Made by a program: the position numbers and the translations under genes. From Bacteroidota bacterium (GTDB lineage: Bacteria > Bacteroidota > Bacteroidia > UKL13-3), in assembly GCA_030680835.1 (NCBI GenBank), contig JAUXUD010000082.1, forward strand, positions 1-64,000: a stretch of DNA of 64,000 nucleotides, given 5' to 3'. Of this stretch, positions 1 to 64,000 are shown in pieces (position 1 is the stretch's first letter; every line of letters starts with the position of its first letter). The notes under the pieces were generated by a model. The model was not told where the DNA came from. It worked only from the letters and a program-made list of their open reading frames with translations, and did no database searches.

Positions 1-563
1 CCATTTGAATTAATATAAACGCTTATTGAATAAAGGGAGGTTGTAGAATTAAAGGTTGTGAAAATTAAATCGTTGTCATTGTCTTTATCATAATCAGATA
101 CCAATATAATCGGGTCATTGGTTTTTGGATTGCCCAGGATATTGAGGTTACCTGATACTCCTGCTGCCACACTTACATCCACAAATGAAATTCCGCAATT
201 GTTTTTAAATAAACGTATAGCTCCCGAATTATTTGCCCTTGTAACTAAGATATCCTGAAATCCATCATTATTATAATCAAATGAAATGACCCCATAATTA
301 TTACCCATGTTAATCACACCCAAACCCACATCGTTGGTAACATCTGTAAAAGTTCCTGGCGCGGTATTTTTATATAATTTAAGACTTCCGTTCCCGTTGT
401 TATATAAAACATCTTCCCAACCATCATTGTTGTAATCAATTACATCGTGAATCTGCCCTCCTGCAACTGGCAGCCCGGAACTGCCTATTTCTTCGGTATA
501 CGTTTGGGAATATGAAATTAAGCTTGCGAATAAAAGTACCGGGAACAGTAATTTTTTATACAT
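1..563 (-). CDS. FG-GAP/VCBS repeat secreted protein (3' end outside window)
   Basis: The reading frame is open from an ATG at 563 to the left edge, so only the N-terminal 187 residues are visible. It begins with a Sec signal peptide (MYKKLLFPVLLFASLISYSQ) and continues with calcium-binding FG-GAP/VCBS motifs: DYNNDGWEDVLYNN, DYNNDGFQDILVT and DYDKDNDNDLIFT, spaced about 50 to 60 residues apart, as in beta-propeller blades. In Bacteroidota such proteins are usually large cell-surface or secreted propellers, often ending in a T9SS sorting domain. The C-terminus is not in the window, so that remains inference. Binding partner or substrate is unknown. Confidence 0.85.
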   Translation of the reverse strand, partial: MYKKLLFPVLLFASLISYSQTYTEEIGSSGLPVAGGQIHDVIDYNNDGWEDVLYNNGNGSLKLYKNTAPGTFTDVTNDVGLGVINMGNNYGVISFDYNNDGFQDILVTRANNSGAIRLFKNNCGISFVDVSVAAGVSGNLNILGNPKTNDPIILVSDYDKDNDNDLIFTTFNSTTSLYSISVYINSN

Positions 564-755
564 GGTGCTTGTTGTTAAATTAGGTTCAGTTAAAATAGGG
601 CACAATTTAAGCGTTTTATTTATGGTTTTTAAGCATTTAGGAAATATTAAGATTCACAATTACCTAAGGAGAGCCGCTTTTTGTGGACAAGTATGATTTG
701 TACCCCGGTAAAGGCCTTACGAAAACACCTGATAAATATAAGATTAGTGCAATTA

Positions 756-1781
756 TTAATAAATATTTAAGAATTCAATGAGGCGTAAAATGTCGTGTTC
801 GGAGTGGTTGAGGTGGAACACAAACCTGACCCGATTTTTACCCATACTCACTGCTTTTATGTTATTTAGTGCCAATTTATTTATGAAGGGCTCAACTGGA
901 AATTGATCTTTTATTTTAAATATTACGATATTGGTTTCAACCGGTAAAACAAACTCAGTAAACTCTTTTTGCCCGATAACTGCAGCAACTCTTTTGGCTC
1001 TTTCATGATCGGTATTCAAGCGTTGGATATTGTGCTTAAGCGCATACAGTCCGGCGCCTGCAATAAATCCGGCCTGCCGCATGCCTCCCCCAAGTATTTT
1101 ACGGTAACGCCGGGCTTTATAAATATGTTGTGCTGAACCCAATAACAGAGAGCCAACAGGTGCCCCCAATCCTTTACTTAAACAGATGGAAAGGGTGTCA
1201 AAGAGTTCGCCATATTCTTTGGGGTCTTGTTGTTTCGATGCCAAAGCATTAAAAATCCGGGCTCCATCCAAATGAAATGCCAAATTATGCTGTGTACAAA
1301 CTGCTTTTATTTTTTTGAGTTCGTCCAGATCCCAGCAGGCGCCACCTCCTTTGTTTACAGTATTCTCAACACATACCAGCCTTGATATTGGAAAATGGTC
1401 ATTTTCGGCATTGATGTTTTCTAAAACCTGTGCTGCGGTAAATAATCCCCTTTCGCTATCGATCAAACGCACCGAAGCACCTGAATTAAAAGCAATGCCG
1501 CCACCCTCATAGAGATAAACATGCGCCAGATTGCTGCAAATTACTTCATCGCCGGGCTGTGTATGCACTTTAATTGCAATCTGATTGGTTTGTGTACCAC
1601 TTGAACAAAACAATGCGGCTTCCTTTCCAAATAATTCTGCCGCATAAGTCTGCAATGCATTTACGGTTTCATCTTCTCCAAATACATCATCTCCAACAAC
1701 GGCATTCATCATGGCCACTTTCATTTCGGGAGTAGGTTTGGTAACGGTATCGCTGCGTAAATCAATAAAGGTATTTTCCAT
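756..1781 (-). CDS. ltaE: Low-specificity L-threonine aldolase
   Basis: This is a PLP-dependent fold-type I aldolase that cleaves L-threonine or L-allo-threonine to glycine and acetaldehyde. The 341-aa length is normal for the family. The N-terminal [15 protein letters not shown] motif is the family hallmark, [10 protein letters not shown] (about 170-179) supplies the aspartate that contacts the pyridine nitrogen, and the Schiff-base lysine is K203 in [11 protein letters not shown]. The protein is cytosolic. It stands alone: the upstream gene is transcribed away from it and the gene downstream on the same strand begins 193 bases beyond its stop. Assignment is firm at family level; stereo-preference cannot be read from sequence. 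Confidence 0.93.
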
Positions 1782-1839
1782 GCAAGCAAACTAATAACAT
1801 ATGTATGATAAATACAAATGCCATTCAATGAATCCGGTA

Positions 1840-1861
1840 GAGACGCGATTCATCGCGTCTC
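1840..1861. repeat. REP-like palindrome with GTAG tetranucleotide
   Basis: Perfect 10-base arms (GAGACGCGAT / ATCGCGTCTC) surround a two-base centre, and the bases GTAG overlap the first arm (1837-1840). A third half-site, GATTCATCGCGTCT, recurs at 1899-1912. It lies between ltaE and lgt, outside any gene. A GTAG-type tetranucleotide beside an imperfect palindrome is the hallmark of REP elements mobilised by RAYT (TnpA_REP) transposases; no such transposase is in this window. Confidence 0.7.
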
Positions 1862-1987
1862 AATTGGGATGAATCGTATTTATTGTATGTAAACACTGGA
1901 TTCATCGCGTCTTTTACAGGAATAAACCGATAACCCATTTCAATAATTCAATATTAAAGCGTTAATTCGCAGTTGAAAATTTTCATT

Positions 1988-3145
1988 ATGTACGCTACCA
2001 TTTCAGATATGCTCAGGGATTTACTGGGTTTAAATATTCCGCTTCCCATTCAAACATTTGGTTTTTTTATGGCAATCTCTTTCGCTGCTGCCTATTGGGT
2101 TTCATCCATTGAGCTCAAACGAAAAGAAGCAGAAGGACTTATTAATCCATTTCAAAAACAGATAAGCCGTAATGAACCTATCACAATGGTTGATTATATA
2201 ACCACGGTTATTATCGGTGCATTTATAGGCTTTAAGGGACTGGAAGCAATATTGAACTATGATGCACTGGTTGCCAATCCGCAGTTATTTATTTTTTCGG
2301 CAAAAGGCAGCTGGTTTGGAGCCATAGCGGGAGGAGCCATTTCCTACTACCTCAAGAGCAAAGAGGCAAAAGCCCTGGAGGGTAAAAAACCTGAAAAAGT
2401 AATGGTATCGGTTCACCCTTATGAAATGATGGGGAATGTGGTTGCCATAGCTGCCATTGGAGGTATATTGGGGGCAAAGATATTTCACAACCTCGAAAAT
2501 CTGGATGACTTTTTTGCTGATCCGATTGGCTCCCTATTGTCATTTAGCGGTTTAACTTTTTACGGTGGACTGATTGTAGCGGCAATAGGAATTATTTACT
2601 ATACCTCAAAAAATGGCATTCCACCATTAATGATGATGGATGCTACCGCACCGGCTTTAATACTTGCATACGGTCTGGGACGCTTGGGCTGCCATTTAAG
2701 CGGGGATGGTGACTGGGGCATTGATAACCTGGCTGCACAACCGCAATGGTTAAGCTTTTTACCGGAGTGGACCTGGGCTTATAATTATCCGCATAATGTG
2801 TTAAACGAAGGAATTCCGATTCCGGGTTGTGAGGGGGCACATTGCAGTATGCTGCAAAACCCTGTTTTTCCAACTGCTTTTTATGAAACGCTTGCCGGTA
2901 TTTTTTTGTTCTTTGTGTTGTGGGCATTGCGAAAATCTTTTACAATACCCGGTACTTTATTTTGTTTTTATTTAATTTTAAATGGCAGTGAACGGTTTTT
3001 AATTGAAAAAATCAGGGTGAATACCACGTATCACATCTATGGTAAATTTATCACCCAGGCCGAAATTATTTCTTCGGTATTATTCCTGGCGGGTGTTATT
3101 GGCTTGATTTATTTGTGGGTACAGGCCAAAAATAAGCTGGCATGA
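1988..3145 (+). CDS. lgt: Prolipoprotein diacylglyceryl transferase
   Basis: Lgt transfers diacylglyceryl from phosphatidylglycerol to the lipobox cysteine of prolipoproteins in the inner membrane, the first step of lipoprotein maturation. I see at least seven hydrophobic segments, the family core GLGRLGCHLSGDGDWG (about residue 235 on) and a late NGSERFLIEKIRVN arginine motif. At 385 aa it is longer than the roughly 280-aa E. coli enzyme; a cytoplasmic loop with KEAKALEGKKPEKV and a periplasmic insertion around the two-cysteine PGCEGAHC account for the excess, as in other Bacteroidota homologues. ATG 1988 is chosen over an in-frame TTG at 1973. It serves the several lipobox proteins encoded nearby. 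Confidence 0.93.
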   Translation: MYATISDMLRDLLGLNIPLPIQTFGFFMAISFAAAYWVSSIELKRKEAEGLINPFQKQISRNEPITMVDYITTVIIGAFIGFKGLEAILNYDALVANPQLFIFSAKGSWFGAIAGGAISYYLKSKEAKALEGKKPEKVMVSVHPYEMMGNVVAIAAIGGILGAKIFHNLENLDDFFADPIGSLLSFSGLTFYGGLIVAAIGIIYYTSKNGIPPLMMMDATAPALILAYGLGRLGCHLSGDGDWGIDNLAAQPQWLSFLPEWTWAYNYPHNVLNEGIPIPGCEGAHCSMLQNPVFPTAFYETLAGIFLFFVLWALRKSFTIPGTLFCFYLILNGSERFLIEKIRVNTTYHIYGKFITQAEIISSVLFLAGVIGLIYLWVQAKNKLA

Positions 3146-3164
3146 TTTTTTCGTTTATCTGTGC

Positions 3165-3704
3165 ATGAAGAAGTTATTGTTATTATGGGTTGTTTCACTT
3201 TTAAGCTTAGGGTATACCCAGGCTCAAATAGAAGTTACCGACACCCCGATGCTGAAGTTTACACTGCCCGATTTTATACTGGAGGCACAACAGGATTCAA
3301 ACTATGAGAAAAAATACCAGCGCATGGTATATAATGTGAGAAAGGTTTTGCCTTATGCAAAAATGGCCAGTTTCCGGTTTCAGCTTATGGAGCAAAACCT
3401 GCAGGTATTGCCAACCGAAAAATCCCGGAATGAATACCTGAAAAGAACTGAGAAAGCCATCAAAGAGCAGTTTATGGATGACTTAAAAAACATGACCCAG
3501 TCGCAGGGAAAAATTCTGATTAAGCTTATTTACCGTGAAACCGGAAAGACTACATACGATCTCTTACAAACCTATCGGGGTACGATAACTGCCATATACT
3601 GGCAAGGTATGGCGAAGGTGTTTGATGCCAATTTAAAACAGGAGTATGATCCTGTAGAGGACTGGCAAATTGAACAAATCATTAAACAACTGGGGTTTGA
3701 ATAA
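3165..3704 (+). CDS. DUF4294 secreted protein
   Basis: This is a 179-aa protein with a clear signal peptide (MKKLLLLWVVSLLSLGYTQAQ). The mature part is mostly helical, with the family core YQRMVYNVRKVLPYAKMASFRFQLMEQNL (about 50-79) that defines Bacteroidota DUF4294. A conserved basic KLIYRETGKTTYDLLQTYRG segment follows at about 121-140. Function is unknown; it is probably periplasmic. It starts 19 bases after lgt, so co-transcription is likely. A heptamer repeat array starts 5 bases after its stop codon. Family assignment is from recalled motif similarity. Confidence 0.8.
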   Translation: MKKLLLLWVVSLLSLGYTQAQIEVTDTPMLKFTLPDFILEAQQDSNYEKKYQRMVYNVRKVLPYAKMASFRFQLMEQNLQVLPTEKSRNEYLKRTEKAIKEQFMDDLKNMTQSQGKILIKLIYRETGKTTYDLLQTYRGTITAIYWQGMAKVFDANLKQEYDPVEDWQIEQIIKQLGFE

Positions 3705-3709
3705 TAACA

Positions 3710-3874
3710 GAGGTATGAGTTATGAGTTATGAGGTATGAGGTATGAGTTTTTACTCATACCTCATAACTTATAACTCATACCTCATACCTCATACCTAAT
3801 ACCTAATACCTAATACCTAATACCTAATACCTAATACCTCATACCTAATACCTCATACCTAATATCTCATACCT
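3710..3874. repeat. Heptamer array (GAGGTAT / CCTAATA units) forming a long hairpin
   Basis: Six units of the GAGGTAT/GAGTTAT type (3710-3751) are followed by seventeen units in the opposite sense (ACTCATA, CCTCATA, CCTAATA; 3753-3871), all in strict 7-base register. The two senses face each other, giving a potential stem of about 30 bp with a T-rich loop near 3748-3752. There is no coding potential. The array begins 5 bases after the DUF4294 stop and fills most of the 242-base gap before the glycosyltransferase. Confidence 0.95.
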
Positions 3875-3931
3875 TTCATTTTAATCCACACCTTGTTGAT
3901 ATTGGTATGATAAAGGTACAGGCAATGTATA

Positions 3932-3939
3932 TACATTTG
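3932..3939 (+). promoter_or_regulatory. Bacteroidota-type -7 element
   Basis: TACATTTG matches the Bacteroidota -7 consensus TAnnTTTG and ends 7 bases before the ATG at 3947, so the transcript would be almost leaderless. No convincing TTTG -33 box lies 19 to 21 bases upstream, which lowers confidence. Confidence 0.4.
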
Positions 3940-3946
3940 CCGCAAC

Positions 3947-5077
3947 ATGCTGGAAACATTCAATTTTTGGGAACTTTTTGTAATGGGGATTTTGGGATTT
4001 GCAACCCTTATTCAATTGTTTTACTATTTGGTGGTTTATAGTAAACTCGCTTTTTATAAACAGCCGGAGGCTTTATATACTCAGGATTTACCTCCGGTAT
4101 CAGTTATTATCGCTGCACGCAATGAATACAATTTTCTTGAAAAAAATCTGAAAACGATACTCGAACAGGATTACCCCAGCTTTGAAGTAATTGTAGTAAA
4201 CGATTGCAGTTGGGACGATAGCCAGAAATTGCTGGAATACTACCAGGAAGTGTATCCAAATCTGAGAATTTGCCAGTTGATTGAGCAGGAAAAATATCCA
4301 ACCGGCAAAAAATTTGCAATAACCATGGGAATCAAGGCAGCAACTTTTAACCAAATGTTTTTTACTGATGCCGATTGTGTGCCTGCCAGCAACCAATGGT
4401 TGCGCTTAATGCAAAGCCGTTTTCAGGACGGTAAAGAAATTGTGCTGGGATACTCACCCTATAAAAAATATTCGGGTATACTTAATTTATTTATCCGTTA
4501 CGAGAGCGTATTTACTGCCATCAACTATTTTTCGGCAGCAATCGGTAAAAATGCTTTTATTGGGGTTGGCAGAAATCTGGCATATACCCGCGATTTGTTT
4601 TTTAAACACAAGGGCTTTGCTTCGCATCAGCATATTTTGAGCGGAGATGACGATTTATTTGTTAACCAGGCTGCAACCGCCGACAATGTTGCTATACAGC
4701 TGGATCCTCAAAGTTTTGTTAATACAGAACCCAAAAAAACATTTGAATCGTGGCAACGCCAGAAAGCCCGGCATGTGAGTACCGGTAAATATTATAAAGC
4801 AAAACATCAACTGTTTTTGGGAGCATATTATGCAAGCTTGTTTTTGTTTTATGCAGCAATTATTACTTTGTTAATTCTAAGGGTTGATTGGGAAATTATC
4901 CTGTTTTTTTATGCATTGCGTTTTGTTATTCAAACTGCAATCCTGTATTTTATATTCACCAAACTTAAATGTATGAGTCTTATCTGGTTTATTCTTTTAC
5001 TGGATTTCCTGTATTTGATTTACATTGGTATCTTTGGCACCACAGGTTTATTTGCCAAAAACAAAAAAGTCTGGTAA
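3947..5077 (+). CDS. Membrane-bound family 2 glycosyltransferase
   Basis: This is a 376-aa GT-A fold glycosyltransferase. An N-terminal membrane helix (about 8-30) precedes the GT2 core PVSVIIAARNEYNFLEKNLKTIL (about 50-72), a VVNDCSWDD motif, the metal-binding DADC (about 142), a GDDD acid motif and a QRQKARHVSTG segment reminiscent of the QxxRW region of processive GT2 enzymes. Two or three membrane helices close the protein (about 290-370). It probably adds a sugar to a lipid-linked acceptor on the cytoplasmic face of the inner membrane; donor and acceptor are not deducible. rsmG follows 13 bases later and a second GT2 lies beyond it. Confidence 0.88.
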   Translation: MLETFNFWELFVMGILGFATLIQLFYYLVVYSKLAFYKQPEALYTQDLPPVSVIIAARNEYNFLEKNLKTILEQDYPSFEVIVVNDCSWDDSQKLLEYYQEVYPNLRICQLIEQEKYPTGKKFAITMGIKAATFNQMFFTDADCVPASNQWLRLMQSRFQDGKEIVLGYSPYKKYSGILNLFIRYESVFTAINYFSAAIGKNAFIGVGRNLAYTRDLFFKHKGFASHQHILSGDDDLFVNQAATADNVAIQLDPQSFVNTEPKKTFESWQRQKARHVSTGKYYKAKHQLFLGAYYASLFLFYAAIITLLILRVDWEIILFFYALRFVIQTAILYFIFTKLKCMSLIWFILLLDFLYLIYIGIFGTTGLFAKNKKVW

Positions 5078-5090
5078 ATAATAATATAAA

Positions 5091-5726
5091 GTGGAAATCA
5101 TTCTCAAATACTTTCCTTATCTTACAAAAGATCAGCAATCGAAGTTTGCAGCGTTATACAACCTGTACCACGAATGGAATGAAAAAATAAATGTCATTTC
5201 ACGAAAGGATATTGATGCACTTTATGAGAAGCATATTTTGCACAGTCTGGCCATTGCCAAATTTATTGAATTCAAACCTAAAACCCGGGTGCTGGATATT
5301 GGCACTGGAGGTGGATTTCCCGGTATCCCTTTAGCCATCCTGTTTCCGGATGCAACTTTTACCATGGTAGATTCCATTGCAAAAAAAATAAAGGTGGCAG
5401 AGGAGGTTTCAAAGGGGATACAATTGCAAAACACTGATTTTGTAATTGGCAGGGTGGAGCAGTTAAAGGAAACCTTTCATTTTATTACAGCACGTGCAGT
5501 GGCTCCCTGCGACCAACTGTACCGCTGGACACAGCACTATGTTGATATGAAAGAAGAATTCAACAGCAAAATTAACGGCTATCTTTTTTTGAAGGGTGGA
5601 ATTTTAAAAGAGGAATTATGGGCATTGAAAGGCATCAATAAAAAACTGGTCATCGATGAAATTCCTTTGACTGATTATTTTGATGAACCCTTTTTTGAAA
5701 CCAAAAAACTTGTTTATATTTTTTAA
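5091..5726 (+). CDS. rsmG: 16S rRNA (guanine527-N7)-methyltransferase
   Basis: RsmG (GidB) methylates N7 of G527 in the 530 loop of 16S rRNA using SAM. The 211-aa length is normal. KINVISRKDIDALYEKHILHSLAI (about 33-56) and the SAM-binding VLDIGTGGGFPGIPLAILFP (about 66-85) are the family signatures, and ITARAVAPCDQL near 143 is the conserved RAVA motif. The start is GTG at 5091, supported by alignment of the N-terminal helix. It is embedded between two glycosyltransferases in the same orientation, which looks like operon co-location rather than shared function. Loss of rsmG is known to give low-level streptomycin resistance. Confidence 0.95.
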   Translation: MEIILKYFPYLTKDQQSKFAALYNLYHEWNEKINVISRKDIDALYEKHILHSLAIAKFIEFKPKTRVLDIGTGGGFPGIPLAILFPDATFTMVDSIAKKIKVAEEVSKGIQLQNTDFVIGRVEQLKETFHFITARAVAPCDQLYRWTQHYVDMKEEFNSKINGYLFLKGGILKEELWALKGINKKLVIDEIPLTDYFDEPFFETKKLVYIF

Positions 5727-5740
5727 GTTCTTACAAGGTC

Positions 5741-6532
5741 ATGAAGATAAGTCTCATTATCGCATTTTATAAAAATACAGCCTTCTTAAAATTAATATTA
5801 ATGGCATTGTTAAATCAAAGTGATAAAAACTTTGAAGTAATTATTGCAGATGATGATAACAGTGAAGCATCCACTCATTTTATCCGCGAATGGATGCCGC
5901 TTTGTTTCTTTCCTTTGGTTCATGTAAACCAGTTAAAAGACGATGGGTTCAGAAAAAATGAAGTATTGAATAAAGCCATTGTAAAATCAAGCGGAGAATT
6001 TATTGTTTTTATTGATGGCGACTGCATTCCGCACAGGCATTTTATAAAACAATACAGAGCAAATATACAAGAAAATATAGCTTTGTTTGGCAGGCGGGTG
6101 ATGCTTACAAAAGCTATGAAAGATAAATTGGTTCAAACCGGCGACCTGAGCTTATTATCATTGTGGAATCTTTTTGTGAACCGTACGGGTAACCTGAAAG
6201 ATGCGCTTTACTTACCTTTTTTAAACCGCAGACACACTTCAGGAATCTGGGGTTGTAACTGGGGGATACATAAAAAGCATCTGCTTGAAGTGAATGGCTT
6301 TGATGAAGATTATATCCATGCAGGAGTAGGTGAGGATGTAGATATTGAAAGCAGGTTGAATAAAAATGGAATCACACTAAAATCACTGAAACAAAAGGCA
6401 ATCGTATACCACTTATATCACAAACCCAATTATTCGGACGCAGATATACAACTCAATTTTGAACTGCTCAAATTGAAGCAAAAAGAGGGTCTTATTTTTT
6501 GCAGAAATGGAATTGTAAAAGATGACGTTTAA
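5741..6532 (+). CDS. Family 2 glycosyltransferase with galactosyltransferase-like C-terminus
   Basis: This is a 263-aa soluble GT2 enzyme. The N-terminal half carries ISLIIAFYKNTAFLKLIL and the DxD-type FIDGDCIP (about 90-97). The C-terminal half has GCNWGIHKKHLLEVNGFDEDY followed by GEDVDIESRL (about 168-205), the Glyco_transf_7C signature seen in chondroitin-synthase-like and beta-4-galactosyltransferase-like enzymes. It has no membrane segment. It is 14 bases downstream of rsmG and likely co-transcribed. A role in LPS or surface polysaccharide assembly is plausible but not shown by the sequence. Confidence 0.88.
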   Translation: MKISLIIAFYKNTAFLKLILMALLNQSDKNFEVIIADDDNSEASTHFIREWMPLCFFPLVHVNQLKDDGFRKNEVLNKAIVKSSGEFIVFIDGDCIPHRHFIKQYRANIQENIALFGRRVMLTKAMKDKLVQTGDLSLLSLWNLFVNRTGNLKDALYLPFLNRRHTSGIWGCNWGIHKKHLLEVNGFDEDYIHAGVGEDVDIESRLNKNGITLKSLKQKAIVYHLYHKPNYSDADIQLNFELLKLKQKEGLIFCRNGIVKDDV

Positions 6533-6566
6533 AAGAATATATTTGTTTTGGATTTAAAGTACACCC

Positions 6567-7640
6567 ATGACAACAACTTCTGCTTCAATTATAAAAAAAC
6601 TGCTTGTTTTGTTTCTTGTTTTTGCAGGATTACATTTCGCCAAAGAATTCCTGATGCCCATTGCAATCGGTACTGTTTTGGCAACTTTGTTTTTACCTTT
6701 TTGTAAGTGGATGGAGCGAAAGAAAGTTCCCAAGGCACTGGCAACATTTATCTGTCTGCTGGTATTGTTGCTGGGGGTGGCCGGTATTGGCGCTTTGCTG
6801 GGATGGCAGATTTCTGAGCTTATAAACGATTTTGAGCTTATTAAACAAAAGGCGTTGGAACTGGCCAACAGAATTCAGTTATATATATTTAATCATTTGG
6901 GCATTACTGCCGATAAACAATGGCAGTTAATCAAAGATCAGCAATTCTCTTTTATTGGTATCATTCCCTATATGGCAAGTTCTATGGCATCCATTTTGGG
7001 CAATTTTATTTTAATACTGGTTTATCTTTTTGGACTCTTATACTTCCGCAGCCATATCAAACAATTCATCTTAAAACTTGCTACACCGGCTCAAAGAGAA
7101 GAAATGGAACAAGTGGTGTTGAGTACAACTCAGGTATCGCAACAATACCTGATCGGACTTGCAAAAATGATCGCTTGTTTATGGATTATGTATGGCATTG
7201 GATTTTCAATAATTGGGGTAAAAAACGCACTCTTTTTTGCCGTATTATGCGGTCTGCTTGAAATTGTTCCGTTCATCGGAAACATTATAGGCACTTCACT
7301 TACTTTATTGGTTGCAGCAGTTCAGGGTGCCAGCCTTCCTTTTTTAGGAGGCATTGTTCTCACTTATGGAATTGTACAACTGATACAGGGGTGGCTTCTT
7401 GAACCCATGATGGTGGGTCCGCAGGTGAAAATAAATCCCTTATTCACCATTATTGCATTGATACTCGGCGAATTGGTATGGGGCATTCCCGGTATTTTTC
7501 TCGCTATTCCGCTTACTGCCATGTTTAAAATTGTTTGTGATCATTTTGAATCATTGAAACCTTTTGGTTTTCTGATTGGAAAAATTGAAGCCAAAGAGAA
7601 TAAAAAAATAATTAAATGGATAAAAAAGGTGGGTCATTAA
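6567..7640 (+). CDS. AI-2E family transporter (PerM/TqsA-like permease)
   Basis: This is a 357-aa polytopic membrane protein with about eight hydrophobic segments, including the paired N-terminal helices and the C-terminal block PFIGNIIGTSLTLLVAAVQG and ILGELVWGIPGIFLAIPLTAMFKI that typify the AI-2E transporter family. Members include the E. coli autoinducer-2 exporter TqsA but also Na+/H+ antiporters and uncharacterised permeases, so substrate cannot be assigned. It follows the glycosyltransferase by 34 bases and precedes a Na/Pi cotransporter by 31 bases. No luxS gene is in the window. Confidence 0.9.
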   Translation: MTTTSASIIKKLLVLFLVFAGLHFAKEFLMPIAIGTVLATLFLPFCKWMERKKVPKALATFICLLVLLLGVAGIGALLGWQISELINDFELIKQKALELANRIQLYIFNHLGITADKQWQLIKDQQFSFIGIIPYMASSMASILGNFILILVYLFGLLYFRSHIKQFILKLATPAQREEMEQVVLSTTQVSQQYLIGLAKMIACLWIMYGIGFSIIGVKNALFFAVLCGLLEIVPFIGNIIGTSLTLLVAAVQGASLPFLGGIVLTYGIVQLIQGWLLEPMMVGPQVKINPLFTIIALILGELVWGIPGIFLAIPLTAMFKIVCDHFESLKPFGFLIGKIEAKENKKIIKWIKKVGH

Positions 7641-7671
7641 TAGAATCTGACTTATTCTGATTTAAATTGAC

Positions 7672-9354
7672 ATGGAAATACTCATCAGTATTTTTAAACT
7701 ATTGGCAGGAATCGGTTTGTTTCTTTTTGCCATGTATTTACTGGAGGAGTCATTAAAAAATTTTTCCGGAAGAAGTTTCAAAATATTTCTTCAGCGTACA
7801 ACTAAAAACAAAATAGGAGCAGTAGCAGGCGGTGCACTTATCACCGGATTGCTTCAAAGCAGTTCATTGGTATCGGTAATGGTGCTGGCTTTTGTAGGAG
7901 CAGGCGTATTTACCATGAAAAATGCAATGGCCATTATTCTGGGTGCAAACCTGGGTACTACCCTTGACAGTTGGTTGGTAGCTACCCTGGGATTTAAAGT
8001 AAATATTGAAATAGCTGCATATCCGGCAATTTTTTTAGGCGGCTTTCTGCTCATCATTTTGGGTAACAGAAAAGTGATAAAGTATGTTTCCTATTTTCTT
8101 TTTGGTTTTGGGTTGTTGTTCATAGGCTTATCATTTATGAAAACAGCTATGGAAGCCCAGGTAAAAACCTTTGATTTTTCGAAGTATGCAGAAATGTCAC
8201 TTTTTGTATTTATGCTTATTGGATTTATTATCACCTTACTGGTTCAGTCAAGTTCGGTAACCATGGCACTTACCCTGAGTGCACTGCATACGGGAGTTAT
8301 CGCTTTTCCAGCGGCAGCAGCAATCGTTCTGGGCTCGGAAACAGGTACTACCATAAAAATAATGTTAAGTGCAATCGGAGGCAATGTGGCAAAAAAAAGA
8401 GTGGTGTTGGGTAACTTCATTTTTAATGTATTTCTTACCATTTTGGCTTTCACTTTTCTAAATCCCATATTGTTGCTAATTACTGATGTTTTCAATATTG
8501 GTGATCCGCTTATCGGTTTGGTAGTCTTTTCAACTCTGATCAATCTGTTTAGCATAGTTATTTTTCTCCCTTTTCTCGATTTGTTTGCAAATTTTTTGGA
8601 AAAATTCTTTAAAGATACCGATGCTTCGGCTGCAGCTTTTATTGGTAATGCCAATTTAAATGAACCCGAAACTGCACTGGATTTATTTAGAAAAGAAACC
8701 GAATATTTTATCCATAACTCCATGCTTTTTAACTTGTCATCATTTGATATTGAACCTAAAACATTACATGAATCAGCGGATATAAACAGGATTAATGAGA
8801 AAAGGAAATTCTATACCATGACACATGAAGAAAAATATGAATTCCTGAAATTACTGCAGGGTGAATTACAGGTGTTCTATATTAAGTTTCGTACCTCATT
8901 GCACGGAGATCAAAACGCACAGCTTGGTCAGTTGATTTCGGCAGTGCGCAGTTCCATGCATGCTGTTAAAAGTATGAATGATATCGGAAGTAATATCATT
9001 AACCTGAAAAGTTCATCGAAAGATATTAAGTTTGATTTTTTCATGCATCATAAAAAGGAAACAGAAAACCTTTATCACAAGCTAAACGCTTTTATCACCG
9101 AAGCGGATCAGGCGGGTTTCGAAAAACTAAAGGAGGCCTTCGTTACGATTCAGAAAAGCTATAGCCAGGCCTTAGATCAATTTTATAAAGACGCAAATCA
9201 CGCTCCGATAGAAGATATGGATATGACCACGGCACTAAACTTTAACCGCGAGCTTTTTACTTCCAATAAAGCCATGCTGATGGCGGTAAAAGATTTTTTG
9301 TTGGAAGAAAAACAAGCGGAAGCTTTTAATGAAATTACAGTTTATCAAACTTAG
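7672..9354 (+). CDS. Na/Pi cotransporter family protein with PhoU-like tail
   Basis: This 560-aa protein has an N-terminal membrane domain with two inverted Na/Pi repeats. Each carries the family QSSS signature: GLLQSSSLVSVMVLAFVGAG (about 60-79) and LVQSSSVTMALTLSAL (about 190-205). Residues from about 330 to 560 are hydrophilic and helical and resemble a PhoU-type domain (HHKKETENLYHKLNAF). It is expected to bring phosphate into the cytoplasm with sodium, or to extrude it as YjbB is thought to do; direction is not deducible. It is the last gene of the + strand run that begins at lgt and is convergent with priA, 24 bases apart. Confidence 0.92.
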   Translation: MEILISIFKLLAGIGLFLFAMYLLEESLKNFSGRSFKIFLQRTTKNKIGAVAGGALITGLLQSSSLVSVMVLAFVGAGVFTMKNAMAIILGANLGTTLDSWLVATLGFKVNIEIAAYPAIFLGGFLLIILGNRKVIKYVSYFLFGFGLLFIGLSFMKTAMEAQVKTFDFSKYAEMSLFVFMLIGFIITLLVQSSSVTMALTLSALHTGVIAFPAAAAIVLGSETGTTIKIMLSAIGGNVAKKRVVLGNFIFNVFLTILAFTFLNPILLLITDVFNIGDPLIGLVVFSTLINLFSIVIFLPFLDLFANFLEKFFKDTDASAAAFIGNANLNEPETALDLFRKETEYFIHNSMLFNLSSFDIEPKTLHESADINRINEKRKFYTMTHEEKYEFLKLLQGELQVFYIKFRTSLHGDQNAQLGQLISAVRSSMHAVKSMNDIGSNIINLKSSSKDIKFDFFMHHKKETENLYHKLNAFITEADQAGFEKLKEAFVTIQKSYSQALDQFYKDANHAPIEDMDMTTALNFNRELFTSNKAMLMAVKDFLLEEKQAEAFNEITVYQT

Positions 9355-9378
9355 TGTTGAAAAAACCTGAATACCAGA

Positions 9379-11838
9379 CTATACTGGATCTACATCCGCA
9401 TATACATAAACACTCCGGTAAATTTTGTCTTCATTCAGATGCTCCATACTTTTCCTTATATGTTGTTTAAGCAATTCAAGTTCGGGATTTTTACGGTTTA
9501 TTTTGATGAGAATTTCTTTGAGATATTGGTTGCGGATGCGCCCTACGTGCGGACTTTCAGGTCCGAGTAAAATAATCTGATTTTGCCTCAGGAGCAGGTT
9601 TTTAAGTTGATTGGCAGCTTGCTCAACGGTTTTATAATCTTTATGCTTAAGCACTATTTTGATAAGACGGAAATAAGGAGGGTAGGCAAACTTTTGTCGT
9701 TCATCGAGTTCACGTTCGAGCAAGGCTTCATACTGATGCAACAATACAGCCTGCAAAACGAAATGGTTGGGCGTACTGCTTTGAATGATTACTCTTCCCT
9801 GTTGATGTTTTCTTCCGGCTCTGCCGCTTACCTGCAGCAATAACTGATAGGCGCGCTCATGTGCCCTGAAATCGGGGAAGGCCAGTAATAAGTCGGCATT
9901 GATGACGCCTACCAGGCTCACATGTTCAAAGTCGAGACCCTTACTGAGCATTTGTGTTCCTACCAAAATATCAAATTGCCGGGCTTCAAAACTTTTTATG
10001 ATTTGTTCATGTCCGTATTTTGCTTTTACTGCATCCAGGTCAAGCCGTGCCACACGTGCAGATGGGAAAAGCGTTTTCAGTTCATCTTCAATTTTTTCGG
10101 TACCAACCCCTTTTAATGTTAATTGCGGCGAGCCACAGGCATGGCAGGTTTTAGGGAGTTTTTGGGTAAATCCGCAGTAGTGGCATTTTAATGAATCGAT
10201 AAACTTATGATAGGTTAAACTGATATCACAGTTTTTGCATTTGGGAATCCAGCTGCAAACATTACACGTTAAAAGCGGAGCATAGCCTCTCCGGTTCTGA
10301 AATAATATTACCTGCTCCCCTTTTTCAAGTGCTTCTTTTATGGCAACAAACAATGTCGATGTAAAATCTTCCTGTACCATTGTTTTTACCCTTTTTTCTT
10401 CGGCCACATTGCAGGTTTCAATTAAGGGCATGGCAACTTCGCCAAAGCGTTTATCCATTATCACATAGGCATATTTTCCCTGCTGCGCCTGGTATATGGT
10501 TTCAAAGGCAGGGGTTGCTGAACCCAGAATGGTTTTGCAGTTCCACAAACGTGCCAGCATCATGGCGGCATCACGTGCATGGTAACGTGGTGCGGGATCA
10601 TGTTGTTTATAACTCGAATCGTGTTCTTCATCAACAATTACCAAACCCAGATTTTGAAAGGGTAAAAACAAAGCACTGCGCGCACCGATAATGATTTTAT
10701 ACTTACCTGTTTTTACCTGTTGCCATACTTCTACTTTTTCATTGTCACCATATTTCGAATGGTATGAAATGCAAAGCGCTCCAAAATATTTCCGTACCCG
10801 GTTTACAATCTGCGAGGTTAATGCAATCTCCGGCAACAAAAATAAAACCTGTTTATCCTGAGCCAACACTTCTTCAATAAGCTTCACATAAACATGTGTT
10901 TTGCCGCTTCCGGTAACACCTTGCAGCAATAGTATTTCCTGGGTTTCAAAACCTGTTTTTATTTTTTGCAGGGCTTCTTCCTGATCCGGATTTAAAATAA
11001 AATCTTCTTTGGGTGTGGCTTCAATTTTTATCCGGTCTACAGCAATCGTATAGGTTTCAAAAATCCCTTTTTTTATTAAACCCAAAAGTGGTGCAGCAGT
11101 TCCATTGGCAGTTTTTATTAATAATGCTTTATCAATATGCTGGTGCATGGGTTGCAAATGCAAAAAAGCCAGCAGGATATTTAATTGTTTTTCCTGCTTT
11201 TCGAGTTTTTTAAACAGGGCCTCCATTACCTCTTCCTGCAAGTATATTGAACCAAGCCGGACACAAGTTAATACTTTTTCTTTATAGCGTTCTTCAAGCT
11301 CTTCCTTAATAAGCAACACCCCTTTCAATACCATGCTTTTCAAAAGCGGAAACACATTTTTCAACTGTACAATTTCACTTACTTCCTGCAGGCTCAGTTC
11401 ATGTCTGATTTCTATGGCTTCCCATATCAGATATTCGCGGTCATCCAATACAACAGAGCCGGGTTCATACAAGGGATGTGCAACCAGGCGGGTTTCGCTC
11501 TCCAGTTTCAAACCGGCCGGAAGAGCTGAATTCATAACATCTCCCAGTCCGCATAAATAATACCTGCTGATCCAGTCCCAGAATTTTAAATGAATGGGTT
11601 CTATAATCGGAGCATCATCAAGCACACTATAAATGTATTTTGCTTCGTATTTAAGGGGAGGTTGATGATGGATACTTTGAACGAGCGCCGAATACACTTT
11701 TTTGCTGCCAAACTGAACGGCTACTCTTTTTCCAACAGCTATTTCAGCTTCCCATTCTTTGGGCACCCGGTATGTATAAAGCTGACTGATATGCAGCGGA
11801 ATAATAACATTAACAAATACGGCAAAGTTTTCCGACAC
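9379..11838 (-). CDS. priA: Primosomal protein N' (replication restart helicase)
   Basis: PriA is a 3'-5' superfamily 2 DNA helicase that recognises stalled forks and reloads the replisome. The 819-aa protein has the N-terminal 3'-flap-binding and winged-helix region (1-260), Walker A GVTGSGKT (307-314), a DEEH Walker B box (403-406), and a zinc-binding insertion with eight cysteines (525, 528, 534, 537, 552, 555, 565, 568). A GTQMLSKGLDF motif and the C-terminal helicase domain follow. All key residues are present and length is standard for Bacteroidota. It is transcribed toward the Na/Pi gene. Confidence 0.97.
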   Translation of the reverse strand: MSENFAVFVNVIIPLHISQLYTYRVPKEWEAEIAVGKRVAVQFGSKKVYSALVQSIHHQPPLKYEAKYIYSVLDDAPIIEPIHLKFWDWISRYYLCGLGDVMNSALPAGLKLESETRLVAHPLYEPGSVVLDDREYLIWEAIEIRHELSLQEVSEIVQLKNVFPLLKSMVLKGVLLIKEELEERYKEKVLTCVRLGSIYLQEEVMEALFKKLEKQEKQLNILLAFLHLQPMHQHIDKALLIKTANGTAAPLLGLIKKGIFETYTIAVDRIKIEATPKEDFILNPDQEEALQKIKTGFETQEILLLQGVTGSGKTHVYVKLIEEVLAQDKQVLFLLPEIALTSQIVNRVRKYFGALCISYHSKYGDNEKVEVWQQVKTGKYKIIIGARSALFLPFQNLGLVIVDEEHDSSYKQHDPAPRYHARDAAMMLARLWNCKTILGSATPAFETIYQAQQGKYAYVIMDKRFGEVAMPLIETCNVAEEKRVKTMVQEDFTSTLFVAIKEALEKGEQVILFQNRRGYAPLLTCNVCSWIPKCKNCDISLTYHKFIDSLKCHYCGFTQKLPKTCHACGSPQLTLKGVGTEKIEDELKTLFPSARVARLDLDAVKAKYGHEQIIKSFEARQFDILVGTQMLSKGLDFEHVSLVGVINADLLLAFPDFRAHERAYQLLLQVSGRAGRKHQQGRVIIQSSTPNHFVLQAVLLHQYEALLERELDERQKFAYPPYFRLIKIVLKHKDYKTVEQAANQLKNLLLRQNQIILLGPESPHVGRIRNQYLKEILIKINRKNPELELLKQHIRKSMEHLNEDKIYRSVYVYADVDPV

Positions 11839-11928
11839 AGGCAGTTCTCTTTAAAATTTTTGTACAATTTAAGATAATGGCTTTAAATAACAAGAAGCCA
11901 TTGGCATCAACCTTTTAAACCAGATGTT

Positions 11929-13305
11929 TTATAGGCGAAAGAGTAAGGCAAAAATTATCCGGTCTTCTGATTTAACAAGGTCAGGTACCCAACCTGGGGT
12001 TAATGGCGTAGTTGTATATCCGCTTGGCGAGGTAACACCACCTCTGCCTGCAAAATAAGGTACACTGGATTCGCGATGTACATATTCAAAACGAAACAAT
12101 ATATGTTCATTTGCCATCCAATCAATATTGGTTGAAACATCCCATCCTTCAAACGGATCTCCTGCATTTGCACTAAATGGATGGGTTCCGGATATTGTTG
12201 TGGGATTGGTTGGATTTGGCAAAGGGCTTGCATCACCGGCTGGATATAAAACCAAATAGCGTCCCGGATTTTTCATATATCCGCCACCTGCTGTCCATGC
12301 AAATTTATTTTTTGCAAACCATACCCTGTTATATGCCATCAAGCTTAAAAAATATTGTGCCGGACCTTGTGTTGCATTGCCGTTTTTAAATCCATTTACC
12401 CCACCTCCTTTTTCAAATCCTATATCGCCGGTAATCGAAAATGCCATTTTACTAATTTTCTTAGAAGAGGGTACATTATAATAACGAAGTAAAAAGCTAT
12501 TGTCGGTATGAAACCTTTTGCGCGAAGGAATTCCTGCGGCATCGGCACCATAGTAATTATTGGTTATTAATTTAATATTCTCGTTTGGACACCAGCTTAT
12601 GTTACCGCCAATACCCGGTTGTTTGTTAAACATGCCATAACTTTGCCAGCCATTAATAATCCAGGGTTCTATTTTTAATTTTTTAGTAGCAAAAATCTGA
12701 ATTCTCATTCCATTAAAATACCAAGGAGTATTATCAGAAGTAAAAGAAGCCTGGTATTCCCAGTTTTCAGTTTGGTAATATGAATTTAATCCAATATACG
12801 ACATAAACATTCCGGCATCCACATTTACACCGTATAGTACTTTAAAATGATATCCTGCATTGGCTTCAGCTAAAAAACGATACACATCCGCAAGCTGATA
12901 CTGTCCATGATAAACACTGTAATCGTTTCTGGGAACCAGGATTGACCGGGTTCCGAACTGAGTCACAATATGAGCTCTTGCTCCATTAAAGGTAAAATCG
13001 CCGCCCAAATAAACGGCAGAAACCTGCATCTCATTATTTCTTGCCAGCGCGGTTGAACCAACAACCGTATTATCAATCGGATTGTTAAATGAATAGGTAT
13101 AATTGGCGTCCAGCATAACGGTAGGTGTAAAATATTTGCCAGCAAGTGTAGGCGAAGATCGCCTGTCGCCACCGTTTAACCAGGTCATGTCCATTCCTTC
13201 CAAGGGCTCTCCTTTCTGACGATTAACCTGTTCGGTACTGTCATCCTGGGCAATGGCCGCCTGCATAAATAAAAATAAAGCCATGCATAATAATTTTGTT
13301 TTCAT
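11929..13305 (-). CDS. BBP2 (OmpL-like) outer-membrane beta-barrel porin
   Basis: This is a 458-aa protein with signal peptide MKTKLLCMALFLFMQAAIAQ; the ATG at 13305 is preferred over the in-frame GTG at 13326 because it begins this signal. The mature start PLEGMDMTWLNGGDRRSSP and alternating aromatic strands match the Bacteroidota 'putative beta-barrel porin-2, OmpL-like' family. The protein ends in a strand-like FALLFRL with aromatic and hydrophobic alternation typical of a barrel C-terminus. Substrate is unknown. It begins 11 bases after the M1 peptidase stop on the same strand, so the two outer-membrane proteins are probably co-expressed. Confidence 0.85.
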   Translation of the reverse strand: MKTKLLCMALFLFMQAAIAQDDSTEQVNRQKGEPLEGMDMTWLNGGDRRSSPTLAGKYFTPTVMLDANYTYSFNNPIDNTVVGSTALARNNEMQVSAVYLGGDFTFNGARAHIVTQFGTRSILVPRNDYSVYHGQYQLADVYRFLAEANAGYHFKVLYGVNVDAGMFMSYIGLNSYYQTENWEYQASFTSDNTPWYFNGMRIQIFATKKLKIEPWIINGWQSYGMFNKQPGIGGNISWCPNENIKLITNNYYGADAAGIPSRKRFHTDNSFLLRYYNVPSSKKISKMAFSITGDIGFEKGGGVNGFKNGNATQGPAQYFLSLMAYNRVWFAKNKFAWTAGGGYMKNPGRYLVLYPAGDASPLPNPTNPTTISGTHPFSANAGDPFEGWDVSTNIDWMANEHILFRFEYVHRESSVPYFAGRGGVTSPSGYTTTPLTPGWVPDLVKSEDRIIFALLFRL

Positions 13306-13316
13306 ATTTAAATAAA

Positions 13317-16300
13317 TCAGAAACACCTTTGAATTCCAAACTGATATCTGAATTTAAAATTTTCTTGTTCAGTATATGGTGCATTACTCAGGTATAATGG
13401 CATATCAAAACGAATGGTAAGCGGCTTGATTTCTTCCAGAATTCCCCATTTTTTTATTGTTAAGGCAAAACCGGCCCCGCCACAGGCTAAAATTGGAGTA
13501 ATTACACGCTCAATTGATCCATTGTTACCATCAATCGGACCGATATTGTTTGCTCTAATAAAACCGGCATCAAAAAATAAATAACTGTCAATATGTAAAT
13601 AATTTGAGAAATACCTGGGTTTAAATGGAATGAATTTATCGTAATCCATTTCAATGTTAACAGATGCTCCCGAATTGCCCCGGTATAAAAAGTATTGTTC
13701 ACCATATTTAGTTACCGGCATCAGATAGCCAGCATAGCCTCTTAGGTTCAAGCCGCCACCTGCCTGCATATAATTGGGTTCAGTGCCATATAAAAAACCA
13801 GCAGCCGGCAATACGCCTGCCGAGCGGGTGTATTTGTTTTCTATCATTTCCTCAGGATTGGCTCCGGCCAGATAAAGTTGAGATTCAGGAGCAAAATTAC
13901 TTCCAGTCATTATTTGGCCAAACAAGCGGGTTCTGATTTCAAACTTGCTCAGGTTATTGTTTTGAATAATCTGAAGATATGCCGTTGCATAATCAAAATC
14001 GGAAAACAAAGTATTGGTTTTTAATCCTGCCAATAGTTTACCGGAACCCAATAATGCTTTATATGCATGTTCAATTTCTATATTCAGCGTATTGTTCCAT
14101 TGCCTGTATGAAGAGAGATTGGGATAAAAATATGCACCAGGAATATCAATGGGCTGATAGGCGGGCAGATAATATAACTGATGTCTTTGCATGCTTTTAA
14201 CAAACAAACGATAACTGGTATTTCCCCGTGTTTTTTCAAGGCCTATCCGATTCAAAAAGATCCCATCCAATAAACGCGATTGAAAATTAATATCCAGAAA
14301 TTTTGCAATGCGGTGTTTGTAGGAAAGCGAATAATGAAAAGGGTATATTGATGGACTTTTTTGGTAAATAACATCATATGAATTAAAAGGTAAAATATTT
14401 GCATTGCTCATAAAATTACTGGCAATACCTTTGTTATACCAAACAGTAAATTTAAACACATGTTTTTGGTTCATATAATTTCCATTTACATGCAGACCCG
14501 CTTTAATGCCATCGAAATTATTGTACCAGATATCGGGCCGCCATTTTAAAATATAGTGCCTTCTATCCAATGGATTATTTAACTGATGGTCGAAAGTAAA
14601 CAGCACCGGGCAACGAAGGCTGTTGTTTAACTGGTTGATATCAGCCAGTCGGGTTGTGGGATCAATTACAATATTTCTGATTTCGTGTTTGTATGGAATG
14701 GTGACGGTATACGTTGGATTTAACATGCCCCATCCTTTCCAAACAGGCAATACTTTGGCTCCAGTGTTTTTTGCGAAATAAGTATTTGGAATAATATAAG
14801 ACTGCCTTGATAAATCTTTGTTTATGATATCAAAATCAACAGGCATTTGCATGCTGCCTTTTCTGCTAAAAGTGAGCTGAACAGAATCTTTATTTATGCG
14901 ATTCATTTTATCGAAACCATAGTCAATACGCTTTGTGGTTTCTAGCCATTGATCAAAGAACCAGTTTAAATCGGTATGCGTATATTGCATAATACTTGCT
15001 CTGAAATCTTCGAAATATGGATGGCATATTTTCCATTGGTTAAAATAATGCTGCAGGGCCTGTAAAAATAATTCATTCCCCAAAACATATTGCAGATTAT
15101 ATAGCATGGTGGCCGTTTTATAATACACATGCCCATAACCCCCGCCATGATTTAGAGCACCGTTAAAATCATCGCTGTGGGTGTTTAAAGGCACGTCGTT
15201 TTCATTTATCGCATCCCGTATATAACCAATCATTATGGTTTGATCCAAAGAAGGCATAGGTTTGAAATATTTATTGATATAAGTAGATTTTTTGTTGGGA
15301 TTTATTTTTTCGATTATTAACCTGCTCATGCTCCAGTGGGTTAAAAACTGCGTAAACCCTTCATCCAAACTGGCCCTGTATGTTTCATTATTGCCCACCA
15401 TTCCAAAAAACCAGTTATGACCTACTTCATGGGCAATCAACCCATAATAACCCGGACTGCTGCCCCCGTCAAGGGTTAGCATAGGGTATTCCATTCCGTC
15501 GCGTGCATCGGCACAAACCATTTTGGGGTAAGCATAAACACCAATATCCCTGCTATAGGTTTCAATAATTTTTGATGTAAAAAATGCAGCATCCTGCCAA
15601 CCACTTGCATGGGGTTCCTGAACCAAAGCAATACAACGAACTTTTTTATTGGGATTACCCGGAAGTGATAAAACCACTTCGCCATAACGGTAAGTTGGGT
15701 CGGCAGTCCAGGCAAAATCATGTGTATTTACCGAGCGGTATTTCCAGGTTTTAAAACTGCCGTTTCGGGCAATAATCGTGCTGGCTTTTTCTTCCCAGGG
15801 CTTTTTGGCAAAGTTCTTTATGTCGAGTTGAGCCCTTAAATTTGCAGGTAACATTTCAGCTTCATTTTGCAGTTCACCGGTAGCCTCCATCAGGTAATTA
15901 TTGGGCAGGGTAATTGCTACTTCAAACTGGCCAAAATCGCCATAAAATTCCTTGCCCAGGTGCTGGTCGGTTTCCCATCCAAACTTACGATCGTAAACGC
16001 ATATTCGCGGATACCAATGCACCCCGTCATATTGTTTATTTCCGGCCGCATCGGTAAACATTTTCATGCGTCGGCGTTGGTTCCCGCCCGCATCAAAGTA
16101 GGTTTTAAAATTAATGCTGAGTTCACAGGAAGCGTTTGGTAACAGGGGTTCAGGCAATACTACCTTCATAATAGAATTATCAATTTCAAAATTTGATTGC
16201 CCTTTACCATCTGTAAAATTATCACTACTTGTATTCGAAAACCGGTTGCCATTTACTTCATTAACTGCCAGGTAAATAATCTCAGTACCTTTGCCGGTAT

Positions 16301-16637
16301 TTTCATATTTGCCAAACTTCTGTTTAAAATGATTGGCTTTATTTAAGCTTTCCAGGTAGCTGCCTTTTACAAAAGCGTTTTGATATAAATGAAAATATAA
16401 AAACCAGAGGGTATCCGGTGAATTGTTATAATATTTTAATATTTCAAATCCTTCAACAATGTCTGCCGAATCATCCAGGCGGGCATTTATTTTATAATGC
16501 ACATCCTGTTGCCAGTAGGCAGCATCCGGCATTCGGTTTTTCCAGTAATACGGATTTTCGGCACTGCGGTATTCAAATGTCTGGGCTGTTAAATTCAGGT
16601 TCAAACCCAACAATAAAAGTAAAATTATTTTTCTCAT
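13317..16637 (-). CDS. M1 metallopeptidase fused to a BamA/TpsB-like outer-membrane barrel
   Basis: This is an 1106-aa protein with signal peptide MRKIILLLLLGLNLNLTAQ; ATG 16637 is chosen because the 26 residues encoded upstream would bury the signal. The peptidase domain has the exopeptidase motif GMEYP (381-385), the zinc site HEVGH (403-407) and the third ligand E426 at the canonical 18-residue spacing. From about residue 700 the sequence becomes strand-rich, has AGGGLNLRGY (959-968), which resembles the GG...RGY loop-6 motif of BamA/TpsB barrels, and ends in QFGIQRCF with a terminal phenylalanine. I infer a surface or periplasmic aminopeptidase anchored by its own barrel. The BBP2 porin gene follows 11 bases later. 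Confidence 0.85.
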   Translation of the reverse strand: MRKIILLLLLGLNLNLTAQTFEYRSAENPYYWKNRMPDAAYWQQDVHYKINARLDDSADIVEGFEILKYYNNSPDTLWFLYFHLYQNAFVKGSYLESLNKANHFKQKFGKYENTGKGTEIIYLAVNEVNGNRFSNTSSDNFTDGKGQSNFEIDNSIMKVVLPEPLLPNASCELSINFKTYFDAGGNQRRRMKMFTDAAGNKQYDGVHWYPRICVYDRKFGWETDQHLGKEFYGDFGQFEVAITLPNNYLMEATGELQNEAEMLPANLRAQLDIKNFAKKPWEEKASTIIARNGSFKTWKYRSVNTHDFAWTADPTYRYGEVVLSLPGNPNKKVRCIALVQEPHASGWQDAAFFTSKIIETYSRDIGVYAYPKMVCADARDGMEYPMLTLDGGSSPGYYGLIAHEVGHNWFFGMVGNNETYRASLDEGFTQFLTHWSMSRLIIEKINPNKKSTYINKYFKPMPSLDQTIMIGYIRDAINENDVPLNTHSDDFNGALNHGGGYGHVYYKTATMLYNLQYVLGNELFLQALQHYFNQWKICHPYFEDFRASIMQYTHTDLNWFFDQWLETTKRIDYGFDKMNRINKDSVQLTFSRKGSMQMPVDFDIINKDLSRQSYIIPNTYFAKNTGAKVLPVWKGWGMLNPTYTVTIPYKHEIRNIVIDPTTRLADINQLNNSLRCPVLFTFDHQLNNPLDRRHYILKWRPDIWYNNFDGIKAGLHVNGNYMNQKHVFKFTVWYNKGIASNFMSNANILPFNSYDVIYQKSPSIYPFHYSLSYKHRIAKFLDINFQSRLLDGIFLNRIGLEKTRGNTSYRLFVKSMQRHQLYYLPAYQPIDIPGAYFYPNLSSYRQWNNTLNIEIEHAYKALLGSGKLLAGLKTNTLFSDFDYATAYLQIIQNNNLSKFEIRTRLFGQIMTGSNFAPESQLYLAGANPEEMIENKYTRSAGVLPAAGFLYGTEPNYMQAGGGLNLRGYAGYLMPVTKYGEQYFLYRGNSGASVNIEMDYDKFIPFKPRYFSNYLHIDSYLFFDAGFIRANNIGPIDGNNGSIERVITPILACGGAGFALTIKKWGILEEIKPLTIRFDMPLYLSNAPYTEQENFKFRYQFGIQRCF

Positions 16638-16797
16638 AGATTTCGAAAATAGGGGCAAAGCCTGAAATAAAAAAATGCGCTGAATTAAAGAACTGTTGAT
16701 AAACGTAAACTGCAACCCAATTACCTCATTATATACACATATTTATCAATGTTTATTTTGTAAAAAATCCATACATTCGCTTTTAAATTTCTGTTGA

Positions 16798-19700
16798 ATG
16801 AAAAAACTTTACAATCTTATATCATTTCTGGCTGTATTAATTATTATTGTACCCTTTTCAAAACATTTTTTTGAACCTGGTTTTAAAGGAACCCTGTTCG
16901 AAAAATATTTTGTTACCCAGGTTAAAAAAATTCCTTTACGCGACAGAATGGATCTGGCCTGGCAGCAGGAATTCGAATTAACCAAAGACCCTGCATTGGG
17001 AATTGTTCCCAGAGAACGATTGTATCAGGCATGGCTGTATCAGCAGTCTTTATTCAGGAATCAGGGATTGGGCAAAGCTGCCATACCGGGTGTTATCTGG
17101 ACAGAAAGAGGGCCGAATAATTGTCCGGGCAGAACGCGCAGTTTGTTGGTTGATTTAAATGATGCCACCCGTAAAACCGTTTGGGCTTGTAGTGTTGGAG
17201 GCGGTTTATGGAAAACAACAGATATCACGGCAACAAATCCGGTGTGGGTAGTAAAAGATGATTTCTTTCAAAGTATTGCCCTGACACATATAGACCAGGC
17301 GCCCACCAACCCACAGATTATGTATTTTTGTACAGGTGAGGGAAATGGAAATTCGGATGCGGTTAGAGGTTTAGGAGTTTGGAAAAGTAGCAACGGAGGC
17401 AATACCTGGACGCAATTAACTGCAACCAATAATTCAAGTTACTACTATTGTCAGAAAGTATTTTCATTAGGCAACGGAGATACTGTTTTTGTAGCCACCA
17501 AAAGTGGTTTGTTCCGCTCGATAAACGGTGGCAGCACTTTTACGGTTGTTTTAGGCACTGGAATTTCATCTTCAAGTGGAAACATTTGCTGGGATATAGA
17601 AAGAGCTTACAATGGTACTTTATACGCAACCATGTCGGGCGGCACTAATGGTTCTATACATAAATCTTTTAACAATGGAACAACATGGACAATCCCATTA
17701 ACGGTTCCGGCATACGTGAGTAAAAATCAAATGGAAATAGCCATGGCTGCCAATGATTCAAATGTTATTTACGCGTTGGTTGAATTTGGAAACAGAATTA
17801 AGTCCATTATCAAATCGTCAAATGCCGGAGTTACCTGGGATACTGTGCCTGCTCATCCAATAGACGCAGATGGAGGTGTTTCGGTATCGGGTACAAATTA
17901 TAAGGACTTTAGCAGGGGTCAGGCCTGGTATGATTTAAGTTTGGTGGTTGACCCAAATAATACAAATGTAGTTGCAGCAGGCGGGGTTGATTTATTTAAA
18001 ACTACCAATGGCGGGTCAAGCTGGACACAACTTTCACACTGGTATGGTGGATTCGGGTTTCAGGAAGTACATGCCGATCAGCATTACGCATATTTTGAAC
18101 CTGGGAATTCATCAGTATGTTATTTTTCGAATGATGGTGGTGTATACCGCAGTACAAATTTTACGGCTGCTTCACCAACTATTACAAGCAAAGGAAACAA
18201 CTACAATACCACTCAGTTTTATGCCTGCGATATTCATCCCAATGGCGGGTCGAATCAATATATAGCAGGTGCACAGGATAATGGTTCACATAGTTTTGGT
18301 TCCCCGGGGATGAACGCAACTACTGAAGTAACCGGAGGTGACGGTGCATTTTGTCATATCGATCAGGACCAGCCCAGTTACTGGTTTACCTCTTATGTAT
18401 ATACTTCTTATTTCCGCTCTTCAAACGGAGGTGCATCCTTTAGCAATGCGTTAAACCCCGGGGGCAATGTGGGTTCATTTATCAGTCCAACTGATTACGA
18501 CGACATCAACAATAAAATGTATATGTGTGGAAACGCGGGCACCTATCAACGTTGGGAAAATCCGCAAACCGGAAATACCCTTACTACAGTTACGGTTCCT
18601 TTATTTAACAGCGTTAAGTTAACTCACGCAAAAGTATCACCCAATACCAATAACCGGGTGTTTTTTGGTACCAGTGGAGGTCGGGTAATCCGGGTGGATG
18701 ATGCACATCTAACAGCGCATGTGGATTCGTTTTTAAACAATGGAAAAGGAATGCCTACCGGAAGTGTTTCGTGCATTGAAGTAGAAAACGGAGATGATGC
18801 GCATCTTATTGCTACTTATTCAAACTATGGGGTGAACAGTATTTGGGAAACAAAAAATAATGGCTTTACCTGGACCAGCATTGAAGGCAATTTGCCCGAT
18901 ATGCCCATACGTTGGGCTAAGTTTAATCCCAATAAAAACTGGCAGCTCATGATTGCTACCGAGTTGGGCGTATGGACAACCGATTCGATACGGGGTACCA
19001 CAACAAACTGGCAACCCAGCAACAGCGGCTTTGCCAATGTAAGAACCGATATGCTGCAAATGCGTGGTTTCGATAAGCAGGTGGTTGCCGCAACCCACGG
19101 AAGAGGTTTATTTACCAGCAATGCATTTGCGCCTCCCTTTGCCGATTTTACCGCAAACAAAACCATTACCTATATTGGTCAGTCTATCAATTTCACAAGT
19201 GCATCAAACGGGGCCACCAGTTATAGCTGGAATTTTGGGGATGCAACTACGAGCACGCTGCAAAATCCGGTAAAGCAATATTCGGCGGCTGGAATCTACA
19301 ATATCACTCTTACCATAAATGGCGGAGCCTATTCAAAAACCATTAACAGTTATATTCAAATTTTACCTTATCGTGCGGTTCCATACACACTTGCAGCAGG
19401 GGGTAATTTTGATGTGAACCCAGCTGATTTTGGCGGAGAAATAATCAGTGGAGTGGGTTTTGAAAGAGGCAGTTCATCTGTTGCTGCAAAAAGCGGAACA
19501 GCGAGTGGAAGCTTTGCATGGGTAACCGGAATTACCGGTAATTATGCAGATAATAACAATGCCAGGTTGTATTCACCCAGTTTTAATTGCACCGCATCCG
19601 GCGCGTATACATTAAGGTTCAAAACAAAAAATAAGTTTGAAATCGCGTATGATGGTTATATTGTAGAATACAGTTTGAATTCTGGAAATACCTGGACCAA

Positions 19701-20487
19701 ACTGGGCAGCACGGTGCAAACCAATTGGTATGATTTTGCCAATACAGCAAATAATACAGCCTTCCCAATCAATGAACCCTATTTCAATGCAACCCGAACT
19801 TCATTCACCCAAATGAGTTATGTTTTTTCATCGCTGGCAGGCAATAATAAAGTATGTTTCCGCATTGTATTTAAATCCGATGTTGGGGTAACTGATGCCG
19901 GTATGGCCATTGATGATTTTGAGATACTGGGTCCAACCAATTCGGCTATGCCCGTAGTATTAACAAGCTTTACCGGACATCGCACAAGCCCCGAAACCGT
20001 TCAATTAAACTGGAGTACCGCATCAGAACAAAACAACAAAGGATTTGAAATTGAAAGGAGCATTGACGGCATTCAATTTAAGCACCTGTTTTTCCAGGCT
20101 GGAAAAATCAACACGAACACCATTCAAAAATATTTGTACATCGATACTGATGCACAGCAGGATCACTTATATTATCGCCTAAAGCAAATTGATTTAAACG
20201 GCGTTTTTCAATACTCACAAATCATTTCAATTGGTTCAACCCGCAACGAAGAAAAGCTTGCAAGGGTAAGCCATTTGATCAATTCAAAAATAGTATTTAT
20301 TGACAGCTCTGAACCCACACTAACAGCACGCCTCATCAACCAAAGCGGACAGGAAATTCGCACATTTAATCTAAATCCCGGCAATCACAAATACAGTTTT
20401 GATGAATTGCCTGCAGGTATTTATATATTAGAAATCACCGATGCTAAAGGAGCAAAACAGGTTGAGAAAGTTTTGTTGATGGAATAG
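16798..20487 (+). CDS. Giant secreted sortilin/BNR beta-propeller protein with PKD and T9SS domains
   Basis: This 1229-aa protein has an N-terminal signal anchor (MKKLYNLISFLAVLIIIVPF), then a long beta-propeller region (about 90-775) with repeated BNR/sortilin blades such as GVWKSSNGGNTWTQL, GLFRSINGGSTF, DLFKTTNGGSSWTQL and ATHGRGLF. A PKD domain (about 780-860, YSWNFGDATTSTLQNPVKQY), a jelly-roll-like segment (about 870-1050), a fibronectin-like linker and a final T9SS type A sorting domain (about 1150-1229) follow. It should be exported by Sec, moved across the outer membrane by T9SS and attached to the surface. Ligand is unknown; VPS10-like propellers bind peptides or glycans. The gene is monocistronic. 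Confidence 0.9.
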   Translation: MKKLYNLISFLAVLIIIVPFSKHFFEPGFKGTLFEKYFVTQVKKIPLRDRMDLAWQQEFELTKDPALGIVPRERLYQAWLYQQSLFRNQGLGKAAIPGVIWTERGPNNCPGRTRSLLVDLNDATRKTVWACSVGGGLWKTTDITATNPVWVVKDDFFQSIALTHIDQAPTNPQIMYFCTGEGNGNSDAVRGLGVWKSSNGGNTWTQLTATNNSSYYYCQKVFSLGNGDTVFVATKSGLFRSINGGSTFTVVLGTGISSSSGNICWDIERAYNGTLYATMSGGTNGSIHKSFNNGTTWTIPLTVPAYVSKNQMEIAMAANDSNVIYALVEFGNRIKSIIKSSNAGVTWDTVPAHPIDADGGVSVSGTNYKDFSRGQAWYDLSLVVDPNNTNVVAAGGVDLFKTTNGGSSWTQLSHWYGGFGFQEVHADQHYAYFEPGNSSVCYFSNDGGVYRSTNFTAASPTITSKGNNYNTTQFYACDIHPNGGSNQYIAGAQDNGSHSFGSPGMNATTEVTGGDGAFCHIDQDQPSYWFTSYVYTSYFRSSNGGASFSNALNPGGNVGSFISPTDYDDINNKMYMCGNAGTYQRWENPQTGNTLTTVTVPLFNSVKLTHAKVSPNTNNRVFFGTSGGRVIRVDDAHLTAHVDSFLNNGKGMPTGSVSCIEVENGDDAHLIATYSNYGVNSIWETKNNGFTWTSIEGNLPDMPIRWAKFNPNKNWQLMIATELGVWTTDSIRGTTTNWQPSNSGFANVRTDMLQMRGFDKQVVAATHGRGLFTSNAFAPPFADFTANKTITYIGQSINFTSASNGATSYSWNFGDATTSTLQNPVKQYSAAGIYNITLTINGGAYSKTINSYIQILPYRAVPYTLAAGGNFDVNPADFGGEIISGVGFERGSSSVAAKSGTASGSFAWVTGITGNYADNNNARLYSPSFNCTASGAYTLRFKTKNKFEIAYDGYIVEYSLNSGNTWTKLGSTVQTNWYDFANTANNTAFPINEPYFNATRTSFTQMSYVFSSLAGNNKVCFRIVFKSDVGVTDAGMAIDDFEILGPTNSAMPVVLTSFTGHRTSPETVQLNWSTASEQNNKGFEIERSIDGIQFKHLFFQAGKINTNTIQKYLYIDTDAQQDHLYYRLKQIDLNGVFQYSQIISIGSTRNEEKLARVSHLINSKIVFIDSSEPTLTARLINQSGQEIRTFNLNPGNHKYSFDELPAGIYILEITDAKGAKQVEKVLLME

Positions 20488-20542
20488 TTGGAATACGGGA
20501 CCCCGACCCCGATATTCAAACATAAAAAATTGAACGTAAAAC

Positions 20543-20584
20543 CGGATTCTCGATTTACCTATACTTAGGTAAATCCAGAACCTT
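20543..20584 (+). terminator. Hairpin downstream of the giant T9SS gene
   Basis: A perfect 9-bp stem (GATTTACCT at 20552-20560, AGGTAAATC at 20567-20575) with a 6-base loop is extended outward by imperfect GG-TTCT/AGAACC pairing. It lies about 60 bases after the stop at 20487. There is no immediate T-run (a CTTTTTT stretch comes about 15 bases later), so it may be an RNA-stabilising 3' structure rather than an intrinsic terminator. Confidence 0.5.
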
Positions 20585-20662
20585 CAAGTACTAGCTTTTT
20601 TCTGAAAAAATCACTAAAATGTAGATGCCTGCACATTAGTTTTTCTGTTAAAATAAAAAGTA

Positions 20663-20670
20663 TATCTTTG
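20663..20670 (+). promoter_or_regulatory. -7 element of the decayed toxin-antitoxin operon
   Basis: TATCTTTG matches TAnnTTTG and sits 15 bases before the first ATG of the antitoxin remnant. No clear -33 TTTG is seen at the usual distance. The element suggests the promoter survived after the genes decayed. Confidence 0.4.
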
Positions 20671-20684
20671 AAAATAATTAGCAA

Positions 20685-20926
20685 ATGATGACCACAGCAA
20701 TTTTAAAAGCGAAATAACAAAGGCACTGGACGGCATACAGGACAAGTCGTTTTTGGAAGCATTATATACTATAATCAATATGCGTTCTGAATCCTTCGAT
20801 TATGAATTAAATGATGATGATAAGAATATTTTGAATGAACGCAAAGCAGAATATAAAAGCGGTAAAGCAAAAACCTATACAAGGAGCGAGGTACGTAAAA
20901 AAGTATTGAAAAATCTACCTGGATGA
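20685..20926 (+). pseudogene. Frameshifted antitoxin remnant
   Basis: Starting at ATG 20685 the frame stops after ten codons at TAA 20715. If one base is restored after 20710 the frame continues without interruption from GAA 20711 to TGA 20924, giving about 79 residues: MMTTAILKA, then EITKALDGIQDKSFLEALYT, a charged DDDKNILNERKAEYKSGKAK and YTRSEVRKKVLKNLPG. This matches the layout of small Bacteroidota antitoxins paired with RelE/ParE toxins (an N-terminal regulatory helix and a K-S-G-K-x-K-T-Y-T toxin-binding tail). The downstream toxin ATG overlaps its stop in ATGA, a normal toxin-antitoxin arrangement. Confidence 0.75.
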
Positions 20927-21043
20927 AGTATCGTATTGTTGTTCTTGAGCAGGTTTGAATTGGATTCTGCTGAAATAGTTATCTATCGTTTCATACATGC
21001 AATGAGACATCCAAAAAAAAGATTTTCAACAAAGAAAAAATAA
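20923..21043 (+). pseudogene. RelE/ParE-like toxin remnant, internally deleted
   Basis: ATG 20923 gives MKYRIVVLEQV and stops at 20956. The neighbouring frame then reads ELDSAEIVIYRFIHAMRHPKKRF to TAA 21041. The first part is the beta-1 strand start of a RelE/ParE toxin. The second part resembles its C-terminal strand and the IYRxxHxxRxPKK active-site tail. About 60 intervening residues are missing, so an internal deletion plus a frame change has destroyed the gene. The pieces lie in the expected order directly after the antitoxin remnant. Confidence 0.7.
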
Positions 21044-21049
21044 TCGCCT

Positions 21050-22249
21050 TTAACCCAACTCCTGCAATGCAATAAAAGCCATCAGCCCGGCTCCAATAAC
21101 CAAAGCATCTTCGTCAATATCAAAGGTTGAAGTATGTACGCCTGAAGTGATTCCCTTTGCTTCATTGCGGGTTCCCAGCCGGTAAAAACAGGCTGGTACT
21201 TCCTGACTGTAATAGGCAAAATCTTCGGCTGCCATCCAGATGTCTAAATCCACTACATTTTCTTTTCCCAGATAAGCTTCGGCATATGACTTTGCGCGTG
21301 CTGTAAGCAGGGGTTCATTCTTTAAAAAGGGATAACCTTTTCTGATTTCGAATTGAATGGTAGCTCCAAATGCTTCTGCAATATTTGTTGCAACCTGCAT
21401 CATTTTCTTGTGGGCTGTTTCACGCCACTTTTCATCCAGGGTTCTAAAGGTGCCTTCCATATAAACTTCATTCGGAATTACATTGGTAGCCCCGTTTGCA
21501 ATTACTTTTCCCCAGCTCAATACGCTTGGAATAATTGCATTAGCCTGCCGGCTTACCACTTGCTGCAATCCAGTAATGATCTGGGCCATAACCGCAACCG
21601 GGTCAATACACAAATGGGGCATGGCTCCATGTCCGCCTTTGCCTGTAATGGTCATGTATAACTCATCGGTACTGGCCATATACAAACCGCTTCTAAATCC
21701 AACCTTGCCAACAGGTATCAGTGGCATTACATGCTGACCAAAGATTCCTTCAACCTTGGGATTATTCAAAATACCTTCTTTAATCATTAAGGTAGCTCCA
21801 CCGGGAATCACTTCTTCGCCGGGTTGAAAAATTAATTTAACCGTTCCTTCAAATTCATTTTTTAGCTGTTGCAGAATACCTGCCGCACCGAGCAAACAAG
21901 TAGTATGCACATCATGTCCGCATGCATGCATGATGCCCACATTTTTAGATTTGTAATCAACATTGTTTGTTTCCACTATGGGTAACGCATCCATATCTCC
22001 GCGCAGTGCAATGGTTTTTTTAGCCGGATTTCTGCCTTCTATTAATACTTCAAAACCTGTATTGGCAACAGATTTTATTTTGCTTATACCCATTTTCCCG
22101 AGATGCAGTTTTATAAAAGCTGCTGTTTCAAATTCCTTAAACGAAAGCTCCGGATGGCTATGCAAATGCCTGCGTATATCCTGTAATTTATGAGCCTGCT
22201 CCGCGGCAAGTTGTTTTATAGTATTTGGATTCATTGTTAATCTTAACAT
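21050..22249 (-). CDS. M20 family amidohydrolase / metallopeptidase
   Basis: This 399-aa enzyme is of the M20D (HipO/AbgA/N-acyl-amino-acid hydrolase) type. RRHLHSHPELSFKEFET (about 26-42), GDMDALPI (about 84-91), ACGHDVHTTCLLGAAGIL (metal-binding cysteine and histidine, about 111) and QPGEEVIPGGA (catalytic glutamate, about 144) are all present. A dimerisation lid follows, then the late ligand histidine in SGVHTSTFD (about 372). It probably hydrolyses N-acyl amino acids or related amides in the cytoplasm; exact substrate is unknown. The start could be ATG 22249 or the second ATG at 22234. It is downstream of hmgA on the same strand with a 156-base gap. Confidence 0.92.
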   Translation of the reverse strand: MLRLTMNPNTIKQLAAEQAHKLQDIRRHLHSHPELSFKEFETAAFIKLHLGKMGISKIKSVANTGFEVLIEGRNPAKKTIALRGDMDALPIVETNNVDYKSKNVGIMHACGHDVHTTCLLGAAGILQQLKNEFEGTVKLIFQPGEEVIPGGATLMIKEGILNNPKVEGIFGQHVMPLIPVGKVGFRSGLYMASTDELYMTITGKGGHGAMPHLCIDPVAVMAQIITGLQQVVSRQANAIIPSVLSWGKVIANGATNVIPNEVYMEGTFRTLDEKWRETAHKKMMQVATNIAEAFGATIQFEIRKGYPFLKNEPLLTARAKSYAEAYLGKENVVDLDIWMAAEDFAYYSQEVPACFYRLGTRNEAKGITSGVHTSTFDIDEDALVIGAGLMAFIALQELG

Positions 22250-22283
22250 GCAAGTTAAGCAAAGAAAGGCAATTTAGTTAGAA

Positions 22284-22311
22284 ATGGAAAATGGAAAATG
22301 GGAAATGAGGG
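22284..22311. repeat. Short heptamer repeat (ATGGAAA units)
   Basis: Four consecutive 7-base units (ATGGAAA, ATGGAAA, ATGGGAA, ATGAGGG) lie in the 156-base gap between the M20 gene start and the hmgA stop. It has the same period as the other heptamer arrays in this window but a different unit, and it may be the short remnant of one. Confidence 0.6.
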
Positions 22312-22405
22312 TAAAAAATCCCGGGCTTTATCAAAAATTTTGGCACCCCCAATAGGTAAAATTTTTACGGATGTTAAAACGGTAATAAATTTTTATTTTG
22401 AAGTG

Positions 22406-23590
22406 TTATGCAATATTGTTTTCCAAAACTTTTTTGCTGCTCCACGACAGATAATAATCTTCCAGTTCAATATTCACCGCTTCTTTGGTTATTTGAACCG
22501 GATTAAAAGGATCAATCATAACGGCAAGCTCATTGGTTTCTTTTTTGCCGATGCTTCGCTCTATGGCACCCGGGTGCGGACCATGAGGCAAACCGCCGGG
22601 GTGCAGGGTAATCTGCCCTTTTTGGATATTGTTGCGGCTCATAAAATCGCCATCCACATAATACAGCAGTTCATCGCTGTCTACATTGCTGTGGTGGTAT
22701 GGAGCAGGAATTGCATCGGGATGGTAATCATAAAGGCGCGGTACAAATGAACAAATCACAAAGTTTTTGCCCTGAAATGTTTGATGAATCGGAGGGGGCA
22801 TGTGAATGCGGCCGGTAATGGGTTCGAAATTAAAAATTGAAAAGGCATAGGGGTAACTATATCCATCCCATCCCACCAAATCAAACGGATGATTTTCATA
22901 TATGTATGGATAGATGAGCCCGCGCTTTTTAATATTAATCAGAAAATCTCCATGTTTGTCAATTGTTTCAAAGTTTTTGGGCCATTTAAAATCACGCTCA
23001 CAAAATGGTGAATGTTCCAGATACTGTCCGTAATGATTGCGATATCTGTTGGGAGTTTCAATGGGCCCAAAAGATTCAATAATTAAAAACTTGTTTTCGG
23101 TGGTATTAAATTGAAGCTGGTAAATCGTACCCCGGGGAATAATCAGATAGTCGCCATATTCAAATTCTATCTCTCCATACATGGTTTTTAACATACCTGA
23201 ACCTTTGTGAACAAAAATCATTTCATCGGCATCGGCATTTTTGAAAAAATAATCATCCGTACTTTTTGAAGGAGCGGCAACGCCAATCGTCATATCATTA
23301 TTTACAAAAAGTATTTTTCTGCTTTTTATATAATCATCTTCAGGCTTCACATTAAAGGTTAAATAGCTGCGGTTTTGAAGATTGTCTTCTATGGCTATTT
23401 CAGGCCTTACAGAAAAAGGTTTTCCATGCTCTTTAACCATTGTTGGCGGATACAGGTGATATGCCAGTGACGACATGCCGGAAAAACCTTCTGTTCCAAA
23501 TAATTCTTCGTGGTATAATTGCCCATTTGGCTGGCGAAAAACAGAATGACGTTTTGATGGTATCAGGCCTTCGTGACGATAAATAGGCAT
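22406..23590 (-). CDS. hmgA: Homogentisate 1,2-dioxygenase
   Basis: HmgA opens the homogentisate ring to maleylacetoacetate in tyrosine and phenylalanine catabolism, using non-haem Fe(II) in a cupin fold. The 394-aa protein starts MPIYRHEGLIPSKRHSVFRQPNG, typical for Bacteroidota. The Fe-binding region PYHHSNVDSDELLYYVDGDFMSRN (about 300-323) and the following TLHPGGLPHGPHPGAIE are conserved. No other tyrosine-degradation gene (hpd, fahA) is visible here, so the pathway must be completed elsewhere. A dyad at 23666-23681 lies upstream and may be an operator. Confidence 0.93.
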   Translation of the reverse strand: MPIYRHEGLIPSKRHSVFRQPNGQLYHEELFGTEGFSGMSSLAYHLYPPTMVKEHGKPFSVRPEIAIEDNLQNRSYLTFNVKPEDDYIKSRKILFVNNDMTIGVAAPSKSTDDYFFKNADADEMIFVHKGSGMLKTMYGEIEFEYGDYLIIPRGTIYQLQFNTTENKFLIIESFGPIETPNRYRNHYGQYLEHSPFCERDFKWPKNFETIDKHGDFLINIKKRGLIYPYIYENHPFDLVGWDGYSYPYAFSIFNFEPITGRIHMPPPIHQTFQGKNFVICSFVPRLYDYHPDAIPAPYHHSNVDSDELLYYVDGDFMSRNNIQKGQITLHPGGLPHGPHPGAIERSIGKKETNELAVMIDPFNPVQITKEAVNIELEDYYLSWSSKKVLENNIA

Positions 23591-23665
23591 AAGCTTAAAA
23601 TGTTTGGTTTATATTTAGCGAAAATTAGTATTGTGGCAATGCTATTCTTTAAAAATGCCAAATAC

Positions 23666-23681
23666 CATGATATAGATCATG
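23666..23681. promoter_or_regulatory. Dyad upstream of hmgA
   Basis: Perfect 6-base arms CATGAT/ATCATG flank the spacer ATAG, 76 bases upstream of the hmgA start and just past the stop of the next gene. It has the size of a dimeric regulator site, but no regulator is encoded nearby. It could also be a chance palindrome in AT-rich DNA. Confidence 0.3.
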
Positions 23682-23695
23682 TTTTGTGGTAGAAA

Positions 23696-25399
23696 TCATT
23701 TCAGCGTATAAATCAAACAATCATTTACCTGTTGTTTGAGTTCATATTTTTTTAATAAATCATTGGGTAATGTTTCATAAGAATGTATCAGATAATAGCT
23801 TGCCTGGTTTAAACCACATTTGATATTTTTAATTTGTTTTTGCGAGGTCCAATAGGGATAAAAAAAACAGCCATCGGAGCAGGTGATGGTGCTTCCTGCA
23901 GGTATTTTTTCAATTATTTGCAGGGCATTCGCCTTGTTTAAATTTAAATCATCGAAATACAGGAAAAAATTAAACTGCTGTGGATTTTTTACAATGGAAA
24001 AAGTAATTACAGCAATTAGTAATACAGGCATTCCATATGCAATAAGTTTGCTGTTTTTGAGAAACTGACTCAATTGGTTCAGTATAAAGTTAACAACATA
24101 AATGGCAACAAAAAGCATGATATAGCCATGGCCTGCAAGATTGCGGTGAAAAGGATGCCGGCGCATAATTACAATTAATGCAAAGGTGGCCGCACACAAT
24201 AAAATAAAAAGTATCAGAAATTCTTTATGCCTGAATTTTTTACTGAACAGTAATAACAAAGGCAATATTGCGATTAATATTCCAATAGATATTTTCCCTA
24301 CCGAATTATTTGAAATGGCATAATTAAGATAGGAGGAAAGTCCTTGCAGGGTTTTGAGGATAAAATCGAAATAAGTAACATCCATTGCATGCATATATTT
24401 ATTTTGTGTAAATGCATGGATACCTGAATAGCATAGTGCCGGCAGGTACAACAGAAAGGTGCCTGCGCCAATATAAAACTGCCAGGTAAAGTAAGCAAGT
24501 GGAAATGTTTTTGAACGCAGGGCAAGCCAGATTCCAAAAAAAATCTGACTAAGATGCATATACATAAAGGTAGGTAAACAAATATAACCCAAAACCGATA
24601 CGAAGCCATTCAACAAAAGCCAGTAGTTGCTGGAACTTTTTGCATAGGCAGCCAAACTCAGAAAAGAAATAAATATACACAAGCCATAGAGCTCATAGCC
24701 CCGGGCTTCAAAGGCGAATCCCCATACCGGAAATTGAAGGGCCAAAGCCAGCGTTCCTAAAAGCGCTACAGGTTTTGAACCCATAAGTTTGTTTAAAGCT
24801 ATATAAGCTGCGAGGTTCCAGCAAACAAATGCAAGCAAAGAGATTATTTTTCCACTCATCACTTTGTCATCCATCCAAAAGAAAAATATGCTGTTGAGTG
24901 CATTAAAACCAATATGGTTATTGGGTAGCATATAATAGGATATAGTTTGAAACAAAGGCAAACCTGCTGCCTGCATGGCCGAAAATACTTCATCATAACT
25001 CACAGGAACCAACAGCACGCCATATAACCAGGCAGCGAATGAAAATAATAAAATTGCAAAATAATAAGGAATTTGAAGCCTTTCAAATTGAAGATGAATT
25101 ACTGTTTTAGGTTCAGATTTGAACCTTTTGTATTTTTTTAACAGGATATTCAATAAAAGAAAATTGACAATCAGGGAGATAATAGAAAAAACATTGCCCG
25201 TTTTTTTTGTATTTTCATTGAAAAAGTTTTCGGCAAAAGTATGGCTTTTATAAAAACAGGAGTTCAGGTTCAGATAATCAGAAAGTAAGGATTGACGTGT
25301 ATTTAGCAGGTAATAAAGGTTAAAAAGGATTGCCAGCAGGCAAAGCAAACCTGTTATAATGCATAGATTTTTTTTTAACAGAACCGGTTGAATTTTCAA
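23696..25399 (-). CDS. Multi-TM GT-C-like glycosyltransferase (ArnT/PMT type), putative
   Basis: This is a 567-aa protein with about eleven to thirteen hydrophobic helices and a short C-terminal soluble part (about 495-567). The first periplasmic loop contains PVSYDEVFSAMQAAGLPLFQTISYYMLPNNHIGFN (about 130-165), with the acidic D-E pair expected of GT-C enzymes that use polyprenyl-phosphate sugars. A short histidine/arginine loop, MRRHPFHRNLAGHGYIML, follows about residue 410. The family assignment is by topology and the D-E loop only; it could be any GT-C member. It is transcribed toward hmgA. Function in glycan or lipid decoration is inference. Confidence 0.65.
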   Translation of the reverse strand: MKIQPVLLKKNLCIITGLLCLLAILFNLYYLLNTRQSLLSDYLNLNSCFYKSHTFAENFFNENTKKTGNVFSIISLIVNFLLLNILLKKYKRFKSEPKTVIHLQFERLQIPYYFAILLFSFAAWLYGVLLVPVSYDEVFSAMQAAGLPLFQTISYYMLPNNHIGFNALNSIFFFWMDDKVMSGKIISLLAFVCWNLAAYIALNKLMGSKPVALLGTLALALQFPVWGFAFEARGYELYGLCIFISFLSLAAYAKSSSNYWLLLNGFVSVLGYICLPTFMYMHLSQIFFGIWLALRSKTFPLAYFTWQFYIGAGTFLLYLPALCYSGIHAFTQNKYMHAMDVTYFDFILKTLQGLSSYLNYAISNNSVGKISIGILIAILPLLLLFSKKFRHKEFLILFILLCAATFALIVIMRRHPFHRNLAGHGYIMLFVAIYVVNFILNQLSQFLKNSKLIAYGMPVLLIAVITFSIVKNPQQFNFFLYFDDLNLNKANALQIIEKIPAGSTITCSDGCFFYPYWTSQKQIKNIKCGLNQASYYLIHSYETLPNDLLKKYELKQQVNDCLIYTLK

Positions 25400-25481
25400 G
25401 CGCTGGCAGATTAATTAATTAAAAACAATAGTATTGAAAACAAATTTTAAAAAAAAGAGAAAAAATTAAAGGAATTCAAAT

Positions 25482-25489
25482 TATCTTTG
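25482..25489 (+). promoter_or_regulatory. Candidate -7 element of the sphingolipid operon
   Basis: TATCTTTG matches TAnnTTTG. Transcription from here would give a leader of roughly 265 bases before the serine palmitoyltransferase ATG at 25763. No good -33 TTTG is seen. The 363-base gap 25400-25762 contains this element, a tiny ORF with a hairpin (25557-25616), and otherwise AT-rich sequence in which I see nothing. Confidence 0.35.
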
Positions 25490-25556
25490 AGTCACACAAT
25501 TTTTATAAAATTCATTTAATTCAGTTTTACATATATAATCTAAAATCAAATTAAAA

Positions 25557-25616
25557 ATGAAAGTAATAAAATTTGAAATACCCATTAGTAAGCCTGCTCT
25601 CAATATGCGAGAGTAG
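25557..25616 (+). other. Possible 19-codon leader ORF with hairpin
   Basis: ATG 25557 opens a 19-residue frame (MKVIKFEIPISKPALNMRE) ending at TAG 25614. The end of the frame is overlapped by a 5-bp stem (CTCTC/GAGAG) around a 7-base loop. It lies in the long leader of the sphingolipid operon. A regulatory leader peptide is possible, but this short frame could easily be chance. Confidence 0.25.
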
Positions 25617-25711
25617 ATTTGGGCCTTAACCAATTATTTATTAAGCTTAAATGACCAAAATCAAAATAAGAATTGATTATAATCATTTTGGCACCTGTTT
25701 ACCGTAGTTAG

Positions 25712-26974
<1,263 letters not shown>

Positions 26975-27054
26975 GCCTTGATCAATATTTTATTTTGCAT
27001 TATTTTTCTGATTATCAGGGGTTCAATACGTTTAATCCGGTCAATATAAATATT

Positions 27055-28173
27055 ATGGTTGAGATACAGGAAGTTCAAACAAAAAAGCAATTATCAGAGT
27101 TTATCAGATTTCCGGATGCGCTATACAAAGGAAATAAATTCAAGGTTCCACAACTTCATGTTTACGAAAAATCGGTTCTCAAACCGGATAAAAATCCTGC
27201 ATTCGAATTTTGTGAAGCAAAGTATTGGCTGGCTTATGATAACAATAAAATTGCCGGTAGAATTGCAGGTATTATTAATAGGAAGGCCAATGAAGTATGG
27301 AATGAAAAAATCGTTCGTTTTGGTTGGGTAGATTTTACGGATAATACCGAAGTTTCTGCTGCATTAATTAAAACAGTTGAAGATTGGGGCAAATCAAAAG
27401 GGATGACTAAAATTCAGGGACCTATGGGATTTACTGATATGGATTTGGAGGGAATGCTGGTTGAAGGTTTTGGAGAAACAGGTACCCAGGCGGTTATTTA
27501 TAATTATCCCTATTACCCGGTTCATATCGAAAATTTTGGATTTGAAAAAGAGGCCGACTGGATACAATTTGAATTAAAAGTTCCTGACAAAGTACCGGAG
27601 AAATTAATTCGTATGTCGGAGTTGGTTCAGAAGAAATATGGTTTGAGGCCGCTTAAAATAAAAAAGGCTAAAGAATTATTGCCCTATGCAAAAAAAATGT
27701 TTCATACACTGAATAGTGCCTTTAAAGAGTTATACGGTTATTCTCCGCTTAACGAAAAGCAGATTGATTTTTATATCAAACAATATTTTTCAATGGTAAA
27801 TCCGGCTTATGTGAGTATTGTATTGGATGAGGCGGATGATGTAGTAGGCTTCGGGGTATCCTTTGCATCTTTATCTGAAGCCATGATTAAAGCAAAAGGG
27901 AAACTGTACCCAACCGGATTTATACATATTTTAAAAGCGATGCGTAAAAATGATAAAGTAGATCTGCTTTTACAGGGCGTGAAACCCGGATATCAAAACA
28001 AGGGAATCCCCGCAATATTTTTTTCGGAAATGATGCAGGCTTATATTGATAACGGCGTTAAAACTGCCATCACGAGTCATGCGCTCGAAAACAATAAGAG
28101 TTCATACCTGTTGTTTAAAGATTATGAACCGCGCCAGCATTTAAGAAGAAGGTCTTATGCCAAACTTTTATAA
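27055..28173 (+). CDS. GNAT-like N-acyltransferase, putative bacterial ceramide synthase
   Basis: This 372-aa protein appears to be a tandem acetyltransferase-fold enzyme. An N-terminal GNAT-like half (KYWLAYDNNKIAGRIAGIIN, about 60-79; WGKSKGMTKIQGPMGFTDMDLEGMLVEGF, about 110-140) precedes a second half with VVGFGVSFASLSEA and a C-terminal cofactor-like GVKPGYQNKGIPAIFFSEMMQ. In Caulobacter the ceramide synthase bCerS is a GNAT-like protein encoded with Spt and a reductase, which suggests N-acylation of the sphingoid base here. Start ATG 27055 is preferred over TTG 26995. It is 80 bases after spt and 6 bases before the SDR. The specific activity is inference from context. Confidence 0.7.
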   Translation: MVEIQEVQTKKQLSEFIRFPDALYKGNKFKVPQLHVYEKSVLKPDKNPAFEFCEAKYWLAYDNNKIAGRIAGIINRKANEVWNEKIVRFGWVDFTDNTEVSAALIKTVEDWGKSKGMTKIQGPMGFTDMDLEGMLVEGFGETGTQAVIYNYPYYPVHIENFGFEKEADWIQFELKVPDKVPEKLIRMSELVQKKYGLRPLKIKKAKELLPYAKKMFHTLNSAFKELYGYSPLNEKQIDFYIKQYFSMVNPAYVSIVLDEADDVVGFGVSFASLSEAMIKAKGKLYPTGFIHILKAMRKNDKVDLLLQGVKPGYQNKGIPAIFFSEMMQAYIDNGVKTAITSHALENNKSSYLLFKDYEPRQHLRRRSYAKLL

Positions 28174-28179
28174 TCAAAC

Positions 28180-29175
28180 ATGAAAAAAATACTCATAACC
28201 GGCGCGAGCGGGTTTATTGGAAGTTTTTTAGTGGAGGAAGCCTTAAAAAGAGATTATGAAGTTTATGCAGGTATTCGAAAATCCAGCAGTACAAAATATC
28301 TTTCAGATTCAAGAATAAAATTAACTGAACTCGATTTTTCAAATCCAGATTTGTTAAATCAAAAAATTTCTGAATTGCCACAATTCGATTATATAATTCA
28401 CAATGCCGGACTTACAAGAGCTCCTAAAAAAGCAGATTATTTTACCTCCAATTATCAATACACCAAAAATATTATTGATGCTTTAATCAGTCAGAAAAAG
28501 GTTCCCGAAAAATTCATTTACATGAGCAGTCTTGCGGCATACGGACCAGGGGATCCGGAATTGTTGAACCCGGTTCAGGTATCAGACACACCTCGTCCGC
28601 TTACTGCCTATGGAAGGAGCAAACTTGAGTCGGAAAAATATTTAAACACACTTCCCAACTTTCCGCACATCATTATCAGACCCACTGCAGTATACGGACC
28701 CCGCGAAAAAGATCTGTTTACTGTATTTAAAATGATTAATAATAATATTGAGTTATTTGTAGGATTTAAAAAGCAACACCTTACTTTTATTTATGTAAAA
28801 GATTTGGTAAAAGCAGTATTTCAGTCAATGGAATCAGGCATTATAAACAGAGGATATTTTGTATCTGATGGAAATGTATATGACGGCAAAATATTGGGCA
28901 ATATTATCAAAAAACAACTGGGAAAAAGAACCCTAAGGATATCCTTTCCTATCGGGCTTGTAAGATTAATTGCCATTATCAGTGAGTCAACAAAATACAT
29001 CAGCGGAAAACAAGCCTTGTTAAACTACGATAAAATAAATGAGCTGGAATGCACAAACTGGCAATGTGATATACAGCCACTGATTGATGAACTCAATTTT
29101 AAGCCTGAATATAATTTAAATGAAGGCATACAGGAAACAATTACATGGTATAAACAAACAAAATGGTTAAAATAA
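28180..29175 (+). CDS. NAD(P)-dependent epimerase/SDR, putative ceramide reductase (CerR-like)
   Basis: This 331-aa extended short-chain dehydrogenase has the Rossmann motif TGASGFIGSFLVE (about 7-19), a serine in MSSLAAYGPG and the catalytic YGRSK (YxxxK, about 147-151). Extended SDRs in spt clusters (CerR) reduce the 3-keto group of the ceramide precursor in Caulobacter, so reduction of 3-ketosphinganine or 3-ketoceramide is the likely job. It starts 6 bases after the GNAT-like gene and is followed 15 bases later by the phosphotransferase. Alternative roles in sugar-nucleotide metabolism are less likely given this context. Confidence 0.75.
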   Translation: MKKILITGASGFIGSFLVEEALKRDYEVYAGIRKSSSTKYLSDSRIKLTELDFSNPDLLNQKISELPQFDYIIHNAGLTRAPKKADYFTSNYQYTKNIIDALISQKKVPEKFIYMSSLAAYGPGDPELLNPVQVSDTPRPLTAYGRSKLESEKYLNTLPNFPHIIIRPTAVYGPREKDLFTVFKMINNNIELFVGFKKQHLTFIYVKDLVKAVFQSMESGIINRGYFVSDGNVYDGKILGNIIKKQLGKRTLRISFPIGLVRLIAIISESTKYISGKQALLNYDKINELECTNWQCDIQPLIDELNFKPEYNLNEGIQETITWYKQTKWLK

Positions 29176-29190
29176 TTCGGGTTCAATAAA

Positions 29191-29853
29191 ATGAAGAATA
29201 TGCTTTTACGGTTTTTATTCCCGGCGCAATTTTCAACTTTTAATACAAATTGGAAGGAAGCTCTGAGTCAAAATTCCTTTATTATTCAACTGTTTTCAAC
29301 ACTGGGTATATTGGGATTAATTGGTGTTTTTATACCCATATTCTTCAGTTATATACAAAGCGTACAGGGTTATCAAATAAACGATTTGATATTAAACGAA
29401 ATCCCGGTGCGGAATATGTCGGTGATTATTTTTCTGCTGATTTATTCTGTGATAATAATTGGGATTATTAATTTAATAAGCAATCCGTTACTTTTTATGA
29501 AATGCTTACAGGCATATTGCCTGCTGGTGCTGATCCGAATTGTTTGCCTGTACTTGGTTCCGCTCGAACCCGAACGTTCTATTATTCCTCTGGAGGATCC
29601 TTTTTTGGCACAGTTTTTTTACAGTGGTAAGGCAATCACCAAAGACTTGTTTTTTTCGGGACACGTTTCAACAATGGCACTTCTTACCCTTGCCATACCC
29701 TTTGTTCCATTAAAATATATTTTTGCAGTGGCAACTTTAATTGTTGCGGTATTAATTATGGTACAGCATGTTCATTATTCCATTGATGTAATTGCAGCAC
29801 CCTTTTTTTCCTGGATAAGTTTTCGTTTAATCGGGCTGTTGACCGGCAAGTAG
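29191..29853 (+). CDS. PAP2_C / sphingomyelin-synthase-like phosphotransferase
   Basis: This 220-aa integral membrane protein has about six hydrophobic helices. The late motifs LFFSGHVST (H158) and HYSIDVIAA (H195, D199) match, residue for residue in spacing, the SGHT and HYTIDV motifs and His-His-Asp triad of eukaryotic sphingomyelin and inositol phosphorylceramide synthases. Being fourth in a sphingolipid gene run, it is a good candidate for placing a phospho-headgroup (for example phosphoethanolamine or phosphoinositol) on ceramide, or for dephosphorylating a lipid. Donor is unknown. Its last 27 bases overlap the 3' end of convergent pyrB. Confidence 0.78.
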   Translation: MKNMLLRFLFPAQFSTFNTNWKEALSQNSFIIQLFSTLGILGLIGVFIPIFFSYIQSVQGYQINDLILNEIPVRNMSVIIFLLIYSVIIIGIINLISNPLLFMKCLQAYCLLVLIRIVCLYLVPLEPERSIIPLEDPFLAQFFYSGKAITKDLFFSGHVSTMALLTLAIPFVPLKYIFAVATLIVAVLIMVQHVHYSIDVIAAPFFSWISFRLIGLLTGK

Positions 29854-30756
29854 ATACATCACGGCCATACGGGTAGCCACACCATTTTCAACCTGATCCA
29901 GGATGATGCTGTGTTTGCTGTCGGCCACTTCGCTGGTAATTTCAACACCCCGGTTAATCGGTCCCGGATGCATAATAATAATTTCTTTATCCAACGAATC
30001 CAGGCGTTCTTTGTCAAGGCCATAAAGCATGCTGTATTCGCGCAAACTCGGGAAATATTTGATATCCTGGCGTTCGAGCTGAATACGCAACATATTGGCT
30101 ACATCACACCACTTGAGTGCTTTCATTAAGTCGAGTTCAACCTGAACTCCGAGCGATTTAATATGTTTTGGAATCAGGGTAGTAGGTCCGCAAACCATAA
30201 CTTCAGCACCTAATTTTTGCAGACAAAAGATGTTCGAAAGGGCCACACGGGAATGGGTAATATCACCTACAATGACTACTTTTTTACCTTTAACACTTCC
30301 CAGTTTTTCCCGTATCGAATAAGCATCCAGCAAGGCTTGCGTGGGATGTTCATGGGTACCGTCGCCGGCATTGATAATTTGTGCACTTACATGCCGGGCT
30401 AAAAACTGGCATGCCCCCGGAGCAGGGTGGCGCATTACCACCATATCCACTTTCATGGCCAGAATGTTATTTACCGTATCGATTAAAGTTTCTCCTTTTG
30501 TAACCGATGACTGTGAAGCCGAAAAGTTAACAATATCGGCACTCAGCCGCTTTTGGGCCAATTCAAAAGAAATTCGGGTACGTGTTGAATTTTCAAAAAA
30601 AACATTGGCAACAGTAACATCGCGCAGGGAAGGAACTTTTTTAATGGGCCGGTTAATAATAGATTTAAAATTATCAGCTGTTTCAAATACCAGATTGATA
30701 TCTTCAGCGGTAATATCTTTGATTCCTAACAAATGTCTTTGCGAAAATTTTTTCAT
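29827..30756 (-). CDS. pyrB: Aspartate carbamoyltransferase, catalytic subunit
   Basis: PyrB forms N-carbamoyl-aspartate from carbamoyl phosphate and aspartate, committing to pyrimidine synthesis. The 309-aa length is standard. FFENSTRTRISFELAQKRL carries the STRTR carbamoyl-phosphate motif (about 54-58), MRHPAPGA (about 107) and GDGTHEHPTQALLDAYSI (about 132) are in place, and the aspartate-domain motif HPGPINRGVEI is near 265. It is transcribed after pyrR with a 92-base gap that carries a REP-like hairpin. The 3' end overlaps the sphingolipid phosphotransferase gene. No pyrI is adjacent. Confidence 0.96.
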   Translation of the reverse strand: MKKFSQRHLLGIKDITAEDINLVFETADNFKSIINRPIKKVPSLRDVTVANVFFENSTRTRISFELAQKRLSADIVNFSASQSSVTKGETLIDTVNNILAMKVDMVVMRHPAPGACQFLARHVSAQIINAGDGTHEHPTQALLDAYSIREKLGSVKGKKVVIVGDITHSRVALSNIFCLQKLGAEVMVCGPTTLIPKHIKSLGVQVELDLMKALKWCDVANMLRIQLERQDIKYFPSLREYSMLYGLDKERLDSLDKEIIIMHPGPINRGVEITSEVADSKHSIILDQVENGVATRMAVMYLLAGQQPD

Positions 30757-30813
30757 TTTGTTATGGTTGTTTTATTTTGTTAGTTCGTTGATAAATTTGT
30801 TACATCCGGGGCA

Positions 30814-30838
30814 GGGCAGGCAAAAGGCCAGCCCTTAC
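30814..30838. repeat. REP-like hairpin between pyrR and pyrB
   Basis: Arms GGGCAGGC (30814-30821) and GCCAGCCC (30827-30834) pair with one mismatch around a short A-rich loop. Read on the minus strand, GTAAGG immediately precedes the stem, a near match to the GTAG tetranucleotide of REP elements. It could also act as an attenuator-like structure between the two pyrimidine genes, but no T-run follows. Confidence 0.5.
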
Positions 30839-30848
30839 GAGCGGAATA

Positions 30849-31391
30849 TCAATCATTTGTTAACATGTGTACCACATCTTTTTTGCCGTTTTCTTTCCAT
30901 TCTACTTTTACTTTATCGTTGGTTCTTGTATCTACGCTCATACCAATGTAATTTGCCTGTATGGGCACATCCCGGCTGTATTTGCGGTCAATTAATACCA
31001 ATAGTTCAACTTTCCGGGGTCTTCCAAAATCGGTAATGGCATCGAGTGCAGCTCTTACTGTACGGCCGGTATACAATACATCATCTATCAGTACAATTCG
31101 TTTGTCCTGAACCGTAAAATCTATTTTAAGTTCACTGGGTACAATTTGTTCGTTGCCTCTTCTAAAATCATCGCGGTAAAAAGAGATATCCAGTTCACCA
31201 TATAAAAAATCCTGCTGTCCCCTGATGGCAATCATTTTTTCGCGGATGCGGCGCGACAGGAAAATTCCACGGGGTTGCATGCCGATAAAAGCAGTATCTT
31301 TAAAATCTCCCAGCCGTTCTATGAGTTCGTAACACAATCGGTTCAGAGTGATATCAAGCTGTTTTTTTTCTAGTATTATTCTTGAGTTCAT
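30849..31391 (-). CDS. pyrR: Bifunctional pyr operon regulator / uracil phosphoribosyltransferase
   Basis: PyrR is a type I phosphoribosyltransferase that in some bacteria also binds pyr mRNA in response to UMP. The 180-aa protein has the PRPP loop VLIDDVLYTGRTVRAALDA (about 95-115), an N-terminal RLCYELIER segment, IGMQPRGIFLSRRI and the late FGRPRKVELLVLIDR typical of PyrR. Location immediately upstream of pyrB on the same strand is the usual pyr order. I do not see a classical PyrR-binding attenuator upstream, so regulation by RNA binding is unproven here. Confidence 0.92.
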   Translation of the reverse strand: MNSRIILEKKQLDITLNRLCYELIERLGDFKDTAFIGMQPRGIFLSRRIREKMIAIRGQQDFLYGELDISFYRDDFRRGNEQIVPSELKIDFTVQDKRIVLIDDVLYTGRTVRAALDAITDFGRPRKVELLVLIDRKYSRDVPIQANYIGMSVDTRTNDKVKVEWKENGKKDVVHMLTND

Positions 31392-31488
31392 GGCTTAGAA
31401 CTTCTGGTTAATGAAGGCCAAATATGAGAAATATATTTGAATATTGTTTTATTTTTAGTTGAAACATGGGTTTATCATGACACATGTA

Positions 31489-31899
31489 CTATTTTGTTGC
31501 TGACAATTCAAGGATAATATCAAACTCATCTGGCTTCAATGGGGATACCGACAAGCGGCCGATTTTAACCAGTGCAATATTTTGCAAACGTTTATCGGAT
31601 TTTATCTGTTCAAGTGTTACAGGTTTTTTAAGCTTCTTAAATGGTTTTAATTCAACCACCAGCCAGGCTGAGTCTTCAGTAGTTGGATCGGGATATGATT
31701 CTTTTGAAACCTTCGCGATGCCCACAATTTCCTTTCCCTCATTGCTGTGGTACCACAATACCAAATCTCCTTTTTTCATGGCTCTCAGGTTATTTCTGGC
31801 GGCATAATTACGCACGCCATCCCATACCGTTTTTCCGTCTTTTTCAAATTGCTCCCAACTATAAGTTGAGGGTTCCGATTTAACCAGCCAGTAATTCAT
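31489..31899 (-). CDS. EVE domain protein
   Basis: This 136-aa single-domain protein has MNYWLVKSEPSTYSWEQFEKDG at the start, VWDGVRNYAARNNLRAMKKGDLVLWYHSNEGKEIVGIA in the middle and LVKIGRLSVSPL near the end, the complete EVE (PUA-like) fold signature seen in thymocyte nuclear protein 1. EVE domains bind modified bases in DNA or RNA (for example 5-methylcytosine). Its substrate is unknown. It lies between pyrR and the Uma2 gene on the same strand; no restriction system is in the window. Confidence 0.92.
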   Translation of the reverse strand: MNYWLVKSEPSTYSWEQFEKDGKTVWDGVRNYAARNNLRAMKKGDLVLWYHSNEGKEIVGIAKVSKESYPDPTTEDSAWLVVELKPFKKLKKPVTLEQIKSDKRLQNIALVKIGRLSVSPLKPDEFDIILELSATK

Positions 31900-31946
31900 T
31901 TTATAGGTTCTTATAATATTGTTTTCAGCAAAACTTTCTTGATAAA

Positions 31947-32540
31947 TCAGGTGTTCACATGGTCAAAAACATCCTGTAGATTCAGTGAAAATCCGGGTAA
32001 AACGGAAGTAGTAATAATATCACCGGAAGTAAATAATCTGGATGCCTTATATTTCCCATAAATCAGGGTGTTAACCTGCAAGGTTTGCCCATCTGGAGAG
32101 ATAATCCAATATTCCAAAACACCTCTTTCTTCGTACACTTCATATTTATTTTGAAGTTCCTTGCGGTTGTTTCCCTGAGATAGTATTTCAATAATCAAAT
32201 CGGGAGCCCCAATACAACCTGCATCATCGAGTTTTTCAGGATCACAGATAACACAAATATCGGGCTGAACCACAGTAAAGATGTCTTCGTTCTTTTTGGA
32301 ATGTACCGGTAAACGAACATCAAAGGGAGCATCATAAACTTCACATTTTTTGTCTTCCAGAAAATTGTAAATTTTATTACATACTATAGCTGAAATTTTC
32401 TGATGAATTCTCTTTGGTGCAGCATTCATGCGAAAAACCCGGCCTTTTATCAGCTCAACCATATCTGGCATGGTCCATGTGAGATAATCAGCATAGGAGT
32501 ACCCATAAAAAGTCATATCCGGTTCACGCGCTTCCATCAA
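31947..32540 (-). CDS. Uma2 family (DUF820) putative endonuclease
   Basis: This 197-aa protein has the Uma2 PD-(D/E)XK-like core: FDVRLPV, then VVQPDICVICDPEKLDDAGCIGAPDLIIEILS (about 100-130, with the catalytic-type D and E residues), a conserved KLQNKYEVYEE-like helix (KELQNKYEVYEERGVLEYWI) and a final GFSLNLQDVF. Uma2 proteins are abundant in Cyanobacteria and occur in Bacteroidota; their nuclease function is predicted from fold. It starts 31 bases beyond the rpsA terminator and is likely transcribed separately. Confidence 0.88.
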   Translation of the reverse strand: MMEAREPDMTFYGYSYADYLTWTMPDMVELIKGRVFRMNAAPKRIHQKISAIVCNKIYNFLEDKKCEVYDAPFDVRLPVHSKKNEDIFTVVQPDICVICDPEKLDDAGCIGAPDLIIEILSQGNNRKELQNKYEVYEERGVLEYWIISPDGQTLQVNTLIYGKYKASRLFTSGDIITTSVLPGFSLNLQDVFDHVNT

Positions 32541-32570
32541 TCAAAAATACTGATTCCAATTTGGAATGCA

Positions 32571-32603
32571 AAAAAAATCCCGGCCATGGCCAGGATTTTT
32601 TTT
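32571..32603 (-). terminator. Rho-independent terminator of rpsA
   Basis: A GGCC-ATGGCC-centred GC stem (minus-strand AATCC...GGATT pairing with one mismatch) is flanked by eight T residues on one side and eight A residues on the other, so it could work in both directions. It lies 12 bases past the rpsA stop on the minus strand and separates it from the Uma2 gene. Confidence 0.85.
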
Positions 32604-32614
32604 CCACCTTCCGG

Positions 32615-34414
32615 TTATTTTCCTTCGAGTTTTGCTTTTAACTCTGCGAGTCCACCTACGTCGGCAAATGTTGATTTTTCATTTGCTTCGTTCGATTTCT
32701 TAACGGCTTTAACAACTTTCTCTTTCTCAACTTCGGTTTTCTTCACTTCAGCTTCTTTCTTCACTTCAATTTCTTCTCTCCAAACTGCTGTATGCGATAA
32801 CACGATGCGTCTGTTTTCTTTATTAAACTCAGTAACTTTAAATATCAGTACCTCGTCTTCCTTGGCGGTTTTCTTATCCTCTTTCTGCAATTGCTTTAAA
32901 GGCGCATAACCTTCAACACCATAAGGTAACGCGATGGTTGCACTCTTGTCTTCAATTTTCAAAATGGTTCCTTCATGTTCTGAACCTACTGAGAATAACG
33001 ACTCAAATGCTTCCCAAGGATTTTCATCCAGTTGTTTGTGTCCAAGACTTAAGCGGCGGTTTTCAAGATCAACCTCTAATACCAATACTTCCAGTTCCTG
33101 GTTCACTTTTACAAATTCATTCGGATGTTTGATTTTCTTGGTCCAGCTAAGGTCTGAAACGTGAACCAAACCATCTACACCTTCTTCGAGTTCAACAAAC
33201 AAACCGTAGTTGGTCATGTTGCGTACAACTCCTTTATGGCGTGAACCCACAGGATATCTTTCCTGAATATTCACCCAAGGATCGGCTTTTAATTGTTTAA
33301 CGCCCAGCGACATTTTGCGTTCTTCTTTCTCTAAAGTAAGAATTACGGCTTCCATTTCGTCACCCATTTTCAGGAAATCCTGAGGGCTTCGTAAATGCTG
33401 GCTCCAGCTCATTTCACTTACGTGAATCAAACCTTCAACACCCGGAGCGATTTCAAGGAATGCACCGTAATCGGCAATATTTACAATCTTACCTTTTACT
33501 TTGGCACCAACTTGTAAGTTTTCTGCCAAACTATCCCATGGATGTGCACCCAATTGTTTTAATCCTAATGAGATTCGTTTTTTCTCATCATCAAAATCCA
33601 AAACAACCACATTAATTTTCTCATCCATCTTCAATACTTCTTCGGGATGATTGATTCGACCCCACGAAATATCTGTTATATGTAACAAACCATCCACACC
33701 ACCCAAATCAATAAATACGCCGAATGAAGTCATGTTTTTAACAGTTCCTTCAAGCACCTGGCCTTTTTCCAATTTCGATAAAATGTCTGATTTTTGTTTT
33801 TCGATATCTTCTTCAATCAGTACTTTATGTGAAATAACCACATTTTTGAAAGCATGATTTACTTTAACCACTTTAAAAGGCATGGTTTGACCTACATACA
33901 CATCGTAATCTTTAATCGGTTTGGTATCAATTTGTGAACCGGGTAAGAAAGTATCAATACCCATTACATCTACAACCAATCCGCCTTTGGTACGCGATTT
34001 TACATAACCATTAACTACAATATCATTTTCATTGGCTGCCAGGATATTCTCCCAGGCACGCTCGCTTACCGCTTTTTTGCGCGATAAAATCAACTGACCC
34101 ATCGGGTCTTCTTTGGTTTCCAGCAATACCTCAACCACATCGCCAACTTTTAAATCGGGCATATCGCGGAATTCGGTGCGGGCAATTAAGCCATCAGACT
34201 TAAAGCCGATGTTTAAAACTACCTCTTTTTCTGTAAAACCTACCACAGTACCTTTTACAATTTCTCTTTCTGTAAAGGCGCTCAGGGTGTTCTCATACAG
34301 GTTGGTTAACGTTTGGTGTTCCTCTTGCGAGTAGCCGCCAAATCCGGCTTTGTCCATGCTCCAGTCGAAATCCATTTCGGGAGCAGGGGAAGTTAAATTA
34401 GTGTTTTGTGACAA
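32615..34414 (-). CDS. rpsA: 30S ribosomal protein S1
   Basis: This 599-aa protein has six S1 OB-fold repeats between about 50 and 545 (IVKGTVVGFTEKEVVLNIGF, NGYVKSRTKGGLVVDVMG, LEGTVKNMTSFGVFIDLG, VKGKIVNIADYGAFLEI, HKGVVRNMTNYGLFVEL, HEGTILKIEDKSATIAL) and a lysine- and glutamate-rich tail. S1 unfolds mRNA on the 30S subunit. The start is TTG at 34414, with an AGGAGAA ribosome-binding site ending about 7 bases before it; the next ATG would remove the N-terminal MSQNTNLTSPAPE typical of the family. An intrinsic terminator follows. Confidence 0.97.
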   Translation of the reverse strand: MSQNTNLTSPAPEMDFDWSMDKAGFGGYSQEEHQTLTNLYENTLSAFTEREIVKGTVVGFTEKEVVLNIGFKSDGLIARTEFRDMPDLKVGDVVEVLLETKEDPMGQLILSRKKAVSERAWENILAANENDIVVNGYVKSRTKGGLVVDVMGIDTFLPGSQIDTKPIKDYDVYVGQTMPFKVVKVNHAFKNVVISHKVLIEEDIEKQKSDILSKLEKGQVLEGTVKNMTSFGVFIDLGGVDGLLHITDISWGRINHPEEVLKMDEKINVVVLDFDDEKKRISLGLKQLGAHPWDSLAENLQVGAKVKGKIVNIADYGAFLEIAPGVEGLIHVSEMSWSQHLRSPQDFLKMGDEMEAVILTLEKEERKMSLGVKQLKADPWVNIQERYPVGSRHKGVVRNMTNYGLFVELEEGVDGLVHVSDLSWTKKIKHPNEFVKVNQELEVLVLEVDLENRRLSLGHKQLDENPWEAFESLFSVGSEHEGTILKIEDKSATIALPYGVEGYAPLKQLQKEDKKTAKEDEVLIFKVTEFNKENRRIVLSHTAVWREEIEVKKEAEVKKTEVEKEKVVKAVKKSNEANEKSTFADVGGLAELKAKLEGK

Positions 34415-34553
34415 TTAAAAAGTTCTCCTTTCGCTTAAAAAAGCCTGCGAATATAAGCCTAAAATGTTGAATGGCAAATAAAAAGAAGATATTTCAGGAT
34501 GATTTTATCAGAAAAGTTTTTGCTTAAGTTCCTTGCGGGGGACATAAAGACTT

Positions 34554-34886
34554 TCAATAATTCAGCAAATCATTCAAGGTGTCTTTCAATTGTTGTATTG
34601 TTTCCTTTGGCACCACTCCAATCCGTTTTTTAAGTCGGTTCTTCGACAAACTTCTGATGTGAATAGTCATGACCTCAGATTTGACTTTTAACCCATTTTG
34701 TTTATTGGGCTCAAGAATAGGATTACCTTTGTAATTTTTAAGTTTTGTGGTTAAGGGGCAACACACAATAACCGGCGCATATTCATTTGCAAGGTTTCCA
34801 CTTATTATGAGTACAGGTCTGAACCCGGCCTGCTCGCTTCCCTCAATAGGATTCAGGTTAGCCTGCCAAATTTCTCCTTGTTTCAT
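34554..34886 (-). CDS. mazF: MazF/PemK-type mRNA interferase toxin
   Basis: This 110-aa toxin starts MKQGEIWQANLNPIEGSEQAGFRPVLIIS, the full MazF signature, including the arginine and proline of RPVLI used for RNA cleavage and the later VCCPLTTKLKNYKGNP loop with the conserved threonine. It cuts cellular mRNA at short sequences when freed from its antitoxin; the cleavage motif cannot be read from sequence. Its ATG overlaps the antitoxin stop by four bases (ATGA). All catalytic positions look intact, so the module should be functional. Confidence 0.94.
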   Translation of the reverse strand: MKQGEIWQANLNPIEGSEQAGFRPVLIISGNLANEYAPVIVCCPLTTKLKNYKGNPILEPNKQNGLKVKSEVMTIHIRSLSKNRLKKRIGVVPKETIQQLKDTLNDLLNY

Positions 34887-35122
34887 TCCTGTTGGGTAAT
34901 TTGCCGGAAGTATTCTGCCATACCTTCTTCCGCGAGATTTAAAACATCTGTGTCTTCGCTCATCTGTTTATAAGACTTAATATACGCGGCTTTAGTAAGC
35001 TGATCCAAATAAATACGCAGCGCTTTTTCTATAAGCTTGTTTTTAGGCAATGACAAAACATTTGCTGCATCGGTAAGTTTGTTTAACAAATCGTCAGGTA
35101 ATGAACTTGTGAAGGTAGACAT
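34883..35122 (-). CDS. Ribbon-helix-helix antitoxin of the MazF module
   Basis: This 79-aa protein has an N-terminal ribbon-helix-helix domain (FTSSLPDDLLNKLTDAANVLSLPKNKLIEKALRIYLDQL, about 4-42) followed by an acidic, probably unstructured C-terminal tail that would wrap the toxin. It overlaps mazF by four bases. A promoter and an overlapping inverted repeat lie immediately upstream, as expected for an autoregulated antitoxin that represses its own operon. Confidence 0.9.
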   Translation of the reverse strand: MSTFTSSLPDDLLNKLTDAANVLSLPKNKLIEKALRIYLDQLTKAAYIKSYKQMSEDTDVLNLAEEGMAEYFRQITQQE

Positions 35123-35129
35123 ATTTATA

Positions 35130-35176
35130 TTTTATATTTACGAAACAAAAATATAAAATCTATTTAAATATTCAAA
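35130..35176 (-). promoter_or_regulatory. Promoter and operator of the MazF operon
   Basis: On the minus strand, TTTG (35176-35173) and TATTTTTG (35153-35146) are separated by exactly 19 bases, a perfect match to the Bacteroidota consensus TTTG-N19-TAnnTTTG. The -7 box overlaps one arm of a perfect inverted repeat (10-base arms TTTTATATTT at 35130-35139 and AAATATAAAA at 35149-35158, centres 19 bases apart, about two helical turns). This fits a dimer-of-dimers RHH operator that would occlude the promoter. Confidence 0.75.
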
Positions 35177-35266
35177 ATATTTTTGTTCCCCTTCGTTTCT
35201 TTGTTGCTTTGTAGCATAGAATTTATTGAGGCTACTAAGAAACTAAGGAACAAAGAATATTTAAAT
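35162..35266. repeat. Imperfect long hairpin repeat (octamer type, copy 1)
   Basis: The left arm (about 35182-35214, TTTGTTCC...TTTGTAGC) and right arm (about 35230-35257, GGCTACTAAG...GGAACAAAG) are imperfect inverted copies. The stem is extended by ATTTAAATATTC (35162-35173) and its complement ending near 35266. It is built of CTTTGTTN-like octamers and resembles the element at 54755-54819. It sits upstream of the MazF operon promoter. Confidence 0.7.
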
Positions 35267-35311
35267 TTTTGCTATTGAATTTGTTTACTTACCTTGTATG
35301 TAAGTAAAATT

Positions 35312-35707
35312 ATGAAAAATAATCATCGACTGGTTTTTAAAATCATATTGCTAATGTTACTGCTCCCTTCCTGCCTATTTTACCAGGAGCCCTCCTCATC
35401 GCTCGGCGATGTGCAGTTTGATATTTTTCCACATATTGTTAATCGCAAAGGGGAGTACTATCTTGAATACAAAGTAGATGTTTCGAAGAATAAACGAATC
35501 ATTTCGGCAAGACCGGTTTATGCCAAAATTAATAATAACAAGGCCTATTATTATTTCAGTAAGTCCATAAATGTTACTGAGTTGGGTGAATTGAAAGTGC
35601 GTCCCCTGGAGCTTGATGGGTTCACGGAATACGCAGGAAAGGATGAAGTTTACTGGCTCAATAAAGATTCATCGGAAGTGAAACTGCTGATTGTTTGGGA
35701 AAAATAA
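35312..35707 (+). CDS. Small hypothetical lipoprotein
   Basis: This 131-aa protein starts at ATG 35312 (an in-frame TTG lies at 35294) with a lipoprotein signal MKNNHRLVFKIILLMLLLPSC, the cysteine being residue 21. The mature part is beta-rich and charged, with DIFPHIVNRKGEYYLEYKVDV and YYFSKSINVTELGELKVRPLELDGF. I do not recognise the family. It should be anchored in the inner or outer membrane after Lgt action. It precedes hldD by 127 bases with no repeat or visible terminator between. Confidence 0.7.
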   Translation: MKNNHRLVFKIILLMLLLPSCLFYQEPSSSLGDVQFDIFPHIVNRKGEYYLEYKVDVSKNKRIISARPVYAKINNNKAYYYFSKSINVTELGELKVRPLELDGFTEYAGKDEVYWLNKDSSEVKLLIVWEK

Positions 35708-35834
35708 TTGGGATGATTCGTAAAGTATTTTCAAATCAAAAATTGATATATGAATGTACTCAGATTCGCATTTTTTAAATCAATTCATTAAAACCCTCTA
35801 ATTTGTTTATTTTCGCTTCCTTATAACGTAAAAT

Positions 35835-36800
35835 ATGATTATTGTTACCGGTGCCGAGGGCTTTATTGGCAGTTGTTTGGTAGGTTATCTCAATCAGCAA
35901 AATTATAACGACCTGATTCTGGTGGACGATTTTGGAGCTATGGACCACCGGGCTCAGAATCTTGTGGGTAAGGTTTACAAAGCCAAAGTTGAACGTAAAG
36001 CGTTTTTTGAATGGATGGACAAGAATGCCCATGAGGTACAGTTTGTGTTTCATATAGGAGCCCGTACCGATACAACCGATAAAAATGAAGCTGTTTTTAA
36101 AGAACTGAACCTGGATTTCAGTAAACAACTATTCAAATGTTGCGTGGCAGAAGGCATTCCGATTGTTTATGCATCGAGTGCGGCAACTTATGGGAATGGT
36201 GAAAATGGCTATGATGATGAGAAAGGACTGGAGCTGTTAAAACCGATGAATCCTTATGGCCGCTCAAAAAATGATTTTGACAAGTGGGTATTGACCCAGG
36301 CTGAACAGCCTTATTTTTGGGCGGGTTTAAAGTTTTTTAATGTATACGGACCCAATGAATACCATAAAGGCCGAATGGCCAGCGTGATATTGCATGCCTG
36401 GCAACAAATTAAAGAAACAGGAAAAGTAAAACTGTTTCAATCGCATCGTGATGATTATAAAGACGGAGAACAGAAGCGCGATTTTATATATGTAAAAGAC
36501 CTCTGTGAGGTTTGCCTGTTCCTGATGCACAACCGCAAAAATCAGGGTATTTATAATCTGGGTTCAGGCCATGCCCGCACCTGGAACGATTTAGCTAAAA
36601 GCATTTTTGCAGCCCTTAACCTTGAACCTAATATTGAATATATTCCGATTCCGGAAGATATCAGGGAAACTTATCAGTATTATACCGAAGCAACCATGAC
36701 AAAGCTAAAAAATATAGGTTATACCAAAGCATTTACACCCATAGAACAAGGGGTAAAAGACTATGTTCAAAATTATCTGGAACCACATAAATACCTGTAG
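35835..36800 (+). CDS. hldD: ADP-L-glycero-D-manno-heptose 6-epimerase
   Basis: HldD (RfaD) converts ADP-D-glycero-D-manno-heptose to the L-glycero form used in the LPS inner core. The 321-aa protein has the NADP Rossmann motif VTGAEGFIGSCLV (about 4-16), FHIGARTDTTD, a serine-rich YASSAATYG and the catalytic YGRSK (YxxxK, about 140-144). FFNVYGPNEYHKGRMAS and DFIYVKDL are the characteristic family motifs that separate HldD from other epimerases. It is followed 7 bases later by the sensor kinase gene, so these may share a transcript. Confidence 0.94.
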   Translation: MIIVTGAEGFIGSCLVGYLNQQNYNDLILVDDFGAMDHRAQNLVGKVYKAKVERKAFFEWMDKNAHEVQFVFHIGARTDTTDKNEAVFKELNLDFSKQLFKCCVAEGIPIVYASSAATYGNGENGYDDEKGLELLKPMNPYGRSKNDFDKWVLTQAEQPYFWAGLKFFNVYGPNEYHKGRMASVILHAWQQIKETGKVKLFQSHRDDYKDGEQKRDFIYVKDLCEVCLFLMHNRKNQGIYNLGSGHARTWNDLAKSIFAALNLEPNIEYIPIPEDIRETYQYYTEATMTKLKNIGYTKAFTPIEQGVKDYVQNYLEPHKYL

Positions 36801-36807
36801 GTAAAAT

Positions 36808-39800
36808 TTGAAGCCGCATATAAAATATTTTTTATGGTTACTTGCCAGTCTGGCATTACTGGTTTTATTGCTTTTGCTCGAAGTTGCTATTTTGCATAAT
36901 ACTACCCAGCAAACCAAAAACAGTTATGAGCAAACCCAATCTATTTTTCATTCAAAAGAAGTCAGAGGTCAACAGCTTATTTCTGTTTTTATTAGGGATA
37001 CCAATAACCTGCAGCATAATTGGGTTGATTATATCGAACTTTCAAAAAAAGAAAATTTCATCATCCATATCTTTAAAAATGATTCGTTAATTATATGGAC
37101 CGATAACAGCGTTAATTCAAAAAAATATTTATCCATTTTAAGCGATGGCTTTGATTATATAAGCACAAACAACGGAGCTTACCTGGTTTCATTTAAAAGT
37201 TCCGGTACCTATAAAGTTGCCGTTTTTTATCAGATTAAAACCAATTATATTTATCAAAACCAATATATTCAAAATCATTTTAATCAGGAACTTAATTTTT
37301 TAGGCTCTGCACTTTTCAGTCCTTCACCCATCAAAGATTTTATCGACCTGCTCGATTTAAAAGGAAACTATCTCTGCTCGATACAGATTTTTGGGGCACC
37401 CAAAATCACCCCCTTGTGGCTCAAGCTGGCCATACTAATCACTGTTCTGATTGGTATTTTTATGTTTCACAACTTTTCGAAATGGCTGGTTGGCCTTAAT
37501 TTTGTGTTAGGCTCTCTGATTTTTATCGCACTTACCCAATTGGGGCGCTGGCTGTTTTTAAAATATAAAATTCCGGTATTTGTATACGGACTCAAACTTT
37601 TTACGCCGGATATTTATGCTTCGTCGCGATACAACCCCTCACTGGGAGATTTCATGATTGCAGTGGCGATCATACTCTGGTATTTCTTTCTTATTAAAAA
37701 GGTTGCTGCGTATAATCCGGCTAAAAAAATCAGTTTGTTTTTACAGCTCATCTTTGTTTCATGGCTTACCATAACCCTGGCCGATGCCGCTTTCGACAGC
37801 ATTAAAAGTCTGGTGTTCGATTCCCAGATTTCATTTGATATCAAGAATATTTATGCTCTCAATGAATATACTTTTCTCGGACTGATTTTGAGTATTATGC
37901 TGCTGATGCTTGTGCATCAAATGGTATTGCGGCTTTATACGATACTCAAAAAACCGGCATTGAATGCTTATGAAAAACTGGTCATCACGGGTTTGGTTTT
38001 TTATTTTATACATCCTTATCTGGTTATTTATTTGTATGAAAGAAATATTTTTTACCCCATTGGCAGCACCCTGTTAATTGCAAGCTTTTTAGCCTATAAA
38101 CACTGGATTCAAAACAAGATTAACCGCTTCCAGCAATATTTTATTCTGGTTGTTTTACTTTCGGTTTTTACTTCGGTTTGTATTTATTACTGGAATAATA
38201 TTGAAGAAGAAGAAAACCGGGTACTCTTTGCCGGAAAACTGGTATCACAAAATGATGTAAATGCCGAATACTTTTTAAATGATATTGAAAAAAAGATTGC
38301 CTCCGAGCGGCAGATAAAAAGTTATTTCAACAATCCCATTGCCCTCAAATCGCAATTGGTTAAAAAGCTCAGGCAATTATATTTCTCAGGATATCTGAGC
38401 AAATACGATATTTCGGTTTACGATTTTGATTCAAGCTTAAATCATTACCAGGTGCATAATATTTTTACCTATAAACAGGTGAACTATATTTACCAGCAAC
38501 TGGGTTCAAAAACCATTAATCAGAATTTCAGGTTCCTTAAAAACAATGCCTATTTAAAAGGATATCTGGCTAAGTTTATCATCCGGCATAATGGACGGAT
38601 TAACGGTTATTTTTTCATCCATCTGCAACCCAAATTACTGCAGGATGAAAATCGCTTTGATGAATTGCTCATTGAAGGTTACAGAAGCAAAAGCCGCAAA
38701 CGTTACGATTATTCCTATGCAATATACCGCGATTTTAAACTGCTAAGTCAGAGCGGCGAATTTGCCTACCGCACCACCTATACCTGGAGCGATATACCCG
38801 ATAAGGTATTAATTTTTGAAGAAAATGGATACAGCCATTTAATTTTTAAGGAAAACGAAAAGTTGTTTGTGGTGGTAAGTAAAAAGGCTGCATCCTGGTA
38901 CGAACCCTTTGGATTATTCTCCCTGTCATTCACTTTTTTTACGTTCCTCTTAATCGTATCTCTGGGCATTTATATCTTGTTTAACAATGCATGGCTCAAT
39001 CATTCATTTTTAGAAAAAAATAAAATATGGTTGTTTATGCGGCGTTTAATCAATGAAGTACTGATTGTAAAGGATGCCGATTTAACGCTGATCCGTACGC
39101 GTATTCAATTGGGTGTGGTACTGATTGTATTTGCAACATTAAGTGTTACCGCATACTTTACCATCGATTTTATAAGCACCCAAAATGCAGAGAAACAAAG
39201 CGAAAAACTGATAAAGAAATTGCGCAATGTGGTGAGTGTGATTGAAAATGAAAGTCAGGACGGAGGATTTAGCACCCGGCAAAATGATGCAGAAGCTTAT
39301 ATTAATCAGATTGCCGATTTTTACAATACCGATATCACCTTTTACAATCCCCGCGGGGAGTTGATTACATCCACTGTAAAAAAGGTTTATGATGATGGAA
39401 TTATTGCACCCCTGATGAATGCGGTTGCATACTTTCACCTGAATGGATTGCGGGAATCTCAGTACATACAAACCGAGCAGATTGCCACCTTTAATTATAA
39501 CGGCGCTTATGTTCCCGTTTTTAATAAAAACCGGAGCTTAATGGGTTATATTCAGCTCCCGAATTTTTATCAGCAAAGCGATTTGTTTTCAGAAATATCC
39601 TCCATCATTGTGGGTTTCATCAACCTGTATGCATTTATGTTTTTAATTATTGGTATTGTAGCCTGGTTGGTTTCACGCAATATTTCATACCCTTTAATGC
39701 TTATACAACAGCAAATGGCACAGACTACCATCGGCAAAAAAAATGAGGCCATTTTATGGAACCGCAATGATGAAATCGGACAACTGGTAAAACAATATAA

Positions 39801-40524
39801 TTTAATGATTGACCAGCTGGAAGAAAGTGCAGAGAAGCTGGGAAGAAGCGAGCGTGAAGGGGCTTGGCGTGATATTGCCCGGCAGATAGCCCACGAGATT
39901 AAGAATCCGCTTACCCCGATGAAATTAAGTGTGCAGCATTTGGAACGAGCCTGGAAAGACCAGTCGCCTAAATTGCCCGAAACATTTAAACGTGTAACAC
40001 AAACCCTCATTACGCAAATAGATACATTAAGTGAACTGGCCACCGAATTCAGCAGCTTTGCCAAAATGCCCCTGCCCAAATATGAATACATAAATCTGTA
40101 TAGAATGATTGATCAGGTGATTCACCTGCAACGTGAAACTTTTACGGGAGAAATTACATTTACTTGTGATGAAAATTTACTCATTTGGTTTGACCCCAGT
40201 TACCTGAACCGTACCCTTACCAATTTGCTCAAAAATGCCGTGCAGGCAATTCCCGATGATGTTGAAGGGAAAATAACCCTGCTCGTTGAGGAACTTGGAG
40301 ACGAGGTGATGATTAGCATCAGCGATAATGGTTCAGGGATTGATGAAGCAGAAAAAGCTAAAATATTTATGCCTTATTTCAGCACCAAAGTTATCGGAAT
40401 GGGATTGGGTTTGCCTATTGTAAAAAGTATGGTTGAGAGTGGTGGAGGTGAAATTTCATTTACCAGTACTGTGGGAGTGGGTACAACTTTTACCATCAAA
40501 CTGCCGTTAAATAGCTTCGAATGA
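36808..40524 (+). CDS. NtrY-like membrane sensor histidine kinase
   Basis: This 1238-aa kinase starts at TTG 36808, which encodes a membrane anchor (KYFLWLLASLALLVLLLLLEV). About seven further hydrophobic helices occupy 205-445, then a large extracytoplasmic sensor region, another helix pair around 690-720 and 770-800, a second sensor segment and a HAMP-like ISYPLMLIQQQMAQ. The HisKA box HEIKNPLTPMKLS has the phospho-acceptor H1029, in the NtrY style. The ATPase domain has NLLKNAVQAI, ISDNGSGID and GMGLGLPIVKSMVE. No response regulator is nearby. It is coupled by ATGA overlap to a giant outer-membrane protein. Confidence 0.92.
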   Translation: MKPHIKYFLWLLASLALLVLLLLLEVAILHNTTQQTKNSYEQTQSIFHSKEVRGQQLISVFIRDTNNLQHNWVDYIELSKKENFIIHIFKNDSLIIWTDNSVNSKKYLSILSDGFDYISTNNGAYLVSFKSSGTYKVAVFYQIKTNYIYQNQYIQNHFNQELNFLGSALFSPSPIKDFIDLLDLKGNYLCSIQIFGAPKITPLWLKLAILITVLIGIFMFHNFSKWLVGLNFVLGSLIFIALTQLGRWLFLKYKIPVFVYGLKLFTPDIYASSRYNPSLGDFMIAVAIILWYFFLIKKVAAYNPAKKISLFLQLIFVSWLTITLADAAFDSIKSLVFDSQISFDIKNIYALNEYTFLGLILSIMLLMLVHQMVLRLYTILKKPALNAYEKLVITGLVFYFIHPYLVIYLYERNIFYPIGSTLLIASFLAYKHWIQNKINRFQQYFILVVLLSVFTSVCIYYWNNIEEEENRVLFAGKLVSQNDVNAEYFLNDIEKKIASERQIKSYFNNPIALKSQLVKKLRQLYFSGYLSKYDISVYDFDSSLNHYQVHNIFTYKQVNYIYQQLGSKTINQNFRFLKNNAYLKGYLAKFIIRHNGRINGYFFIHLQPKLLQDENRFDELLIEGYRSKSRKRYDYSYAIYRDFKLLSQSGEFAYRTTYTWSDIPDKVLIFEENGYSHLIFKENEKLFVVVSKKAASWYEPFGLFSLSFTFFTFLLIVSLGIYILFNNAWLNHSFLEKNKIWLFMRRLINEVLIVKDADLTLIRTRIQLGVVLIVFATLSVTAYFTIDFISTQNAEKQSEKLIKKLRNVVSVIENESQDGGFSTRQNDAEAYINQIADFYNTDITFYNPRGELITSTVKKVYDDGIIAPLMNAVAYFHLNGLRESQYIQTEQIATFNYNGAYVPVFNKNRSLMGYIQLPNFYQQSDLFSEISSIIVGFINLYAFMFLIIGIVAWLVSRNISYPLMLIQQQMAQTTIGKKNEAILWNRNDEIGQLVKQYNLMIDQLEESAEKLGRSEREGAWRDIARQIAHEIKNPLTPMKLSVQHLERAWKDQSPKLPETFKRVTQTLITQIDTLSELATEFSSFAKMPLPKYEYINLYRMIDQVIHLQRETFTGEITFTCDENLLIWFDPSYLNRTLTNLLKNAVQAIPDDVEGKITLLVEELGDEVMISISDNGSGIDEAEKAKIFMPYFSTKVIGMGLGLPIVKSMVESGGGEISFTSTVGVGTTFTIKLPLNSFE

Positions 40525-43500
40525 AATGCCCGTTAATCATTGCCTTTTTTGTGTTGAGCAGTTTTTGTGTTTTTAATGCAAAAGCACAAACATACGGACC
40601 CTTGCGTTTAAAAAATCAGGTACTCCTCAGTGATACTTTTACCTTGGATTCAAACCTGATCGTTAAAGGTTCTGTAAAAGTTTATTCTGATACTTTGAGA
40701 TACATTGAGGGTATAAATTATAAAATAGATTATTATTCCCTTACATTTATTAACCTGAATATACCCATAGGCACCTTACTTAAAATTTCTTATATCCCGG
40801 TTCTGTATAATTTCAAACAAACCTACCAAAACAAAGATAAACGTATTATTCAGCCTGAATTTACAGACATCAAAAATCCTTTTGTATACAATCCATCCGG
40901 AACGTCAATAGACCCTTTTGTACGCAATGAAGGTTTATTGGTAAACGGCAGTGTGATGCGTGGTTTGTCGTTTGGCAATAACCAGAACGCGGTTGTAAAC
41001 TCGAATCTGAATTTGCAACTGGCCGGTAAAATTAACAATGATGTAGATATACTCGCTGCCATCAGCGATGATAACAACCCCATTCAACCCGAAGGAAACT
41101 CACAGGAATTACAGGACTTTGATCAGGTATATGTACAGTTTAGCAAAAACAATAACAAGCTGGTGGTTGGAGACTTTTTAATGGTAAAACCCGAACCTTC
41201 TTATTTTTTAAACTACTATAAAAAATCAAGGGGCTTACAAACAACCGCAGCATTTAATCTCAATAAAAAAAGCAGGATGCAGATGGGTGCTCAGGCCGCT
41301 TTATCAAGAGGCAGATTTGTTAGAAATGTCATCAATGGGGTGGAAGGAAACCAGGGTCCTTATCGCCTGAGCGGACCGAATGGAGAATTGTTTATTATCA
41401 TTATTTCGGGTACCGATGCCGTTTATTTGGATGGTGAACGACTGACCCGCGGCGAGCAAAATGATTATGTGATCGATTATAACAGCGGAGAACTCACGTT
41501 TATGCCCCGGCGCATCATTACCCAATACAGCAGGATTGTGGTTGAATTTCAATACTCCGACAGAAACTATGCACGCACCTTGTTTGGGTTCAGCACAAGT
41601 ATTGATTTTAAAAAGTCAAGTGTATATTTAAATTACTTTACCGAACAGGATAATAAAAATCAGCCCTTTCAGCAAAATTTAAGCGACAGCAATAAGGCAC
41701 TTCTGGCCAGTGTGGGTAACAAGCTGGAAGATGCTGTGGTAAGCAGTGCGGTGGCGAGAAATACTTTTGATGCAAAAAAAATACTTTATAGAAAAGTTGA
41801 TACATTAGGTTATCCGGGGGTATATGTATTAGCTGCAGATGCAAACTCAGATACTGTTTTTTATGAGCTCCGATTTTCGTTTACAGGTTTACACAGGGGC
41901 AACTATAAGCAAAGTGCTTCGGGGGCCAACGGGCGTGTATTTGTTTGGGTTGAACCGATTAATGGAGTTCCGCAAGGTGATTTTGAACCGGTAATTATTT
42001 TAATTGCACCCAATAAAAAACAATTGTTTAGTGTGGGGACTCTGTTTAATCCCGATTCAAACAATTCGTTTCGGGTTGAACTGGCTCAAAGTATTTTCAA
42101 CCGAAATTTATACAGTGAACTGGATAAACAAAACGATAAAGGTTATGGAGCACGATTCACTATAAATAACAAATTGCCTTTGGGTTCAAAAAAAATTATA
42201 TGGCATAACGAACTGCAATATGAATTTGTTGACCAGAATTTTAGATATGTGGAACGCTACCGGAATGTTGAATTTGACCGGATCTGGAACCGGCAACTGG
42301 TGAACCAAAACCAGGCGGATACAGGCTTTAAGGAGCATATCTTAAGTTTAAAAACAGGCATCCAAAAAGCCAATGTAGGTTCAGTATTTTACCAGTTGGG
42401 TTATTATAACCGGGCACAAGGTTTATTTAACGGATTGCGAAATGTGCTGAATGCAAATTTACAAAACAACAAAAATCAATTTAGTACTTCGTTTGAATGG
42501 ATGCAAACACAACAAAAACCATTTGTGTTGAGCACAGGTTATATAAATGCAACCCAAAATTTGCAATCATCGTATGCACGTAAAATATGGATATTACAGG
42601 CAGGAGCAAAAATAGCAGGAGAACAAAGCAGTTATAAAAACAACAATGACACTTTATTGGGAGGAAGTTTTGTCTACAAGCAGTTTGGCTTTTTTTTACG
42701 GAGTGCCGATTCATTAAAGACCCGCTTTTTGGTAGAATACAACCAGCGGCAGGATGAAGCACCCAATGGCAAAACGTTTCAGAAAGCCACACTTTCAAAA
42801 GAATTAAAAGGAAGCATGAGCCTGTTACAAACAAATTTCAACAAGCTCAATATAGACATTGCATACCGTGAATTTACTATAAACGATACAAACTTCAGCA
42901 AGCTGAAACCGGAGCAAACTCTGCTAACCAGAATTGAATATGATTATGCATTTTTTCAAAGATTTATATCGGCCAATACTTATATACAATTGGGTTCGGG
43001 CAATGAACTGCGCCGCGATTTTCAATACCTGGAAGTACCCATAGGGCAGGGAATTTATGTTTGGAAAGATTTTAATGCAGATGGACATCAGCAATTAAAT
43101 GAATTTTTGCCTGCATCATTTTCAGATAAAAACCTGGCTAATTATATCAAGGTATATTTACCCACCACTTCGTTTATAAGAACCAACAGTACGCAGTTAA
43201 GTCAAACATTAAACCTGAACCCATTAAGTAAGTGGGGCAGGGCAGGGGGACTGAAAAAACTGATCACCCGATTCAACAATCAAACCGCAATCCGGTATGA
43301 ACGCAAAGTACTGGCATCGCAAGGCATTGACCTGATAAAATTATATACGCCTAAATTGGCCGATAACAGTTTGATTACTGTGGGAACTGTTTTTAGGAAC
43401 ACCTTGTTTTTTAACAGGAACAATCCTGTGTACGGACTGGATTTAAACATAAACCAACAGCAAAGCAAAAACCTTTTAACCAATGGTTTTGAATCGAGAA

Positions 43501-44027
43501 ACCGCGAAGAATATGGATTAAACCTGCGCTGGAATTTAACCGCAAACTGGTCGTTGCTGGGAACTTATAATACAGGCACCAAGCTTTATACATCTGAATA
43601 CTTTACGCAAAATAATTACCGGTATCAGTTCAACGAAATCAAACCCAAACTCAGTTTTCAATGGCTGCAAAAATGGCGCATGGGAATTAATTATTCGTAT
43701 TATACTGCACAAAACTTACCGGAGCTGGGCAATGAAAAAAGCCATATAAACGAAGCAGGAGCCGAGTTGCGCTATACCTTTACCAAAATAGGCGTATTAA
43801 CCTTTAAATATAGTTATTACGAAGTAGGCTTTACAGGCAGTATAAGCAGTCCGCTTGCCTATGATATGTTGCAGGGTTTAAGTGCGGGCAATAATCAACT
43901 CTGGAATATTAGCTTACAACAACGCATCGGCCAGAACCTGCAGATAAACGTAAACTACGATGGCCGGAAATCGGGCACAGTACCCGTAACACATATCGGC
44001 AAAATGGAAGCCCGGTATTTGTTTTGA
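40521..44027 (+). CDS. Giant predicted outer-membrane beta-barrel protein
   Basis: This is a 1168-aa protein with signal peptide (MKCPLIIAFFVLSSFCVFNAKAQ). A conserved segment GSVMRGLSFGNNQNAVVNSNLNLQLAGKINNDVDILAAISDDNNPIQPEGNSQELQDFDQVYVQF spans about 142-206, with LVVGDFLMVKPEPSYFLNYYKKSRG after it, a motif set I know from large Bacteroidota surface proteins but cannot tie to a function. The rest is strand-rich with alternating aromatics and ends in GKMEARYLF, a barrel-type C-terminal phenylalanine. Its ATG overlaps the kinase stop in ATGA, implying translational coupling. It is a Bacteroidota-wide family of unknown role, perhaps sensed by or sensed through the kinase. Confidence 0.75.
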   Translation: MKCPLIIAFFVLSSFCVFNAKAQTYGPLRLKNQVLLSDTFTLDSNLIVKGSVKVYSDTLRYIEGINYKIDYYSLTFINLNIPIGTLLKISYIPVLYNFKQTYQNKDKRIIQPEFTDIKNPFVYNPSGTSIDPFVRNEGLLVNGSVMRGLSFGNNQNAVVNSNLNLQLAGKINNDVDILAAISDDNNPIQPEGNSQELQDFDQVYVQFSKNNNKLVVGDFLMVKPEPSYFLNYYKKSRGLQTTAAFNLNKKSRMQMGAQAALSRGRFVRNVINGVEGNQGPYRLSGPNGELFIIIISGTDAVYLDGERLTRGEQNDYVIDYNSGELTFMPRRIITQYSRIVVEFQYSDRNYARTLFGFSTSIDFKKSSVYLNYFTEQDNKNQPFQQNLSDSNKALLASVGNKLEDAVVSSAVARNTFDAKKILYRKVDTLGYPGVYVLAADANSDTVFYELRFSFTGLHRGNYKQSASGANGRVFVWVEPINGVPQGDFEPVIILIAPNKKQLFSVGTLFNPDSNNSFRVELAQSIFNRNLYSELDKQNDKGYGARFTINNKLPLGSKKIIWHNELQYEFVDQNFRYVERYRNVEFDRIWNRQLVNQNQADTGFKEHILSLKTGIQKANVGSVFYQLGYYNRAQGLFNGLRNVLNANLQNNKNQFSTSFEWMQTQQKPFVLSTGYINATQNLQSSYARKIWILQAGAKIAGEQSSYKNNNDTLLGGSFVYKQFGFFLRSADSLKTRFLVEYNQRQDEAPNGKTFQKATLSKELKGSMSLLQTNFNKLNIDIAYREFTINDTNFSKLKPEQTLLTRIEYDYAFFQRFISANTYIQLGSGNELRRDFQYLEVPIGQGIYVWKDFNADGHQQLNEFLPASFSDKNLANYIKVYLPTTSFIRTNSTQLSQTLNLNPLSKWGRAGGLKKLITRFNNQTAIRYERKVLASQGIDLIKLYTPKLADNSLITVGTVFRNTLFFNRNNPVYGLDLNINQQQSKNLLTNGFESRNREEYGLNLRWNLTANWSLLGTYNTGTKLYTSEYFTQNNYRYQFNEIKPKLSFQWLQKWRMGINYSYYTAQNLPELGNEKSHINEAGAELRYTFTKIGVLTFKYSYYEVGFTGSISSPLAYDMLQGLSAGNNQLWNISLQQRIGQNLQINVNYDGRKSGTVPVTHIGKMEARYLF

Positions 44028-44031
44028 TATT

Positions 44032-44122
44032 TACGATGTACGATGTACAATGTACGATGTACAATGTACAATGTACGATGTATCAACTTATAACTCATAA
44101 CTCATATCTCATAACTCATATC
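44032..44122. repeat. Composite heptamer array (TACGATG then TCATAAC units)
   Basis: Thirteen consecutive 7-base units in unbroken register: seven of the TACGATG/TACAATG type (44032-44080), then TATCAAC and TTATAAC, then TCATAAC/TCATATC types (44095-44122). It begins 4 bases after the stop of the giant barrel gene. The two unit types elsewhere seen separately are here joined in phase. Confidence 0.92.
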
Positions 44123-44240
44123 TCATTAAATCGGCAACAGTAAATCATGTAATGTATTAAAAATATTGTGTAAGCGAATAAAGTTTAACATGACGCAGCT
44201 TTGTGTCGTGATAATCAAATCACAATCTAAATAAATTAAA

Positions 44241-45023
44241 ATGAAAATAGAAAAAATGCTTTCAATCATCGCTTTAATGTTTGTGGTTGTAATATTGCAA
44301 AGTTGCAGTTGTAAAGAAGAAAAATCATCCGTAACTCCTGAGAATGCATTGGGGTCATCCCAGATGGTAGCAGGAACCCTGGCACCTGTAAATTTGGGTG
44401 TTGCCGGCGATTTCGTTATTTTATCGAAAACGGGAATCACCAACGTATATAAATCTACCATTACGGGTAATTTGGGCACAAGTCCGATAACCGGTGCTGC
44501 ATTATTGGTAAGCTGTGCCGAAGTAGCCGGTAATATTTACACAGTAGATGCTGCCGGTCCTGCCTGCAAAATTACCAGTGCAACGATGTTAACCACTGCT
44601 ATTGGTGATATGCAAACAGCATATACCGATGCTGCAGGACGTTCAAATCCTGATTTCCTGAATTTAGGTGCCGGTGATATCGGAGGCAAAAGACTTACCC
44701 CCGGACTATACAAATTTACCAGTGGAGTTACCATTCCAACCGATGTTGAAATTGCAGGTGGACCCAATGATATATGGATATTCCAGATTGCTGGTACCCT
44801 TATTGTAGGTTCAGCAGTAAACATTACCTTGACCGGAGGCGCACAGGCACAGAATATATTTTGGCAAACAGCCGGAGCAGTGACCTGCGGTACTACCAGT
44901 CATTTTGAAGGAAATATCCTGGGACAAACCGGAATCAATTTACAAACCGGAGCATCAATAAATGGAAGAATGCTGGCACAAACTGCAGTAACCCTTCAGA
45001 TGAATACTGTTAATACGCCCTAA
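44241..45023 (+). CDS. DUF3494 ice-binding-like lipoprotein
   Basis: This 260-aa protein has a lipoprotein signal (MKIEKMLSIIALMFVVVILQSC, cysteine at 22) and a DUF3494 domain (about 48-258): PVNLGVAGDFVILSKTGITN, GNLGTSPITGAAL, DIGGKRLTPGLYKFTSGVTIP and the NIFWQTAGAVTCGTTSHFEGNILGQTGINLQTGASINGRMLAQTAVTL strands of the discontinuous beta-solenoid. DUF3494 proteins bind ice, but many members have other adhesive roles. As a lipoprotein it would be tethered to the envelope. It is preceded by a heptamer array and followed by a strong terminator. Confidence 0.88.
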   Translation: MKIEKMLSIIALMFVVVILQSCSCKEEKSSVTPENALGSSQMVAGTLAPVNLGVAGDFVILSKTGITNVYKSTITGNLGTSPITGAALLVSCAEVAGNIYTVDAAGPACKITSATMLTTAIGDMQTAYTDAAGRSNPDFLNLGAGDIGGKRLTPGLYKFTSGVTIPTDVEIAGGPNDIWIFQIAGTLIVGSAVNITLTGGAQAQNIFWQTAGAVTCGTTSHFEGNILGQTGINLQTGASINGRMLAQTAVTLQMNTVNTP

Positions 45024-45071
45024 TAATTTAGAGGTAACACTTATTTCATAAAGATTGTTTCTAATAAAAAA

Positions 45072-45106
45072 AAACGCTTGCCAATTAAGGGCAGGCGGTT
45101 TTTTTA
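45072..45106. terminator. Rho-independent terminator after the DUF3494 gene
   Basis: An 8-bp stem (CGCTTGCC at 45075-45082, GGCAGGCG at 45090-45097, one G-U pair) with an AATTAAG loop is preceded by an A-run and followed by a run of seven T, so it can serve both the + strand gene and, less well, the convergent arr gene. Confidence 0.9.
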
Positions 45107-45180
45107 TTATTTAGTTGTCCGGAGTTTTAGTACTTTATAAGTTTCTAATTTATTTTCACATCAGATAGCTATCAGAATAC

Positions 45181-45618
45181 TCAATCCTCAATTGCCTCGA
45201 TACCCTGTTCTTTAAGTTTTGCCAATCCGTCTTTCATTGCTTTAACTTGTTCGGGCGCGTGTCCTTGCCAAATGGTAATTTCACCAACGACTTTAAATGG
45301 GTGCTGAGAGCGATAGGACCTTGTTGGATTACCCGGGAATTTTTTGTCTGTTAAGTTGGGGTCATCCTCAATGGGTCCGGTGGGTTCTACCAAATATATT
45401 CTTTCACGCCCTTCCCCTAAGGCAAGTTCAGCACCCCAAATAGCGGCATCCAGTGTTGCTGTGAGGTAAATATATTTCGCATTTTTTCTTTGTCCATAAT
45501 TTGAGTTCAGGCCAACTTCAATAAGGTCTCCAATTTTTAAATCAGCCTTTGTCCCGTGGAAGTATGTTTGGGTAAAGGGTGTTTGAACAGATTTATTTTC
45601 GCTTTTATTTTGTTCCAT
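45181..45618 (-). CDS. arr: NAD(+)--rifampin ADP-ribosyltransferase
   Basis: Arr transfers ADP-ribose from NAD to the C23 hydroxyl of rifamycins, inactivating them. The 145-aa length is normal. TYFHGTKADLKIGDLI (H21), KYIYLTATLDAAIWGAELALGEGRERIYLVEPTGPIEDDPNLTDKKFPGNPTRSYRS with its catalytic-region aspartates (85-86) and PFKVVGEITIW are the complete family motifs. The gene is in an accessory-looking stretch of small minus-strand genes and has a direct-repeat element upstream. Related arr genes occur both as chromosomal genes and as integron cassettes. Resistance in this organism is inferred, not shown. Confidence 0.93.
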   Translation of the reverse strand: MEQNKSENKSVQTPFTQTYFHGTKADLKIGDLIEVGLNSNYGQRKNAKYIYLTATLDAAIWGAELALGEGRERIYLVEPTGPIEDDPNLTDKKFPGNPTRSYRSQHPFKVVGEITIWQGHAPEQVKAMKDGLAKLKEQGIEAIED

Positions 45619-45722
45619 TGTTGAATTAAATCCACTTATAATCTGGAGCGTTTCAAATATAAAAAATTAAAGCTGGTTTTTAAAATTTCCCGGATGGATG
45701 ATAATCGATTCCTTAGCTGGTA

Positions 45723-45784
45723 GTGGTAAAACTTTCTTTTATAATTGGTAAAAGCAAATTTAGCTGGATGTATTTTTGGAGTAC
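45723..45784. repeat. 62-base imperfect direct repeat, copy 1
   Basis: This copy is about 84% identical to 46906-46968 and in the same orientation. The conserved centre has ATAATTGGTA, AAGCAAATTTA and TATTTTTG blocks; the ATAATTGGTA region sits in a weak dyad. It lies 105 bases upstream of arr and 37 bases below the EF-hand fragment. Confidence 0.7.
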
Positions 45785-45820
45785 TCATTTTACTGCTTCA
45801 ATGTGGCGTTCTTATTATAT

Positions 45821-46132
45821 TTAATACTGTCGTCCTGTTTTATAAGGTTCTTTAAGGTCTATCCAAAAAATATGTATGGGTTCTCCTTCGTCTCGACTTC
45901 CATTTTCATTAGTGTCTAATTGTGCAAATACGTACATAAGGTCATTTTCAGAATCGTATTCCGATTTAAAAACTGAGTAATTTTCAGGAATAAGAGCCTT
46001 TTGCTTTTCCCCACTAATGTTGAACAAATATATTCGTCTGAGATCCTTGGGATTGATATAGCCATCTTTATTTGTGTCATCATTATACGCAGAAACAATA
46101 AAATAATTTCGATTTACAGGTTTATTATTCAA
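45821..46132 (-). pseudogene. C-terminal fragment of an EF-hand/TolB-like protein
   Basis: A 103-codon frame begins at TTG 46132, directly preceded by an in-frame stop, and has no signal peptide. It contains an EF-hand-like loop DTNKDGYINPKDLRR (about 19-33), a RIYLFNISGEKQKALIPENYSVFKSEYDSENDLMYVFAQL strand region and a second acidic loop DTNENGSRDEGEP, then HIFWIDLKEPYKTGRQY. Full-length relatives I recall are lipoproteins with propeller-type repeats, so this looks like a 5'-truncated remnant. It could also be a real small gene. Confidence 0.5.
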
Positions 46133-46155
46133 TTAATGCCACATTGTATTAAGGA

Positions 46156-46848
46156 TTAGGGAATTCGTTTTGCCCAGTTTTTTTTTGTCAAGTTATACTT
46201 GAGTCCAACAGAAGCAATAAAACCAAAATTTCTAATATTGCTGTCATGCCAGTATTTTGAATTTGACAGAGTGGTAAAACTTTGCTGGTATAAAATAGAT
46301 GAATAGATGGCATATCTTTTTTTTATTTCGAATCCACAGCCCAATTCAATCTGTCCACCGATATCAAACTTTGTCACAGCATTTGTATTGTCAGTTGAAG
46401 TTGGATAACCTTCTACATTTGTCTTGGCGGCTATTAGATAAGATGGAGTAACTCCAAAGTATCCGAATCCGAAAAAATGTCCACCGAAATAATAACCCAC
46501 TTTAACAGGAAGTGTCAGGTAGTCATAATTGAAAAAGAGAATCTTGCGTCCTCCAGTGCCAGGAATTGAGCCCTTAACTGGATCAATTGAGTCTTCGAAG
46601 ATAAAGTAATTACCAAAGCCAAGTTGATTGTACTGAAGGTTGATGCATAATGAAAAATTATTTTTAAATATAGTTTCATAAGTCATTCCGCCCGAATATC
46701 CCATTTTATAAACTTTGTCATTGAAGGTGCTTTTTACAAAAACATTCGTCAAATTGAGACCGCCTTTTATTCCGATATAATTATTCTGTGCTCCAACAGA
46801 AAGTGTCAGCAGAGTTAATATTATAATAATGTAATTCTTGTTTGTCAT
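46156..46848 (-). CDS. PorT-like outer-membrane beta-barrel protein
   Basis: This is a 230-aa protein with signal MTNKNYIIIILTLLTLSVGAQ, the ATG at 46848 being preferred over an upstream in-frame start at 46899. It opens with NYIGIKGGLNLTNVF and ends with FGFIASVGLKYNL, the two ends of the eight-strand 'outer membrane protein beta-barrel' (OMP_b-brl_2, PorT-like) family. The strands alternate aromatic and polar residues throughout. The specific role is unknown. The EF-hand fragment lies 23 bases downstream on the same strand, and a 63-base direct repeat lies upstream. Confidence 0.85.
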   Translation of the reverse strand: MTNKNYIIIILTLLTLSVGAQNNYIGIKGGLNLTNVFVKSTFNDKVYKMGYSGGMTYETIFKNNFSLCINLQYNQLGFGNYFIFEDSIDPVKGSIPGTGGRKILFFNYDYLTLPVKVGYYFGGHFFGFGYFGVTPSYLIAAKTNVEGYPTSTDNTNAVTKFDIGGQIELGCGFEIKKRYAIYSSILYQQSFTTLSNSKYWHDSNIRNFGFIASVGLKYNLTKKNWAKRIP

Positions 46849-46905
46849 TGCGTAAACAATATTTGGGCATAACGGCAGAGTGTTAAAAAACCTATCCACA
46901 TTTCA

Positions 46906-46968
46906 GTTGGTAAAACTTGCTATTATAATTGGTATAAGCAAATTTATCCGGGTATATTTTTGTAGGAC
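46906..46968. repeat. 63-base imperfect direct repeat, copy 2
   Basis: This is the partner of 45723-45784, in the same orientation. It lies between the start of the PorT-like gene and the stop of the T9SS propeller gene. The 1.1-kb interval between the copies contains the barrel gene and the EF-hand fragment only. Confidence 0.7.
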
Positions 46969-46992
46969 AAAAAACAACAGATGGAACATATA

Positions 46993-48666
46993 TCAATACC
47001 CATCTTTTATCAGTTTGTCAACTCGAATCCCCTTTTCCATTTCAAGACGAATGAAATAAAGTCCAGGTCCCAGATTGCGGATATCAATGCCATCGGATTC
47101 GACATATTTTTCAGTCGCATACATTTTTTGTCCGGTAATGTTGTATATGCTGAGGCTAACGAAGCCGTTGGAGGAGCCATGAATAAAGAAATGGTTTGCT
47201 GCAGGATTGGGATAAATGAAAGGGTATGTTGTTATTTCATGGTCATCATCCATTCCGCTTATCTGGTCGAGTTTTGCCAAATACGGCCTGCTGCCGCCAT
47301 TCTTTATCCACTCAGGCCAGAACAAAGAATCGCTTCCGAAAACAGCATACTCGGAATACGTACCGGTAATGAGCAAGCGGTTCTGAATGAGCTTCATTCC
47401 TTTAACGTTTTTGCCGCTTTTTCCTCCTTTAACACCTTTCAACCATAGCAGGTTTCCATCGGCATTGAATGCAGCGAGGTATATATCCGGTAACCCTGGG
47501 TTAGCATTGGTTTTAATGGTATCAGTTCCTATCCAGAAGCGGGATCCCGGGAAATAGCCTGAAATAAATATCTTTCCATCAGGCTTTACACAAATGGAGA
47601 TGGTTGTGCTTCCTATGTTTTCAATGATCCTTTTTAGCCAAATTAGATTACCACTACTGTTCATTTTGGCCATCCATGTGCCTCCTACCGGCAAAGTAAT
47701 TCCTTCGAAGGTCATACTGCTGAAACAATATCCCAAAAGATAAATATTGCCGCTGGCATCATGGTCTGCCTGAATCAGCTTATTATCACTATTCTGAGCT
47801 TTTTTAGCCCATTCAACATTGCCGGAATTATTATATTTTACGATAAACATACTGGCAAAATGGGTATCAGCATGCAATATATATGGGCCGCACACGAGAC
47901 TGTCTCTGAATGATCCGCCTGCATAAAACGTATTCTCCGGGGCCTTTAAAATAACATTCGTGCTGCTTCTGGAAGGGGGTGCAACTTTAATGATATTGCC
48001 TGCACTATCATAGGTAACATGGAAACTTTGTTTTGAGGAGACAGGGCCATTATTTCTCAATGTATCGGTTCCAAAGATCAATTCCGCACAGGAAAATTCT
48101 CCTGCCAAATGAACATTTCCATTCCCATCAACAGAGAGCACCCTGGTACTGTTTATCTGATAGAAGCTGTTGTTAATGGCAATCGCATTGCGGGCCCACT
48201 TTATATTACCGGTGAGATCATATTTTATGATGAAGATATTGAAATTGTTGTTGGGATTGTCACTTAAAACATATTGTCCAACAACTATAGAGCTGCCCCT
48301 GTAATAACCGCTTGCATAAATGTTGCCCGATAGATCTGTGCCAATTGCCATTATTTCGTTGATCTGATTGGATGGAAGTACACCCCGGCCCCATTGCAGG
48401 TTCCCGGTCCCATCATACCTGGCAAGGTACATGCTCCAGAGCCCGGTATTGAAAAGCGTGTCGTTTGCAAGAACCAATGTGTCGGTTTCAAAATATCCCC
48501 CCATGTAAATATTATTGTTCTGGTCAGTGGCTATGCTGGCATTCGAATTACAGGTGGTTTGAATTTGCTTTGCCATGACCCATGTCGGATTCTGAGCTGT
48601 CAGCAATGCTTCACTTAGGAAGATACAGGAAACCAGGCTGCAAAAATACCGAAGTGATAGTTTCAT
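46993..48666 (-). CDS. SBBP-type beta-propeller protein with T9SS sorting domain
   Basis: This 557-aa protein has a signal peptide MKLSLRYFCSLVSCIFLSEALLTAQ; an ATG at 48687 is also in frame. The middle (about 30-465) has repeating units of the form 'D..GN.Y..G.F...', for example TDQNNNIYMGGYFETDTLVL, TDLSGNIYASGYYRGSSIVV, VDGNGNVHLAGEFSCAELIF and VKPDGKIFISGYFPGSRFWI, as in bacterial SBBP propellers. The last 75 residues (TYPFIYPNPAANHFFIHG to DKLIKDGY) are a T9SS type A sorting domain. It should be secreted and surface-attached. Partner unknown. Confidence 0.88.
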   Translation of the reverse strand: MKLSLRYFCSLVSCIFLSEALLTAQNPTWVMAKQIQTTCNSNASIATDQNNNIYMGGYFETDTLVLANDTLFNTGLWSMYLARYDGTGNLQWGRGVLPSNQINEIMAIGTDLSGNIYASGYYRGSSIVVGQYVLSDNPNNNFNIFIIKYDLTGNIKWARNAIAINNSFYQINSTRVLSVDGNGNVHLAGEFSCAELIFGTDTLRNNGPVSSKQSFHVTYDSAGNIIKVAPPSRSSTNVILKAPENTFYAGGSFRDSLVCGPYILHADTHFASMFIVKYNNSGNVEWAKKAQNSDNKLIQADHDASGNIYLLGYCFSSMTFEGITLPVGGTWMAKMNSSGNLIWLKRIIENIGSTTISICVKPDGKIFISGYFPGSRFWIGTDTIKTNANPGLPDIYLAAFNADGNLLWLKGVKGGKSGKNVKGMKLIQNRLLITGTYSEYAVFGSDSLFWPEWIKNGGSRPYLAKLDQISGMDDDHEITTYPFIYPNPAANHFFIHGSSNGFVSLSIYNITGQKMYATEKYVESDGIDIRNLGPGLYFIRLEMEKGIRVDKLIKDGY

Positions 48667-48867
48667 TTTTTTGTAATGTTTTATCATTATTAATAATCGG
48701 ACTTAATTGTGATCATTCTAGTAACTGAGGTATAGTTCAACGTTCCGTAAATATAATTGGTTTTGGATTTGGCACCTCAAAACTGTCCGCCGATACTGCA
48801 TGAACGAAAGTATATTATTTACCGGGAACCACAAAAACCAAAAAACAAGGTATGCTCTTTGCCACAT

Positions 48868-49332
48868 TTATGTAGAATTGTCTTCTATTCCAACAAGCAT
48901 CCAGCCATCTTTATCCTTCTCAAAAAGGTAATCTACCATTATGCCATTATCGATACCTCTAATTTCGATTTTTGCACTAGTATTACTTTTATCTACAACA
49001 ATCTTTTGTTCCCATTGATCATATTTCCCTTCAGATTTTTTCTTACGGAAATCCATCAATTCAAACCCATGCTTTTCCAAAAATATTATAGTGTCTCTTT
49101 CGTTGTCAATATCGTACATTTTAGTTTTCAAGGGAAAAGATATCCTGCTTAATTGAAATATGGAGTCGCTGCTAAATTTCTTAATGAAATCATTAAAGTT
49201 GTCATCAATAACTTCATTTTCCCGATTTATTGCAGTTTCGTTTTCTCCGGTCAACTTATAATTATTACTTTCGTTACAGGATGTTAATAGAATGACAACT
49301 AGTAAACAAGTTGTGAAATAATGTATGAACAT
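48868..49332 (-). CDS. DUF4348 lipoprotein
   Basis: The preferred start at 49332 gives a 154-aa lipoprotein with signal MFIHYFTTCLLVVILLTSC (cysteine 19); a longer frame from 49416 would place 28 residues before this signal. NDFIKKFSSDSIFQLSRISFPLKTKMYD (about 49-76) and the FEKDKDGWMLVGIEDNS end match the Bacteroidota DUF4348 family. The fold is probably NTF2-like; function is unknown. The 180-base gap after the T9SS propeller gene start contains nothing I recognise. Confidence 0.75.
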   Translation of the reverse strand: MFIHYFTTCLLVVILLTSCNESNNYKLTGENETAINRENEVIDDNFNDFIKKFSSDSIFQLSRISFPLKTKMYDIDNERDTIIFLEKHGFELMDFRKKKSEGKYDQWEQKIVVDKSNTSAKIEIRGIDNGIMVDYLFEKDKDGWMLVGIEDNST

Positions 49333-49465
49333 GCCTTTATAGATATAGTTATTTCCATTATCAAACCTAATCATTTTTATCAAATTACAATTATGTTCGG
49401 AAATGATTTTGCTCATTTAATCGTGATTTCAATTTCGCACATTTACATAACAAGCAAGCTGTATT

Positions 49466-49535
49466 CGACCCCGATGGGGTCGCATGATTATAGAAATATA
49501 CCACCCGCTATAAACATGCGACCCCAGCGGGGTCG
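49466..49535. repeat. BIME-like pair of inverted REP hairpins
   Basis: Two hairpins with 7-base arms CGACCCC/GGGGTCG (49466-49482 with a GAT loop, 49519-49535 with an AGC loop) face each other around a 36-base spacer. Each has CATG next to its inner side, so the whole is an inverted repeat. The gap 49333-49848 contains this element, a small hairpin before the next gene and otherwise nothing I recognise. Confidence 0.8.
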
Positions 49536-49782
49536 AACATAGCATTCACCGGGCAACATGAATTCTGAATAAAATTTCGCTTGTTCGCAATTTATTCTGC
49601 CGGGATGCGTGTTGCTTGCGCTGATCCCCTCAGATATAAATTTGTATGCAATCAAAATGCATTGTTGTGCTGAAAATAATAACCATTATTTATTAAGAAT
49701 TCTACTAATTCCCACCTCTGTCATCGGATTTTTTAGGTAGTCTAAATCGATGTTCTTGTTATTAGTATCAATTATATTATTA

Positions 49783-49804
49783 TTGCCTGCCATTAAACAG
49801 GCAA
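49783..49804 (+). promoter_or_regulatory. Leader hairpin of the T9SS propeller gene
   Basis: Perfect 7-base arms TTGCCTG/CAGGCAA surround an 8-base loop, ending 44 bases before the ATG at 49849. It could stabilise or regulate the leader RNA; no terminator T-run follows. No matching -7 element is obvious. Confidence 0.4.
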
Positions 49805-49848
49805 ATCGGGCCGAAAGCGCTATAAACAAAAGATTAAACTAAACCAAT

Positions 49849-51150
49849 ATGAAAAAACAACTACTTCCAATCTGCTTATCATTATTATTGATAGCTATTT
49901 ACCCTTCAACCATGTATGCACAGCTTAATTTCGAGAAAACCTATCAAGCCAACATTAATAATGAAGGCGCCCGTTATGCACGACAAACAACTGATGGTGG
50001 ATATATTCTTTGTGGAGATAAGGTGATAAAAACCAACCAGTATGGAGATACTACCTGGACAAAACCCATATCTTTTGGCAATATAATTAAGCAAACTGCT
50101 GACGGGAATTACATAACCGGAGGGAATGGCCTTGTAAAATTAAGTTCAACAGGCGCACAGATTTGGGCGGTAGCAACATCCTGTAACGGAATTAGCGAAA
50201 CTAAAGATGGAGGTTATATTACTTCGTCAGCATCGGGTCTTATATTAGAGAAAAGAAATGCCACAGGTACAATACAGTGGACAAGCGGAAATTTCGGGGT
50301 TCCGGGTATTACTTCCGATAGCTGGTCAGCAATACAAAGTCCAGGAGGAGGATTTTTATTAAGCGGAACGCGAAAAGATAATGCTTTTGATGCACAGATA
50401 ATGGTTGGAAAAGTAGATTCTACAGGTAATACGGTGTGGGCAAAATTATATGGTAGTACTTCATACTCCGACTATGGAAATGAAATTATAAATACAACGG
50501 ATGGCGGTACCCTTTTAATTGGAACAGTGAGCAGCAGTTCATTTGACATGTATCTGATAAAACAAAGTGCAGCAGGTGTAACGCAATGGACCAAAACATT
50601 AGGGGGTACTGAACCTGATGGTGGATATGGAATTGCACAAACTACAGATGGAGGTTACATTGCGGTAGGCACCACAAAGTCATTTGCCACGCACGGTGGG
50701 ACAGATGTTTACCTTGTAAAAACCGATGCCGGAGGAACTGAACAATGGCATAAATCGTTTGGGGGTTCAGGCGACGACTATGGTTTTTCCGTTCAACAAA
50801 CAAGCGACGGTGGTTATATTATTGCCGCATCAAAAGATGCTCAGACTTCTTCACCTAAAATGTATCTGATAAAAACGAATGCAAGCGGCAGCACAGCTGT
50901 TGAAGATTTCCCGAAACAAATTAATATGGAACTTTATCCAAATCCGGCTACTGATAATATTACCATTGAATCGGAATTACAAAAATATAATTATCAGGTG
51001 CTGGATATAGCAGGTAAGCTATTATTAAGTGGCACTGTAAATGCAAATAAATTAAATTTAAATATCAGCTCATTAAGCAAAGGAATTTATTTCATCAGTA
51101 TTTATGATGGAGATCAGCATGCGGTGCACAAGAAGATTATAAAAGAGTAA
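49849..51150 (+). CDS. T9SS-sorted propeller protein with TDGGY repeats
   Basis: This 433-aa protein has a signal peptide (MKKQLLPICLSLLLIAIYPSTMYAQ) and at least five repeats of the form TTDGGY.L.G (residues about 45-350: TTDGGYILCG, TTDGGTLLIG, TTDGGYIAVG, TSDGGYIIAA, and a weaker one). Each repeat is followed by a K...G...W.K motif such as WHKSFGGSGDDYGFSV. It closes with NMELYPNPATDNITIES and a T9SS type A sorting domain to the end (KKIIKE). It should be exported to the surface. It stands alone and has a leader hairpin. Confidence 0.88.
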   Translation: MKKQLLPICLSLLLIAIYPSTMYAQLNFEKTYQANINNEGARYARQTTDGGYILCGDKVIKTNQYGDTTWTKPISFGNIIKQTADGNYITGGNGLVKLSSTGAQIWAVATSCNGISETKDGGYITSSASGLILEKRNATGTIQWTSGNFGVPGITSDSWSAIQSPGGGFLLSGTRKDNAFDAQIMVGKVDSTGNTVWAKLYGSTSYSDYGNEIINTTDGGTLLIGTVSSSSFDMYLIKQSAAGVTQWTKTLGGTEPDGGYGIAQTTDGGYIAVGTTKSFATHGGTDVYLVKTDAGGTEQWHKSFGGSGDDYGFSVQQTSDGGYIIAASKDAQTSSPKMYLIKTNASGSTAVEDFPKQINMELYPNPATDNITIESELQKYNYQVLDIAGKLLLSGTVNANKLNLNISSLSKGIYFISIYDGDQHAVHKKIIKE

Positions 51151-51286
51151 AGTCTCCTTCCAAAGTAATACAAACTCCTTCCATAATTGTACGAATTCCT
51201 TCCGTGATTATGCACTTTGTATAGTTTTATATAAAAATGTTTTTCACTAAATTTGATTCTAAATATAAATTAAATCCTCCTAAACC

Positions 51287-51811
51287 ATGACAGACCTGGA
51301 AAAATTAAAATACCCAATTGGAAAGTACACGAAGCCGGAGAACGTTACTCATGAAATGATTCAGGATTACATTTCAATCATTGAATCATTTACCCAAAAG
51401 ATTACAAAGGAAGTTATGTCATTATCGAACGAACAACTTCAGTATACTTACCGGCCGGGTGGCTGGACCATCAGGCAACTGGTGCATCATTGCGCCGATA
51501 GTCATATAAATGCGTTTACCCGCTTTAAACTTGCACTAACAGAAGACAAGCCAACCATTAAACCTTATATGGAAGCGCTGTGGGCCGAGCTTGCTGATTC
51601 AAAAACCTCTATTGAACCAAGTCTGAAAATGATTGAAGGAACGCACTCGAGGTGGACCGTTTTATTGAAATCCATGTCACACGAAGATTTTCAAAAATCA
51701 TTTGTGCATCCTGAGCATAGCAGGGTATTTTTACTTGAAGAATCGCTGGCATTGTATGCATGGCATTGCAGGCATCATTTGGAGCATATCAGGTTGGCGA
51801 AGGGAGCTTAG
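51287..51811 (+). CDS. yfiT: YfiT-type DinB-fold metal-dependent hydrolase
   Basis: This 174-aa four-helix-bundle protein of the DinB/YfiT family has metal-ligand histidines in RQLVHHCADSH (about 64-74) and AWHCRHHLEHIR (about 158-169), and an N-terminal LKYPIGKYTKPENVTHEMI segment typical of YfiT, the Bacillus putative metal-dependent hydrolase and bacillithiol-transferase group. Its activity is probably thiol transfer or hydrolysis. It is isolated, with a purine-rich degenerate repeat (51808-51940) running from its stop codon. Confidence 0.88.
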   Translation: MTDLEKLKYPIGKYTKPENVTHEMIQDYISIIESFTQKITKEVMSLSNEQLQYTYRPGGWTIRQLVHHCADSHINAFTRFKLALTEDKPTIKPYMEALWAELADSKTSIEPSLKMIEGTHSRWTVLLKSMSHEDFQKSFVHPEHSRVFLLEESLALYAWHCRHHLEHIRLAKGA

Positions 51812-51940
51812 GAGGGTATGAGTGTATGAGGGTAGGAGTGTATGAGGGTAGGAATGGAGGAGGGTAGGAAGAGAGGAATGTAAGGAGGAAGGAGTGTAGG
51901 AAAGGAGGAGGAAAAGAATGGGTGATTGGAGGAGTGGGGG
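51808..51940 (+). repeat. Degenerate G-rich heptamer-like repeat
   Basis: Units such as GTATGAG, GGTAGGA and GTGTATGAGG repeat irregularly over about 130 bases, then drift to GGAGGA-like sequence. It begins inside or next to the YfiT stop (TAG GAG GGT ATG) and lies in the convergent gap before the CarboxypepD_reg gene. It looks like a decayed GAGGTAT array. Confidence 0.7.
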
Positions 51941-51966
51941 AATTTTTAAAATTGATGGGGCTTGGG

Positions 51967-52713
51967 TTATTGCTTAAATGAAATCAGGCAATTTTTGGTG
52001 GCGATGCCCAGATCGTATTCGCTGGCATCGAGGATAAATGTATCGGGGAGTTTGCAGTGTTTCATGAAAACTTCCAGTAATTCGCCGTCCAGTCCGGTTA
52101 TTTTTTGAATGAAATCTTTGCTGAATTTTTCATCAATTTTTTGCTGGGCTTTGTAGTGGTCAATGAGTCTTAATGTTTTTGTAATTTCTTGTCCACGTTT
52201 TGAATACCTGAACCAGATGGCTGTAATGCAACCTGTACAACCAATACCTATTGGTGATACAACGAATTGCGTACTCCTGGGCCAATATCTTATTTTGTTG
52301 TAATTGTTTAACAGCGAATCGGTTTTTAAAATAGTTGCAAAATGTTTTGCCAGAGAATCATTTCTATATTTATTTCTGTTTACCTCAAACCGGTTTAATG
52401 AATATACCTTTGCCTGAAGATAAATTTTAAGAATTGTATCTGATTGATGAATCCCAAAATCTTTTAATAAAATTCTTTTTGACTGATACCCGATCATCGA
52501 GATTTCAAGCGTGTCGCTTGCTCTGGCAATTATTGAAAATGCCCCGAATTTATTGGTGTACGTGCGCTGTCCCGAAGGATTCTGTAATATATTTACAAAC
52601 GCCAGTGCTTCATTTTTATCTTCTGAAAAAATAAAACCCTTAATATGAATTTGCTGCGCATGCGTTTTGTAAACCAGAAAAAAAGCAAACAACAACGAAA
52701 AACAATATCTCAT
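51967..52713 (-). CDS. CarboxypepD_reg-like domain protein
   Basis: The start at 52713 gives a 248-aa protein with signal MRYCFSLLFAFFLVYKTHAQ; an in-frame upstream start at 52752 lacks a convincing signal. IHIKGFIFSEDKNEALAFVNILQNPSGQRTYTNKFGAFSIIARASDTLEISMIGYQSKRI (about 22-80) is a carboxypeptidase-regulatory-like (TonB-plug-type) beta-sandwich, with the rest helical. There is a YDLGIATKNCLISFKQ end. These single-domain proteins are common in Bacteroidota, of unknown role, and are probably periplasmic. A heptamer array lies upstream. Confidence 0.82.
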   Translation of the reverse strand: MRYCFSLLFAFFLVYKTHAQQIHIKGFIFSEDKNEALAFVNILQNPSGQRTYTNKFGAFSIIARASDTLEISMIGYQSKRILLKDFGIHQSDTILKIYLQAKVYSLNRFEVNRNKYRNDSLAKHFATILKTDSLLNNYNKIRYWPRSTQFVVSPIGIGCTGCITAIWFRYSKRGQEITKTLRLIDHYKAQQKIDEKFSKDFIQKITGLDGELLEVFMKHCKLPDTFILDASEYDLGIATKNCLISFKQ

Positions 52714-52786
52714 CGTATAAATTGATCTGCTATACCTATTTGATTTATCCATATTGCAAAATCAAAAATACAAAAAAAATTCCTGT

Positions 52787-52842
52787 CTCATAACTCATAC
52801 CTCATACCTCATACCTCATACCTCATACCTCATACCTCATAT
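52787..52842. repeat. Heptamer array (CTCATAC, eight units)
   Basis: Eight tandem CTCATAC/CTCATAA/CTCATAT units in register, ending 11 bases before the EamA transporter stop (read on the minus strand the array follows that stop). No coding potential. Confidence 0.93.
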
Positions 52843-52852
52843 CCAGTTCCCC

Positions 52853-53695
52853 TTAAGTGCATGTGAAGAAATACAATACCAACCCGGCAACAATCATTAA
52901 ATTCCCCTGCCATTCTATTTTGCTGAGCTTCTCCTTAAATATAAAATAACCGGCAAACAGGGAGTAAGGGAAAAATGCCAGTTGCATAAAGCCCAGAATA
53001 TTTAAAGAGAATTGCTGATAACAAATATTAATGAGATATGAACCCAATATGGTAAATAAAGCTACCAAAAATAAGTTGAGTTTGAGTAAACCAGGCTTGA
53101 ATAAATTAAATTTGCGGTCAGCAAAAAACAGGAAAACGGCACTTAAAATCAGAATGCAGAATTCCATAATCCAGGTTCCCCAAATCGCATTGGTATTTTG
53201 CAAAGGAACACTCAGCAAGGCATAACCAAATCCCCAGGTAATTGCACTGATAACTGCATAAATCAAACCCTGTCTTTGGTTTCCTTTGCGCCATTGGATT
53301 ACAATACCCGAAATACAAATAACTGCAGCCAGATAAAACCAGGGATTTGCCTTTTCATCAAACAACAAAATGCCCAACACATAATGTATCAATGCACCTG
53401 AAATACCGATTACCGACACATTTACAAAATGTATTTGCTGTAATGCTTTCACATAGGTAAATAATCCAATTGCACAGAGTATGCTGCATCCAATTAATTG
53501 TAAGGTAACGGTTACGGAAGGTAATGGATAAAAATTTCCGGAAGCCAGTAACCAGATTCCCGCCAACAATACCGAAAACAAACTGCGTATATAAACCAAG
53601 CGGCCTGCTGAGAGTTCCCTGCTTCCTAGTTTTATAAAAATATCGGCAATAAAAAAAGCGCTGTTTACCAGCAACGAAAACCAAAATGCCTGCAT
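52853..53695 (-). CDS. EamA/DMT family transporter
   Basis: This 280-aa integral membrane protein has ten hydrophobic helices in the two-fold EamA (drug/metabolite transporter) arrangement: GSRELSAGRLVYIRSLFSVLLAGIWLLA in the first half and AVISAITWGFGYALLS in the second. Substrate is unknown. Its ATG (53695-53693) overlaps the purC stop by one base (TAATG), so it is translationally coupled to and co-transcribed with purC. Confidence 0.88.
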   Translation of the reverse strand: MQAFWFSLLVNSAFFIADIFIKLGSRELSAGRLVYIRSLFSVLLAGIWLLASGNFYPLPSVTVTLQLIGCSILCAIGLFTYVKALQQIHFVNVSVIGISGALIHYVLGILLFDEKANPWFYLAAVICISGIVIQWRKGNQRQGLIYAVISAITWGFGYALLSVPLQNTNAIWGTWIMEFCILILSAVFLFFADRKFNLFKPGLLKLNLFLVALFTILGSYLINICYQQFSLNILGFMQLAFFPYSLFAGYFIFKEKLSKIEWQGNLMIVAGLVLYFFTCT

Positions 53696-54642
53696 TAACT
53701 TAGTTTTTCAAGAGCTTGGTTTATATTATTAAAAACACGTTCATTGAAGTTATTGTAGCTTTGTTTAACAAATTTTCGGCCGGTAATTCTTTCAAACAAT
53801 TCAATATATCTGTTTGATATCAGTTCAATAAATTCATCTGTAAACACCGGTGCGGTTTGGCCATCCAGTCCCTGAAAATTATTTTCAATTAACCATTGCC
53901 TCACAAATTCTTTTGAGAGCTGTCTTTGCTGCTGGTCTTTTTGTTGTATGGCCTCATAGGTATCTGCATAAAAATACCGGCTCGAATCAGGGGTATGAAT
54001 TTCATCCATCAATAATATCTCTCTGTCTTTTATCCCAAATTCATATTTGGTATCAACCAATAACAAACCTTGTTGTTTTGCATAGTCTGAACCAAATGCA
54101 AATAACTTGCGGGTATAATCTTCGAGTACCAGATAATCTTTTTCTGTTGCCAGTCCTAACTCAAATATTCCCTCCCTTGAAACATCCTCATCATGCCCTT
54201 CGCTGGCTTTAATGGTTGGTGTGATGATGGGTTCAGGAAATGGGTCATTTTCCTTCAAGCCGTCAGGCATACTTACCCCGCATATCAAACGTTTCCCCAA
54301 CTTGTATTCGCGCCACGCATGTCCGGCTAAATAACCTCTTATTACCATTTCAACCCGAAGGGGTTCGCAGTAATGTCCAATGGTAACATTTGGGTCGGGA
54401 CTCGAAATATGCCAGTTAGGGACAATGTTTTTAGTAAGCGTTAAAAAATGTTCTGCAATCTGGTTTAAAACCTGCCCTTTATACGGAATGGGTTTAGGCA
54501 TTACCACATCAAAGGCCGATATTCGGTCGGATGCCACCATGGCCAGATATCGGTTATTGATATTATACACATCGCGTACTTTACCCCGGTAAAAGCTTTT
54601 CTGACGGGGAAAAGTAAAATTGGTTTCTGCAAGAGCTTCCAT
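53695..54642 (-). CDS. purC: SAICAR synthetase (phosphoribosylaminoimidazolesuccinocarboxamide synthase)
   Basis: PurC ligates aspartate to CAIR using ATP in purine synthesis. ATG 54642 (MEALAETNFTFP) is chosen because it opens the family N-terminus; an in-frame upstream start gives seven more residues. FYRGKVRDVYNINN (about 18-31), VASDRISAFDVVMPKPIPYKGQVLNQIA (about 37-64), IRGYLAGHAWREYK and LLVDTKYEFGI are the catalytic and ATP-binding signatures. The 315-aa length fits the Bacteroidota long form. EamA follows with a one-base overlap. Confidence 0.96.
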   Translation of the reverse strand: MEALAETNFTFPRQKSFYRGKVRDVYNINNRYLAMVASDRISAFDVVMPKPIPYKGQVLNQIAEHFLTLTKNIVPNWHISSPDPNVTIGHYCEPLRVEMVIRGYLAGHAWREYKLGKRLICGVSMPDGLKENDPFPEPIITPTIKASEGHDEDVSREGIFELGLATEKDYLVLEDYTRKLFAFGSDYAKQQGLLLVDTKYEFGIKDREILLMDEIHTPDSSRYFYADTYEAIQQKDQQQRQLSKEFVRQWLIENNFQGLDGQTAPVFTDEFIELISNRYIELFERITGRKFVKQSYNNFNERVFNNINQALEKLS

Positions 54643-54754
54643 AACATTTAAATAAGTCTGCAATATTGCTTAATATTTTTGATCTCCAAAATGTAAATTT
54701 AAACAGTCGGAAATAATAAACAGTTACATTTAATTGCCGTTGCAGTTTATATAA

Positions 54755-54819
54755 CTTTGTTACTTTGTTTCTTTGTAGCAATTGCGATTTTGCTGGCTAC
54801 AAAGTAACTAAGAAACAAA
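54755..54819. repeat. Imperfect long hairpin repeat (octamer type, copy 2)
   Basis: The left arm is three octamers (CTTTGTTA, CTTTGTTT, CTTTGTAG; 54755-54778). The right arm (54796-54819) is its inverse, pairing over 24 bases with three mismatches around a 16-base loop. It shares the TTTGTAGC-type core and layout of the element at 35162-35266. It lies between purC and the heptamer array before the OmpA gene. Confidence 0.8.
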
Positions 54820-54840
54820 AACTAAAATTGACTAATTAAA

Positions 54841-54868
54841 CTCATACCTCATACCTCATACCTCATAC
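54841..54868. repeat. Heptamer array (CTCATAC, four units)
   Basis: Four perfect CTCATAC units; on the minus strand they begin 3 bases after the TAG stop (54874-54872) of the PorE-like gene. Confidence 0.92.
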
Positions 54869-54871
54869 CTC

Positions 54872-56785
54872 CTAAGGTACAATCTTAATCTCCGTTCTCC
54901 GGTTCTGTGCTCTGCCGGCTTCGGTTTTATTATCGGCAACAGGTTTGGTATCGGCGTATCCTTTATGGGTTAAACGGGTGGCTACAATTCCGTTTGCAAT
55001 CAGGTATGTTATTACTGCCTTTGCCCTGTTGGTGGATAATACTGTGTTCTTTTTGGCTTCACCGGTATTATCGGTATGGCCGCCAATTTCAATTTTTATA
55101 TTCGGGTTTGCGTTCAGCAATTGTACTACTTTATCAAGTTCGGCTTTAGATTCGGGTTTTAATTCAAATTTTTCGGAATCAAAAAAAACATTTTTAAGTA
55201 CCATGGTTACATTGTTGGCAATGGGTTGTAAGGGAATACTTAAAACAAGCGGCTCAATGGCACTCTGGTTTTTTAATGCAAAGTTTTCGGAATAAAACAT
55301 ATATCCCTGGTTTGCCACATTGAGCATATAATTTTTGTTCCCCTGCAGGCATACCAAAAATTCGCCGCTTAGTTTATTCGAATACGATTCAACAACTGTT
55401 TTGCCGGTTGCCAGATCTATCAGCTCAACTTTTGCAGTAAGTTTCTTCCGGGTTACTGCATCAAACACAACGCCTTTGGCATAGCCTGTTTTTTGCGGAC
55501 GTGCTTCCTCATATAGTTCAAACGTATACAGGTCGAGTCCTCCATAGGTATCTTCGCCTTCTTTGGCTATAAAAGCATCTTTGCCATTGGAAGCAATTAC
55601 AAAACTGTTTTCACTTTTATCGCTGTTTATGGGGTAACCCATATTTTTCGGTTTCTCCCATCTTCCATCTTTCGATTTTTTGCTGATAAATATATCCAGA
55701 CCTCCCATACCTGGATGACCATCGCTTACAAAATATAAGGTTTGATCGTCTTTGGCAATAAAAGGAGATTGCTCATCTTCGGTGGTATTAATTTCGGGTC
55801 CCAGGTTAATGGGTGGCGACCATTTGCCATTTTTAAATGTGGTGTACCAGATATCGCTTTTACCAAATCCTCCTGCACGATTGCTTGTAAAATAAACCGT
55901 TTTGCCATCATAGGTTAAGGAGGGTTGTGTTTCCCATGCATTTGTATTTACAGGAGCTCCCAGGTTCCTGGGTACCGACCAACTGTAACCGTCGAGTTTT
56001 GAAATATATAAATCGCAACTGCCCAAACCATCTTCTCTTTTGCAGGCGGTATAAAATATATATTGACCATCTGCAGATAATGATATAGTTCCTTCATTAC
56101 CATCGGTATTAACCGGAGTGCCCATGTTTTGAGCCGGTTCCCATTGATCATTGATTTTATGACTGATATAAAATTCTTCATTTCTGCCCAGATCGAGCCG
56201 GGTAAAAATAAAGGTGTGTTCATCTGCGGTAAGTCCGGGAAAATAATCATGATAAGATGAATTGATGGAAGGGCCCATATTCACCGGCTTAAAGGGCACT
56301 GGCAACAGTACTGCACTTTTTGCAAATGCTGCGTTATTTTTAACAAGGGTGAGTTCGGCCTTTTTCCCATAATAATCCGGATAGGATAAAAACTTTTCAG
56401 CATTCTGAAGGGCTTCATCATATTTTTTTAGTTTAAAATAAGCCTTGCTTTTACCTGAATAAATTCGTGGAAATTCAGGATTCAATGTATATACTTTATC
56501 AAATAGTTTAATAGCTTCTTCGTATTTTTCATCATTCATTTTCATCTCGGCCATCATCATGTAGGCTTCAATAAAATTTGCGTCAGCATTAACCGCTTTA
56601 TCCAACCAATTCTGAGTTTTTGGATAATCATACCCCTGATACGTTTTAAGTGCTTCTCCAAAATAATAATTAGCTTTCTGGTTTTTTGATCCCGAAAACG
56701 GGGCCTCCTGAGCGAATAAATGAGTTGGGGAAATAGAAAGAGAAACAGAAAGAGTGAGAATAAATAGTTTGCTTATGTTTTTCAT
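54872..56785 (-). CDS. PorE-like OmpA-family protein with TPR, propeller and CRD domains
   Basis: This 637-aa protein has the signal MKNISKLFILTLSVSLSISPTHLFAQ. TPR-like helices (about 30-135, NYYFGEALKTYQGYDYPKTQ..., EKYEEAIKLFDKVYTLNPEF), PD40-type propeller blades (about 180-400, SADGQYIFYTACKRE, TYDGKTVYFTSNRAGGFGKSDIWY) and a carboxypeptidase regulatory-like domain (about 435-505) come in order. They are followed by a C-terminal OmpA peptidoglycan-binding domain (about 530-637, EIGGHTDNTGEAKKN and RAKAVITYL). This TPR-propeller-CRD-OmpA order is that of PorE, a T9SS component linking the outer membrane to peptidoglycan. Many paralogues exist, so this is a candidate only. It lacks a lipobox. 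Confidence 0.85.
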   Translation of the reverse strand: MKNISKLFILTLSVSLSISPTHLFAQEAPFSGSKNQKANYYFGEALKTYQGYDYPKTQNWLDKAVNADANFIEAYMMMAEMKMNDEKYEEAIKLFDKVYTLNPEFPRIYSGKSKAYFKLKKYDEALQNAEKFLSYPDYYGKKAELTLVKNNAAFAKSAVLLPVPFKPVNMGPSINSSYHDYFPGLTADEHTFIFTRLDLGRNEEFYISHKINDQWEPAQNMGTPVNTDGNEGTISLSADGQYIFYTACKREDGLGSCDLYISKLDGYSWSVPRNLGAPVNTNAWETQPSLTYDGKTVYFTSNRAGGFGKSDIWYTTFKNGKWSPPINLGPEINTTEDEQSPFIAKDDQTLYFVSDGHPGMGGLDIFISKKSKDGRWEKPKNMGYPINSDKSENSFVIASNGKDAFIAKEGEDTYGGLDLYTFELYEEARPQKTGYAKGVVFDAVTRKKLTAKVELIDLATGKTVVESYSNKLSGEFLVCLQGNKNYMLNVANQGYMFYSENFALKNQSAIEPLVLSIPLQPIANNVTMVLKNVFFDSEKFELKPESKAELDKVVQLLNANPNIKIEIGGHTDNTGEAKKNTVLSTNRAKAVITYLIANGIVATRLTHKGYADTKPVADNKTEAGRAQNRRTEIKIVP

Positions 56786-56809
56786 GAGTTGATATTCATA
56801 TCTGTAAAT

Positions 56810-57307
56810 TTATAACAAGGGCAACTTATGTGGATTTTGAGACCAGATCAGTTTTCCGGATTGTTGTTGTATCATTTTCCAGGTTTCGGTTTCAAACTCA
56901 ACAATTACTATGCCGGAAGTTGGTATTTGCTCAACAAAAGTAGGAGTGAGGTATCCCACCAAACTGGTAATGGAAGGATTATGTCCAACGAGCATTACTT
57001 TTTTATATTGGTCGTTGATGCTTCTGATCACATGCAATAAATCGTTCAGTTCAGCTTCGTAAATGTGGGTGTCCAACTCCATTTGGCTTGGTTTCAACCC
57101 CAAAATTTTATTCACAATCTGGGCAGTTTTTAAGGCCCGTTTGGCAGGACTGGAAACGATAAACTCAGGACTGTATTTTAACTTTTTAAGCAGTTCACCC
57201 ATCGATCGGGCATCATTTTTACCTCTTTCAACCAGGTTTCTGTCATAGTCGGTACCATCAAACTCTTTGCTAGCCTTAGCATGACGCATTAAAACCAGGT
57301 GTTTCAT
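56810..57307 (-). CDS. sixA: SixA-type phosphohistidine phosphatase
   Basis: This 165-aa histidine-phosphatase-superfamily protein has the catalytic LMRHAKAS (RHG motif, about 6-13), a SSPAKRALKTAQIV second-arginine region and VGHNPSITSLVGYL with the second histidine (about 104). SixA removes phosphate from histidine, classically on ArcB or PTS proteins; the target here is unknown. ATG 57307 gives the standard start; a longer in-frame start at 57379 would place 24 hydrophobic residues ahead of it and is unlikely. It has the heptamer array at 57364 upstream. Confidence 0.88.
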   Translation of the reverse strand: MKHLVLMRHAKASKEFDGTDYDRNLVERGKNDARSMGELLKKLKYSPEFIVSSPAKRALKTAQIVNKILGLKPSQMELDTHIYEAELNDLLHVIRSINDQYKKVMLVGHNPSITSLVGYLTPTFVEQIPTSGIVIVEFETETWKMIQQQSGKLIWSQNPHKLPLL

Positions 57308-57363
57308 GATTATTAAATTTTTTGGAAAGATAAGTATTGAAATTGAAAGTAGAAAGGAAGTCA

Positions 57364-57438
57364 GAGGTATTAGGTACAAGGTATGAGGTATGAGTTTTAA
57401 AATACTTCAACTCATACCTCATACCTAATAACTCATAC
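57364..57438. repeat. Inverted heptamer array overlapping the DUF423 stop
   Basis: Four units in one sense (GAGGTAT, TAGGTAC, AAGGTAT, GAGGTAT; 57364-57391) and four in the other (CTCATAC, CTCATAC, CTAATAA, CTCATAC; 57411-57438), around an AT-rich centre, so it can fold back. The last CTCATAC unit (57432-57438) supplies the TGA stop and part of the last codons of the DUF423 gene on the minus strand. Confidence 0.9.
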
Positions 57439-57933
57439 CTCTTTATCAGGTTTTGCATCAGATGAGCTATGGGATCTTTTTCTGTGATGATGGCGGCGCG
57501 AGTGACTTTCGGATTCCAGTTTTTCTGGTTTTTCTTCTTCGGGTAAAAAACCTTTAAAAAATAATACCAGCCAGCCGGCAATAAAACAAACTCCACCGAG
57601 GGGCGTAATGGCACCTAAAATTCTGAATGAATCGTTCCCCCAGATATTGCGTGTGGCAAGCAAATACAAACTGCCGGAGAAAATGAGGATTCCACTGAAA
57701 AATAAACCCATCACCAGATCCAGTTTTTTTTCATCGAATTTGCGGTGGGTCATGGCTAATAAAATGAGTGCAAGTGCATGAAACATTTGGTACCGCACAC
57801 CCGTATCAAAGGTGTTTAATTCTGTGTCTCCAATCATTTCCTTTAAAACATGCGTTCCAAATGCCCCCAGGGCAACGGCAATTGCACAAAGCAGAAAACC
57901 TAAACGGGCATAAATTCTATGTGTATGTTTCAT
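57433..57933 (-). CDS. DUF423 small membrane protein with basic tail
   Basis: This 166-aa protein starts at ATG 57933 (an upstream in-frame start at 58020 adds residues that are not family-like). Four hydrophobic helices include LGFLLCAIAVALGAFGTHVLKEM, FHALALILLAMTH, GLFFSGILIFSGSLYLLA and ITPLGGVCFIAGWLVLF, the standard DUF423 pattern. DUF423 proteins are small inner-membrane proteins of unknown role. Unusual is the C-terminal tail SHSRRHHHRKRSHSSSDAKP, rich in histidine, arginine and serine. Its stop lies inside a heptamer repeat. It is divergent from the 910-aa gene, 75 bases apart. Confidence 0.85.
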   Translation of the reverse strand: MKHTHRIYARLGFLLCAIAVALGAFGTHVLKEMIGDTELNTFDTGVRYQMFHALALILLAMTHRKFDEKKLDLVMGLFFSGILIFSGSLYLLATRNIWGNDSFRILGAITPLGGVCFIAGWLVLFFKGFLPEEEKPEKLESESHSRRHHHRKRSHSSSDAKPDKEV

Positions 57934-58008
57934 AGGAATGTTTATTCGTATCTGTGAACAAGTAAAAAAAATATTCTCTAAATACCAAATTAATTTCGAA
58001 AGGGTAAA

Positions 58009-60741
58009 ATGAACAAGCAACTAATCAGTATTTTAAGTGTATTTGCCTCCATTGTATTGGCTTTGGTTTTATATTTTTATTTCTCAAAAATTGACGATAA
58101 AAATCTGAAACCCATTGAGGTTGTTCCTGATAATGCGGCATTAATTATTGAGGCGGGTCAGAGCAGTGCAACACTCAGGGCATTGGCAGATCCCGACTTT
58201 ATGAAGCGGCTTTTAATGAATGAAAAGGTATTGGCCTTTTATCAAAAACTGATATACCTCGATAGTTTGTTTATGCAACATGAAGATATGGCGGATTGGT
58301 TTGTAAAAGGCAAAGCGGTTTATTCGTTCCATTCATTTTCAAATAAGAGCGTAGGTTTTTTTATGGCGGTTCAAACCTTCCATGAAATTAATGCAGGTAA
58401 AACTTTGGGGTTCTTTCAGAAGAATTTCCCGGGCAGGTTTAAACTTTCAAAGCGCAGGTTTAATAATGAAGAAATTTACGATTTCACTGATTTTAAAGAA
58501 GGAATGCAGTTTAGTATTGCATTTAAAAATAAACTCATGCTGTTTTCCTTTGATGGTTCGCTGGTTGAAATGAGTTTGTTAAAAAACAATCAATTAAAAG
58601 CAAATGCCAAGGTGGAAGATAAATTATCATTTGTGCAAAATGGAGGCGATGGGTTCAACCTGTATATAAACTATAAAAATTTACCCAATCTGCTGCAATC
58701 GGCTGCCAGTGAAAATTACCAGAAGGGATTTGGACTTTTTGATAATTTTGGTGAAAAAGCCATTTACAATATTCAATACAATGATGCGGAAATGATTTTA
58801 AAAGGAGCTGCCAGCTCACATGAAAGCAATTTTCAGTTTTTGGATTTGTTAAACGGACAGGCGCCGATAGAAAACACCATCATTCCCTTTTTGCCGGAAC
58901 AGATTAATTTTGCTTTCTCATTTAATTATAATGGATATTCATCCTGGTTCAAAAACGTGAATGAATATATGCTCAGCAAAAAGTTGTATGTAAAGTATTC
59001 AACATATATCGACAGTATTGAAGTGAATTTGCAGGTTCGGTTTTCAGAGAAAATGGCTTCTAAATTTGGCAATCATGTTTCGCTCATATCCCTTAATGAA
59101 ACCGGTATCTGGAAAGACAGTTGCTATATAACTGCTGTTGAAGTTACCGATGAAGCCGGATTCGAACAGATATTGGATCAGATGCATAAATCCTTTATGG
59201 TAAAATATGATAACGATACATTAAAGAAATCCAACGACACCTTGCTGGTGATAAAAAAGGCTTATTTGGGAGATGCTTTTAAATTTTATTTTACGGATAT
59301 GTTTGAAGGAATTGATGCCAACTATTATATTAAACACAAGGGTTATTTCTATTTCGCCAACAACGCACCCATATTAAGGGCTTTACAAAACAAATGGCAG
59401 CAAAATCAGCTATTGGTAAATATACCCTCCTTTAAAGACTTTGAAGAAAAGCTGGCTCCACAAAGCAATCTGGAGTTGATTATAAACAATGAACATGCTG
59501 TTAATTATGCTCTTAATTTTGTAAACAAACCCTGGTATAGTATTTTAAGTCAGAATTTGGGAACCATTAAACGCGCCCAATGGATCGGGGTGCAATATGC
59601 AGGGAGCTTTGATAAGGTTTTTGCCAGTCAGATTTGTATTCGGTTCAACCTGAGCAAGGCTGATAAAACTGAAGAAATCTGGAATATCCGGCTCGACAGC
59701 AATTTACTAAGTGATCCTTTTGTAGTGTTTAATAAATCATTGGGGACTCATGTAATTATTGTTGAAGATGCATTTAAGCAATTGCAAATGATTGACCGGG
59801 ATGGAAAAATTTTATGGAAGAAGCAAATTGATGGGCAGATAATTTCTGATTTTACAGAATTGAATCTGTTTCGCAATGATAAAATTCAGTGGGTATTTAA
59901 TACGGAACGATATATATATATTATTGATGAAAACGGGAAAAACATTTCAGGATGGCCCGCTTGGATTCCAACCGGTACCAAATATCCGGTAGCTGTTTGC
60001 GACTTTAACAAAGATGGGAATTACCAGTTTTTTGCATCCGGAAATCTTTATAAAGCAACAGGATATTCAAGTCAGGGAAGGCTGTTAGCCAATTGGAATC
60101 CAAAAGATGTATGGCCGAATTTAAAATCGGCTCTGCAATCTTTTTATATGGGAAACAATCCATTGCTGGGTGCAATTAATGAAAAGGGCCGTTTGAGTAT
60201 ATTTACAGCCTTGGGACAAAAGCATAAGGGTTTGGGACTGGACACCAATTATAAATGGATTGATTACCGTTTACACAATATTGACACGGGTAATATTTTG
60301 ATTTTAGGTTTGGATTCTGCACGTTTTTATACCATTCATTATTCAAGCACCCTGCCTGCAAAAGTTAAAACTTTATCTGCAGCGGGGTTTACTTCTTTTG
60401 AACCCCTGAATATTGACGAGGGTATATCTGCTTATCTGTTTAAATCAAGTACAGGAGTATTAATAAAAGACGAGAATGATCGTACCAGGTACCAAAAAAC
60501 ATTTCCAGACAGTTCATTAACGCATTTTAGCTGGAACTATATTGGCGACAGCTATAAAATTAGTTTTTATAACTCACAGTTAAAAGAAATGCACGTGCAA
60601 AACAGTTCCGGTATTCCTTATAAACCTTTTCCAATGGCAATAAACAGAAATTATGCAATAGGTAATTTATTTAACGATGGTGAGAATTGGTTAATTTGCA
60701 GTGATCAGTCTAACCGTTTGTTTTTATACCGCATAAAGTAA
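58009..60741 (+). CDS. Large membrane-anchored protein of unknown function
   Basis: This 910-aa protein starts at ATG 58009, preceded by GAAAGGG. An N-terminal membrane helix (LISILSVFASIVLALVLYFYFS, about 4-25) anchors a long periplasmic part. Residues 30-540 are mixed alpha/beta with VVPDNAALIIEAGQSSATLRAL (about 38-59), loosely like DUF3352-type proteins. Residues 555-910 look like a beta-propeller: MIDRDGKILWKKQIDG, IIDENGKNISGWPAW, VAVCDFNKDGNYQFFASG and AINEKGRLSIFTALG. I do not recognise a family with certainty and assign no function. It is monocistronic. Confidence 0.7.
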   Translation: MNKQLISILSVFASIVLALVLYFYFSKIDDKNLKPIEVVPDNAALIIEAGQSSATLRALADPDFMKRLLMNEKVLAFYQKLIYLDSLFMQHEDMADWFVKGKAVYSFHSFSNKSVGFFMAVQTFHEINAGKTLGFFQKNFPGRFKLSKRRFNNEEIYDFTDFKEGMQFSIAFKNKLMLFSFDGSLVEMSLLKNNQLKANAKVEDKLSFVQNGGDGFNLYINYKNLPNLLQSAASENYQKGFGLFDNFGEKAIYNIQYNDAEMILKGAASSHESNFQFLDLLNGQAPIENTIIPFLPEQINFAFSFNYNGYSSWFKNVNEYMLSKKLYVKYSTYIDSIEVNLQVRFSEKMASKFGNHVSLISLNETGIWKDSCYITAVEVTDEAGFEQILDQMHKSFMVKYDNDTLKKSNDTLLVIKKAYLGDAFKFYFTDMFEGIDANYYIKHKGYFYFANNAPILRALQNKWQQNQLLVNIPSFKDFEEKLAPQSNLELIINNEHAVNYALNFVNKPWYSILSQNLGTIKRAQWIGVQYAGSFDKVFASQICIRFNLSKADKTEEIWNIRLDSNLLSDPFVVFNKSLGTHVIIVEDAFKQLQMIDRDGKILWKKQIDGQIISDFTELNLFRNDKIQWVFNTERYIYIIDENGKNISGWPAWIPTGTKYPVAVCDFNKDGNYQFFASGNLYKATGYSSQGRLLANWNPKDVWPNLKSALQSFYMGNNPLLGAINEKGRLSIFTALGQKHKGLGLDTNYKWIDYRLHNIDTGNILILGLDSARFYTIHYSSTLPAKVKTLSAAGFTSFEPLNIDEGISAYLFKSSTGVLIKDENDRTRYQKTFPDSSLTHFSWNYIGDSYKISFYNSQLKEMHVQNSSGIPYKPFPMAINRNYAIGNLFNDGENWLICSDQSNRLFLYRIK

Positions 60742-60829
60742 CTTATTTATAGCTTAATGTTAAAATAAAACAGGCTATACACTGCTATAATAAATCAAAA
60801 TTTAAAAGCAACATTTTAGATTAAGTGCT

Positions 60830-60837
60830 TATATTTG
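60830..60837 (+). promoter_or_regulatory. -7 element of the secreted nuclease-like gene
   Basis: TATATTTG matches TAnnTTTG and ends 19 bases before the ATG at 60857. No clear -33 TTTG is present at the usual spacing. Confidence 0.4.
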
Positions 60838-60856
60838 TTACTTTTAAATAATAATT

Positions 60857-62023
60857 ATGCGCGTTATTTTTTATCTGTTTATTTTATATTTTATTTCCCC
60901 TTTAAAAGTTATATCTCAAACCCTTCCCAAGCTGGGTAACGATACCCTGTTGGATATTGCCTGCTGGAATGTGGAATGGTTTGGGGATATTAATAATGGC
61001 CCAACAGATGAGGCTTTGCAATACAATAATATAAAGGCATTGATGTTGCAAACCGATTTTGATATATTGGGAATGGAAGAAATAAGCAATATAACAACTT
61101 ACAATAACCTGTCGATGGAAACTGCAATTGCTGCAAAGTATGATACGTATATTTCAACATTTTCGGCTACACAAAAAATGGGCTTGTTTTGGAAGAAATC
61201 GATGTTTGATGTGATTGGATTTGCCACCTTAAACATACTCACCAATGAATACAGCAATTTTGCCACCCGCCCGCCTTTGCAGGTTTGTTTAAAAACAAAA
61301 GGAGGTACAAAGGTTGATACCTTATATGTCATCGTAATTCATATGAAGGCAAATACCGGTGATGATGCTGCGAAGTATGATTCATACACCCGGCGCCAGG
61401 CTGCTGCTGCTGCCCTTAAAACATATACCGAACAATCTCTGGTAAATAAAAAGTATGTAATCATCGGAGATTGGAATGATGATCTTTCGGTTTCTATTTA
61501 CAATGCATTGCCAACACCTTACCAGAGCACCTTAACCGCAGGTTATACATTTCCAACCAAAGAATTAACCGATGCCGGTAAAAAGTCATACGCCTTTGGC
61601 AGTGCAATGATCGACCATATTATGCAATCGAAAACACTCGACTCATTTTATCTGAAGGGTTCAGCAAAAGTTTTTGATATTGCGGGAAATTATATCAGCA
61701 ATTTTAGCAATAATACATCCGATCATTACCCTGTTTATGCATTTTATAACTGGAGTAAACTAACCACCTATATAGCTCCTGTGGGAATTGACGAAAATAA
61801 GATAGATTTAAATATTCAGGTTTACCCAAATCCGGCAAGGCATTATGTAAGTATTAAATCAGCGCATCAAAACACAGAGCTTTGGCTGTATGATTTGAGC
61901 GGAAAACTACTTTTATATTCCAACGAAAAAACAATCGATGTTTCATCCCTTCAGGCAGGTTTTTATCAATTGTTAATCTTTACTCTCAATGGCAATAAAA
62001 TGTTTAAACTGGTAATCGAATAA
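60857..62023 (+). CDS. Secreted endonuclease/exonuclease/phosphatase-fold protein with T9SS domain
   Basis: This 388-aa protein has a signal peptide (MRVIFYLFILYFISPLKVISQ). The EEP fold motifs are IACWNVEWFG (about 33-42), GMEEISN (catalytic metal-binding glutamate, about 73-79), VIHMKANTGD, IIGDWNDDLS (about 205-214) and SDHYPVYAF (active-site aspartate-histidine, about 292-300). The last 75 residues, from IQVYPNPARHYVSIKS to LVIE, form a T9SS sorting domain. I expect a secreted or surface nuclease or phosphodiesterase; DNA, lipid or inositol-phosphate substrates are all possible. It is convergent with the substrate-binding-protein gene across a heptamer array. Confidence 0.9.
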   Translation: MRVIFYLFILYFISPLKVISQTLPKLGNDTLLDIACWNVEWFGDINNGPTDEALQYNNIKALMLQTDFDILGMEEISNITTYNNLSMETAIAAKYDTYISTFSATQKMGLFWKKSMFDVIGFATLNILTNEYSNFATRPPLQVCLKTKGGTKVDTLYVIVIHMKANTGDDAAKYDSYTRRQAAAAALKTYTEQSLVNKKYVIIGDWNDDLSVSIYNALPTPYQSTLTAGYTFPTKELTDAGKKSYAFGSAMIDHIMQSKTLDSFYLKGSAKVFDIAGNYISNFSNNTSDHYPVYAFYNWSKLTTYIAPVGIDENKIDLNIQVYPNPARHYVSIKSAHQNTELWLYDLSGKLLLYSNEKTIDVSSLQAGFYQLLIFTLNGNKMFKLVIE

Positions 62024-62059
62024 TTGGTGTTTCACGGAAACTGGGTTGCAACCCAAATA

Positions 62060-62078
62060 GGGCCAATGCAATTGGCCC
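62060..62078. repeat. REP-like palindrome with GTAG tetranucleotide
   Basis: Perfect 8-base arms GGGCCAAT/ATTGGCCC surround a GCA centre. On the minus strand the bases GTAG immediately precede the stem, as in REP elements. It lies 37 bases past the nuclease-like gene stop in the convergent gap. Confidence 0.7.
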
Positions 62079-62105
62079 CTACAGGTTATCCCCGATAATT
62101 TTTGT

Positions 62106-62217
62106 CATCGTACATTGTATATCGCACATTGTATATCTTACATTGTACATCGTACATCGTAAATCGTACATCGTACATCGTATATCGTATATCGTACATC
62201 GTACATCGTATATCGTA
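62106..62217. repeat. Heptamer array (CATCGTA / TATCGTA, sixteen units)
   Basis: Sixteen units in strict 7-base register, mostly CATCGTA and TATCGTA, with CATTGTA and a few single-base variants. It lies in the convergent gap and, read on the minus strand, begins 6 bases after the TAG stop of the substrate-binding-protein gene (62224). No coding potential. Confidence 0.95.
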
Positions 62218-62223
62218 CATTTC

Positions 62224-63387
62224 CTATTCCCATCTCTTAAGCTGGTTTTCTTCAAAATAGAGCATATTTAGGCGGGTGTTCTGGTAACCTTTGCCTTCGG
62301 CTTTTGGACTTATTTTGAACCAATTGCAAAGCGGTTTTGTTCGCGATTGTTCAGTAATTTTATCCATGTTACCCTTGTTTGTTACAAAGTAATTAATAAA
62401 AAAAGTAGCCTGTTCATAGCCATTTATTGCAAATTCAGCAGGTTCGGTATAATAATGTTCACGGTAGTGTTCAATAAATGTTTTTACTTTTGCATCGTTG
62501 TAATCAATATAAACCGGACAAATAATATTAAGATTGAGTTGTTGCCAAAGCGTTAAATTAATGGATTTAAAATCAAACCATTTAATTGAGCCATAGGTCA
62601 TAATTTCATTGAATTGATTTGTATCTCCAATAAATTTAATTACCGAACTAACCAAAAACTCATTATCGCTATCAATTATAATATGGTTTGGCCTGTCGGG
62701 TTTATAAGCAACTTTATAATCTGCATATTTATTGATATCCATTGTTTTGATGCTAAAGCCGCTGTACTTATTTTTTAATGCCAGCATTCTTGCACCAATT
62801 ACTTTTTCGTTGGCATTTTTTCCTGTAAACACCACAATATTGGCATCATTCCAGCCACCTGATTTTATTTGATCCAGGATAAAGTCGCCGTAATAGCTTA
62901 GGTCGGGGTAGGCAGAAATGAGGTACGCATTATCGGTTTTGGTTTTTGTTAAAGTGAGAAAGGGAGAAACATTATAAACTTTAAATTGCTCACAAAATTC
63001 CTTTAACCGTACACTATTTTGGGTTCCAACCGGACCAAAAATGAGGTTGCTTTCCTGAAATTCCTTCTTTTTCAGAATTCTTTTAAAAACATTTGTATCC
63101 CCCTCAGAGTCGAATACTCTTATTTCTACTGGAAAGTCAGCTTGAGTCATGCTATCCAGTGCCAGTTTAAAACCTTCATAATATTGCCGGCAGGCATTGC
63201 CTAAGGCTGCATTTTTTGATTTCGGATCAGCCAGAATCTGTTTACTGCAAAAAGGCATCACAACCGAAATAATATATTTGGGTTTTACATTGGTGTCAAC
63301 AATGACTGTATCCTGAGCCAAAGCATTCGGTAATAGCCAAAGCAGACTTAACAAACAAACAAAAATATTTCGCTTCAATAAACTCAT
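62224..63387 (-). CDS. Periplasmic-binding-protein-like (type 1 fold) protein
   Basis: This 387-aa protein has a signal peptide (MSLLKRNIFVCLLSLLWLLPNALA). The mature part is laid out like a LivJ/LuxP type 1 periplasmic binding protein: YIISVVMPFCSKQ opening, GNACRQYYEGFKLALDSM, DSEGDTNVFKRIL, NLIFGPVGTQNSVRLKEFCEQFKVYNVSPF, a late EFAINGYEQATFFINYF. In other Bacteroidota a related, LysM-containing protein is often encoded beside guaA, as here, but I see no LysM repeat. No ABC permease genes are adjacent, so it may be a sensor or structural protein. It ends in RWE and its stop abuts a heptamer array. Confidence 0.78.
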   Translation of the reverse strand: MSLLKRNIFVCLLSLLWLLPNALAQDTVIVDTNVKPKYIISVVMPFCSKQILADPKSKNAALGNACRQYYEGFKLALDSMTQADFPVEIRVFDSEGDTNVFKRILKKKEFQESNLIFGPVGTQNSVRLKEFCEQFKVYNVSPFLTLTKTKTDNAYLISAYPDLSYYGDFILDQIKSGGWNDANIVVFTGKNANEKVIGARMLALKNKYSGFSIKTMDINKYADYKVAYKPDRPNHIIIDSDNEFLVSSVIKFIGDTNQFNEIMTYGSIKWFDFKSINLTLWQQLNLNIICPVYIDYNDAKVKTFIEHYREHYYTEPAEFAINGYEQATFFINYFVTNKGNMDKITEQSRTKPLCNWFKISPKAEGKGYQNTRLNMLYFEENQLKRWE

Positions 63388-63418
63388 ATTAATTTCGCAA
63401 TAAAATTAAATTCTAAAT

Positions 63419-63522
63419 CATCGTACATCTATAGGTTTAGTTCCGATAGGTTTCGACTTCGCTCAACCTGACATGTTGTACATCGTATATCGTACATCGT
63501 ACATCGTACATTGTACATCGTA
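63419..63522. repeat. Heptamer array (CATCGTA) interrupted by a REP-like hairpin
   Basis: One unit (63419-63425) and then six units (63481-63522: CATCGTA, TATCGTA, CATCGTA, CATCGTA, CATTGTA, CATCGTA) are separated by a 55-base interruption. The interruption contains the imperfect hairpin GGTT-CGA-TCG-AACC (63449-63468). The array ends 6 bases from the guaA stop. Confidence 0.85.
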
Positions 63523-63528
63523 CATTCC

Positions 63529-64000
63529 CTATTCCCATTCAATAGTAGCAGGCGGTTTACTGCTAATATCATAAACCACCCGGTTAATGCCTTTTACTTC
63601 ATTGATAATCCGGTTTGAAACCAAGCCCAGAAAGTCGTGTGGTAGATGGCAAAAATCTGCTGTCATTCCATCAACAGAAGTTACAGCCCGCAAACAAATT
63701 ACATTTTCATAAGTTCTTTCATCGCCCATAACACCAACGGAGCTGATGGGTAAAAAAATGGCTCCGGCCTGCCAAACGCTGTTATACAAATTTTTGTCTT
63801 TTAGTTCAGAGATAAAGATATGGTCGGCTTCCTGCAAAATTCTTATTTTTTCTTCGGTTATGTCACCCAAAATACGAATAGACAGTCCTGGTCCGGGGAA
63901 TGGATGCCGGTTTAGAATAATCGGTTCAATTCCTAGTGCAGTACCCACGTTTCTTACTTCGTCTTTAAACAGCATACGCAGGGGCTCTACAATTTTGAGG
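63529..64000 (-). CDS. guaA: GMP synthase (glutamine-hydrolysing), 3' part
   Basis: The frame is open from the stop at 63529 to the right edge, so the last 157 residues or so of GuaA are visible; the amidotransferase and ATP-pyrophosphatase domains lie beyond the edge. [82 protein letters not shown] and the conserved C-terminus [10 protein letters not shown] are the GMP-synthase dimerisation domain. GuaA converts XMP to GMP. The substrate-binding-protein gene lies downstream, with a heptamer array between. Confidence 0.96.

Follow-up and report, generated by a model that had tools for sequence, protein, structure and literature searches.

The window, a 64,000-nucleotide stretch of Bacteroidota DNA, carries on its minus strand a gene (13317 to 16637, stop codon included) whose ORF reads 1106 amino acids from an ATG, and this protein is predicted to combine an M1 aminopeptidase with a BamA-type barrel, an architecture that appears to be widespread and unrecognised in Bacteroidota. 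With a probability of roughly 0.6, the product is an exported M1 zinc aminopeptidase that carries a POTRA-less Omp85-type barrel in the outer membrane, with the M1 domain in the periplasm and a barrel that has a function of its own. Sequence and prediction support this reading through the conservation of the active site, the M1 fold, a 16-stranded barrel with an RGY motif in loop 6, and the family-wide fusion.

The fusion gene and its M1 peptidase part

The gene was delimited from the ORF, its translation and full-length relatives, and all of its features lie on the minus strand. Residues 1-19 (MRKIILLLLLGLNLNLTAQ; 16581 to 16637) form a putative signal peptide as judged by eye, and no lipobox cysteine was seen by eye within them. 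The M1 N-terminal beta domain and catalytic domain (residues 41-565; 14943 to 16517) were assigned by Pfam and by VIA fold matches, with Peptidase_M1 (PF01433) scoring 52.9 bits against a cut-off of 27.7. The full-length model matched TIFF3, ERAP1/2, IRAP, LTA4H and PepN with VIA Z-scores of 26.3-29.1. This search returned M1 enzymes alone and was uninformative on the barrel.

The fused form is a stable family, far beyond chance. At least 52 of the 60 nearest genomes, among the matches listed, matched at E<=1e-200, and a complete ORF aligned nearly end to end in 75 of 80 loci with an identity of 45-71%. The five loci that failed this filter for a complete, end-to-end ORF (L043, L051, L053, L057 and L059) and 12 near-copies were dropped, and the remaining 63 loci together with the window made up an alignment of 64 rows.

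In this alignment, GMEY (residues 381-384; 15486 to 15497), H403, E404 and H407 of the zinc site HEVGH (residues 403-407; 15417 to 15431), the distal zinc-site glutamate E426 (15360-15362), and Y501 were each invariant (64/64). E426 lies 18 residues past H407, and the M1 zinc-site pattern HExxH-18-E was found in all 64 sequences. We take GMEY to be the aminopeptidase exopeptidase motif and Y501 to be the catalytic tyrosine. The preliminary description, which had recognised a complete M1 peptidase from GMEYP, HEVGH and a distal glutamate, is thus confirmed by the PF01433 match and the invariant residues.

The protein resembles the M1 aminopeptidases TIFF3, ERAP1, IRAP, LTA4H and PepN in both fold and active site. 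These enzymes end in a helical domain, whereas the window protein has a predicted membrane barrel where that domain usually sits. Between the catalytic domain and the barrel, the secondary structure of the model shows an all-beta domain (residues 573-682; 14592 to 14921) at the position of M1 domain III, and the Pfam scan gave no POTRA match in the window protein.

The predicted C-terminal barrel

The predicted 16-stranded Omp85-type barrel comprises residues 695-1106 (13320 to 14555) and was assigned from structure models, Foldseek, VIA and profile comparisons. Sixteen strands were obtained in the full-length model (pLDDT 84.9, pTM 0.83) and also when the C-terminal ~410 residues were modelled alone (pLDDT 86.1, pTM 0.85). 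In Foldseek, each of the best 50 matches of the barrel was a BamA/BAM or a TamA entry (E 1.4e-9 to 1.5e-7), with TM-scores to BamA/TamA of only 0.38-0.52 by query length. Similarly, the best 50 PDB rows of the VIA search with residues 695-1102 were BamA, TamA or mitochondrial SAM (Z 18.4-20.9; rmsd 4.3-6.1 Å over 266-321 residues), among them the Flavobacterium johnsoniae BamA 9n2e (Z 19.4). The earlier proposal that the last ~400 residues form an outer-membrane barrel therefore holds in both models and in the Omp85 identity of the best matches; the structure prediction that had been suggested as its check gave a 16-stranded barrel and not a soluble beta-sandwich. Alternating apolar faces did not tell the barrel strands from the M1 strands (0.48 vs 0.39), and amphipathic alternation was dropped as proof of a membrane barrel.

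That the fusion is an assembly or annotation artefact, or that a soluble beta region was taken for a barrel, is hardly credible. The C-terminal region does lack any Pfam match except weak ones to unrelated families, as such an error might produce; however, the complete fused ORF in 75 of the 80 loci refutes an artefactual fusion, and both predicted models contain 16 strands.

The connector between strands 11 and 12, at the position of loop 6, is long (residues 915-988; 13674 to 13895) and contains ESQLYLAGANPEEM and GGGLNLRGY (residues 960-968; RGY at 13734-13742), as located by the alignment and the model. A VRGF/Y-type motif thus sits in this connector in the form LRGY, and the loop-6 segment is strongly conserved across the family alignment: R966 occurs in 64/64 members and G967 in 62/64, and position 968 is occupied by Y or F in 63/64. 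RGY was also found in 13 of 14 stand-alone relatives and in 4 of 11 divergent M1-fused barrels, being absent from the other 7. The last residue is F in 63/64 members, so that both the GG..LRGY motif and the terminal phenylalanine noted earlier recur throughout the family. R or K occupies position -3 in 64/64 members, from which the usual C-terminal OMP signature differs.

A link to Omp85 at the sequence level was obtained with a combined 58-row profile of the window family and the stand-alone relatives. Against Omp85 sets of the same genome, this profile matched BamA (E 1.1e-4), the L153 family (E 3.7e-7) and two TamL-like sets (E 2.3e-5 and 2.6e-5), with probabilities of only 56-93% for these four, and missed one of the five sets (L154, E 0.027). 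As controls, four reversed profiles gave E 0.17-0.45 and the neighbouring BBP2 protein gave E 0.26. Taken separately, the window family (E 4.6e-4 to 0.24, hhalign) and the stand-alone relatives (E 7e-4 to 0.78) matched the Omp85 sets weakly. The C-terminus of the 1024-aa paralogues showed no link to four Omp85 sets (E 0.022-0.27).

Family models did not recognise the barrel. PF01103 and other Omp85 models of Pfam matched 0/64 members at E<=1, and Pfam models, PF01103 included, matched 0/7 stand-alone and 0/2 M1-less relatives; the weak matches that Pfam gave on the 64 barrels reached E 0.0025 at best and fell in eight unrelated families, each hit by 1-4 members. No NCBIfam model recognised the barrel in the proteins scanned; the barrel profile matched no PDB sequence up to E 10, and nothing was found in PHROGs. 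The same genome holds its own 849-aa BamA candidate (L150) and a 426-aa Omp85 protein (L153), both of which match PF01103. These results expose a blind spot, in that Pfam, and NCBIfam for the proteins scanned, have no model that detects this barrel.

Separable parts, neighbouring genes and topology

A gene for a BBP2 porin-like barrel protein (11929 to 13305, minus strand; PF07642, E 3.2e-39) adjoins the fusion and starts 11 bases past its stop codon, in agreement with the second barrel gene of the preliminary description. In 80 loci around relatives, 73 of which have a downstream ORF, the ORFs included no homologue of it (best E 2.0). The gene was therefore rejected as a conserved partner; it is probably incidental and is placed outside the system. 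On the other side lies a divergently transcribed gene (16798 to 20487, plus strand) for a 1229-aa protein with a PKD domain and a T9SS sorting tail according to domain scans, a homologue of which occurs somewhere in 11 of the 80 loci. No conserved partner gene for the fusion was found in the loci around the relatives.

The barrel occurs in at least 193 of 396 genomes of the class among the matches listed; going by the same matches, 203 have none, and thus the barrel is not universal. Related barrels also stand alone in at least 55 ORFs of 400-472 aa, of which 15 ORFs in 14 loci were read in detail. Furthermore, M1-less orthologues with the barrel are present in all three genomes of one genus (g18) among the matches listed and in another genome (G532), where the gene lies behind nadC-yihY. 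Because orthologues in two lineages keep the barrel without the peptidase, the barrel probably serves for more than anchoring and would have a separate function, and these natural M1-less forms make that role testable.

The history of the two parts was followed in two trees of 76 and 64 rows, built from selected sequences by quick searches with SH-aLRT only and with long outgroup branches. The first tree nested a soluble ~630-aa form among the barrel forms, but rooting on the soluble side was not rejected by the AU test (p 0.54; the constrained tree was 2.26 log units better), and the reading that the soluble form had lost its barrel was withdrawn. When L117 was added to the soluble side, the clade was rejected (p 0.001).

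The two M1-less lineages, the Omp85 fold and the strongly conserved loop-6 segment could also indicate an active Omp85 device, such as an insertase, translocase or lipid conduit, whose substrates the M1 domain processes or clears. This seems quite improbable, given that the Pfam scan gave no POTRA match, that no conserved partner gene was found, and that the barrel is missing from 203 of the 396 class genomes going by the matches listed. Somewhat less doubtful, and put forward tentatively, is an unrecognised POTRA-less Omp85 branch in which the barrel is active in the passage of peptides, lipids or proteins, and in which M1 would be an exchangeable module acting on the barrel's cargo, fused in most lineages and absent in others.

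The number of strands is even, and the connectors on the side of both termini total 37 residues, against 178 on the opposite side; short connectors (2-6 residues) occur three times on the presumed outer side as well. From this pattern and the precedent of PlpD, the enzyme probably faces the periplasm. It is unlikely that the M1 domain is instead carried outside like an autotransporter passenger to act as a surface aminopeptidase for peptide feeding. Such an arrangement has a model in AaaA of Pseudomonas aeruginosa, described in the part of the source consulted as tethered to the cell surface by its own barrel and as aiding growth on peptides (PMC3426542), and the order of enzyme and barrel is that of the secretion model formerly held for PlpD (PMC11116518, in part). 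However, the connectors place both termini in the periplasm, the PlpD enzyme is reported there to be exclusively periplasmic (PMC11116518, in part), and AaaA, whose enzyme belongs to family M28, is a classical autotransporter rather than an Omp85 protein. In addition, an enzyme of ~650 residues would have to cross a barrel whose lumen loop 6 should fill.

The favoured reading is most likely that of a POTRA-less Omp85-type protein with a periplasm-facing enzyme, as in PlpD, for which topology, activity and substrate are inferred. After Sec export, BAM would insert the barrel into the outer membrane, and this barrel, without recognisable POTRA, would replace the usual C-terminal helical domain of an M1 enzyme. 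The M1 domain would remain on the periplasmic side and trim peptides next to the membrane, and the barrel would perform an additional function of its own. Anchoring of the enzyme in the outer membrane, as first suggested, is predicted because of the barrel fold and the signal peptide seen by eye.

Comparison with known systems

An M1-Omp85 fusion is undescribed in the literature searched, which consisted mostly of titles and the openings of abstracts, and to that extent the combination is uncharacterised, as had been supposed. AaaA likewise anchors its aminopeptidase in the outer membrane through a barrel at its own C-terminus, but it is surface-exposed (PMC3426542, in part), whereas the window protein is predicted to have an Omp85-type barrel of 16 strands and an enzyme that is probably periplasmic. 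Among the known systems, AaaA is the closest functional rival.

PF00149, named Metallophos in Pfam, is presumably a phosphoesterase family. It is the N-terminal domain of the Omp85 'Metallo' subfamily of Heinz and Lithgow (2014), which that paper describes as a barrel with an N-terminal 'metalloprotease' domain (PMC4104836, in part). The word 'peptidase' is absent from the main text of PMC4104836, and the 'Metallo' group was rejected as an earlier description of the M1 fusion on account of PF00149. The 400-472-aa stand-alone relatives resemble, in appearance, the 'noNterm' subfamily, barrels without an N-terminal extension (PMC4104836, in part), a likeness drawn from the description and not from the authors' sequences, with 0/7 of these relatives matching Pfam.

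BamA of the Bacteroidota BAM shares a barrel with LRGY in loop 6 (PMC12611786, in part) but has POTRA domains, whereas the window protein bears a peptidase. The PF01103 barrel and POTRA array that would identify a BamA were not found in the window protein by Pfam, PF01103 having been sought in all 64 members. BamM, which in the BAM of F. johnsoniae is a surface lipoprotein of PPI fold and not an M1 peptidase (PMC12611786, in part), was rejected as a relative.

The Omp85 proteins studied so far serve protein assembly or translocation, with PlpD of P. aeruginosa, a patatin-Omp85 protein with its enzyme in the periplasm, as the exception (PMC11116518, in part). Like the window protein, PlpD joins an N-terminal enzyme to a 16-stranded Omp85 barrel; its enzyme is a patatin-like domain instead of a zinc aminopeptidase, and it has a POTRA domain and forms a homodimer (PMC11116518, in part). 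The patatin-like domain of such Type Vd proteins had no Pfam match in the window protein, whose enzyme is M1. If the favoured reading is correct, a zinc peptidase on an Omp85 barrel, sitting on the periplasmic face of the outer membrane, would be the second and far more widespread enzyme-bearing kind after PlpD.

The fusion protein and its distribution

The gene on the minus strand at 13317-16637 is an open reading frame of 1106 aa whose product begins with a Sec-type signal peptide, as judged by eye. The Pfam M1 domain was matched at residues 400-564 with 52.9 bits against a cut-off of 27.7. When 64 full-length sequences were aligned, the relatives being 47-68% identical to the window protein, GMEY (381-384), H403, E404, H407, E426, Y501, and Y505 were invariant (64/64). 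The records of relatives are mostly metagenome-assembled Bacteroidota; two are complete chromosomes, one from Bacteroidetes bacterium UKL13-3 and the other from Chitinophagaceae bacterium LGM1. The AlphaFold2 full-length model (pLDDT 84.9, pTM 0.83) was matched by solved M1 enzymes with VIA Z-scores of 26.3-29.1 over 391-508 residues (2.9-4.1 Å). The M1 peptidase named in the preliminary description is thus confirmed with its motifs and fold, and because of the invariant residues and the structural match, the predicted enzyme is very probably active.

In at least 52 of the 60 nearest genomes (own genome included) a match reached E<=1e-200, and 75 of 80 related loci passed the filter for a complete end-to-end ORF. 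The barrel profile of the window family matched in 193 of 396 class genomes, mostly once per genome, and among the matches listed the host ORFs were mostly of 1050-1130 aa. The M1-barrel fusion is stable. The genes flanking it differ between loci. No homologue of the BBP2 protein lying 11 bases downstream (11929-13305, minus strand) was found across the 80 loci, where the best E was 2.0; 11 of these loci hold a homologue of the divergently transcribed PKD/T9SS protein (16798-20487, plus strand). The latter comprises 1229 aa with a PKD domain, a T9SS sorting tail, and a sub-threshold NCBIfam match of glycosylhydrolase type. A family of large secreted proteins recurred on either side in 15 loci, and three upstream families each recurred in 14 loci: an rlmH-like gene on the opposite strand (by eye) and, in the orientation of the fusion gene, nadC and a gene for a YihY/BrkB membrane protein, the last two named by Pfam on the loci lacking M1.

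The predicted C-terminal barrel and its link to Omp85

The last 400 residues had no Pfam, NCBIfam, or PHROGs match at the thresholds used. The preliminary description had proposed a BamA-like barrel here, and structure prediction bore this out: 16 strands were present both in the full-length model and in residues 686-1106 modelled alone (pLDDT 86.1, pTM 0.85). Strands 11 and 12 are joined by the longest connector (74 residues), which occupies the position of Omp85 loop 6 and contains GGGLNLRGY. The best 50 PDB rows of Foldseek were BamA/BAM or TamA throughout (E 1.4e-9 to 1.5e-7), with TM-scores by query length of 0.38-0.52. VIA re-aligns the top-ranked Foldseek chains alone; by title, its best 50 (Z 18.4-20.9, rmsd 4.3-6.1 Å, 266-321 residues) were BamA/BAM, including F. 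johnsoniae BamA, TamA, or mitochondrial SAM, except 5ayw, entitled 'Structure of a membrane complex', which we take to be BAM.

At the sequence level, the window family by itself can hardly be tied to Omp85. In single profile comparisons with the Omp85 sets of its own genome, it gave E-values of 0.24 for BamA, 0.043 for the L153 family, 4.6e-4 for L151, 0.01 for L152, and 0.12 for L154, L151 and L152 being presumably TamL-like. A combined profile of 58 rows, to which divergent M1-fused, stand-alone, and M1-less relatives were added, gave 1.1e-4 (probability 56%), 3.7e-7 (93%), 2.3e-5 (76%), 2.6e-5 (75%), and 0.027 (2%), respectively; as controls, four reversed profiles gave 0.17-0.45 and the BBP2 protein 0.26. 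Fourteen stand-alone proteins by themselves gave 7e-4, 0.093, 0.0042, 0.1, and 0.78 in the same order. Each of these E-values refers to one comparison taken singly. Weak E-values are normal inside the Omp85 superfamily, since six of 10 control pairs of known sets gave 0.067-0.6, the other four giving 5.7e-30 to 5.7e-5.

Related architectures and the barrel without the enzyme

The own genome also encodes a second M1 protein of 1024 aa (L234, 271-3342, G000:C46), which is without the RGY motif and whose C-terminal part is a distant relative of the barrels. The C-termini of 15 proteins of this type gave E 1e-11 over 362 columns against the combined profile; with the window family by itself the value was 0.11, and with the Omp85 sets it was 0.022-0.27. 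RG[YF] occurred in one of the 15. Divergent M1-barrel proteins are present outside the class; 13 were taken, their barrels matching the window family at E 2e-36 over 350 columns, and RGY was kept in 4 of the 11 examined. A soluble M1 form of about 630 aa ends ahead of the barrel. A tree built from 76 M1 domains placed the 23 rows of the window family in a single group and the 16 rows of the 1024-aa type in another; the soluble forms (21 rows) formed one group with support of 79 beside the divergent barrel forms. A single architecture change suffices among these groups if L117, a protein of 806 aa that has no tail of barrel size, is left out of the count; a root on the soluble side was not rejected (AU test, p 0.54), and either direction of change is compatible.

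The broad barrel profile matched in 126 of 392 phylum genomes, some matches being only weak and in other kinds of ORF. They included at least 55 stand-alone barrels of 400-472 aa in at least 54 genomes (E 1e-21 or better). Fourteen of these (L288-L300, L303) matched the window family (E 8e-47, 359 columns), and 13 retained RGY; the seven scanned had no Pfam match. By eye, an acetate-kinase-like ORF came next in nine of the 14 loci and a NUDIX-like ORF ahead in 10, with both in six; Pfam confirmed these neighbours at L290. At L291, a lipoprotein-like ORF of 588 aa (3118-4881) without a Pfam match at E 0.01 adjoins the barrel. Stand-alone barrels are not necessarily the products of a split, because some of their host genomes also have a soluble or fused M1.

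Orthologues lacking M1 were found in two lineages. All three genomes of genus g18 (G040, G470, G471) carry one encoded by an ORF of 614-640 aa (L258, 931-2784; L260, 871-2790; L263, G040:C11), in which HExxH and the catalytic part are absent, GGLNLRGY is present, a signal peptide is seen by eye, and the alignment with the window protein runs from residues 599, 577, and 651 through the C-terminal end. In G040 the gene directly follows nadC. At least 15 of 35 genomes of the taxonomic family of g18 had a match at E<=1e-200. Genome G532 has a barrel-only ORF of 445 aa with a signal peptide (L276, 317-1651), which comes after nadC and yihY in the same orientation; in four further genomes of the taxonomic family of G532 the ORFs measure 1066-1083 aa. 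We infer that M1 was lost twice separately. The other short ORFs examined were truncated at contig ends (G602, G637, G645, G699, G518) or interrupted (G502, G736), and G476 has a fragment only; in the interrupted relatives (L279, G502:C27; L282, G736:C126) the breaks are an in-frame stop and a change of frame, reflecting either decay or assembly error. The retention of the barrel without the enzyme argues for a use of its own.

Topology and comparison with known systems

With 16 strands, both ends of the barrel lie on one side. The connectors total 37 residues on that side versus 178 on the other, three of the latter being short. Short turns mark the periplasmic side of outer-membrane barrels, and hence, in the predicted model, a periplasmic location is expected for the M1 domain, barring its transport through the barrel. 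The favoured reading is that the aminopeptidase would be held at the outer membrane facing the periplasm, and that the barrel would also function without it.

The preliminary description knew of no characterised case of this combination. No M1-Omp85 protein was found in the open-licence PMC literature searched, as far as its accessible text extends, including term searches of PMC12578637, PMC13067283, and PMC12611786. The 'Metallo' Omp85 group was rejected as an earlier description, being based on PF00149, Metallophos (PMC4104836, in the portion available). The claim holds for this pairing in that literature, but an enzyme with an Omp85 barrel and an aminopeptidase with an outer-membrane barrel are already known, separately. 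According to the excerpts available, the enzyme of PlpD, the patatin-Omp85 protein of Pseudomonas aeruginosa, is located exclusively in the periplasm (PMC11116518), in line with the topology proposed for M1. The AaaA aminopeptidase of the same species is tethered at the cell surface, which counts against a periplasmic M1 domain, but AaaA is an autotransporter of the classical kind (PMC3426542, likewise in excerpt). Compared with these systems, both the joining of an M1 enzyme to this branch of barrels and the broad occurrence of the fusion appear to be new.
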